Shown here: in pieces, positions 1 through 35,256 of the stretch | How positions within the stretch are numbered: the first letter of the stretch is position 1 | Layout: each line of letters starts with the position of its first letter | From: Bacteroidaceae bacterium | Lineage (GTDB): Bacteria > Bacteroidota > Bacteroidia > Bacteroidales > Bacteroidaceae | NCBI GenBank assembly: GCA_017552435.1 | Contig: JAFZPZ010000084.1 | Coordinates: forward strand, 1 to 35,256 | Direction: 5' to 3' | DNA length: 35,256 bases | Program-made: the position numbers and the translations under genes | The notes under the pieces: generated by a model | The model's input: only the letters and a program-made list of their open reading frames with translations | Database searches by the model: none | What the model was told of the DNA's origin: nothing

Positions 1-1
1 G

Positions 2-1153
2 CTGGAGAACAAGGTATATGCTACCGTCTATCTCAGCGACGGTGACAATATCCAGTACTGCCAGCATGCCATGGCGAAGATTTTCGAGCAGAGCGGACGC
101 GGCAAGATGGCAATGAACTGGACTATCAGTCCCGCCCTGGCGGATTTCTCGCCCATGATGCTGAACTACTATTACCGCAAGGCAACGACCAACGACTGCT
201 TCGTCAGCGGACCCTCTGGCATGGGCTATGCCATGCCGTTCAATGGGCTGGGCAGTGGCAGCGGCACATACTACACATCGTCAGGCCCTGTACTTACTCC
301 TTACATCAAACTAACCCAACGCTACATCGAGAAGGCAGGACTGCGAGTCATCACTATTTGGGACAATATCAGTACACCTCAACGCAAAGCCTTTGCCGAC
401 AACTGCCCTTACCTCTACGGACTTACCATCAACGACTATGAGAGGCAGAGTGGCAGACTACCCTACGCAGTACAGTCTGGCTGGCTGCCCATCGCACCTC
501 AGTACCCTTGCTATCGTGGCGACATAGACGGGATAACCGATTTCTTCAACCGCGACATCAAGAACTTCAAAGGCACTGCACCCATGTTCGTCACAGGACA
601 GGCTGAAGTCTGGAAACTAGGCCCCGACAAACTCATCGAACTAAAAGACAGACTCGAAGCACTCTCGCCAGGCAATGTGAATATCGTTCGTGCCGACCAC
701 TGGTTCAGCTACTACAGCGAGGCTCACCATTTGCCATTCAACATCACCCTGCTGCAGGATATGGAGATTACCTCCTCTCCGACCAAGACAAATGTGAAGT
801 TCGCAGCCGACGGGTCGCCATCACAGGGATATGTATGGACTTCCCAAACCGCCAACGAAACAGGATGGGTGAAGATGGACTTCAAGGAACCCTACCAGAT
901 TAGCCGTTACGTGGTGCGTCATGCCGAGGCAGGCGGTTCGGAACCAGAACTCAACAGCCGCGACTTCACAGTCGAGACCAGCCTCGACGGCGAGACATGG
1001 ACTACTGTTGGCACTCATGTCGGTAATACAGCCCCCGTGACCGATGTCAGCATCAGTCCTGTCGAGGCCCGGTACGTGCGGGTGACTGTCACCGACGGCG
1101 GCAGCGACGGCTTCGTCCGCATCGGCGACATTGAGGTTTACGGCGCTCATTAA
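2..1153 (+). CDS. GxGYxYP-family putative glycoside hydrolase with C-terminal F5/8 (discoidin) domain, 5' end missing
   Basis: The reading frame is already open at base 2 (visible start LENKVYATVYLSDGDNIQY), so the gene enters from outside the window; the first ATG at 71 is internal. About 383 residues are visible. The first ~245 carry the SDGDN motif and Trp/Tyr-rich pattern of the GxGYxYP family, a putative TIM-barrel glycosidase group of unproven activity. The last ~130 residues, from about ITSSPTKTN to IGDIEVYG, have the beta-sandwich pattern of an F5/8 type C carbohydrate-binding domain (WVKMDF, SRDFTVETSLDGETW, ARYVRVTV). It probably acts on a glycan outside the cytoplasm, but the signal peptide lies outside the window. 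The next gene follows after 53 bases without a recognisable promoter, so they may be co-transcribed. The family call is from pattern recognition; the substrate is unknown. Confidence 0.8.
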   Translation: MENKVYATVYLSDGDNIQYCQHAMAKIFEQSGRGKMAMNWTISPALADFSPMMLNYYYRKATTNDCFVSGPSGMGYAMPFNGLGSGSGTYYTSSGPVLTPYIKLTQRYIEKAGLRVITIWDNISTPQRKAFADNCPYLYGLTINDYERQSGRLPYAVQSGWLPIAPQYPCYRGDIDGITDFFNRDIKNFKGTAPMFVTGQAEVWKLGPDKLIELKDRLEALSPGNVNIVRADHWFSYYSEAHHLPFNITLLQDMEITSSPTKTNVKFAADGSPSQGYVWTSQTANETGWVKMDFKEPYQISRYVVRHAEAGGSEPELNSRDFTVETSLDGETWTTVGTHVGNTAPVTDVSISPVEARYVRVTVTDGGSDGFVRIGDIEVYGAH

Positions 1154-1206
1154 TCACAAACCGAGAATACCACCAGACAAATTATTTTCTTTCAATTCGA
1201 ATAACC

Positions 1207-2103
1207 ATGAGGAAATTTTTATTATTACCGTTCTTATCTTTAATTGCCCTTAGTGCAATTGCTCAGGATCGGGTGTCTCTCATCAGGGAGAAACTGATAA
1301 ACCGTGACAACAGCTCGGTTATTGTTGCTTCGCATCGTGGTGATTGGCGAAACTTTCCGGAAAACTCTCTCGAAGCTATTGACAATGCCATCAAGATGGG
1401 AGTTGATATTGTTGAATTGGATGTGCAGCGCACGAAGGACGGGCACCTTATCCTGATGCATGACCCGACGCTGAACCGGACTACAACGGGCAAAGGTGCT
1501 ATTGCTGATACTACGTTGGCCTATATCAAGACCTTGAAGCTGAGAAACGGTTGCGCCATCCGCACCATCCATGATGTGCCAACCCTGGAAGAGGCACTGT
1601 TGCGTGCCAAGGGTAAGGTGATGTTGAACCTGGATAAGGCAGACCGATACTTTGAGCAGGTCTATGAGTTGATGGAAAAGACAGGGACCACGAAGCAGAT
1701 TGTCATGAAGGGCACTTCTTCAGCAGAAAAAGTGAAGGAACTGTATGGCGACTATCTGAAGGATGTCATCTATATGCCCATAGTGAACCTGGATAACCAG
1801 AATGCAGAAGAGCAGATAGAACAATTTATCAGCGACATGCACCCTGTGGCTTTTGAGCTGTTGTATAAACTTGACTCTAATCCTCTGCCAAAGAAGCTGA
1901 AGGAGACGATCAAGGACCGTTCCCTTATATGGTATAACACGCTGTGGGACACTATGGCTGGCGGACATGATGATGATGCCTCGCTACAGGATTTCGATAA
2001 GGGTTATGGCTATCTGATAGATGTGCTGGGGTGCAGAATTATCCAGACGGATCGTCCGCAGTTCTTGCTGGATTATCTGCGTTCAAGGAATCTTCATGAT
2101 TAA
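1207..2103 (+). CDS. Secreted glycerophosphodiester phosphodiesterase family protein
   Basis: The 298-residue protein begins with a clear signal peptide (residues 1-20, cleavage after AIAQ). The GDPD TIM-barrel signature follows: HRG at 43-45, PENS at 51-54, ELD at 70-72 and HD at 85-86, supplying the catalytic histidines and the metal-binding acidic residues. Family members hydrolyse glycerophosphodiesters to glycerol-3-phosphate and an alcohol; a periplasmic or lipoprotein-like form would scavenge phospholipid head groups. Length is normal for the family. It sits 23 bases before the small membrane protein gene at 2127 in the same direction, suggesting an operon. A related activity on another phosphodiester cannot be excluded. 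Confidence 0.92.
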   Translation: MRKFLLLPFLSLIALSAIAQDRVSLIREKLINRDNSSVIVASHRGDWRNFPENSLEAIDNAIKMGVDIVELDVQRTKDGHLILMHDPTLNRTTTGKGAIADTTLAYIKTLKLRNGCAIRTIHDVPTLEEALLRAKGKVMLNLDKADRYFEQVYELMEKTGTTKQIVMKGTSSAEKVKELYGDYLKDVIYMPIVNLDNQNAEEQIEQFISDMHPVAFELLYKLDSNPLPKKLKETIKDRSLIWYNTLWDTMAGGHDDDASLQDFDKGYGYLIDVLGCRIIQTDRPQFLLDYLRSRNLHD

Positions 2104-2126
2104 AGGATCATAGCGTATATTCAGAT

Positions 2127-2390
2127 ATGTTGGAACACATTGCTGATTTTACGGCATGGCCGATATTAACAGGTATCTGTATTGGCTACATAGCCAACCG
2201 CATAATGAGCGGTGAAGGCAAAGGATGTTGCATGAACCTTATCGTGGGTATCATCGGAAGTTATGCAGGTACATTCATCAGTCACCTGCTGGATATAGAA
2301 CTGTTAGGCAAAGGCTATCTCACCAATTTCGTATTCTGTGTAGTTGGCGCAATAACAGTCTTGTGGATATGGAAAAAACTGTTTGATTGA
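2127..2390 (+). CDS. GlsB/YeaQ/YmgE-type small membrane protein
   Basis: An 87-residue protein with three hydrophobic stretches (about residues 9-24, 36-54 and 64-82) and Gly-rich turns (IGYIANRIMSGEGKG, IVGIIGSYAGTFI). This is the pattern of the transglycosylase-associated GlsB/YeaQ/YmgE stress-response family of inner-membrane proteins. Its biochemical role is unknown in general. It lies between the phosphodiesterase gene and the serine hydrolase gene; its TGA at 2388-2390 is 11 bases before the ATG I prefer for the next gene (2402), so translational coupling is plausible. Confidence 0.8.
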   Translation: MLEHIADFTAWPILTGICIGYIANRIMSGEGKGCCMNLIVGIIGSYAGTFISHLLDIELLGKGYLTNFVFCVVGAITVLWIWKKLFD

Positions 2391-2401
2391 AATTTTCATT
2401 T

Positions 2402-3661
2402 ATGCGTACATTATTAAAACTCCTCTCGCTGCTCATCTTTGCAGCTATTCCAGTTTTCTGCCAGGCACAGCTGCTGAAACACGTAAGCCCCGAGAAGGTT
2501 GGCATGGATTCGAAGCGACTGCTCAAAGCTGACTCGATTATTGAAGACGCCATCAGGCAGGGTGATATCCCTGGCGCCGTGCTGGCTGTGGTACGACACG
2601 GCAAAATGGCCTACCTGAAGGCCTACGGCAACCGCCAGGTGTGGCCCGTGGTGCGCCCCATGACCACAAACACCATCTTCGACATGGCCTCGTGTAGCAA
2701 GGCGATGTCAACGGCAATTTCTGCACTCATTCTTTGCGAAGAGGGGAAGTTTCGGATGCTTGATGCCGTGAGCCGCTACGTCCCGGGCTTCGAGGACTGG
2801 AAAGACGAGAAGGGCGAAACGACCACCATACGTATCCATCACCTGATGACACACACCTCCGGCTTGCCTGCATACTACTCTCCTGACCCCAAGGCTACAC
2901 CCAATCCCGATGCCTGCATCGAGCACATCTCACACATGAAGCGCGGCTTCGAACCTGGTAATGGCTTCCGTTATAGTTGTCTGAATTTCATCACCTTGCA
3001 ACGTATCGTCGAGAAGACCAGCGGTATGTCGCTACGCGACTTCTCGCGCAGCCGTATCTTCGCACCGCTGGGTATGAACCACACCGACTACATTCCCTGC
3101 GCCCCCGATGCAGATGGGGTTTGGCACAATACCGATGTGCCTTGCTGGGCTGCCTTGATGCCCCAGGGCGAGGACTGGCGTAGCATCGTCGCTCCAACCA
3201 CCAAGCAGACAGCTGACAGCGTGCTCTGCGGTATGGTGCACGACCCGCTGGCTCGCATCATGAATGGCGGCATCAGCGGCAACGCCGGACTCTTCAGCTC
3301 TGCCGAAGATATTGCCATCCTGTGTGCCATGCTCCAGAATGAAGGTACATGGAACGGCAAGCGCATCATGAGCAAACAGACAGCTCGCCTGCTACGAACG
3401 GTTCCCAGTTTCGCCGAGGCCTACGGACGTACCTACGGCTGGGATTGCTACAGCGCATACGCTTCGTGCAACGGTGATATTTTCTCCCGACAGACCTACT
3501 GCCACACGGGCTTCACGGGAACGGGCATCGTCATAGACCCCGAACTGGATTGCAGCGTCATCCTGCTCACGAATTCTGTTCACCCCGACGAGGGCGGAGC
3601 CACAGTCCGTTTGCGCTCAGTGGTAAGCAACGCGGTGGCGTCAAGTATTACAGACCGGTAA
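2402..3661 (+). CDS. Secreted beta-lactamase-family serine hydrolase
   Basis: I place the start at ATG 2402, giving 419 residues that begin directly with a signal peptide (MRTLLKLLSL..., cleavage near QAQ at 21-23); a TTG at 2387 would only add five residues that overlap the upstream stop. The penicillin-binding/class C fold signature is present: SCSK at 97-100 (nucleophile Ser97 and Lys100), a Tyr motif at 191-193 that reads YSC rather than the usual YxN, and HTG at 368-370 in place of KTG. GISGNAGLFSSAEDIA near 289-304 is also typical. Likely a periplasmic esterase, D-aminopeptidase or peptidoglycan-directed enzyme rather than an antibiotic-resistance enzyme. The gene ends tail to tail with the GH89 gene, 21 bases apart. 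Confidence 0.9.
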   Translation: MRTLLKLLSLLIFAAIPVFCQAQLLKHVSPEKVGMDSKRLLKADSIIEDAIRQGDIPGAVLAVVRHGKMAYLKAYGNRQVWPVVRPMTTNTIFDMASCSKAMSTAISALILCEEGKFRMLDAVSRYVPGFEDWKDEKGETTTIRIHHLMTHTSGLPAYYSPDPKATPNPDACIEHISHMKRGFEPGNGFRYSCLNFITLQRIVEKTSGMSLRDFSRSRIFAPLGMNHTDYIPCAPDADGVWHNTDVPCWAALMPQGEDWRSIVAPTTKQTADSVLCGMVHDPLARIMNGGISGNAGLFSSAEDIAILCAMLQNEGTWNGKRIMSKQTARLLRTVPSFAEAYGRTYGWDCYSAYASCNGDIFSRQTYCHTGFTGTGIVIDPELDCSVILLTNSVHPDEGGATVRLRSVVSNAVASSITDR

Positions 3662-3682
3662 ACTCGAGAACGATTCAGCTTC

Positions 3683-5842
3683 TCACTTCCAGTGTGCCCA
3701 TTTGGTTTCGAAATCCCAGATTTCGGCATCCAGCTTCAGGGCACGCTCGCATTCCTCCTTTGTCTTGCCGTTGGGAACACGTGGGCCTCTGAGGTTGACG
3801 AAGGGTTCGCCAGCATCGTAGGCTGCCAGAACGGCATCGAAGAACATTTTCCAGCGTACCTTGTAGAAGGTCTCTACCAGTCCGTCCCAGTCGCGGTTTG
3901 CATAGTCGGCAAGGTGATAGGTGTCGCCCCAGACGGTGATGATGGTGCGGGCGTTCATCTCGAAATAGTCCTTCTCTTCATCGGTTGTGCCCCATGCACG
4001 GGCATCGCGAATCCAGTCGTTGAGCGAGAACTCAGGGCATTTCCTAAGCTCCGCAACCATCTTGTCGCACATCCCCAGAAACTCCTGCGAAGCTGCTACC
4101 ATGCCGTCTCTGTCGCCAGCCTTATAGGCATCTGAGAAGCGTTTCCTGACGGCCAGAGCCCTGTTGCGGATGGACTGACGACGCGTGTTGGCGAGGTCGA
4201 ATTTGAGATAGTTGGATTTGCCCTCAACTTTCTCCAAGATAGCGAGTGCCTCGTCCAGATTGTTGATGTCGTAGCCCTTGCGAAGCTCTGTGGTCCAGTT
4301 CCATTCGCCCTCCAAATTGGGGTGAGCATTGATGATGCCGGCCGCGCCTGTGCTGGTGTGAGTGGTGCAGACCTTATCGACCATCGTGTGCCAGAATGCC
4401 CTGTAGTTTGCATCTACGCGACCAAGATGGCGGTCGGCAATGTTGTCGATATACTGGTCGAAATCAACACCTGTGTCCCAAGCTTGGGCCAGCATGTGCT
4501 CATAAACGGGCTCGTTGAGACCGAAACCTTCCAGTGTGGAGCCGATGCCAACGAATTCTGCTCCGCCTTCGGCCTTGGTGCCTGCAATCAGCTTGGCGTT
4601 GTGTTTGTAGTCGCCCTCTATCTCCGTCATGCCTCCGAAGTTGCCCAGGTAGCACCAGATGAATTGGTGACCATAGAAATGTTCGGTCATTCGCCATATC
4701 TCGGTATAGTCGCACTCGTAGTCGAGCATAATCATCTTGCCCTTGGGAACGGCAGAGAGGTAGGCCTTGATGCGCTCGGGTGTCCAGGCTCTCTTGTTGC
4801 TGATGAAGAGCCAGGCCATCTGAAGCCAGACGGCTTCGGGGTCAACACTCGACAGGGATTCATAGACACCAGCAGAAATCTTGGCCAGCGAATCGGGCTC
4901 CCATGATGGGGGCGACACCTCGTTGAAGAGGTCCACACCATAGATATGGTTGGTGCCGTACATCTTGGTCTGCTCCTCGAGGAAATCTTTCTGGATGCGG
5001 GCAAAGATGGGGTCGGAGGGATTCAGGTAGGTGCAGCGGTATTTCTCGTCGAAGTTGCACCAGCGGTTCACCTTCGAGGTCCTGATGCCAGGCTGTGTCT
5101 GTTCCAGGTCGGCAGGAATATGTCCGGCAAAGGCTGGGAGAACTGGTGTCATGTTCAGTTCGCGCTCGCGCTTCAGGATTTGCTTCTGCAGCTCGGCTTG
5201 TCCGTCGATCCAACTCTGTGGCAGCGGTCCCTGCCAGCGGTCGATGTTGATCATGCGTTGCCAGGGCAGATGGGCAGGACCGGTATAGTAGGCGCGGATC
5301 TGCTCGTCGGTCATACCGTACTTACGCCACACCTTCTGCCAGACGGCTTCCTGACCCGTGATGGCAAGCGGCATGTTCACGCCGTTCAGCGCCATCCAGT
5401 CGATGAAATGCTCCCATTGCGGCCATTTCCACCAGGGCATGGTGTAGCCGAAGGTGCAGTAGTTGAGGAAGAAGCGGATAGGCATCTCCACCTTGCCCGT
5501 TACCTTCTCGGGAACCTTCGGCATTGTTTTTGGCAGCTCCACGGGATTGAAGTCATACCAGCTGACATTCGCCAGGCAATACTGCTGGATGTAGCGGTTC
5601 AGTCCTACTGCCATGGAGTTGGCGTTGTTCCCTCGGATGAGGACTTTCTTGCCCTTCTGTAGCAGTTCGTAGGAATCTGTCGTTGCGTTGGTCTGTTCAA
5701 AGACAACGGCTTTGGCTCTGCTGCCCATCACTCTCTGGGCCAGTGCCTCAGCAGCCTGCTCGTCGGCAGTTTTGAACGACATCATAGCCAATGAAACTAC
5801 TAAAAGCAGGACTGATTTGAAGATTTGTTTGTGTGTTATCAT
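3683..5842 (-). CDS. Alpha-N-acetylglucosaminidase (GH89)
   Basis: A 719-residue protein matching the NAGLU family across its length: an N-terminal domain, then a catalytic barrel with WWKWPQWEHFIDWMALNGVNMPLA, LPAFAGHIP and DLFNE. By comparison with human NAGLU (Glu316, Glu446), the catalytic acids should be Glu308 in DLFNE and Glu438 in GIGSTLEG. It removes terminal alpha-linked GlcNAc, as found on gastric mucin-type O-glycans and heparan sulfate. The start is ATG 5842, which begins a signal peptide (MITHKQIFKSVLLLVVSLAM); an upstream in-frame ATG at 5896 lies upstream of the promoter -7 box at 5870-5877 and is rejected. Monocistronic here; no sugar transporter is nearby. Confidence 0.95.
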   Translation of the reverse strand: MITHKQIFKSVLLLVVSLAMMSFKTADEQAAEALAQRVMGSRAKAVVFEQTNATTDSYELLQKGKKVLIRGNNANSMAVGLNRYIQQYCLANVSWYDFNPVELPKTMPKVPEKVTGKVEMPIRFFLNYCTFGYTMPWWKWPQWEHFIDWMALNGVNMPLAITGQEAVWQKVWRKYGMTDEQIRAYYTGPAHLPWQRMINIDRWQGPLPQSWIDGQAELQKQILKRERELNMTPVLPAFAGHIPADLEQTQPGIRTSKVNRWCNFDEKYRCTYLNPSDPIFARIQKDFLEEQTKMYGTNHIYGVDLFNEVSPPSWEPDSLAKISAGVYESLSSVDPEAVWLQMAWLFISNKRAWTPERIKAYLSAVPKGKMIMLDYECDYTEIWRMTEHFYGHQFIWCYLGNFGGMTEIEGDYKHNAKLIAGTKAEGGAEFVGIGSTLEGFGLNEPVYEHMLAQAWDTGVDFDQYIDNIADRHLGRVDANYRAFWHTMVDKVCTTHTSTGAAGIINAHPNLEGEWNWTTELRKGYDINNLDEALAILEKVEGKSNYLKFDLANTRRQSIRNRALAVRKRFSDAYKAGDRDGMVAASQEFLGMCDKMVAELRKCPEFSLNDWIRDARAWGTTDEEKDYFEMNARTIITVWGDTYHLADYANRDWDGLVETFYKVRWKMFFDAVLAAYDAGEPFVNLRGPRVPNGKTKEECERALKLDAEIWDFETKWAHWK

Positions 5843-5867
5843 AGCGATATGTTTATGGTAATTTTCT

Positions 5868-5877
5868 TGCAAAGATA
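5868..5877 (-). promoter_or_regulatory. Bacteroidetes -7 promoter element for the GH89 gene
   Basis: On the minus strand the sequence reads TATCTTTGCA, matching the Bacteroidetes TAnnTTTG -7 box, 25 bases before the ATG at 5842. No convincing -33 TTTG is seen at the right spacing. Confidence 0.6.
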
Positions 5878-6012
5878 CACATTTCCTCATGAACATTCAT
5901 TATCCTGCAACACTTTTTTCAAAGAATCTGCTGTTTTCTCTCACTCCTCCTATTGATATTCTATAGCAGAATGTACTCTTGCTCGTAAATAAAAAGAAAA
6001 ATATGTTTTCCT

Positions 6013-6043
6013 TTTGTATTTCGCTCGCTTATTTGTACCTTTG
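6013..6043 (+). promoter_or_regulatory. Bacteroidetes promoter for slyD-like/aroC operon
   Basis: TTTG at 6013-6016, 19 bases, then TACCTTTG at 6036-6043: a textbook -33/-7 pair of the Bacteroidetes primary sigma factor. Transcription should start near 6050, which excludes the upstream in-frame ATG at 6014 as a start for the next gene. Confidence 0.8.
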
Positions 6044-6073
6044 CACATAATTTTAAATAAATGCGGCATAATT

Positions 6074-6655
6074 ATGGCTACAGAGAACCCAAACAGGTAC
6101 ATTGCAGTAACATACAAGCTCTACACGAGCGCTCCTGGTGAAACTCCCGAACTGGCAGAAGAGACAGCCGAAGGCGACCCCTTTGTTTTCGTCAGCGCCT
6201 TGGGTATGACGCTCGATGCCTTCGAGGAGCGGATTGTTCCCCTGAGGGTTGGCGATACGTTCGATTTCACTCTTCCTCCTAGCGATGCTTATGGCGACTA
6301 TGAGACATCTGGCAAGCAGTTGGTACCCCGCAATATCTTCGAAATCAACGGCAAACTGGATACACGCTTCATCTACGAAGGTGCAGTTGTACCTCTGGCC
6401 AGTCCTGACGGAGCTCGCTTCAACGGTACTATCGTCGAGATTGGTGAGGAGAAGATTACTGTCGATTTGAACCATCCCTTAGCGGGCAAGAGTCTGAACT
6501 TTGTAGGGACAGTCGTTGAAAGTCGCGAGGCCACGAACGAAGAGGTTCGCGATGCCCTGAATCAGATAACTGGTTGTGGTGGCGGCTGTGGCGGTTGCAG
6601 TGGTGGCAGTTGTGACGGTTGTGGTAAAGGCAACGGCTGTGGTGGCTGCAAATGA
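6074..6655 (+). CDS. SlyD-like FKBP-type peptidyl-prolyl isomerase with Cys/Gly metal-binding tail
   Basis: Start ATG 6074 gives 193 residues. The order is SlyD-like: a split FKBP domain, an inserted IF flap (about residues 75-120), a return to FKBP (LNHPLAGKSLNFVGTVV, about 131-147), then a 26-residue C-terminal tail made almost only of Gly and seven Cys (from CGGGCGGC). Such tails in SlyD bind nickel, zinc or other soft metals. SlyD proteins combine prolyl isomerase and chaperone activity in the cytoplasm and assist metalloenzyme maturation. aroC starts 21 bases downstream, so the two are probably co-transcribed from the promoter at 6013-6043; the functional reason is not obvious. Confidence 0.9.
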   Translation: MATENPNRYIAVTYKLYTSAPGETPELAEETAEGDPFVFVSALGMTLDAFEERIVPLRVGDTFDFTLPPSDAYGDYETSGKQLVPRNIFEINGKLDTRFIYEGAVVPLASPDGARFNGTIVEIGEEKITVDLNHPLAGKSLNFVGTVVESREATNEEVRDALNQITGCGGGCGGCSGGSCDGCGKGNGCGGCK

Positions 6656-6676
6656 CCTCATAATTTTTAATTTTCT

Positions 6677-7759
6677 ATGAATTCCATCGGAGCTCTTTTC
6701 CGCCTTACATCTTTTGGCGAGAGTCACGGCGCTGCTATAGGCGGTGTTATTGACGGTATGCCGGCTGGCATCGAGGTTGATATGGCCTTTATCCAGAATG
6801 AACTGGCTCGCCGCAAACCTGGGCAGAGCAATCTTACTACTGCTCGAAAAGAAGAGGACGAGGTGGAACTGCTCAGCGGCATCTTCGAGGGTAAGACAAC
6901 TGGCTGCCCCATCGGTTTCCTTGTTCGAAACACCAACCAGCATAGCGAGGATTACGAGAATATGCGGGGGGTGTACCGTCCCTCTCATGCCGACTTTACC
7001 TACAAGCAGAAGTATGGCATTCGCGACCATCGCGGCGGCGGACGCAGCTCGGCCCGCGAAACTATCAGCCGCGTTGTGGGCGGTGCCTTTGCAAAACTCG
7101 TCTTACGACAGCTCGGCATCAGCATACAGGCCTATACGCAGCAGGTGGGAAACATCGTTCTACCGGGTTCCTATCTCGACTATGACTTGGCAAAGGCAGA
7201 AGAAAATGCCGTGCGTTGCCCAGATGAGAAAGTAGCAGAGAAGATGTCGCAACTCATTATGGAGGTGAAGGCAGAGGGTGACACCGTGGGTGGTGTGATT
7301 GCCTGTGTCATAAGGAATTGCCCTGTTGGCCTTGGCGAACCCGTATTTGACAAATTACATGCTCGTTTGGGGGCTGCTATGCTCAGCATTAATGCCGTGA
7401 AAGGCTTTGAATACGGGCTTGGATTTGCTGGGGCAAGCGGTCGGGGTAGCGAGCAGAACGATATCTTTGAACCTGACGGCAAAGGCGGCATTACGACTCG
7501 CACCAACAATAGCGGCGGTATTCAGGGCGGCATTTCCAACGGACAAGACATCTACTTCCGTGTCGCTTTCAAGCCCGTTGCTACATTGCTCAAGGAACAG
7601 GAAACAGTTGACAATCAGTGCAATGCGACAAAGTTGACTGCAAGAGGCCGTCATGATGCCTGTGTTTTGCCGAGAGCCGTTCCTGTGGTGGAGGCAATGG
7701 CGGCCATCACGATTCTTGATGCCTATTTACTCAATAAATCTACCCAGATGGGTAGGTGA
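6677..7759 (+). CDS. aroC: Chorismate synthase
   Basis: A full-length 360-residue chorismate synthase, which converts 5-enolpyruvylshikimate-3-phosphate to chorismate using reduced FMN, the last step of the shikimate pathway. Family signatures are complete: SFGESHG at 12-18, [11 protein letters not shown] starting near 119, and [18 protein letters not shown] near 324, where most homologues have GRHDPC. It acts in the cytoplasm. It follows the SlyD-like gene by 21 bases and its last 37 bases overlap the end of the oppositely oriented EEP gene. A short AT-rich word (TAATTTTTAATTTTCT) directly precedes the ATG. Confidence 0.97.
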
Positions 7760-8667
7760 TCACTGAATCCTCCCTTATAGACGGGGCCTTGATAGGTGCG
7801 CCAAGGCGTACCATTTTCTGTTACCAGAAACGGAAGACGTCCGACTGTTGCACGGCTCTCGGTAAAGTGGTGCAAACGCTGGCTGACTAGAATATGATCG
7901 AGAAAACCCCACAGCCGCCGGAAGTAATAAGTGCCTTGAGCGCGACGTAGTTCTTTGCGGCTTTGCGGTATGAGGGATATCATGTGTTTTTCGATATTGC
8001 GGAAGATTTTATCGTTCGGTTCGGCATTAAAGTCTCCCATTAATAATACGTATTTATCATGCATGTTATCAATAAGATGACATAGTGTTTCTACTGCGAT
8101 ACGTCGATGTGCTTCGCCCTTTCTGCCACTTCCTGCCCGACTAGGCAGATGAACCATAACGAGATGCAATGTGTCGGGCAAGGAGGCACAAAGCCCCCAG
8201 ACATGTAGAATGTCGCGTGTGGGGCGAAAGCCGTGTTCTGCCGAAGGGATGTGTATTGCTTCGTGTCCATATGGACGGAACTGTAGCGAGTCGTAAAGCA
8301 TCGCCACGTCCACACCTCTTATGTCCGGTCCTTCTTCGTGTATATAGGCATAATGAGCAATGCGCAGCGGGCTGCGTCGGGTCAGGTCGCGAAGACAAGA
8401 GTCATTCTCCACTTCGCACATACCAATCACCATCGGCCAGGTGTCCTCGCCAGCTATTGCAGCAATGGTTCGCGACAGATTATCGAGTTTCTTCCAATAG
8501 CGTCCTGGAGTCCAATGATGGTCGCCTTCCGGCAAGAATTCATAATCTTCCTTGAGCGAGTCATGCTGGCAATCGAAAAGGTTTTCCACATTCCACCATA
8601 CGATTCTCTGCGCCCAGGAATTGGCGCAGAAACAAAGCAGAATATATAACCCAATCAAACGATACAT
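7723..8667 (-). CDS. Secreted endonuclease/exonuclease/phosphatase (EEP) family hydrolase
   Basis: The 314-residue protein has a signal peptide (residues 1-19, ...CANSWAQ) followed by the EEP fold: WWNVENLFD at 24-32, the metal-binding CEVEN at 84-88, GDFNAEPND at 211-219 and a C-terminal SDHLPIWV with the catalytic Asp-His pair. The family cleaves phosphodiesters or phosphomonoesters in nucleic acids, inositol phosphates or lipids; a secreted form here could be a nuclease or phosphatase. It is the last gene of the leftward group with the metallopeptidase and GHL10 genes, 14 bases after the metallopeptidase stop. The region upstream of its ATG is the word GAATGAAGAGTGAAGAAT (8666-8683), also found at 19322. 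Confidence 0.9.
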
Positions 8668-8683
8668 TCTTCACTCTTCATTC
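8666..8683 (-). repeat. Dispersed AT-rich word GAATGAAGAGTGAAGAAT (copy 1)
   Basis: On the minus strand this 18-mer is identical to plus-strand 19322-19339. Here it spans the end of the metallopeptidase gene (TGA at 8682-8684) and the start of the EEP gene (ATG at 8665-8667). Related words are at 18724-18737 and 24857-24870. Confidence 0.7.
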
Positions 8684-9194
8684 ATAAAAACGAAGTCCTG
8701 TAATGCCTCATTTCTTTTCGCAATGCATGGGAATTTCCACCGCAGACTTTGTCGAGCTGTGCCCAGAAACGTGGGCTGTGGTTCATTTCGATAAGGTGCG
8801 TCAGTTCATGCTGCATGACGTAATCCTGCAAATGTCTCGGCAGGAGTATCAGGTATAGCGAAAGATTGATATTGCCTTTTGAACTGCAACTGCCCCAGCG
8901 TCCTTTTGCAGAGGACACTCTTACATTATTGACGCTAAGACCTCGCTGTGTGGCCATACTGAGCAATCGCGGCACCAGCCTTTCTTTGACGCGTTTTCGG
9001 GCAAAAATTATCAGCGTTTTCGTAATCCATTCCTGCGCCCCCAATTCCGCCAATAATTCTCGGGAGCGATAATAACAGACAATGCCGCCTTCATCCATCT
9101 CTGCGGTTACATAGGGTACTTCCTTTTGTTGGAAAGTCAGGTGGAAGTCTTCGGCATCGATGCGCGTCTCAGGAGTATAATACAAACGAAACAA
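8682..9194 (-). CDS. YgjP/SprT-like zinc metallopeptidase (DUF45/M48-like), 5' end possibly frameshifted
   Basis: The open frame encodes 170 residues ending in a DUF45/YgjP-type metallopeptidase domain: SSAKGRWGSCSSKGNINLS followed by the zinc site HELTHLIEMNH, with HExxH and a third His six residues on. In this frame only a TTG (9194) is available as start, and a TGA lies a few codons upstream. In another frame, an ATG at 9256, only 7 bases after the GHL10 stop, opens a protein-like segment (MYNVRWTPALPPEHLK...) that reaches the same point; joining the two requires one extra base or a -1 shift near 9195-9203. The gene may therefore be a 191-residue protein with a 1-base lesion or frameshift. 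Function: probable metal-dependent peptidase; substrate unknown. Confidence 0.8.
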   Translation of the reverse strand: MFRLYYTPETRIDAEDFHLTFQQKEVPYVTAEMDEGGIVCYYRSRELLAELGAQEWITKTLIIFARKRVKERLVPRLLSMATQRGLSVNNVRVSSAKGRWGSCSSKGNINLSLYLILLPRHLQDYVMQHELTHLIEMNHSPRFWAQLDKVCGGNSHALRKEMRHYRTSFL

Positions 9195-9263
9195 CTCTTC
9201 TTGCGCTCTTTCAGATGCTCAGGCGGCAAAGCCGGAGTCCATCTTACATTGTACATCGTCCAT

Positions 9264-10745
9264 CTACAGTCTCACCTTCTTCTTGACGCCTTTTGATTCA
9301 TTTTGCAAGCGATCCAGGGCTGTGACGACATAGGTGTATTTTGTGTTTCCGCCCTGATAGGGTAGGGCTATCATCGTTTCGCGGGTGATGCACAGAATGT
9401 GAGAGGCATCGTTCAGATTCACTTTCTCACCTGGAGCAAAGCGATAAATGACATACTGATGCGCCACATCCATCTCGCTTCTGGCGTTGGGTGCTGTCCA
9501 GCAGAGAATGGGGCCGTCTTCGGTCCAGATGATAGCTGCCTTGCGGGGCTTCCCTGGTGCTTGGTTATCGATCCAGGGCATTTGGGGTTGCAGGGCTGGT
9601 GTGTTGTGATATAGTTGACGCAATGCTTCCTGATAGTTGCCCGGATTCTCGCATACAGCAGCAGCATACCATTGGCAGCTGCCGTAGATGCCTGGCAGAG
9701 AGCGCTGCAGCTGGAACTTACGGTGCATCTGGTGCTGGTTCGGTGCGGTCGGATCGGGATACTTGACTGTACGATTAACGTCTTGCCCGATGTAAAGCGG
9801 ACGCGAGCCGGCATTGTCACTCCACCAGTGGATAAGTGTTTCATAGTCAGCTGCTTTGTTGCCAATCTCCCAGTATATTTGCGGAATATTGTAATCTACC
9901 CATCCTTGGCGTACCCATTCCAGAACATCGGCATAGAGGTCGTCATAGTTTTGCAAACCGGTGGTTGCACTGCCTTTGGGGTCGGTACGCTGGTTGCGGT
10001 AGATGCCGAAAGGCGAAACGCCGAACTTCACCCAGGGTTTCACCCGACGGATCTGCTGACACATCTGTTTCACGAACATGTTGACGTTGTGCCTGCGCCA
10101 GTCAGCACGGTTCAGGTTTCCTCCGTAGGTATAGTACGAGGTATCGTCGGGGATATCAACACCCGCTACCGGGTAGGGGTAGAAGTAGTCATCCATGTGG
10201 ATTCCGTCCACATCATAGCGGCTCACGATGTCGCACACTACCTGACAGATATAGTCACGGTTCTCGGGACGTCCCGGATCGAAGAGAAACAGCCCGTCGT
10301 AGTTGAAGAAACGGTCTGGGTGACGCGAGTACTCATGATTCGCAGCCAGAGCCGTTGTGCTCTTCGTTTTGGCACGGAAGGGGTTGATCCAGGCATGCAG
10401 TTCCATCTGGCGAGCGTGGCATTGCTCGATCATCCATTGCAGAGGGTCCCAGTAGGGGTCTGGCGGTAGTCCCTGCTGACCTGTCAGGTAGCGACTCCAG
10501 GGTTCTAACAGGCTGGGGTAGAGCGCATCGCCTTCCACACGCACCTGGAAGAAGATGGCGTTGATGCCGTCTTGTTGCAGGTCGTCCAGCTGATTGATGA
10601 GCATGGACTGTATTCGGTCACGTCCGAGGTTCTGGAACTGTCCGTTAACTGCCTGTATCCAGGCTCCGCGGAATTCTCTTTTGGGATTGGCTCCCATTGC
10701 CGTCGCTGCCACGAAGAGCAGCAAAATAAGTAGTTTCTGCTTCAT
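9264..10745 (-). CDS. GHL10 (DUF187) family glycosyl hydrolase-like protein
   Basis: A 493-residue exported protein. Signal peptide at 1-18 (MKQKLLILLLFVAATAMG), then the glycosyl-hydrolase-like 10 domain from EFRGAWIQAV (24-33) through NAIFFQVR (62-69), HAWINPFR (117-124) and the acidic DGIHMDDYFYPYP (180-192), with likely catalytic residues among Asp185/Asp186. A C-terminal fibronectin III-like region covers about 395-490. The characterised E. coli relative DigH (YddW) cleaves peptidoglycan glycans stripped of stem peptides, so a role in cell-wall remodelling at division is a fair guess; other glycans are possible. It heads the leftward group GHL10-metallopeptidase-EEP. The -7 box at 10753-10760 is so close to the ATG that the mRNA would be nearly leaderless. 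Confidence 0.9.
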   Translation of the reverse strand: MKQKLLILLLFVAATAMGANPKREFRGAWIQAVNGQFQNLGRDRIQSMLINQLDDLQQDGINAIFFQVRVEGDALYPSLLEPWSRYLTGQQGLPPDPYWDPLQWMIEQCHARQMELHAWINPFRAKTKSTTALAANHEYSRHPDRFFNYDGLFLFDPGRPENRDYICQVVCDIVSRYDVDGIHMDDYFYPYPVAGVDIPDDTSYYTYGGNLNRADWRRHNVNMFVKQMCQQIRRVKPWVKFGVSPFGIYRNQRTDPKGSATTGLQNYDDLYADVLEWVRQGWVDYNIPQIYWEIGNKAADYETLIHWWSDNAGSRPLYIGQDVNRTVKYPDPTAPNQHQMHRKFQLQRSLPGIYGSCQWYAAAVCENPGNYQEALRQLYHNTPALQPQMPWIDNQAPGKPRKAAIIWTEDGPILCWTAPNARSEMDVAHQYVIYRFAPGEKVNLNDASHILCITRETMIALPYQGGNTKYTYVVTALDRLQNESKGVKKKVRL

Positions 10746-10752
10746 GATGCTG

Positions 10753-10760
10753 CAAATTTA
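10753..10760 (-). promoter_or_regulatory. -7-like element (TAAATTTG) just upstream of the GHL10 gene
   Basis: The minus strand reads TAAATTTG (continuing GCA) 7 bases before the ATG. No -33 TTTG is seen at 19-21 bases upstream. If used, transcription would begin about 0-4 bases before the start codon. Confidence 0.4.
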
Positions 10761-10810
10761 CACATATTTTAATAAATATATAGTAAGAAAAGGGAAATAT
10801 TTCGAATAAT

Positions 10811-10853
10811 TCTCTTAATTCTTAACTCTTAATTCTTAATTTTTAATTTTTAT
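10811..10853. repeat. AT-rich low-complexity junction sequence (CTTAATTCTTAACTC type)
   Basis: Iterated words CTTAATTCTTAACTCTTAAT followed by TTTTTAATTTTTA, placed between the GHL10 start and the asparaginase promoter. Similar word runs occur at several other gene junctions in this window (12943, 13838, 18711, 20153, 23342, 23395, 24831). Confidence 0.6.
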
Positions 10854-10855
10854 TG

Positions 10856-10863
10856 TACCTTTG
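10856..10863 (+). promoter_or_regulatory. -7 promoter element for asparaginase gene
   Basis: TACCTTTG continuing GCA, the most typical Bacteroidetes -7 box. The sequence 19 bases upstream is AT-rich without a clear TTTG. The expected start site is about 50 bases before ATG 10923. Confidence 0.6.
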
Positions 10864-10922
10864 CACGGTTTTTACGAAACGATTTTTGAATTTAATAATT
10901 TTGAATTTTGAATTTGAATAAG

Positions 10923-11954
10923 ATGCATAGCCCCAGCGTTCTCCTTATTTATACAGGCGGAACCATTGGCATGAGGGAGAATCCCGAAACAGGGGCACTG
11001 GAGAACTTCAACTTCGACCTGATTCTCGACGAGGTCCCAGAACTGAAGCGATTTGACTACCGGATACACGCCTGCACTTTCGATCCTCCTATCGATTCCA
11101 GCGATATGGGATTGGAACATTGGGCCCGTCTGGTCCGGATTATCGCAGACACCTACAACCGCTTCGACGGCTTTGTCATTCTGCATGGCACGGACACGAT
11201 GGCCTATACCGCTTCTGCCCTCAGCTTTATGCTCGAGAATCTGGGTAAACCCGTGATACTGACGGGTTCGCAACTGCCTATTGGTAAGCTCCGCACAGAC
11301 GGGAAGGAGAACCTCATAACAGCCATCGAGATAGCAGCAGCCCGGCATGAAGACGGCACCCCCATTGTGCCCGAAGTGTGCATCTATTTCAAAGAGAAAC
11401 TGATGCGAGGGAACAGGACGACAAAGATCAATGCCGAGCAGTTCAATGCCTTCCGTTCGTTTAATTATCCTGATCTGGCTACGGTGGGAATGTATATCAA
11501 TTTCAACGAGGCCGCCATTCGAAAACCTGACCCGAACAAGCCCTTCAAGCCCCACTATCTCGTGGCTCCGGATGTTGTGGTCCTGACGCTCTTCCCGGGC
11601 ATTCAGCAGAGCCTGGTACATTCTGTGCTGAACATACCGGGCCTGAAGGCTGTCGTGTTAAGGACTTTCGGCGCTGGCAACGCTCCTCAGGTTCAATGGT
11701 TCCAGGACGAGCTCAGGGATGCCAACGAAAGAGGGCTCCTCATGGTCAACATCACCCAGTGCCAATCGGGTTGCGTCCACATGGGGCTCTACGAGACCAG
11801 CCTGCCTCTCATCCAGGCCGGCGTAGTGAGCGGTTATGACAGCACCCCCGAATGCGCCATCACCAAGCTGATGTTCCTCCTCGGCCACAAACTGCCAAAA
11901 GAGAAGATCCAGGAAATGATGAACAGCAACCTTTGCGGCGAAATTACCAAATAA
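10923..11954 (+). CDS. ansA: Type I (cytoplasmic-type) L-asparaginase
   Basis: I start at ATG 10923 (343 residues); a TTG at 10908 lies in AT-rich repeat sequence and would add only five residues. The amidohydrolase signatures are TGGTIGM at 11-17 (nucleophilic Thr11) and HGTDTMAYTASA at 88-99 (Thr90-Asp91), with TGSQLPI and KINAEQFNAF following, as in AnsA-type enzymes. It hydrolyses asparagine to aspartate and ammonia. There is no signal peptide, so it should be cytoplasmic. It is transcribed alone from the -7 box at 10856 and ends 80 bases from the oppositely oriented EamA gene. Confidence 0.95.
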   Translation: MHSPSVLLIYTGGTIGMRENPETGALENFNFDLILDEVPELKRFDYRIHACTFDPPIDSSDMGLEHWARLVRIIADTYNRFDGFVILHGTDTMAYTASALSFMLENLGKPVILTGSQLPIGKLRTDGKENLITAIEIAAARHEDGTPIVPEVCIYFKEKLMRGNRTTKINAEQFNAFRSFNYPDLATVGMYINFNEAAIRKPDPNKPFKPHYLVAPDVVVLTLFPGIQQSLVHSVLNIPGLKAVVLRTFGAGNAPQVQWFQDELRDANERGLLMVNITQCQSGCVHMGLYETSLPLIQAGVVSGYDSTPECAITKLMFLLGHKLPKEKIQEMMNSNLCGEITK

Positions 11955-12034
11955 GGAGAGTATAGAAAAAGGTTAATTTATTGAGTCAAAACAGAAAAGT
12001 TTCTTATTCTCTTATTTTTTTAATTTCTAATTTT

Positions 12035-12904
12035 CTACTGTCCCAGCCATAGGAGGAACATACTGAGCAGGACAAGGGCAAGGTCGATGGCTTTGCTCCG
12101 CAGGTTCTTTTCGTGAAAGAGCAAGGCGCCAAGCATGAAGCTGACCAGGACACTACTCCTGCGCACCATACTTACGACACTTATCAAGGCACCATCTAGC
12201 GAGAGGCTGTAGAAATATACGTAGTCGGCTACACTTAGGAAAACACTTATCAGCAAGATGCTCCAGCGCCACTTGAAAGGTGTTCCATCTTTGCGTTTGG
12301 GCCACCATAGCAATAGCAGCATCGCTCCCATCATAACGGTCTGGTAGAAGTTGTACCAGCATTGTACCGTCAGTCGTGGCAGACCCAAGCCGCCGTCTGT
12401 TGCCATCAGATACTTGTCGTAGAGACCGCTGATGGCACCGAGTATGGCTGCACCCACAGTACACAGAATCCACCTGTTGTGACTGAAGTCTATACCTTCT
12501 TTCTTTCCGCTGCGGCTGAGCAGGAAGAAGCTGAGGATAGCCAGCAAGACACCCAGCCATTGCAAGAGGTTTAGCCTTTCGCCGAAGATGATGAGTGCAC
12601 CTACCAGCACCATAACAGGGCGGGTAGCGTTGATGGGGCCGACAATCGTGATGGGCAAGTGCTTGATGCCTATATACCCGAGTAGCCAACTGCTCAGCAC
12701 GATGCACGACTTGAGTAGGATGTATCGTTGTACTTCCCATCCGCCAAAGGGTGTCTGCAATGCTAGAGGCAGAAAGATGAGGGAGCAGAAGAGCGTATTG
12801 AGGAAGAGGATGGGGATGACGGCATTATCGCGCAAAGAGTGTTTCTTGCAGACATCATAGAAGCCGAGCAGGGCCGCACTAAGAAAGGCAAAGGCTAACC
12901 ACAT
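12035..12904 (-). CDS. EamA/DMT-family transporter
   Basis: A 289-residue, highly hydrophobic protein with about ten predicted membrane helices in two five-helix halves, the architecture of the drug/metabolite transporter superfamily. Diagnostic patches are PITIVGPINATRPVMVLVGALIIFGERL at the end of the first half and SLDGALISVVSMVRRSSVLVSFMLGALLFHEK at the end of the second. Substrate unknown; relatives export metabolites or amino acids. It is the last gene of the endonuclease-truA-eamA leftward group, starting 69 bases after the truA stop across an AT-rich repeat tract. Confidence 0.9.
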   Translation of the reverse strand: MWLAFAFLSAALLGFYDVCKKHSLRDNAVIPILFLNTLFCSLIFLPLALQTPFGGWEVQRYILLKSCIVLSSWLLGYIGIKHLPITIVGPINATRPVMVLVGALIIFGERLNLLQWLGVLLAILSFFLLSRSGKKEGIDFSHNRWILCTVGAAILGAISGLYDKYLMATDGGLGLPRLTVQCWYNFYQTVMMGAMLLLLWWPKRKDGTPFKWRWSILLISVFLSVADYVYFYSLSLDGALISVVSMVRRSSVLVSFMLGALLFHEKNLRSKAIDLALVLLSMFLLWLGQ

Positions 12905-12942
12905 TTAATCATTTAACCATTTACTATTAGACGCTTTATCTC

Positions 12943-12981
12943 TATTAATTTTTCCCTTTTAATTTTTTATTTTTCATTTTT
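12943..12981. repeat. AT-rich low-complexity junction sequence (TTAATTTTTCCCTTTTAATT type)
   Basis: Runs of TTAATTTTT, TTTTAATTTTTTA and TTTTTCATTTTT fill the spacer between truA and the EamA gene and abut the palindromic element at 12982. The truA stop codon (12974-12976) lies within it. Confidence 0.6.
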
Positions 12982-13810
12982 CCCCCTTAAGGGGGCGACT
13001 GGGGTCCTTAGAGTAGCCACTGAATGTGGCTACGGCCCCACAAAGGGGAGCGACTACCCAGTCGCGACGGAGGATAGGGGGTCCATATTTGATGTCAACC
13101 AGAAAGAGCCCTTTTCCGGGGACGCTTTCACCGGCACTACAACGGTCTTTCGCCTCGATGATTTGGCGAACCTCCTCTATGCTTATCCTTCCCCGACCTA
13201 CCTCAACGAGCGTCCCGACAATAGCTCGAACCATATTTCTGAGGAAACGGTTGGCTGTGATGGTGAAGCGCCACTTGCCAGGTTCCACCTCGTCCCAATG
13301 TGCTTCCTTGATGTCGCAAAGGTTTGTCTTCGTGTCGGTGTTAACCTTCGAGAAGCTTGTGAAGTCCTTGTATTCGAGCAAAACCTGCGCAGCTTCATTC
13401 ATCTTCTCAAAATCGAGCTTAAAGGGCACCTGCCAACTATAGGCATAGAGGAACGGGTCTTTATGGGTGTGGATGAAGTAATGGTATGTGCGCGAAGTGG
13501 CGGAGAAGCGTGCATGCATATCGTCGGCCACCTGCCGGACTTCCTGCACAGCAATGTCGGGAGGTAAGAGACGGTTGAGCTTGTAAGAGACCCCCTCTAA
13601 CTCCCCCAAGGGGGAGAAGTCAAAATGCGCCACCATCATTCGGGCATGCACCCCTGTGTCTGTCCGGCCTGCCCCGACTACTTCAATAGGCTGTCGGAGT
13701 AGGGTAGAGAGTGCCTCCTGCAATCGCTGCTGTATGCTGTCGCCGTTTGGCTGGATCTGCCAGCCGTGGTAGCGGGTACCGTCGTAGGATAGTGTGATGA
13801 AGAATCTCAT
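12974..13810 (-). CDS. truA: tRNA pseudouridine synthase A with repeat-encoded C-terminal tail
   Basis: A 278-residue TruA, which converts U38-U40 to pseudouridine in tRNA anticodon arms. The catalytic motif GRTDTGVHA (49-57, nucleophile Asp51) and the conserved HARFSATSRTYHY and NRFLRNMVRAIVGTLVEVGRG segments are intact. The core ends near Tyr242 (GLFLVDIKY). The remaining 36 residues are encoded by a GC-rich palindromic element (12982-13084) and end inside its CCCCCTTAAGGGGG palindrome. A second palindrome (13590-13618) encodes residues about 65-74 (SPLGELEGV), a variable surface region. Both are in frame, so the enzyme is probably functional. It follows the endonuclease gene by 34 bases, a spacer that holds another C5/G5 palindrome. 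Confidence 0.95.
   Translation of the reverse strand: MRFFITLSYDGTRYHGWQIQPNGDSIQQRLQEALSTLLRQPIEVVGAGRTDTGVHARMMVAHFDFSPLGELEGVSYKLNRLLPPDIAVQEVRQVADDMHARFSATSRTYHYFIHTHKDPFLYAYSWQVPFKLDFEKMNEAAQVLLEYKDFTSFSKVNTDTKTNLCDIKEAHWDEVEPGKWRFTITANRFLRNMVRAIVGTLVEVGRGRISIEEVRQIIEAKDRCSAGESVPGKGLFLVDIKYGPPILRRDWVVAPLCGAVATFSGYSKDPSRPLKGEK
12982..13084. repeat. GC-rich palindromic (REP-like) element forming the 3' end of truA
   Basis: A multi-hairpin element. It contains the perfect palindrome CCCCCTTAAGGGGG (12982-12995), an outer inverted pair GCGACTGGG (12995-13003) / CCCAGTCGC (13057-13065), an inner hairpin GTAGCCAC-TGAAT-GTGGCTAC (13013-13033), CCCC-ACAAA-GGGG inside 13036-13048, and GGGGTCC twice (13001-13007, 13078-13084). 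It replaces the usual TruA C-terminus. This resembles dispersed palindromic repeats of Prevotella genomes; copy number needs a genome search. Confidence 0.7.
13590..13618. repeat. GC-rich palindromic repeat inside truA
   Basis: ACCCCCTCTAA followed by the inverted repeat CTCCCCC-AA-GGGGGAG (13601-13616). It is read in frame within truA. The sequence style matches the element at 12982 and the spacer palindrome at 13816. Confidence 0.6.
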
Positions 13811-13815
13811 AGTAA

Positions 13816-13830
13816 CCCCCTTTTTGGGGG
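13816..13830. repeat. C5-T5-G5 palindrome between endonuclease I and truA genes
   Basis: CCCCC-TTTTT-GGGGG, 6 bases upstream of the truA start on the minus strand. It could be a fragment of the same palindrome family; without a following T-run in the direction of transcription it is not a normal terminator. Confidence 0.5.
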
Positions 13831-13837
13831 AATTTGA

Positions 13838-13863
13838 TTAGAGATTAAGGATTAGTGATTGAG
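13838..13863. repeat. AT-rich word TTAGAGATTAAGGATTAG, copy near endonuclease I stop
   Basis: TTAGAGATTAAGGATTAGTG nearly repeats TTAGAGATTAAGAATTAGGG at 23343. Here it encodes, on the minus strand, the last residues (ITNP) and stop codon of endonuclease I. Confidence 0.55.
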
Positions 13864-15365
13864 GTTTTCTTGCCTTGCTTGATATATATACCCTTTGGTA
13901 ATTGGCCATTGCCCATTTTACGGCCGGAAAGGTCGTAGATGGCTTCCTCATTTTTCATTTTTAATTTTTCATTTTCAATTTCTCCGATGCCATCCGGAAC
14001 CGTGTAGGCTGTCACCTTTACATTCCTTACTTCCCAGCAATAGGCGGCCTGGCTGTTGCTCTGGAAGCGGAAGGCCAGCGTGACTTTCTTTCCGCTGTAT
14101 CCATTGAGGCTGATTTCGCCGGAGTTGACGAAGCTGGTGAAGTTGCTGCTCGATGGAAGTGGCGGGAAGGCAGCATCCAGCATGTCCCAGCTTGCATCTT
14201 CCGGAACGCCGTCATAGTCCTCGCTGACGAGAACCTGGAAATAGGTGTCCTTCACCGCTTCTGTCTTGTTGTAGCCCGTAGCATGCTCGAAGGTGAGAGT
14301 GGCTGTCAGAGAGCACGTCAGGTCGATATCCACCATCAGGTATTCGTCTGCTTCCTTGTTCGGCAGATTAAAGGCAGTGGCTTTGGCTCCATATTTCGAA
14401 TCGCTTGTCCAGGCCTCTCCATCGCATCCCTCGTAGGTTCGGACGAAGAAGGGACTGAAGCCTGTCGTCAGAGGACAGTCAACCAGCGTGGCCAATTCTG
14501 GTGTCTCATCGCCGCCTTGACCTCCGCCTCCACCGGAAGACGAACCGTCGGTGCTGAAGGCATAGTCGATGCTGTCACCCCAGATGTATTCGGCCAGATA
14601 GGGGAAATCGATGAAGGGGTTGCGGTTGCCCTGTTCAGCGTAAACACGTTCGTTGCGGGTAATCTCCCATTCGCATACAGGGTCGTTCTTGGCCCATTGC
14701 AACAGTGTCGGCAGGATGTCTGCCTTCAGTGTCGGATAGTCTTCGCGCCTGAACGAGACATTCACATCGGTAAGCTCCTTCCAATTGACATCTGGGTAGC
14801 AAGTTGCCACATAGAAGAAGATTCGCGCGAAGTCCCCTTTGTACTCATTGCAAGGCTCGAACACCATCTTGCCGTTCTTGTCTTTTCCTGTCTTCATACA
14901 CGGGTTGGAATATGACACCTTGCCTGTCACCACCCCAAGTGGATAGTTGCTCTTCGCGCTGTTGGCATTCGATTCCGACGGGATGACCTGGAAGAGGTCA
15001 CACCCCACAGGTATGTCTGTGCCCTTTCCCCACCAACTCTGGGGGGCCACATGTTCCTTGTTCATGCCGCTCACAGCCGAACCGTCTCCTGTGAAGTAGA
15101 ACACCTTGTCGCTGTAATAGTCCATCACCTGGTGCTGTCCTTCTGCATTTGTTTTGTCCAGGTAATCTACTTTCTCGTAGTACACCCAAAGGCTACTGTA
15201 GTATATCTTCGTGTGGGGAGCAATAGCATCGTGCATCGCGGCTTTCAGGTCAGCCTTCTTTTTGCCGTTCGCAGCATCGTAGTATCCCTCTGGAATACCC
15301 GCCAAGGCCATGCCAGGAAGCAGCATCAGAAGGCTCAGAATGAGTGGAAAAAAATGTCGTTTCAT
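13845..15365 (-). CDS. Secreted endonuclease I family nuclease with C-terminal tail domain
   Basis: Start ATG 15365 gives 506 residues with a signal peptide (MKRHFFPLILSLLMLLPGMALA). An endonuclease I domain follows (about 25-270) with the hallmark NKEHVAPQSWW, where the His-containing motif binds the active-site metal, and VIPSESNANSAKSNYPLG. A Gly-rich linker (SSSGGGGGQGGDE) leads to a beta-sandwich domain (about 295-450) and a tail of the 'IYDLSGRKM...LPKGIYIKQGKK' type seen in several neighbours. It should degrade extracellular DNA or RNA. Upstream in-frame ATGs lie before the promoter (15410-15440) and are rejected. The linker before the tail (ENEKLKMKNEE) is encoded by AT-rich repeat words at 13949-13983. 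Confidence 0.92.
   Translation of the reverse strand: MKRHFFPLILSLLMLLPGMALAGIPEGYYDAANGKKKADLKAAMHDAIAPHTKIYYSSLWVYYEKVDYLDKTNAEGQHQVMDYYSDKVFYFTGDGSAVSGMNKEHVAPQSWWGKGTDIPVGCDLFQVIPSESNANSAKSNYPLGVVTGKVSYSNPCMKTGKDKNGKMVFEPCNEYKGDFARIFFYVATCYPDVNWKELTDVNVSFRREDYPTLKADILPTLLQWAKNDPVCEWEITRNERVYAEQGNRNPFIDFPYLAEYIWGDSIDYAFSTDGSSSGGGGGQGGDETPELATLVDCPLTTGFSPFFVRTYEGCDGEAWTSDSKYGAKATAFNLPNKEADEYLMVDIDLTCSLTATLTFEHATGYNKTEAVKDTYFQVLVSEDYDGVPEDASWDMLDAAFPPLPSSSNFTSFVNSGEISLNGYSGKKVTLAFRFQSNSQAAYCWEVRNVKVTAYTVPDGIGEIENEKLKMKNEEAIYDLSGRKMGNGQLPKGIYIKQGKKTSITNP
13949..13983. repeat. AT-rich words inside the endonuclease I gene
   Basis: The plus strand reads repeated TTTTTCATTTTTAA and TTTTTCATTTTCAATT units. 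On the minus strand this gives the lysine/glutamate/asparagine linker ENEKLKMKNEE just before the C-terminal tail. Confidence 0.55.
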
Positions 15366-15409
15366 CGCTTTTTTGTGTGATTTCGTCCTCAGAATCGTTA
15401 TATCGTTTG

Positions 15410-15440
15410 CAAAGGTACGAATAAGCGAAGACAATACAAA
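15410..15440 (-). promoter_or_regulatory. Bacteroidetes promoter for endonuclease I-truA-eamA group
   Basis: Minus strand: TTTG at 15440-15437, 19 bases, TACCTTTG at 15417-15410, continuing CA. Start site expected near 15404, about 40 bases before ATG 15365. Confidence 0.8.
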
Positions 15441-15530
15441 ACAAATACGATTATTTTTATTGTAGAGCGAAAGTACCTGCCCTTTTTGAAAATAACCTGC
15501 GGCTGCAGCTCGTGTATATGTATATGTTTT

Positions 15531-15557
15531 GGGCGGTTACGGATTACGGTTACGCCC
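15531..15557. repeat. GGTTACG tandem motif flanked by GGGCG/CGCCC
   Basis: GGGCG, then GTTACG-GATTACG-GTTA, then CGCCC: three near-copies of GTTACG enclosed by a 5-bp inverted repeat, in the gene-poor stretch upstream of the endonuclease I promoter. Function unknown; it looks like a small dispersed repeat. Confidence 0.5.
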
Positions 15558-15590
15558 TAGAAATACATACAAAAAATCCTAATGGATTTA

Positions 15591-15872
15591 TCAAAAGAAT
15601 TCATCCGGAATACAGCTGATGTATTGGATGTTGCTAACATCTACTGCACTTTCGTCTATGGTGTAGCGTGAACGAATCCAAGCTACATCTTCTATAAAAA
15701 ACTGCCAATGTTCCCATTCCATCCATAGATCAAACAACTCTTCTTCATCTTCGGGCACTTCATTATAATTGTCTGACTTTTCGATAAACTCTTGTGGTTT
15801 AAACAGTCCACTCTCCAAGTCTTTCTTGAAATTTTGGCGCTGTTCTTCTTCATCGAGTTCTAAATTGTAGCT
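15591..15872 (-). pseudogene. 5'-truncated remnant of an acidic hypothetical gene
   Basis: From the in-frame TGA at 15873-15875 the minus strand is open for 93 codons to a stop at 15591. The peptide is protein-like and acidic, with aromatic clusters (PEDEEELFDLWMEWEHWQFFIEDVAWIRSRY). There is no ATG; TTG at 15818 would give 75 residues. No promoter is seen, and the upstream end meets a fragment of a different gene on the opposite strand at 15864-15974. I read it as the 3' part of a gene cut by a rearrangement. It could still be a live small gene starting at TTG. I do not recognise the family. Confidence 0.5.
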
Positions 15873-15974
15873 TCAGAAGAAAGCACGGAAGTTTACGACC
15901 TGCAGGACCGCAGGCTGGCTGACAAACCTGTCAGGGGGATATATATCGAGGACGGGAAGAAGAAAGTGAAGTAA
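15864..15974 (+). pseudogene. Orphan 3' end of a gene encoding a C-terminal 'GIYI..GKK' tail
   Basis: After an in-frame TAA at 15861, the plus strand reads ...STEVYDLQDRRLADKPVRG, then IYIEDGKKKVK and TAA at 15972. This is the same C-terminal tail motif as in the endonuclease I, GH27 and BspA proteins of this window. No start or upstream domain exists, so this is the leftover 3' end of a deleted secreted-protein gene. Confidence 0.65.
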
Positions 15975-16091
15975 ATAAAAAAAAACATCTTTCCCGCAAG
16001 GCACTATCTTTTAGAGCTTTGCAGGTTTTCTTTGGCTGGCTGAAACGTAAATTTTTTCGGAGCGGGAACTTCGTACCGGTGCGTCCTGGAC

Positions 16092-16101
16092 GGGGGGGGG
16101 G
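16092..16101. repeat. G10 homopolymer tract
   Basis: Ten consecutive G in a non-coding stretch, 53 bases before the -33 box of the first yqeY promoter. Such tracts can be length-variable; the position does not place it between promoter boxes. Confidence 0.8.
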
Positions 16102-16154
16102 AATTTCCCTTAGAATGAGTCTAAATAAGGGAAATAAAAAATTTGTTAAATCAT

Positions 16155-16185
16155 TTTGAGGTTAGCCATTTTCTTTGTAATTTTG
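16155..16185 (+). promoter_or_regulatory. Bacteroidetes promoter, distal of two before yqeY
   Basis: TTTG at 16155-16158, 19 bases, TAATTTTG at 16178-16185 continuing CA. Start site near 16192, giving an ~88-base leader that contains the inverted repeat CATGAA-T-TTCATG (16200-16212). Confidence 0.7.
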
Positions 16186-16216
16186 CAACCGCTTTGCCTC
16201 ATGAATTTCATGGCTG

Positions 16217-16250
16217 TTTGCAGGCAGAGGGTAAAAAAATTGTATCTTTG
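16217..16250 (+). promoter_or_regulatory. Bacteroidetes promoter, proximal of two before yqeY
   Basis: TATCTTTG at 16243-16250 continuing CA, with TTTG at 16217-16220 at a slightly long spacing of 22 bases. Start site about 25 bases before ATG 16280. Confidence 0.6.
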
Positions 16251-16279
16251 CATCAATTAAGCGAATAAATATAAATATT

Positions 16280-16729
16280 ATGACATTATTTGATCAGATT
16301 AGTGAGGACATCAAGTCCGCAATGAAGGCTCATGACAAAGTGCGTTTAGAGACTCTTCGCAACATCAAGAAAGTATTTCTGGAAGCGAAAACGGCTCCTG
16401 GAGCCAATGATACATTGGCTGATGCTGATGCGCTGAAAATAATTTCAAAACTGGCTAAGCAAGGTAAAGAAACGGCAGCGACCTACACTCAGGCCGGACG
16501 TCAGGACTTGGCTGATGCGGAGTTAGCCCAGGTTGAGGTTATGGAGAGTTATCTGCCAAAGCAGCTCTCCCAGGAGGAGATAGAGGCAGAGGTGAAGAAG
16601 ATAATCACAGAAGTAGGAGCCACAAGTATGAAGGAGATGGGCAAGGTCATGGGTTCTGCCAGCAAGCAGTTGGCAGGTAAGGCTGATGGCCGGGTCATTT
16701 CTGAAATCGTGAAGAAACTCTTGGCATAA
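16280..16729 (+). CDS. GatB/YqeY domain-containing protein
   Basis: A 149-residue cytoplasmic protein matching the YqeY family over its full length: an N-terminal helical part (MTLFDQISEDIKSAMKAHDKVRLETLRNIKKV), a central EAEVKKIITEVGATSMKEMGKVMG and the C-terminal GKADGRVISEIVKKLL, resembling the tail domain of the GatB amidotransferase subunit. It probably touches tRNA or aminoacyl-tRNA, but no activity is firmly established. It has two upstream promoters and ends in a strong hairpin terminator at 16755-16788. Confidence 0.93.
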   Translation: MTLFDQISEDIKSAMKAHDKVRLETLRNIKKVFLEAKTAPGANDTLADADALKIISKLAKQGKETAATYTQAGRQDLADAELAQVEVMESYLPKQLSQEEIEAEVKKIITEVGATSMKEMGKVMGSASKQLAGKADGRVISEIVKKLLA

Positions 16730-16754
16730 CTTCAATGAGGACGAGTACTAAACA

Positions 16755-16788
16755 AAGAAAAGCGGTGTAATCAAACACCGCTTTTCTT
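16755..16788. terminator. Bidirectional intrinsic terminator between yqeY and DUF4838 gene
   Basis: A 14-bp perfect stem: AAGAAAAGCGGTGT (16755-16768) and ACACCGCTTTTCTT (16775-16788) around the loop AATCAA. A and T runs flank both sides, so it can end yqeY transcription rightward and the DUF4838 transcript leftward. Confidence 0.85.
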
Positions 16789-16794
16789 ATTTTG

Positions 16795-18552
16795 TTATTT
16801 CTTTGCTTCCTCTTCGAATTCGCGGATGAATTGTTCCTGGGGACATCCCTCGCGGTGCATAGCCTTGTACTTCTTCATCAGGCGAAGCAGGTCTGCCCAT
16901 GTGCCATCCTTGTAAGAGTCGGCCTTGTGGCGCATACATTGTAAATAAAGTGGCTGCATCCTGACACGGTCCACTCGTTCGCGAATCTCGTCGTTCTCTG
17001 CCGCCTGAAGTGCTTCCTGGAGAATGGCAAAGGCTTTCTGCGTGAATTCGTCGCTGTAGATTTCGTGATTCTCGCGAATGTAGATGCCATAATGCACGTC
17101 GGGCTTCACCAAGCTCTGGCACAGACGGTAGTAGTCCATGATGTGTGGGGCGGCCTTTCCGTAGTAGCCGTCAATGAAGATGCTGACCAGCGAATCCACA
17201 TTCTGCTCTGGATTCCACAACAGCTGGTTCACCGTCCAGGCCTTCATCTCGTCGAACTCCGCACCTGCCGACTGGTACTGCGCCTCCTCGAAGACGCCAA
17301 TGGCTTTGTTATCGCCGAAGACGCGGATGTTTGGCCCCAGCACCTGGAAGTTAGGCCAGGGAGCCATGTATTGGGCGTAATCAACGATGTAGTCCCAGAT
17401 GAACAGGTGGGGTGCTATCTCGGCCCAGCCTTTCAGGTCGCGCATAAAAGCCTCATTCTGGGGACAGCCGGCATCCAGCGGGTGGGCGAAGCAGCATTCG
17501 ATGCTGCACAGCCGGATAACCACATTCTCGCGGGGCTTGATGCCCATAGGCGGTTGGCGCGAGTACTGATAGGCGAAGGTGCCGATGTACTTGTCGGGAA
17601 ATTCGTCCTTCACGGCGTCTGCCACCTGATTCACAAACCACACGATAATGCCGGAGTGCCCGCCGTACTGCTGCTCGATAGCTGCACACTTCTCGCACTG
17701 ACAGAAGCGGAAATTGTCGTTCTGCGAGAGGCTGTAGATGCGGTAATTGGGTTCATCGCGCATACGTTGTGCCAGTCGCGTCTTGCATATCTCCAGCACT
17801 TCGGGGTTGGAGAGACAGAGCTGTCCGTAGCCGTCGTAGCGTTTACCGTCGCGCATACAGAAATATTCGGGATGCGTTTCAAAAAACTCCTTGACGGGGA
17901 CAAGCCATTCCATCGTGTGCGCACCATAGTAGGCTTCGATGTTGCCGTAGTCGTTGGTCACAGGAACCCATTTCGTGTTCTCATAGGTATGAGCGCTCCA
18001 TTCGGGAACCCCATTAGCCACATGATAGTTGCTGTAACGGTAGCCGATGAAGGGACGTTCTGTTCGGTTCAAGCGAGGGAGCTTCCATGCTTCAAGTTTC
18101 GGCATCACGGTACATTTTGGCGTGAGCCAATGGATGCCTAACTCCTGTTCTAAGAACTTGAAGACACCATACATTGTGCCGCGTCCGGCACCTCCCCAGA
18201 TGAGCAGGTCATTTCCCACTGTGCGGTAGGTGAAGCTCTCGTCGTTTTCATCTGGTTTCTGTGCTCCAGTCAGAACTGCCACCTGTTCGTTATACCCGAC
18301 ATAGATATTGCGACTGCTTGCCTTCAGGTCGGAGGTGATGGGCAGTTGTACGCCGCTCACCTGCTGGATGCATTGTTGCAGCTCGCGTGCTGCGGTCTGT
18401 TCCGAGGCTGATGCTTCTGTGGAAACTACAATCCGGTAGCTGCTTTTCCCATTGCGGAAGAGCCAGTCGGCTGCATGGAGATTGACTTCCAGGAGTAGAA
18501 TAATTCCTGTTACAGCCATCCGGCTTCCGATACGTAAAAGATTCGTTCTCAT
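16795..18552 (-). CDS. DUF4838 domain-containing secreted glycosidase-like protein
   Basis: A 585-residue protein with a basic N-terminus and hydrophobic signal segment (about 1-28, ...LLLEVNLHAA). An N-terminal domain (YRIVVSTEASASEQTAARELQQCIQQVSG) resembles the accessory domain preceding the barrel in GH20 and GH67 enzymes. The DUF4838 catalytic-like region follows, with GRGTMYGVFKFLEQELGIHWLTP, SLSQNDNFRFCQCEKC and DYIVDYAQYMAPWPN. Length is normal. Members occur in carbohydrate loci of Bacteroidetes, and an alpha-glucuronidase-like activity is conceivable but unproven. It is transcribed alone, divergently from the sigma factor operon. Confidence 0.85.
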   Translation of the reverse strand: MRTNLLRIGSRMAVTGIILLLEVNLHAADWLFRNGKSSYRIVVSTEASASEQTAARELQQCIQQVSGVQLPITSDLKASSRNIYVGYNEQVAVLTGAQKPDENDESFTYRTVGNDLLIWGGAGRGTMYGVFKFLEQELGIHWLTPKCTVMPKLEAWKLPRLNRTERPFIGYRYSNYHVANGVPEWSAHTYENTKWVPVTNDYGNIEAYYGAHTMEWLVPVKEFFETHPEYFCMRDGKRYDGYGQLCLSNPEVLEICKTRLAQRMRDEPNYRIYSLSQNDNFRFCQCEKCAAIEQQYGGHSGIIVWFVNQVADAVKDEFPDKYIGTFAYQYSRQPPMGIKPRENVVIRLCSIECCFAHPLDAGCPQNEAFMRDLKGWAEIAPHLFIWDYIVDYAQYMAPWPNFQVLGPNIRVFGDNKAIGVFEEAQYQSAGAEFDEMKAWTVNQLLWNPEQNVDSLVSIFIDGYYGKAAPHIMDYYRLCQSLVKPDVHYGIYIRENHEIYSDEFTQKAFAILQEALQAAENDEIRERVDRVRMQPLYLQCMRHKADSYKDGTWADLLRLMKKYKAMHREGCPQEQFIREFEEEAKK

Positions 18553-18595
18553 GTCTCTGATTCTTTTGTGTTGCGATTTTAGTTCATTTCGGTCA

Positions 18596-18603
18596 CAAAG
18601 TTA
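18596..18603 (-). promoter_or_regulatory. -7 promoter element for DUF4838 gene
   Basis: Minus strand TAACTTTG, 43 bases before ATG 18552. The -33 region is A/T-rich without a clear TTTG. Confidence 0.5.
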
Positions 18604-18673
18604 CATTTTTTTTACGAAAAAAACTTTTCTTCCAGCCGAAAATACAGTCTGAATAAAGAAGAACGATTTCCTT

Positions 18674-18704
18674 TTTGCAGTTATTGTAAAAAACTGTATC
18701 TTTG
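18674..18704 (+). promoter_or_regulatory. Bacteroidetes promoter for the ECF sigma operon
   Basis: TTTG at 18674-18677, 19 bases, TATCTTTG at 18697-18704: a consensus housekeeping-type promoter. It leaves a leader of about 139 bases before ATG 18849. A second -7-like box, TAGCTTTG at 18811-18818, lies closer to the gene without a matching -33 and might be an autoregulated start. Confidence 0.75.
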
Positions 18705-18710
18705 GGGCAG

Positions 18711-18745
18711 AAAAAGTGAGAGTGAAGAGTGAAGAATTAAGAATG
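18711..18745. repeat. AT-rich words (GAAGAGTGAAGAAT type) in sigma operon leader
   Basis: AAAAAGTGAGAGTGAAGAGT and GAAGAATTAAGAATG in the untranslated leader. GAAGAGTGAAGAAT (18724-18737) recurs in the copies at 8666 and 19322. Confidence 0.6.
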
Positions 18746-18848
18746 TAGAGGTGCGAACAGCAAAAACAATAGATAGCGAAAAATTTTTCAGTTTTCTTGT
18801 TACAAAATGATAGCTTTGGCGTTATATATAATAAAGAGTCTGTGAATA

Positions 18849-19334
18849 ATGAGCAAAAACTTCCTGATACTGGCCTACAAAAAGTTGCAGCAGAGGTTGC
18901 AACGTGGCCTTTCATATTCGGAGGAGGATGCCCTGAATGATGCCTTTTGCCTGCTTTGGGGTGGAGAATACAATCCATCGACTAAAGAAGAAGGAGAGAA
19001 ACTGCTCTACCAGACATTGCGCCGCAGACAGATTAGCTTTTGGCGAAGCCAGAAACGACACCCCCAGACATCGCTTACGGGGGTTCGGATAGCCCAGCCA
19101 CCGCCCGACACCAATGCCGAAGATACATACCGGCAAATTTGGGAACTGATAAAGACACAACTGACACCACTGCAGCAAGACATACTTACACGACATGACA
19201 TTAACGACGAGACATACAGCGAAATAGCCGACAGGCTAGGCATGCAAGAAGCAGCCGTCAGGATGCAACTGAGCAGAGCGAGAAAAAAGATTAGAGAAAC
19301 GTATAGAAAGTTAAGAGTGAAGAATGAAGAGTGA
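18849..19334 (+). CDS. ECF-type RNA polymerase sigma factor
   Basis: A 161-residue sigma-70 family protein. Residues about 1-70 form a region 2-like part (SEEDALNDAFCLLW, LYQTLRRRQISFWR). Residues about 100-152 are a clear region 4 helix-turn-helix (LTPLQQDILTRHDI, DETYSEIADRLGMQEAAVRM, QLSRARKKIRE). It should direct RNA polymerase to a dedicated promoter set, controlled by the membrane protein encoded next. The two genes overlap by 11 bases (ATGAAGAGTGA), typical of sigma/anti-sigma pairs. The last codons and stop are formed by the AT-rich repeat at 19311-19340. Confidence 0.9.
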   Translation: MSKNFLILAYKKLQQRLQRGLSYSEEDALNDAFCLLWGGEYNPSTKEEGEKLLYQTLRRRQISFWRSQKRHPQTSLTGVRIAQPPPDTNAEDTYRQIWELIKTQLTPLQQDILTRHDINDETYSEIADRLGMQEAAVRMQLSRARKKIRETYRKLRVKNEE

Positions 19335-19340
19335 AGAATC
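19311..19340. repeat. AT-rich word copy at sigma/anti-sigma overlap
   Basis: Contains GAATGAAGAGTGAAGAAT at 19322-19339, identical to the minus strand of 8666-8683. It encodes the end of the sigma factor (LRVKNEE) and, in another frame, the first residues of the next protein (MKSEES). Confidence 0.65.
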
Positions 19341-19743
19341 ATATTGGGAGCAGTTGGCTGAACGCTATTTTCAGGCCGAGACCTCCGAGGCGGAGGAGCA
19401 GCAGCTGCGTCGGTTCCTTTGTAGCAGCCAGGCTCAGGACTCTCGTTTCGACGAGATAAGGGCCACGATGTCCCTCTTGTATGTCTGCCGAAAAGCCTCC
19501 CCCGACTCCTCCAGAGGGGTGAATAAAACTTCCTCTCCTTGGGAGAGGGCAGGGGAGAGGCTTAGGATTATTGCAGTAGCCGCCTGTCTATGTGTTGCAA
19601 TGTTTCTGGGATGGCGACAATATCAGCAGCACAACATCAGCAGTGTACGCATAGCAGGCGAAGATGTTGAGGCGGATGCTTCCCTGCTGATGCAGCAGCA
19701 GATGGCGGAAATGTTTAACCCAATTGACCAAAGTAATAGATGA
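19324..19743 (+). CDS. Single-pass membrane protein, probable anti-sigma factor
   Basis: A 139-residue protein with an N-terminal cytoplasmic helical part (1-56), a Ser/Pro-rich linker (57-80), one membrane helix (about 83-98, IAVAACLCVAMFLGW) and a short periplasmic tail. Position, overlap with the sigma gene and topology indicate an anti-sigma factor, although I see no FecR domain or zinc-binding motif. The linker is encoded by a 71-base palindromic element (19493-19563) inserted between the helical part and the membrane segment without breaking the frame. The stop overlaps the start of the next gene (ATGA at 19740-19743). Confidence 0.75.
   Translation: MKSEESYWEQLAERYFQAETSEAEEQQLRRFLCSSQAQDSRFDEIRATMSLLYVCRKASPDSSRGVNKTSSPWERAGERLRIIAVAACLCVAMFLGWRQYQQHNISSVRIAGEDVEADASLLMQQQMAEMFNPIDQSNR
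19493..19563. repeat. MITE-like palindromic element inside the anti-sigma-like gene
   Basis: Terminal inverted repeats AAGCCTC (19493-19499) and GAGGCTT (19557-19563) extend by four C:G pairs after one bulged base. Inside are CCTC-CA-GAGG and the hairpin CCTCTCC-TTG-GGAGAGG (19532-19548). The whole element is translated as residues about 57-80 of the protein. Confidence 0.7.
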
Positions 19744-20156
19744 AAAGGATTCTTTGGCTCATACTGATACTCGGGGGTATGTGCATCGATGTGCAGGCCC
19801 AAAAGGGTTTTGCCATCGGGGCGGCTTTTGACGAACTGGCGGTGAAAAAGAATGCTACGGAGGTGGTGATGGGAGCCGGAAGGCTGAAAAAGTACCACCT
19901 GAGCTTTTTTCACAGCATGGAGATAAAGAAGCCATCGGCCGCAGAGCAGCAACGCATAGAAGCACTTCTACGCAATGATGCTGCACAGGCGATACTGCAC
20001 GAGGAAACCGCCGGGCATAAAATTTACGAACTTCCCGGGCGCAAGGGGATGCATTACTACATCTTCTACCGTTGCTCCAGCCACTCCATTATCCTTATTT
20101 ATATAGAAGGGAAAGCCAGCTTGAAGGAGATAAAAGAACAATTCTTGAAGAATTGA
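19740..20156 (+). CDS. Small secreted protein of the ECF operon
   Basis: A 138-residue protein with a signal peptide (MKRILWLILILGGMCIDVQA, cleavage near residue 20). The mature part has mixed alpha/beta character: KKYHLSFFHSMEIKKPS and GMHYYIFYRCSSHSIILIYIEGKAS suggest strands around a helix (AAEQQRIEALLRNDAAQA). I recall similar short exported proteins in Bacteroides sigma/anti-sigma operons (possibly the family labelled DUF6108) but cannot confirm. It overlaps the anti-sigma-like gene by 4 bases and its TGA (20154-20156) overlaps a TTG of the next frame, so translation is probably coupled. Function unknown; a periplasmic partner of the anti-sigma factor is one possibility. Confidence 0.75.
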   Translation: MKRILWLILILGGMCIDVQAQKGFAIGAAFDELAVKKNATEVVMGAGRLKKYHLSFFHSMEIKKPSAAEQQRIEALLRNDAAQAILHEETAGHKIYELPGRKGMHYYIFYRCSSHSIILIYIEGKASLKEIKEQFLKN

Positions 20157-20200
20157 AAAAATATAAATTAAAAGTGAAAAGTGAAAAATTAAAAGTGAAG
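20153..20200. repeat. AT-rich words at the 5' end of the macroglobulin-like gene
   Basis: Repeats of AAATTAAAAGTGAAAAGTG and AAAAATTAAAAGTGAAG cover the region where the start codon of the next gene should be; no ATG lies there. Downstream, 20207-20245 is another low-complexity run of CTGTTG/TTTGTTG words encoding the hydrophobic signal segment. Confidence 0.6.
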
Positions 20201-23200
20201 GCTTTAGTCTGTTGCCTGTTGTTTGTTGTCTGTTCTTTGCTTTGCGCAGGCGGAAGTTCGTTGTCTGTTCTTGCACAGAATGACAGTCTGAAATGGGACT
20301 TCACCGACATCTTCCAGGGAACAAAGCAAGACCCGGCGCTGCCCTCATCTCTGGAAGGTTGGAAAGAGCACCTTGAACTTTTTGGCAGAAACATTCCGCA
20401 AGAGGAGGTCTTCGTGCATATGGATAATACCTGCTACTTCGCCGGTGACACGCTGTTCTTCAAGGCATACGTACGCAGGAGCGACACGGGAAAGCTAACC
20501 AACCTGAGTCAATTGCTCTATGCTGAACTATGGAACCAGGAAGGCTACATGTTGATGCGCCATCAGGTGAAACTGAAAGACGGGCAGGGAACAGGTTCCT
20601 TCGTCCTGGCCGATACGCTCTATGGCGGTTTCTATGAGTTGCGAGCCTATACACGTTGGCAATTGAACTGGGGCGAATATCAGCATCCCCACACATGGCC
20701 GGCCGAGAGGTGGTTCTTCAATAAGAAGATGGCCAAGGAGTTCTATCGTGACTATGAGAAACTCTACTGCCGCATATTCCCCCTCTATGACAAACCCGAA
20801 GTGCCTGGGGTCTATAACCACGACATGACGGAGCGTCCCCACATGCGCTATTACCGCACGGAAGTGAAGAAGGCTCCTCCCGTGTTGAAATTGTACCCGG
20901 AGGGAGGTGTGATAGTGGAGGGCACGAAGGCGCGTGTGGCTTTCGAAGCAAACGAGGCTGACGGTGAACACCTGTCGGGCACAATGCGGCTCTATGGAAG
21001 GGGAGGCCGCTTGCTGCAGGAATGCCGGACTGAGAACCGAGGACGTGGAACGCTGGAGTTCGACTACGAGCCAGATGTGACTTATTCCACCGTCTTTACC
21101 AGCGACAGCAATGTCGTGATTCGTCAACGAATGCCAAAGGCCGAAACAGATGGATGTGCCGTGCGGGCCGACGTGACGGAAGACCAACTGTTGCTCACCC
21201 TGCAACCTCGCGGCGATGCGGCCAACGAGACTCTGGGTGTTACGGTTATGGTGGGTGGTGCGCTGCACTATTTCCAGAAGTTCCGTGCCAAGGACACGCA
21301 GATAAGCATCCCTACCGACTCTCTTCCTACCGGTGTGGCTCAGATAACGGTCTATAATGCCCAGGGGCGTGTCTATAGCGACAGGCTTTGCTTCGTGCGC
21401 CATCAGCAGGATATCGAGGATGCTGGCATGCACTTCGGTGGCATAAAGGACAGCTACGAGCCCTTCGATTCCATTCATGTCTCTGTGAGGAATCCTATGG
21501 CAGCTGGCTCCACCATCTCGCTAGCCGTAAGGGACGCATCCACGTCGGAGTACCTTTTCGACAGCAGCAATATCCTCACCGAAATGCTTTTGTGCAGCCA
21601 GATCCGGGGTTTCGTGGAGCAGCCGCACTATTACTTCGAAGAGGACGACGAGACGCATCGCCGCCACCTGGACCTGTTGCTGATGGTGCAGGGATGGCGC
21701 CGCCACAACTGGATAACAATGGCTACTCCGGGCATCTTCCGCATCAACCATCCCATCGAGAAGACACCTGTCTATTTCGGCGCCGTCTATCGCTATGTGG
21801 CCATAGGGCACGAGGGGTTCAACGGTTGGGGCAACATGACAGATCAGGAAATCAAGCACTATGATTTCTCGCGCCCAGTGGGCGGTGAGTGGTTCTCGCG
21901 AAGCAAAGAGCAAAAGCTGCAGGGTGTGATTCCCCTCTTGGGAAATGCCGGTGAGGAGCGCGATAAGCACAATGCCTACAGCTATCTGCTCCGGGACAAC
22001 GAATCTGCCACCTTCGACGGACGCAACTACTACGACGAGGGCAACCTGCGGCGTGAAGTACGCGTACATGCAGAGTACCGACAGGTATCCGATATGGGTT
22101 TGAAGAGCGTCTATGGCGACATCACTACGCGAAACGGACGCTTCGTGCTGGAATTCCCGGGATTCTACCACCAATGTATACTGGATTTGTCCGCTTCAGA
22201 CACTACGAAGTGGAATGAAAACAAGATGGACACCAAGAAGATGAAGCGCAAGCTGCGGAAGCGTCAGACAAAGATGGATAAGGGTCACGCTGTCCCATCA
22301 CTGAAGCACCAGTGGATAATGCCGACTGAGACGGAATATCCCGAGTTTTATGTCCGCTTGACGCCGTATTATCCCCGCTTCTGCAAGCCCTTCAGCTATT
22401 ATCATACGCATGTGGCTCCGCCTCGCGAGGGAACGGTGTTGATACCCTCTCTGCGCACCGACCATACATTGGCCCAGGTAACGGTGCGAACCAAGCACGG
22501 CGGCTTGCGAACCTACGACCCTTCGCACCCAGCTGTCTCGCGCGATGCCTACGAACTCTTCAACGAGTGTGTCGATGCTGGCTTCACTCCGGGCTGGTTT
22601 GCCGGAAAGCAGTCCTTCGCCCAGTGGGTACAGCGTCTCTTGATAGGCGACATGAACATGTACCGCGAATACCAAACCTACGATGAGTTCACCCATCCCC
22701 ACCATGATTATGGCGGATGGGGCGGAGGTTCCGGTTGGAGTTCGAACTGGAGCACAGACACGTTCTGGAATGGACCAGCTCCCGATTATGTGATGTCCTC
22801 GCGCTTTATGTGGACAGATCCGGCGGACATGCCTTTCTCGTTCGGGTCAAATTATTCCCGCTACGGCGGTGGATGGAGCACCTCCAACAGGGCAGCGTAC
22901 TCGATGACAGGGCTCGACGAGACGACACAGTCACTCGATTACCTTCGCTCCCTCCGGTCTGTGCAGCTCATCACCGACTATGCGCCGCGTATGGAGGGCA
23001 GTCGTCGGTATATGGGAGGCAATCAGCCCACCGTCGATGTCGGCTTCGAGCCCCTTAGTTCCGGGCTGCGAGCCACCTATCGAGACCGTCACTACATCCT
23101 GCAGGGATATGATGTCAGCGAGGAGTTCTACAGCCCCTGCTATCGCCAGCGTCCACTTCCCGAACTGAAGGACTACCGGCGCACGCTATATTGGAACCCC

Positions 23201-23341
23201 AACCTGGAACTCGACGAGAAGGGCCGGGCCGACGTCGTGCTTTGGAACAACAGTTCCTCTACCAGCATCACCGTGAGTGCGGAGGGTATCACGCCGGCGG
23301 GAAAAGTCCTGACGGGTATCAGCTATCCGGAAGACAGGTGA
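20195..23341 (+). CDS. Large exported MG2 (macroglobulin)-like protein of the ECF operon
   Basis: About 1048 residues from GTG 20195, chosen because it directly begins a signal peptide (KALVCCLLFVVCSLLCA...VLAQ). GTG 20174 and TTG 20153 are alternatives; ATG 20072 would put 27 codons inside the previous gene. Near residues 70-90 is EEVFVHMDNTCYFAGDTLFF, the strand pattern of macroglobulin MG2-like domains common in large Bacteroidetes envelope proteins. KLYPEGGVIVEGTKARVAFE (near 230) and the C-terminal DYRRTLYWNPNLELDEKGRA with SAEGITPAGK are family hallmarks. No TonB-dependent barrel is visible. Acts in the periplasm or outer membrane; precise role unknown. Followed after 35 bases by the regulatory-like domain gene. 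Confidence 0.85.
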   Translation: MKALVCCLLFVVCSLLCAGGSSLSVLAQNDSLKWDFTDIFQGTKQDPALPSSLEGWKEHLELFGRNIPQEEVFVHMDNTCYFAGDTLFFKAYVRRSDTGKLTNLSQLLYAELWNQEGYMLMRHQVKLKDGQGTGSFVLADTLYGGFYELRAYTRWQLNWGEYQHPHTWPAERWFFNKKMAKEFYRDYEKLYCRIFPLYDKPEVPGVYNHDMTERPHMRYYRTEVKKAPPVLKLYPEGGVIVEGTKARVAFEANEADGEHLSGTMRLYGRGGRLLQECRTENRGRGTLEFDYEPDVTYSTVFTSDSNVVIRQRMPKAETDGCAVRADVTEDQLLLTLQPRGDAANETLGVTVMVGGALHYFQKFRAKDTQISIPTDSLPTGVAQITVYNAQGRVYSDRLCFVRHQQDIEDAGMHFGGIKDSYEPFDSIHVSVRNPMAAGSTISLAVRDASTSEYLFDSSNILTEMLLCSQIRGFVEQPHYYFEEDDETHRRHLDLLLMVQGWRRHNWITMATPGIFRINHPIEKTPVYFGAVYRYVAIGHEGFNGWGNMTDQEIKHYDFSRPVGGEWFSRSKEQKLQGVIPLLGNAGEERDKHNAYSYLLRDNESATFDGRNYYDEGNLRREVRVHAEYRQVSDMGLKSVYGDITTRNGRFVLEFPGFYHQCILDLSASDTTKWNENKMDTKKMKRKLRKRQTKMDKGHAVPSLKHQWIMPTETEYPEFYVRLTPYYPRFCKPFSYYHTHVAPPREGTVLIPSLRTDHTLAQVTVRTKHGGLRTYDPSHPAVSRDAYELFNECVDAGFTPGWFAGKQSFAQWVQRLLIGDMNMYREYQTYDEFTHPHHDYGGWGGGSGWSSNWSTDTFWNGPAPDYVMSSRFMWTDPADMPFSFGSNYSRYGGGWSTSNRAAYSMTGLDETTQSLDYLRSLRSVQLITDYAPRMEGSRRYMGGNQPTVDVGFEPLSSGLRATYRDRHYILQGYDVSEEFYSPCYRQRPLPELKDYRRTLYWNPNLELDEKGRADVVLWNNSSSTSITVSAEGITPAGKVLTGISYPEDR

Positions 23342-23374
23342 TTTAGAGATTAAGAATTAGGGATTAGGGAATAG
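23342..23374. repeat. AT-rich words TTAGAGATTAAGAATTAGGG between two operon genes
   Basis: The whole spacer between the stop at 23341 and the ATG at 23377 consists of TTTAGAGATTAAGAATTAG and GGATTAGGGAATAG. It nearly matches 13838-13863. Confidence 0.6.
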
Positions 23375-23376
23375 TT

Positions 23377-24702
23377 ATGAAGTTAAGGTTAGTCCTCAAT
23401 TTTTCAATTTTTCAATTTTTCATTTTTACTTCTCTTATGGCCCAGGAGAGGCTTGACTCGGTGGGTGCTGTCGTGGTGGATGCCGACACGGGAGAGCCTG
23501 TTCCGTATGTCAGCGTCTATGTCTCTCCCTCTTGTGGCACCATCAGCAATTACGATGGCGAGTTCAGCCTCGAGTGTCTGCCTTCCGATGTGCTCCGCAT
23601 CTCCTGCATAGGCTACAAAAAAGTTAGCTACAAAGCCTCCGAACTTCTTCGCAAGGCTCAGGCGGAACCCGACACCATCCGGATGAAGCCCCTGGCGAGC
23701 ACGTTGCGCGAGATAACCGTAATGGGAACCGACAATATCCTGGGCCGGTTGGTCCGCAAGATGCAGAAAGAAGCCAGGAAGAACGTGAAGGCGGAGGGGC
23801 GCTATTTCTTCCGCCTGAGCACCAGGTACCCGGGAACCGACGAGTTGGCGGAAGCCTTCCTCACGGCCAAGTCGTGTGTGCAGATGCGCGACATACACTT
23901 CCATAGTGGCATCCGTGGCCTGCTGTCGGAAGGCAAAATCGACAATCCCGACTTGAAAGGCCTGGGGCGGACGAATCTGCACGTCTTCCTGCGGCTGGCT
24001 CCCATCTTGCTCTTCGAAGACGCCTGGGACTTTGCCGTCGTCCCGTCGGATATTGTCTTAAGCAGGAAGGGGAAGCTCCTGTCTGTCACCTCCACCTCCT
24101 TTACCGACGACGACGGCACCGAAATATACAAGATGAACTTCACAGCAGAAACAGATAATCCCTCCTTTACCATTCTCGAGGGTACTATGTTTGTGGACCG
24201 CAAGAAATGCCAGCTGCTCCGTTTCGACGGAGAGGTGAAGGGGTTGTACATAAGATTTTATGACTACGCCCGTCAGCGTTCATCAATAGAAATGGTCGGG
24301 TGCACCCTGCACGTCGATTACCGCCACGACCACGGATTCACCGAGATAGCCAACATGTCGGGAACCATCCTCAGGGACAACGTGATGGTGAGGTACATCC
24401 TGTTCAACCTTGGCGAAAAGGAGGTGACGTTCAACAGGACGGTATATTCGGGCAACGACATGATAGAGGCCATCGACAAGGTAGGGTACGACTCCACACT
24501 ATGGGCTATGACAGGCATCGTGAAACGTACTCAGGCGGAGGAACGTGTCGCCTTCCAGGACAGCACTTTCTTCATGCCCAACAAATCGAAATACAATGTC
24601 CCTCCATCAGAGCATGAACGCAATACAAACAAATATCTAAATGATGCCATCCGTCAGCTAAAAGCCGGCACTATGCAGCTGCATCATGGCCTGCCCAACT
24701 AG
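23377..24702 (+). CDS. Exported carboxypeptidase-regulatory-like domain protein
   Basis: A 441-residue protein. Signal peptide 1-22 (ends SLMAQ), then a CarboxypepD_reg-like beta-sandwich (about 28-110: VVVDADTGEPVPYVSVYVS, GTISNYDGEFSLECL, LRISCIGYKKVSY). A long beta-rich domain follows (about 115-420), with ...LVRKMQKEARKN and FTILEGTMFVDRKKCQLLRF. The layout resembles envelope proteins with an N-terminal TonB-receptor-type extension but no barrel. It is the last gene of the ECF operon and probably works with the macroglobulin-like protein in the envelope. Bases 23395-23430, encoding part of the signal peptide (NFSIFQFFIF), are an AT-rich repeat. Confidence 0.85.
   Translation: MKLRLVLNFSIFQFFIFTSLMAQERLDSVGAVVVDADTGEPVPYVSVYVSPSCGTISNYDGEFSLECLPSDVLRISCIGYKKVSYKASELLRKAQAEPDTIRMKPLASTLREITVMGTDNILGRLVRKMQKEARKNVKAEGRYFFRLSTRYPGTDELAEAFLTAKSCVQMRDIHFHSGIRGLLSEGKIDNPDLKGLGRTNLHVFLRLAPILLFEDAWDFAVVPSDIVLSRKGKLLSVTSTSFTDDDGTEIYKMNFTAETDNPSFTILEGTMFVDRKKCQLLRFDGEVKGLYIRFYDYARQRSSIEMVGCTLHVDYRHDHGFTEIANMSGTILRDNVMVRYILFNLGEKEVTFNRTVYSGNDMIEAIDKVGYDSTLWAMTGIVKRTQAEERVAFQDSTFFMPNKSKYNVPPSEHERNTNKYLNDAIRQLKAGTMQLHHGLPN
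23395..23430. repeat. AT-rich CAATTTTT tandem words encoding a signal peptide
   Basis: Three tandem TCAATTTTT units then TCATTTTTAC. Read in frame they give the hydrophobic segment NFSIFQFFIF of the gene starting at 23377. Confidence 0.6.
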
Positions 24703-24808
24703 CTCTCGTCTGCAAAAGTGGTATGATATTTGCTTTTTTTTGCGCTGGATTCCTCTTTGTTGTGATTTTTTTTGTAACTTTACGCCACAAAACAATCATT
24801 TAGACAAC

Positions 24809-26590
24809 ATGAAACGCCTCTTTTTACTCCTAATTGTCAATTTTCCACTCTTCATTATTCACTCTTCATTTTTCATTTTTAGTTCTTCCCTTTGTTCTGC
24901 TCATGAGCCCCCTACGATGGGGTGGAGCTCGTGGAATACCTATGGCGTGAATATCAACGATGCCCTAATTAGGAAGCAGGCCGATGCGATGGTTTCCAAG
25001 GGACTGAAAGCCGTGGGATTCAATCACATAAATATCGACGATGGATATTTCGGAGGCCGTGATGAGACAGGACAGCTATTGATTCATCCCACACGTTTCC
25101 CGAACGGATTGAAGGGTATTGTAGATCACATACATGCCAAGGGGCTGAAGGCTGGTATATACTCTGATGCAGGCCGGAATACCTGCGGCAGCATGTTCAA
25201 CGGCGATGTCATAGGCAAAGGCGTCGGCCTCTATGAACACGACCAGCAGGATGCGGACTTCTTCTTCAAGGAACTTGGTTTCGATTTCATCAAGGTGGAT
25301 TTCTGCGGCGGTTCATACTACCACAACGAGGACCATTTGGTGCTGGACGAAAAGGAACGCTATACCGCCATTGCCCAAGCCATCAAGAATACGGGACGTG
25401 ACGATGTGCGCATGAATGCCTGCCGATGGGCCTACCCGGGCACTTGGATTTCGGACGTCGCATGTTCATGGCGCACCACAGGCGACATCAACGACAGTTG
25501 GAACAGCGTGAAGGGCATCATCAGGGAGAACCTCTATATGAGTGCTTATTGTCACGACGGGCGCTACAACGATATGGACATGCTGGAGGTAGGGCGCTCG
25601 ATGACAGCCGAGGAGGACAAGACACACTTCGGCATGTGGTGCATCATGGCATCACCCCTGCTGATAGGCTGCGATCTGACTTCTCTCAAGACAACGACAT
25701 CGGCTCTGCTCAGAAACAAAGAACTCATTGCCCTGAACCAAGATCCTCTCTGCCTGCAGGCCTACATAGCCGGACTGGTGAACGGCTGCCACATTCTGGT
25801 GAAGGATATCGAGCAGCTGGGTGGTTTGCGGCGTGCCTTCGCAGTATATAATCCGAACGATGAGGAGAAAACGGTTCAGCTCTCCTTTGCCTCTTTGGAT
25901 CTGGGCGGGATTGTCAGCCTGCGCGATGTTTTCTTGAAGAAAGACCTGGGCGAGTTCGAGGAGAAATACGAGGTTACAGTTCCTGCTCACGGCACACGCA
26001 TCTATGTGGCGCAGGCTACAGAACGCCTGGAGCGCAAGCTCTACGAGGCCGAAACCGCCTACATCAGCGACTATCAGGAGCTGAAGAACAACCAGAGCGA
26101 ACGCACAGGCATTTACGAAGAGGCCTCGAACTGCTCGTCGGGCTTCAAGGCCAGTTGGCTGGGCTACAGCGAGCAGAACGACCTGCAGTGGCGCGATGTC
26201 TATAGTACCGATGGCGGCACCTATCGGATGATAATTTTCTACATGACCGGCGAGAACAGGAAAATTACAGTAGAGGTCAACGGGCAGAAAGTCCAGACCG
26301 TGAGCGTGAATTCCGGTGGCTTTCAGCAAATCGGCAAGAAGAACTTCTCCATCCAGCTGAATCCAGGCCGCAACACCATACGCCTGTCTAACCCAACAGG
26401 CTGGATGCCGGATATCGACTGTATGACGCTTCAGTGCACCGCTAAGCCCGATGGACTTCAGCTTCCCGACTCATCTTCTTCCCAAGGCGACGAGACCGCC
26501 TACAGCATCGACGGCAAACTGCTCGTTGGAAATGCCAGGAACCAACCCGGCGTACAAATCACCAATGGCAAAAAAATCGCAGTAAAATAA
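24809..26590 (+). CDS. GH27 alpha-galactosidase with carbohydrate-binding domain and C-terminal tail
   Basis: Start ATG 24809 gives 593 residues beginning with a signal peptide; an ATG at 24686 lies inside the previous gene and is rejected. The GH27 barrel carries MGWSSWNTYG (37-46), HINIDDGYF, KVDFCGG with nucleophile Asp164, and WRTTGDINDSW with acid/base Asp226, matching human alpha-galactosidase A Asp170/Asp231. A GH27-type beta domain follows, then a CBM35/CBM6-like sandwich (about 410-550, YEAETAYISDY...NTIRLSNPTGWMPDID), then a tail ending GVQITNGKKIAVK. It should release terminal alpha-galactose from plant or host glycans, outside the cytoplasm. The GH30 gene starts 12 bases downstream. 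Much of the signal peptide is encoded by AT-rich repeat 24831-24890. A -7-like TAACTTTA at 24775 is weak. Confidence 0.95.
   Translation: MKRLFLLLIVNFPLFIIHSSFFIFSSSLCSAHEPPTMGWSSWNTYGVNINDALIRKQADAMVSKGLKAVGFNHINIDDGYFGGRDETGQLLIHPTRFPNGLKGIVDHIHAKGLKAGIYSDAGRNTCGSMFNGDVIGKGVGLYEHDQQDADFFFKELGFDFIKVDFCGGSYYHNEDHLVLDEKERYTAIAQAIKNTGRDDVRMNACRWAYPGTWISDVACSWRTTGDINDSWNSVKGIIRENLYMSAYCHDGRYNDMDMLEVGRSMTAEEDKTHFGMWCIMASPLLIGCDLTSLKTTTSALLRNKELIALNQDPLCLQAYIAGLVNGCHILVKDIEQLGGLRRAFAVYNPNDEEKTVQLSFASLDLGGIVSLRDVFLKKDLGEFEEKYEVTVPAHGTRIYVAQATERLERKLYEAETAYISDYQELKNNQSERTGIYEEASNCSSGFKASWLGYSEQNDLQWRDVYSTDGGTYRMIIFYMTGENRKITVEVNGQKVQTVSVNSGGFQQIGKKNFSIQLNPGRNTIRLSNPTGWMPDIDCMTLQCTAKPDGLQLPDSSSSQGDETAYSIDGKLLVGNARNQPGVQITNGKKIAVK
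24831..24890. repeat. AT-rich words encoding the GH27 signal peptide
   Basis: TAATTGTCAATTTTCCACTC, then TTCATTATTCACTCTTCATT, then TTTCATTTTTAGTTCTTCC. The 13-mer AATGAAGAGTGAA on the minus strand here (within 24857-24870) is also in the copies at 8666 and 19322. In frame it encodes IVNFPLFIIHSSFFIFSSS. Confidence 0.6.
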
Positions 26591-26602
26591 TTTTACATTT
26601 TC

Positions 26603-28117
26603 ATGAAAAAGATTCTTACTTCTATTATTGCACTGGCTCTTGCGACGGTTGCACACGCAGCGACCATCAACGTAACGGTGTTCAGTACCCGCTATCAGAC
26701 GATAACTGGCTTTGGCGCTGCCTGCTGCGATGGTGCGATGTGTCCGTTCGGCACCGATACCCAGCCTGTGAAGCTGCTCTACGGACCGCAGTCGAAAATA
26801 GGTCTGAACATTATGAGAATGGAAATCTCGCCCAACTTCAAGGGCGACATCAATGCCAGCGATATTGGTTGGGATACACCCTACGACTGGCAGGGTTCCG
26901 TTCCATCGGCAAAGATTGTCAAGCAGCGCGGCGGCATCGTCTTCGGAACACCCTGGTCGCCCCCGGGGGAATACAAGACCAACGGAACGGCTGCAGGGGG
27001 CAATAGTGAGGAACAGGGATATCAGCGTGGCGAACTGCGCGAAGACTGCTACGAAAAGTTCTTCCCCTGGCTTAACACTTTCCTGAAGTATATGAAGTCG
27101 AAGGGAGTAGCCGTAGATGCCGTGTCCATCCAGAACGAACCCGACTGGTGGGTGAACTACTCCGGCTGTCTCTATACACCCGAACAGCAACTCAAACTTG
27201 TCAAGAACTATGCCCAAATGCTAGATCGCGAGACATACAAGGGGGTACGCCTCATCAGTGCCGAACCGTTGGGATTCGACCCCAAGTATTCCGACGCGTT
27301 GATGAAAAGCGCCCCGGCACGCAAACAGATTGACATCATTGCGGGTCACCTCTATGGCCATCCGCCCTTGGGGAACATGAAGGAGGCAGCCACCCTCGCC
27401 TCCAAGTATGGCAAGGAAGTGTGGATGACCGAGCACTCGGTGACAGACAATATCGACCACCTGCCCACCTGGCATGAACAGCTCATCTTTGCCGAGGAAC
27501 TGAATGAATGTATGTTGGCTGGCTGCACCGGCTACATCTACTGGTACATGCGTGCTCATTGGGCCTTCGTCGGTACGGGCGAAGCCAAATACAATCCCGG
27601 CAACACAAAGAACAAGCTGTTGCCTCGCGCCTACGTCATGTCCCACTTCTCCAAGCATGTCACTGGTTCCACCCGTCTCGGCGTCAAATCCAATGTCACC
27701 ACCGGTACCAATTCCTACTTCGAGACATCCGCATACATCAAGGGAGATTCGCTCATCGTAATGGCTATCGATACCACAAAGAACGCCTTCGACCTGAACC
27801 TTAGACTGCCCTTCAAGGTGAAAAGCGGCACCCATCTGCTGTCCACATCTAACGAGTCACTCTGCCAGGAAACACCCATTGCTATTGATGAACCAGTACA
27901 GGAGCTGACCGTCTATATGCCCGAACGCAGCCTGAACACCTACATCTTCATGATCGAGCGGGGAACAGGCATCCAGGAAGTGCCGCAAAACACAAAACGC
28001 AATTCTTCGGGCCGCAGGTATTTCGATTTGCAGGGACGACAGCTGAATACCCCTCAAGGTCTGTGTGTCGAACAAAACGCAGACGGTTCCTCCAGAAAAG
28101 TATATATCGACAAATAA
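26603..28117 (+). CDS. GH30-family glycosidase, glucuronoxylanase-like
   Basis: 504 residues: signal peptide 1-19 (...TVAHA), GH30 catalytic barrel with FGTPWSPPGEYK (114-125), acid/base Glu179 in SIQNEPDW and nucleophile Glu277 in WMTEHS, then a C-terminal beta-sandwich and a tail ending GSSRKVYIDK. GYIYWYMRAHWAF resembles the WWYIRRSYG segment of subfamily GH30_8 glucuronoxylanases, including the arginine that binds the glucuronic acid side group, so an endo-xylanase acting on decorated xylan is the best guess; the subfamily needs a tree. It directly follows the GH27 gene, and the pair could strip and cut hemicellulose. No terminator is obvious downstream. Confidence 0.93.
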   Translation: MKKILTSIIALALATVAHAATINVTVFSTRYQTITGFGAACCDGAMCPFGTDTQPVKLLYGPQSKIGLNIMRMEISPNFKGDINASDIGWDTPYDWQGSVPSAKIVKQRGGIVFGTPWSPPGEYKTNGTAAGGNSEEQGYQRGELREDCYEKFFPWLNTFLKYMKSKGVAVDAVSIQNEPDWWVNYSGCLYTPEQQLKLVKNYAQMLDRETYKGVRLISAEPLGFDPKYSDALMKSAPARKQIDIIAGHLYGHPPLGNMKEAATLASKYGKEVWMTEHSVTDNIDHLPTWHEQLIFAEELNECMLAGCTGYIYWYMRAHWAFVGTGEAKYNPGNTKNKLLPRAYVMSHFSKHVTGSTRLGVKSNVTTGTNSYFETSAYIKGDSLIVMAIDTTKNAFDLNLRLPFKVKSGTHLLSTSNESLCQETPIAIDEPVQELTVYMPERSLNTYIFMIERGTGIQEVPQNTKRNSSGRRYFDLQGRQLNTPQGLCVEQNADGSSRKVYIDK

Positions 28118-28201
28118 CCACGTTTGGCACAACCGCCCTCGTCTCCTCGCATACTTCATCGAAGGTCAATGTACCGGAAATAGTTGCTATAGGAGGCCTT
28201 T

Positions 28202-28263
28202 TAGAGTTAGTGGGTAACTATAATAGAGTTAGTGGGTAACTGTATTAGAGTTAGTGGGTAACT
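28202..28263. repeat. Three tandem copies of an 18-bp palindromic unit, 22-bp period
   Basis: TAGAGTTAGTGGGTAACT is repeated without mismatch at 28202, 28224 and 28246, separated by the 4-base spacers ATAA and GTAT. Each unit holds the inverted repeat AGTTA-GTGGG-TAACT. It lies 84 bases after the GH30 stop and 161 bases before the next promoter. It may be an operator array, an RNA hairpin array or a small satellite. From 28118 to 28201 I see nothing else. Confidence 0.8.
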
Positions 28264-28401
28264 CGAAATCCCCTGCTTTTTAACTCTCTTTCTCTTTCCG
28301 TACCAACTATATCTGTCTCCTTCGATGATTCTGGTGCAAAGGTAGGCGGTCCCTTTTTGTGCATTCCCTCTCTTGTACTCAATATTTTCGCGATAATGTT
28401 A

Positions 28402-28431
28402 TTGCTGTATCGGAAATAATTCGTATCTTTG
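28402..28431 (+). promoter_or_regulatory. Bacteroidetes promoter upstream of structured RNA and BspA-like gene
   Basis: TTG at 28402-28404, 19 bases, TATCTTTG at 28424-28431. Start site near 28437, 269 bases before ATG 28706. On the minus strand a -7-like TACCTTTGCA (box at 28337-28344) has no -33 and no downstream gene. Confidence 0.7.
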
Positions 28432-28436
28432 TACCG

Positions 28437-28659
28437 CATTCATGCAAAATTGTACATGCCTATGACATAAACAAAGGGATTTAGACATACAGAAGAAGCG
28501 TCCGCTTAGATTCTTGTTCTCCTAATTCGCCAAAATTAAAGAACTGTCAAGAGTAAAAGTGAGTCGCTCACGCTTCGGCGTGGGCTTTTACTCGTATATG
28601 ACAGTATGGCGTTTGGCGATGCCTGGAGAACGTAGACGATAAAGTCCACGTTTTTTTTT
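28437..28659 (+). ncRNA. Candidate structured RNA (6S-like long hairpin or cis-acting leader)
   Basis: Between the promoter and a hairpin plus T9 tract there is no ORF but a long imperfect hairpin: GTTCTCC (28516-28522)/GGAGAAC (28625-28631), CGCC (28528-28531)/GGCG (28615-28618), CTGTCA (28544-28549)/TGACAG (28599-28604), GAGTAAAAG (28551-28559)/CTTTTACTC (28585-28593), and CTCACGC-TTCG-GCGTGGG at the tip with a stable UUCG loop. Internal loops are nearly symmetric (5/6 and 12/10 bases). The ~223-nt size and rod shape recall 6S RNA or the Bacteroidales-1 motif, but I cannot confirm either. It could equally be a regulatory leader of the BspA-like gene. Confidence 0.5.
28629..28659 (+). terminator. 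Intrinsic terminator or attenuator 46 bases before the BspA-like gene
   Basis: Stem AACGT-A-GAC (28629-28637) with GTC-C-ACGTT (28644-28652), one A/C mismatch and a 6-base loop, followed by nine T (28651-28659). Its left arm shares three bases with the long hairpin arm GGAGAAC. No other promoter is seen between it and ATG 28706. Confidence 0.6.
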
Positions 28660-28705
28660 GTTCTATACAATTAATTCAAACTAAACAACTCTAATATTAA
28701 TCATT

Positions 28706-31700
28706 ATGAAGAAAATTTTTCTTTTTGCGCTAATGGCGCTTGTGTCCGCCTTTCAGGGTTGGGCTTTCGACTTTGAAGTCGATGGTATCTACTACACCAT
28801 CACGGGTTCAGGCACAGTCAGTGTTGTTAAAGGCACATACGACTACGACGGTGATGTTACCATTCCCAAAACTGTCAGCAACGGGGTGGAGACATTCAAT
28901 GTGACAGGCATTGGTGAAGGTGCTTTCAAGTCTTGTGGTGAATTGACGAGTGTTACATTGCCCGAAGGATTAACCTCAATCGGAAACGAAGCTTTCTATC
29001 AGTCCGGCATTAAGACTGTCAGCCTTCCATCCACTCTGAGCAGTATGGGTACTAGCGCTTTCCGCGAGTGCAGGAACTTGACAGGAGTTGTGTTACCTGA
29101 TGCTTTGAAGGAGATTAAGGAGTATGCTTTTTATCAGTGTTCTAATTTGAAGACCATGACTTTAGGACAAAACACCACGATGATTGAAACTAATGCTTTT
29201 CGGCAAACTGGCATTACAAATGTTGTCATTCCTAAATCCGTAAAGACAATTAGCCATGATAGCTTCTGCGAGAATTCCGCCATGAAGTCACTTGTCATCA
29301 ATAATGCAGCCGTATTCATTGACTATGATGCTTTCTGGGATTGCACTGGTCTGGAAACAGTAGACCTTGGAAATGCCGTGACAGGATTTGGTTCTAATGA
29401 ATATTATGGTTATGGTACTTTCCGAGGATGCACAGCATTGACAAAAATAGTAATTCCTGAATCTGTTACCCAATTAAGTTATACATTTGTTAAATGTTCG
29501 CGTTTATATGACGTGACATTACCAAATACTCTTATAACAATTGGAAATAGTTCTTTCGCAAGTTGTGCAATAAAGGAACTAACGATTCCCTCGTCTGTAA
29601 CATCGATTGGGAAGTCGGCATTTGCGGGGTGTCCTCTAACGTCAATTAATTTGCCTTCTTCACTAAATACAATTGAGTACAATGCTTTTGCAAGCACAGC
29701 CTTAACAGAAGTTGTTATTCCCTCTTCAGTAACCCTAATAAACTCACAGGCTTTTTTCGATTGCAAAAGCCTAAGAAAAGTTAAGATTGAGAATGCACCC
29801 GTTAAACTTATAGATGCTTTCAGGAGTTGTCCTTCACTTATGGAGGTTGATTTGGGTAATTCGGTAATAGAAATCGTTAGTCAGTGTTTTAGACATTGTA
29901 CAAAACTAACGACTATCACAATTCCCAATACGGTTAAAGCTATCGGGGAATATGCATTCGGGGAATGTTCTTTATTAGAGAAGGTAATACTTCCAAATGC
30001 GTTAACATCAATCCAAAGAGATGCGTTTTATAATTGCACTAATTTAAAGAATATCGTATTTCCAAATACTTTGCAAAGCATAGGAGTTAATGCTTTTATG
30101 AATTGTTATCAATTGCAAGATTTTGCATTGCCAACCTCGCTTAATGTTATTGGAAGTTCTGCTTTTCAGAATTGTGCATCTTTAACAAGCATTCTTATTC
30201 CTGAATTTGTAACCAGTATAGGTGGTTCTGCTTTCAATGGCTGTACGAGTTTGAAGTCAGTAGTGTTTGATAATTCAGTGTTAGCTATTCAAGGAGCCAC
30301 ATTCTCAGGTTGTACAAATCTTAAGAATGTTGAATTGGGTAAAGTCACGTCGATAGCAGAACAGGCATTTGCAAATTGTACAAAGTTAGAAAGCATTGTG
30401 ATTCCAAATAGTGTAGAATCATTAGATAGAGTGTTCCTGGGATGCTCTGGCTTGAAGAGTGTTATCATAGGTACAGGCGTAAAGTCAATTGGTGGCTATG
30501 ACTATTACAAACAAGGACTTTTCAGTGACTGCACGAAACTAACTTATGTTGAGATAAAGAGCAACGTACTGACATCGGTGGGCGACGACTGTTTTTACAA
30601 CTGCCGTAGCCTGAAGAAGATTGAATTGCCTGCATCTGTAACTTCTATCGCAAAGAATGTTTTTAGTGGTTGCAGTGTTCTCTCGCATATCTATATGAAT
30701 GCCACAACTCCTCCAACGATTCAAGCTAATACCTTCTCAGACTATGAAACGCCGACATTACATGTGCCTTCTTCAGCAAAGACATCTTACACAAAAGCTG
30801 ATAACTGGAAGAATTTTACGAACGTGATTGCCATTGGTTCTGAGCCCAAGGCTACAGCTGAAGAGATTGCCGCACTGGATGCTTTGCTGACGGAAGCTCA
30901 AGCTCTCTACAATGGTTCTGTAGAAGGCTCCGAACCTGGCAACTACCGCCCTGGAGCTAAAGCTGCTTTGAAAGCTGTTATCGATGAGGTGGAAGCCCGC
31001 TTCAATGACAATATGTTGGCCGAAGATGTGGAGGACTGCATGGAACTGCTCAACACTGCCATCAAGTCGTTCAAGAACAAGCAGGTGAAGAACGACATTC
31101 AGACAAACAACACACTTGCCTTTGCCGAAGCCCTGAAGGCTGCCACAGGTTCTGAGTTCCGTCTGCCTATAGAAATGAACAATACAGACGAAATAACTGG
31201 TGTTCAGTTCGACCTCTATCTGCCCGAAGGAATGCAGCTGAGCCAGGACGAATATGGCGACTACAACATAGAGTTGTCTGAACGCACAACAGCACGTCGC
31301 CACTCTGTAGCATCGCGCGTGATGCCAGACGGTGCCCTGCGTGTAGTAGTTTCTTCTGCGCAGAATGCCACCTTCAGCGGCAACAGCGGCACACTGCTCA
31401 CTCTGGTACTGTTCCCCGCAAGTACATTGGAGGCCGGTGACTATGACGTCGAGCTGAAGAATGTCATCCTGACCGATCCGCAGGCTAACCGATATGCAGC
31501 TCCCGACATGAAGAGCGTCATTACCGTCTCTACCTATACGTTGGGCGATGTGAACAACGACGGATTCATCGACGTAGCCGACCTTGCTGGTGTGGTACGT
31601 TTCATCCTGGAGAATGCCGATGCAACCCTCGTCTTCAATGCTGCCGATATGGATGGTAACGGCGTTGTCGAAATTAACGACTATGCAGCTCTTGTGAACG

Positions 31701-32281
31701 TAATCCTGGCTCAGGATGCTCCACAGAGTTCATCTCTGCGAAAGGCCAATGCCTTAAGGAATACGGTAATCGGACTTTCCGATCTTTGCCTGAACAATAG
31801 TGGCGAGGGTGAGTTGATGGTTCGTCTTGACATTAACGATATGCGCTACACAGGTTTGCAATTCGACCTCAGCTTACCTGACGGCATCGAACTGATGGAC
31901 GAAGGAGCCGAGGCTATAAGCCGCCAGCACGGAGCATGGGCCCAGAAGCGTGCAGACGGAACATACCGTGTAGTCTGCTCATCGATGGTAAATGATGAAC
32001 TTCGCGAAGGCGATGTGCTGCGCTTACAGGTAAAGGTTACAGGAGAACTGAATGGAACCCTTGACGTCGAGGCCAGCAATGTGGTGCTTTCTGATGTTAA
32101 TGCAGTAAGACACGAAGCTGCTTCTGCAAAGGCTACCCTGAATACCGATGATGCAACTTCTATAAGCGAATTGAAGAGCAATGAATCTGTCAATGTTATA
32201 TTTAACCTCGCAGGTCAGCGCTTGAACAAGATGCAAAGGGGCATCAACATCGTGAATGGAAAGAAGATTGTTGCTAAATAA
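28706..32281 (+). CDS. BspA-type leucine-rich repeat surface protein with cohesin-like and dockerin-like domains
   Basis: 1191 residues. Signal peptide 1-20, then some two dozen BspA-type (LRR_5) repeats of about 23 residues (about 45-700; pattern '.SIG..AF..C..L..V.LP..L'), a helical FIVAR-like segment (about 712-790), a cohesin-like beta domain (about 796-940, EITGVQFDLYLPEGM), a type I dockerin-like pair of calcium loops (about 945-1002, GDVNNDGFIDVADLAGVVRF and ADMDGNGVVEINDYAALVNV), a second cohesin-like domain (about 1015-1148) and a tail IFNLAGQRL...GINIVNGKKIVAK. Likely cell-surface adhesion or binding. Roughly 29100-30530 is much richer in A+T (30-35% GC in two 60-base samples) than the flanks. 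The gene follows a long structured leader; the next gene is 11 bases away. Confidence 0.93.
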   Translation: MKKIFLFALMALVSAFQGWAFDFEVDGIYYTITGSGTVSVVKGTYDYDGDVTIPKTVSNGVETFNVTGIGEGAFKSCGELTSVTLPEGLTSIGNEAFYQSGIKTVSLPSTLSSMGTSAFRECRNLTGVVLPDALKEIKEYAFYQCSNLKTMTLGQNTTMIETNAFRQTGITNVVIPKSVKTISHDSFCENSAMKSLVINNAAVFIDYDAFWDCTGLETVDLGNAVTGFGSNEYYGYGTFRGCTALTKIVIPESVTQLSYTFVKCSRLYDVTLPNTLITIGNSSFASCAIKELTIPSSVTSIGKSAFAGCPLTSINLPSSLNTIEYNAFASTALTEVVIPSSVTLINSQAFFDCKSLRKVKIENAPVKLIDAFRSCPSLMEVDLGNSVIEIVSQCFRHCTKLTTITIPNTVKAIGEYAFGECSLLEKVILPNALTSIQRDAFYNCTNLKNIVFPNTLQSIGVNAFMNCYQLQDFALPTSLNVIGSSAFQNCASLTSILIPEFVTSIGGSAFNGCTSLKSVVFDNSVLAIQGATFSGCTNLKNVELGKVTSIAEQAFANCTKLESIVIPNSVESLDRVFLGCSGLKSVIIGTGVKSIGGYDYYKQGLFSDCTKLTYVEIKSNVLTSVGDDCFYNCRSLKKIELPASVTSIAKNVFSGCSVLSHIYMNATTPPTIQANTFSDYETPTLHVPSSAKTSYTKADNWKNFTNVIAIGSEPKATAEEIAALDALLTEAQALYNGSVEGSEPGNYRPGAKAALKAVIDEVEARFNDNMLAEDVEDCMELLNTAIKSFKNKQVKNDIQTNNTLAFAEALKAATGSEFRLPIEMNNTDEITGVQFDLYLPEGMQLSQDEYGDYNIELSERTTARRHSVASRVMPDGALRVVVSSAQNATFSGNSGTLLTLVLFPASTLEAGDYDVELKNVILTDPQANRYAAPDMKSVITVSTYTLGDVNNDGFIDVADLAGVVRFILENADATLVFNAADMDGNGVVEINDYAALVNVILAQDAPQSSSLRKANALRNTVIGLSDLCLNNSGEGELMVRLDINDMRYTGLQFDLSLPDGIELMDEGAEAISRQHGAWAQKRADGTYRVVCSSMVNDELREGDVLRLQVKVTGELNGTLDVEASNVVLSDVNAVRHEAASAKATLNTDDATSISELKSNESVNVIFNLAGQRLNKMQRGINIVNGKKIVAK

Positions 32282-32292
32282 ATAAGGTAATT

Positions 32293-33759
32293 ATGATACG
32301 ACAAATATTAACCGCAGTAATGGTTGTTGTGGGTCTGTTGACCCACAACAACGCTTTTGCCACAGAAGAAGCCAACAGGCTGGAGCTACCGCAGCAGATA
32401 GAAGTAGAAGCAGGAGCTACAGAACTGTTGTTGCCTATCCTGATGACAAATGAGGAGAAAATGACGGGATTCCAATGCGACCTGTATCTGCCTGAAGGTT
32501 TCGCGGTTGCTACAGATGAGTATGATGACTATCTGATGGATTTGGCCCGCACGACAACAAAACGTCACAGCATAGCTACACGAGAAATGTCTGACGGCGC
32601 TCTGCGTATCGTGCTCAGTTCGATGACCAACGCCACATTCTCAGGAAATAGCGGTGCAGTACTCAACATCACCATTTCCATAAGCAATAATGTAAAAACT
32701 GGCAGTTATGTTGTAAACCTGAAAAACATCATCCTGACTGACCCGCAGGCAAAACGCTATACTTCGGAAGATGTTTCTGGAACGATTGTAGTAAAAGACG
32801 GACAGCCTGTAACAATTACCGCACAAAACCTAACGATGGTGTATGGTGACGAAGTTCCTGAGTTGACCTATACCTCAGAAGGTGCAGAACTGAAGGGCAT
32901 TCCGTCACTCTCGTGCGAAGCAACATCAACATCTCCAGTTGGTACATATCCGATTGTAGTGTCACAGGGAACAGTTGAGAACAATAATGTTATTTATGTA
33001 AATGGTACTCTTACTATTACAAAGGCTCCGTTGATTGTGATTGCTAATAGTTTCACCATTACTGAAGGTGACACTCTACCAACTTTCACCGCCACATACA
33101 AAGGTTTCCGTAATGGCGAAACAGAGAGTGTTCTGACGAAACAACCGAAATTCACCTGTGCAGCTACCACGTCTAGTGCTCCTGGCACCTATGATATCAT
33201 CGTTTCTGACGCAGAAGCAAAGAACTATGCGATAACATACGTGAAGGGCACACTGACGATTGAAGTTTTGAAGAAGTGTGCAACACCAACAATCAGCTAT
33301 GTTGGTGGCAAATTGAAGTTCAGCTGTGAGACAGAGGAAGTGCAGTTCGCTTCTACAATCACAGATGACGATATCAATTCTTACAATACGGATGAGATTG
33401 ATCTGAGTGTGACATATACTATTAGCGTTTATGCCACAAAGGATGGTTATGCAAATAGCGATGTGGCAACGGGTACGCTCTGCTGGATAGAACAGCATCC
33501 GGATGTGGAAGGCATCATAGACGAGGATGCGGTTACAGAGGTGAAGGCTCTGCCGATACTGATTCAGATGCAAGGCGGTATCATCACCATTCAGGGCGCA
33601 GCTGAAGGTACTCTGATTGACATTTATGGCGTTGATGGTAAGAAGTACGGCACTGCCATTGCAGACAGAGACCGCGCCACAATTCCGACTTCACTACAAC
33701 CTGGCTCTGTAGCTATTGTAAAGATTGGGGAAAAAGCAATAAAGGTCTTGATTAAGTAA
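32293..33759 (+). CDS. Exported cohesin-like/MBG-domain surface protein
   Basis: 488 residues: signal peptide 1-24 (MIRQILTAVMVVVGLLTHNNAFAT), one cohesin-like domain (about 30-170) close in sequence to that of the upstream protein (DLYLPEG, RHSIATREMSDGALRIVLSS, NATFSGNSGA, LKNIILTDPQAKRY), two MBG-type beta repeats (about 175-325: ITAQNLTMVYGDEVPELTYT, NYAITYVKGTLTIE), a further beta domain (CATPTISYVGGKLKFSC, 333-400) and a C-terminal beta tail. No enzyme domain. It is probably co-transcribed with the BspA-like gene and may bind it or a shared ligand. A strong terminator follows at 33783-33823. Confidence 0.88.
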   Translation: MIRQILTAVMVVVGLLTHNNAFATEEANRLELPQQIEVEAGATELLLPILMTNEEKMTGFQCDLYLPEGFAVATDEYDDYLMDLARTTTKRHSIATREMSDGALRIVLSSMTNATFSGNSGAVLNITISISNNVKTGSYVVNLKNIILTDPQAKRYTSEDVSGTIVVKDGQPVTITAQNLTMVYGDEVPELTYTSEGAELKGIPSLSCEATSTSPVGTYPIVVSQGTVENNNVIYVNGTLTITKAPLIVIANSFTITEGDTLPTFTATYKGFRNGETESVLTKQPKFTCAATTSSAPGTYDIIVSDAEAKNYAITYVKGTLTIEVLKKCATPTISYVGGKLKFSCETEEVQFASTITDDDINSYNTDEIDLSVTYTISVYATKDGYANSDVATGTLCWIEQHPDVEGIIDEDAVTEVKALPILIQMQGGIITIQGAAEGTLIDIYGVDGKKYGTAIADRDRATIPTSLQPGSVAIVKIGEKAIKVLIK

Positions 33760-33782
33760 AACTCATTGACAATAACCACGCC

Positions 33783-33823
33783 ATCCCCGCTGCGGAAACA
33801 TGAGTTCTGCGGCGGGGATTTTT
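33783..33823 (+). terminator. Intrinsic terminator after the cohesin-like/MBG gene
   Basis: A 15-bp stem with two wobble pairs: ATCCCCGCTGCGGAA (33783-33797), loop ACATGAG, TTCTGCGGCGGGGAT (33805-33819), then T5 to 33823. Confidence 0.85.
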
Positions 33824-33876
33824 GTATGTGGGGATTTTTCTTTGTTCCGGATGGTGAGGATTTCAAAATTATTCAC

Positions 33877-33884
33877 TAACTTTG
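33877..33884 (+). promoter_or_regulatory. -7 promoter element for nucleoside-hydrolase-like gene
   Basis: TAACTTTG 40 bases before ATG 33925 and just after the terminator at 33783-33823. No convincing -33 TTTG. Confidence 0.5.
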
Positions 33885-33924
33885 TGCCGAGATATATGCC
33901 CTTTGGGCGCAGAAACTGGTCATT

Positions 33925-34920
33925 ATGAGAAAAACAATCTTACTTCTTCTGGGACTTTGGTTCGCTTTGGGGATGCAGGCCCGGCGGCTGAATATCATTT
34001 TCGAAACTGACATGGGCAACGATGTGGATGACGCTCTGGCGATAGACATGCTCTATAAATATGCCCGGCAGGGACAAATCCGGCTCATGGCCGTCATGCT
34101 GAACAAGGAGGGAGAGTTCCCGCCCAAGTACATCGACCTGCTGAATACCTGGTACGGCCAGCGGCGCATCCCTATCGGGGTGAGCAACAACTCAGCAAAG
34201 AGCATTGTGGCCGGCACTAATTACACGCAGGTGGTCTGCGAGGAGACCGACGGGCAGGGTAGGGCGCTCTACAAACGTAGCATCAAGGACTACAGCAAGC
34301 TGCTTCCCGCACCGAAACTCTACCGCAAGTTGCTGGCAAAGGCTAAGGACCATAGCGTGACCATCGTCTCGGTGGGCTTCAGCACCAACCTGGCGCTGCT
34401 CTTGGAAACAGAGGCCGACGAGTATTCGCCCCTGACGGGTCGCGAATTGGTGGCACAGAAGGTGGAGCGACTTGTCACGATGGCCGGGCATATGGAGAAT
34501 CCGACTTTCCGCGAATACAATGTGGTGAACGACATTCCGGCCTGCCAGAAGGTCTATCGCGAATGGCCGACGCCCATCTACACCTCTCCCTTCGAACTGG
34601 GACTGCAAATCAAGTATCCCGCTCGCAGTATCGAGAATGACTTCGGTTGGACTGCCCATCATCCCATCGTGGATTCCTACAAAGTCTATCTGCCCAAGAT
34701 AGAGGACCGGCCCACCTGGGACCTCACCGCCGTACTCTTTGCCGTAGATCCGCAGGACTTCTTTTCTGTCTCGGCTCCAGGGCAGATAACTGTCACAGAC
34801 GAGGGTTATACGCACTATCAGGCGCAGACTGACGGACAGCACTATTATCTCTCCGTCTCGCCCGACCAGGCGCGTCGCATCCTGGATTACTTCGTGGCAA
34901 AGATTACAAAGAAACCGTGA
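33925..34920 (+). CDS. Exported nucleoside hydrolase-like (IUNH family) protein
   Basis: 331 residues with a signal peptide (MRKTILLLLGLWFALGMQA). The N-terminal ETDMGNDVDDALA (27-39) matches the calcium-binding DTDxGxDDxxA signature of inosine-uridine nucleoside hydrolases, with Glu in the first position. SVGFSTNLALLLE (near 151-163) and TMAGHMENPTFREYNVVNDIPA (near 191-212) match the later conserved NIA and E.N...D blocks. These enzymes split ribonucleosides into base and ribose; the signal peptide places this one in the periplasm, for nucleoside salvage or an unknown N-glycoside. Single gene with its own -7 box; no terminator seen. Confidence 0.88.
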   Translation: MRKTILLLLGLWFALGMQARRLNIIFETDMGNDVDDALAIDMLYKYARQGQIRLMAVMLNKEGEFPPKYIDLLNTWYGQRRIPIGVSNNSAKSIVAGTNYTQVVCEETDGQGRALYKRSIKDYSKLLPAPKLYRKLLAKAKDHSVTIVSVGFSTNLALLLETEADEYSPLTGRELVAQKVERLVTMAGHMENPTFREYNVVNDIPACQKVYREWPTPIYTSPFELGLQIKYPARSIENDFGWTAHHPIVDSYKVYLPKIEDRPTWDLTAVLFAVDPQDFFSVSAPGQITVTDEGYTHYQAQTDGQHYYLSVSPDQARRILDYFVAKITKKP

Positions 34921-35213
34921 TAGTTACTTATGCAAGAACGGCGAAAATTTCAACGCGTTGGAAATTCTACGAAAGCGAAGAGGAAATATTTTTTCTCTGT
35001 CTTAAGATAGGTAAGACAAAATAAGCCTAACTTATCATCCAATAACCTGCCTTTAGTAATAATAAATCGGTGATTTTTTATAACTTATTGGCTTTCAAAC
35101 GTGTTTAGAGCCAAGAAATTGGAGAGGTTACGAATAAGTTACATACAGAAGTTTGAAATTCTCCGCGATTTGCGTAAACATCAATAACTCTTTATCGACC
35201 TCATTTGCGGCAA
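34921..35213. other. Intergenic stretch without a recognisable gene
   Basis: Neither strand holds a protein-like frame. Visible structure: inverted repeat TGTCTTA-AGATAGG-TAAGACA (34999-35019), a CCAATAA/TTATTGG inverted pair about 53 bases across (35039-35091), and three TAACTTAT/ATAAGTTA words. The leftward promoter at 35214-35245 would transcribe it, so a small RNA or leader is possible. Confidence 0.4.
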
Positions 35214-35245
35214 CAAAGGTACAAATAATTGTTGAACGAAACAAA
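35214..35245 (-). promoter_or_regulatory. Leftward Bacteroidetes promoter with no gene downstream
   Basis: Minus strand: TTTG at 35245-35242, 20 bases, TACCTTTG at 35221-35214. It points into the gene-free stretch and towards the end of the nucleoside-hydrolase gene. Confidence 0.6.
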
Positions 35246-35256
35246 CTTTTTGTAGA

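Follow-up and report, generated by a model that had tools for sequence, protein, structure and literature searches.

A multicopy, covarying RNA family that probably serves as a cis-acting 5' leader, mostly of genes for exported proteins, in Bacteroidota

In the window, the 35,256-nucleotide stretch of DNA analysed here (contig C110 of the 3.5-Mb draft genome of a Bacteroidaceae bacterium), a promoter, a long hairpin and a terminator-like hairpin follow one another just before the gene for a 1191-residue protein. The question raised by this segment, positions 28402 to 28659, is whether it encodes an RNA in its own right, possibly of the 6S type, or the leader of that gene, possibly an attenuating one, since the original prediction, made from the sequence of the window, had put forward both. 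The reading that we prefer, with a probability of about 0.6, is that of a cis-acting 5' leader RNA family that would act as an expression switch, through attenuation in the genus of the window and perhaps through control of translation elsewhere.

The locus and the predicted fold of its RNA

The promoter agreed with the rule for Bacteroidetes (TTTG/TTG-N19-TAnnTTTG), as had been claimed, and the transcript would probably start near 28437 (Table 1). No ORF of at least 100 aa in the ORF list covered the stretch, which had been described as free of ORFs, and no tRNA was found in it. Approximately 340 nt and a promoter separated the end of the upstream ORF from the conserved element, which, as judged from the sequence, comprises positions 28457 to 28659 and is wider than the rod first noticed (28516 to 28631). 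The protein encoded downstream rendered Pfam matches to LRR_5 (E 4.9e-171) and Dockerin_1 (E 1.7e-7).

All five arm pairs anticipated for the rod were present, together with the UUCG tip, and so was the terminator-like hairpin, with one A.C mismatch between its arms and a T9 run behind it. The GTCC strand inside this hairpin is the one that forms a pseudoknot in other members of the family (see below). When positions 28402 to 28700 were folded, none of 200 shuffled sequences folded as well (z = -3.5). The reverse strand folded equally well (z = -4.0), so folding alone proves little and does not give the strand, which is assigned by placement and covariation.

Table 1. Features of the locus (positions in the window)
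Feature	Position	Strand	Basis
End of upstream ORF	28117		ORF list
Promoter: TTG 28402-28404, 19-nt spacer, TATCTTTG 28424-28431	28402-28431	+	read from sequence
Conserved 5' box TGCCTATGACATAAACAAAGGGATTTAGACAT	28457-28488	+	alignment of seven close own-genome copies
Hairpin A (AAGC-GTCC-GCTT)	28496-28507	+	
P0, alternative to hairpin A: AAGCGT with ACGTTT	28496-28501/28648-28653	+	
Switch strand TCTTGT; partner, terminator 5' arm (ACG.AGA, 28630-28636) or CAAGA (28548-28552)	28512-28517	+	fold and pair counts
Structured core: P1, P2 (possible K1/K2 kissing loops), P3, P4, tip	28517-28630	+	covariation
P1	28517-28522/28625-28630	+	sequence and fold
P2	28528-28533/28613-28618	+	sequence and fold
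P3	28543-28548/28600-28605	+	sequence and fold
P4	28551-28558/28586-28593	+	sequence and fold
Tip helix with UUCG loop	28566-28573/28578-28585	+	sequence and fold
Terminator-like hairpin ACGTAGAC/GTCCACGT plus T9 (arms 28630-28637/28644-28651; T9 28651-28659)	28630-28659	+	sequence, fold energies
Putative controlled gene: 1191-aa protein, signal-peptide-like start, BspA-type leucine-rich repeats, dockerin match	28706-32281	+	ORF list, Pfam

Family size, covariation and known RNA families

A DNA search of the same genome yielded six further full copies (73 to 83% identity), on contigs C11, C115, C125, C41, C97 and C93. The seven close copies could be aligned from a TGCC to the T run with a mean column identity of 81%. 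In P3, where the window has ACTGTC/GACAGT, the other close copies differed and yet stayed largely complementary, and RNAalifold found two-sided changes in 17 of the 58 pairs predicted for the seven. A covariance model built from these copies (R1) matched in 102 of 139 genomes of the genus and, at E 0.01, in at least 99 of the 295 genomes of an order sample. A second model (R2), built from 78 more diverse matches, found members at E 1e-4 in at least 72 of 295 genomes of a class sample and in at least 22 of 198 genomes sampled across the phylum (15 from the same class, 6 from other classes and the own genome itself); E-values of the models are rough, owing to a short calibration, and in samples of more than 40 genomes scoring was limited to the 8 to 17 best candidates of each genome, so that these counts are lower bounds. 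With R2, the own genome contained 14 members at E <1e-6, seven of them close (the window included). It also gave three weaker matches, with E-values of up to 0.01, two of them opposite copies already known. Twelve genomes picked because they had matches carried 5 to 32 members each.

Record titles, available for 80 of at least 119 stretches, were nearly all from Bacteroidota, including Alistipes, Odoribacter, Tannerella, Rikenella and Prevotella disiens. A metagenome-assembled genome (MAG) titled Heliobacteriaceae, which may be mislabelled, contained a weak member of 45 bits, and two stretches came from untitled bacteria. Among cultured carriers is Alistipes muris DSM 112343, with a member in L233. 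Identical elements linked members of the genus to MAGs titled Prevotellaceae or Bacteroidaceae (L204, L232 and L220), two of them from sheep rumen. The match at L126:2650-2855 (the same DNA as L220:2069-2274) scored 35.7 bits and may represent a remote subtype of the leader family. Four class-level members (L315, L318, L324 and L326) showed a different 5' arrangement, and some of them precede genes that, by eye, resemble those for TonB-dependent receptors or a sigma factor. Two own-genome members (L010 on C11 and L013 on C41) are followed by an identical gene start that runs to the contig end; assemblies thus seem to be interrupted where genes that follow the element are duplicated.

For the analysis of covariation, 153 model matches were reduced to 137 non-redundant members by removal of 16, of which 5 were identical duplicates and 11 were truncated, weak or on the opposite strand. 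Among 80 loci found by a sequence pattern, 75 had a model match and five did not (L192, L209, L212, L224 and L227); the pattern fixed hairpin A plus ATTCTTG, and conservation at these sites is therefore by construction in that half of the set. In a structure-free alignment of the 137 members, the six strongest covarying column pairs all fell in P1, P2 and P3, and four of the six showed all four Watson-Crick types. Below them the ranking mixed real pairs with columns that do not pair (for example, 152-159, with 12% standard pairs), as expected from shared ancestry. Over 77 diverse members, 80.9% of the cells of 50 pairs of the window structure were standard, compared with 72.3% in shuffled and 38 to 53% in slid controls. 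Two-sided changes occurred in 34 of the 50 pairs (25.8 in shuffles) and in 378 cells (153 in shuffles). The alignment of relatives, proposed at the outset as a check, thus revealed helices that covary.

The helices differed in their degree of pairing, which was 99% for the tip, 96% (95.9%) for P0, 89% for P2, 86% for P4, 76% for K2, 62% for K1, 60% for P3 and 59% for P1. The low values of P1 and P3, the most length-variable helices, are probably due to misalignment of distant members in a sequence-based alignment. The tip helix holds a conserved U-G pair. For its part, P0, the lowest helix and the lower part of the putative antiterminator, showed no two-sided change in the 77 members. P2 may correspond to a loop-loop kiss between two hairpins, K1 and K2. 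Among the 94 members with clean columns, 94% had its 6-nt strands fully paired, and the supporting stems of K1 and K2 were only moderately better than permuted ones in a fixed-column test, in which K2 was not better than permuted when Watson-Crick pairs alone were counted. That test replaced a per-sequence search for 6-nt kissing loops, which was dropped because it picked the wrong loops in many members.

No Rfam covariance model, 6S and Bacteroidales-1 among them, matched the window at gathering score, and none of the five matches obtained there up to E 10 was to a 6S family. Riboswitch models gave no match in the window, in 12 order-level loci or in 20 class-level loci, and all that Rfam found in the 12 order-level loci was three tRNAs. 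A covarying multicopy family without an Rfam match strongly supports the proposal of a new structured RNA, and that the stretch belongs to a real RNA family is, on the sequence comparisons, close to certain. The suggestion of a 6S-type RNA fared differently. The own genome has a match to Bacteroidales-1 (RF01693), which we take to be 6S-like, of 133 bits on C93, and its only match to 6S-Flavo (RF01685), a sub-threshold one of 26.5 bits, lies at the same place. The element shares with these RNAs a length of about 200 nt, a rod-like shape and occurrence in Bacteroidales; unlike 6S RNA and Bacteroidales-1, which have one or few copies and no downstream gene class, it has 14 members, is tied to downstream genes and is placed as a leader. 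Given the 6S-like RNA elsewhere and the lack of Rfam matches in the window and loci, assignment to 6S or to another Rfam family was rejected.

Riboswitches of the c-di-GMP/GEMM type occur in many copies per genome, in the leaders of exported or surface genes, with a terminator-like expression platform. The element resembles them in being multicopy, in preceding exported or surface genes and in its terminator-like platform, and differs in its long rod, its conserved tip helix and the absence of an Rfam match in 33 stretches or loci. In classical trp-type attenuators, leader strands pair alternatively with terminator arms. The same alternation can be drawn for the element, which, unlike those attenuators, is found at many loci per genome and mostly before surface or lipoprotein genes. 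Flavo-1 (RF01705) has been described as a candidate structured RNA widespread in Flavobacteriaceae, whose matches fall on both strands of transcribed regions and in many cases outside such regions (PMC9723704); the placement of the element, in contrast with that account, is fixed, and Flavo-1 matched neither the window nor the 20 class-level loci. The GUCCY-hairpin, a Bacteroidetes motif in a list of 2010, is marked there as doubtful as an RNA and has no Rfam entry (PMC2864571, Table 1). Its name implies a GUCCY hairpin, similar to the GUCC(C) strand of the element, and it could overlap with the leader family. We found no description of such a leader family in the open-access papers searched, although it may be an unnamed entry in the supplements of a published motif list.

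Placement before genes for exported proteins

Among members with sufficient flanking DNA, a same-strand ATG ORF of at least 100 codons began within 250 nt downstream in 97 of 113, at a median distance of 53 nt, whereas a mirror control, with the same rule applied upstream on the other strand, gave an ORF in 25 of 130. The distance to the ATG was tightly distributed, with a middle half of 45 to 67 nt. The longest ATG frame was taken in each case, so some starts are misplaced. By a crude rule of our own, used in place of a trained predictor and based on a signal peptide or a lipobox, 85 of the 97 downstream ORFs looked exported, compared with 3 of the 25 mirror ORFs. An earlier count that admitted shorter ORFs gave 92 of 118 as exported-looking, compared with 212 of 797 other ORFs. 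The Pfam matches of 105 downstream proteins belonged to unrelated exported families (LRR_5, 26; Big_2, 8; dockerin, 6; T9SS tail, 4; BACON, 3). In the own genome, 8 of the 14 members precede exported-looking genes and 3 precede others (C115, C63 and C92), an assignment made partly by eye; two are cut by contig ends and one (C26) has no ORF in range. The crude export rule flagged 12 of the 20 class-level loci. For five members from termite-gut MAGs (L172, L179, L181, L191 and L249), no ORF of sufficient length was found within 250 nt, and in several of them AACTAAGAGTTA-type repeats follow.

Of 136 members, 66 had the promoter box TAnnTTTG in the 60 nt before them, compared with 3.2% in mononucleotide shuffles. 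Between element and ATG it occurred in only 3 of 98 gaps, those of members with an ATG 20 to 130 nt on, of which up to 75 nt each were scanned. Since the box is often found before the element and rarely after it, transcription of the downstream gene probably passes through the element, which has the position of an attenuator, between promoter and gene. The claim that the segment is the leader of the 1191-residue surface protein thus gains strong support from a covarying family located at a fixed distance before genes mostly for exported proteins, and from the sequence data we consider it very probable that the family element is a cis-acting 5' leader.

A putative switch and its alternatives

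In the window, each arm of the terminator has a second possible partner among the 5' strands: ACG.AGA can pair with TCTTGT, and ACGTTT with AAGCGT. Folding gave -69.3 kcal/mol for the full rod and -65.0 when the terminator was imposed on this RNA, and a difference as small as 4.3 kcal/mol would, in terms of the energy model, permit a switch. A further possible partner of TCTTGT is CAAGA, which is subsequently taken up into P4, and these pairs were 93 to 99% standard over the 137 members, partly by construction; those of the terminator, the mismatch position aside, were 66 to 84% standard. The leader would then set how often RNA polymerase or the ribosome reaches the downstream gene. With the rod complete, AAGCGT and TCTTGT would pair with the two terminator arms and the gene would be on; with TCTTGT held elsewhere, the terminator would form and the gene would be off.

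In 41 of 132 members, hardly any of which belong to the close group, a complementary GGAC lies some 30 nt beyond the GUCC strand, compared with a mean of 4.5 and a maximum of 11 in 200 shuffle controls; this family-level count was preferred to dinucleotide shuffles of single members, which were weak. The outer pair was standard in 34 of the 41 (A-U in 6, C-G in 26, G-C in 1 and G-U in 1) and not in the remaining 7. A second helix around it, which completes an H-type pseudoknot, scored at least 11 in 68% of cases, compared with 33% of shuffled flanks, and was absent in 6 of the 41. L216 is an example of the pseudoknot subtype. Three divergent own-genome members show the pairing by eye, and the window itself has no good downstream partner for its GUCC strand. 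In the members with a partner, formation of the GUCC/GGAC helix close to the start codon could influence either termination or translation. The attenuating role originally suggested is therefore plausible for the shared bases of rod and terminator and their similar energies, and unproven in that 41 of 132 members form a pseudoknot from the same strand, which makes a single attenuation mechanism for all members doubtful. For the genus of the window, the model leads us to favor transcription attenuation by slightly better than even odds.

The same leader might instead act after transcription, on translation start, mRNA stability or the steering of mRNAs for exported proteins, its U run being a structural loop and no terminator. 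The pseudoknot, which covaries and ends shortly before the start codon, the tight spacing to the ATG and a placement tied to export rather than to one pathway all speak for such a role, but the close group of the window lacks the pseudoknot partner and has a terminator-like hairpin with T9, and we regard this reading as rather unlikely. The arrangement of promoter, structure and terminator in one unit would also suit a small RNA in its own right, whether 6S-like or base-pairing, with its end at the T run and the gene as no more than a neighbor. The same-strand ORFs behind 97 of 113 members against 25 of 130 in the mirror control, the scarcity of the promoter box between element and ATG (3 of 98 gaps), and the 6S-like RNA elsewhere in a genome where this element has no Rfam match render it improbable.

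A mobile DNA element or recombination site (MITE or attC-like), with the palindrome used as DNA, would account for the many copies, for close copies that share the element but not always its flanks, for tandem copies such as those at L144:6001 and 7383, for a reverse strand that folds as well and for contigs that often end near copies. Against it, orientation and spacing to the gene are constant, where placement independent of gene orientation, or in cassette arrays, would be expected; promoters lie at a set distance before the element; the tip keeps its U-G pair; and pairing has been kept through old sequence divergence, all of which leaves this origin very improbable. An ordinary terminator of the upstream gene with chance pairing, for which the convincing T-run hairpin could be cited, is hardly credible, since about 340 nt and a promoter lie between position 28117 and the conserved element, and family-wide covariation and placement already contradict it.

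Beyond a leader that switches expression, the data would accommodate a larger and more tentative proposal, to which we give somewhat less than even odds: a large and so far undescribed class of regulatory RNA in Bacteroidota, in which a leader with kissing loops and a pseudoknot would allow one cell-wide signal to tune a share of the exported and surface proteins, and in some subtypes of which the pseudoknot would take the place of the terminator. Candidates for this signal would be a second messenger, an RNA-binding protein or the capacity for export. Bacteroidota contact their hosts and neighbors through surface lipoproteins, adhesins and secreted enzymes, and a leader before genes mostly for exported proteins across the phylum would be a shared regulatory layer.

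Segment 28380-28431, which contains the promoter, was 94% identical in the own-genome DNA search to C103:33060-33111, which sits directly before another member of the family (C103:33119-33329), as if promoters and leaders had been shuffled. That member is very divergent and precedes a lipoprotein gene. Upstream of the promoter, by about 140 bases, three tandem copies of a repeat of about 21 bases (GAGTTAGTGGGTAACT plus spacer) occupy positions 28202 to 28263. A 22-nt part of the 5' box, searched with up to three mismatches, was found at eight sites in the genome, namely six of the seven close copies and two sites on C103, and its reversed control at none. At L016:18018-18175 and 19138-19291, also on C103, a second type of RNA combines the same 5' box with a different body and a terminator of its own; each copy stands behind a small unit of two genes that, we presume, resembles a toxin-antitoxin pair.
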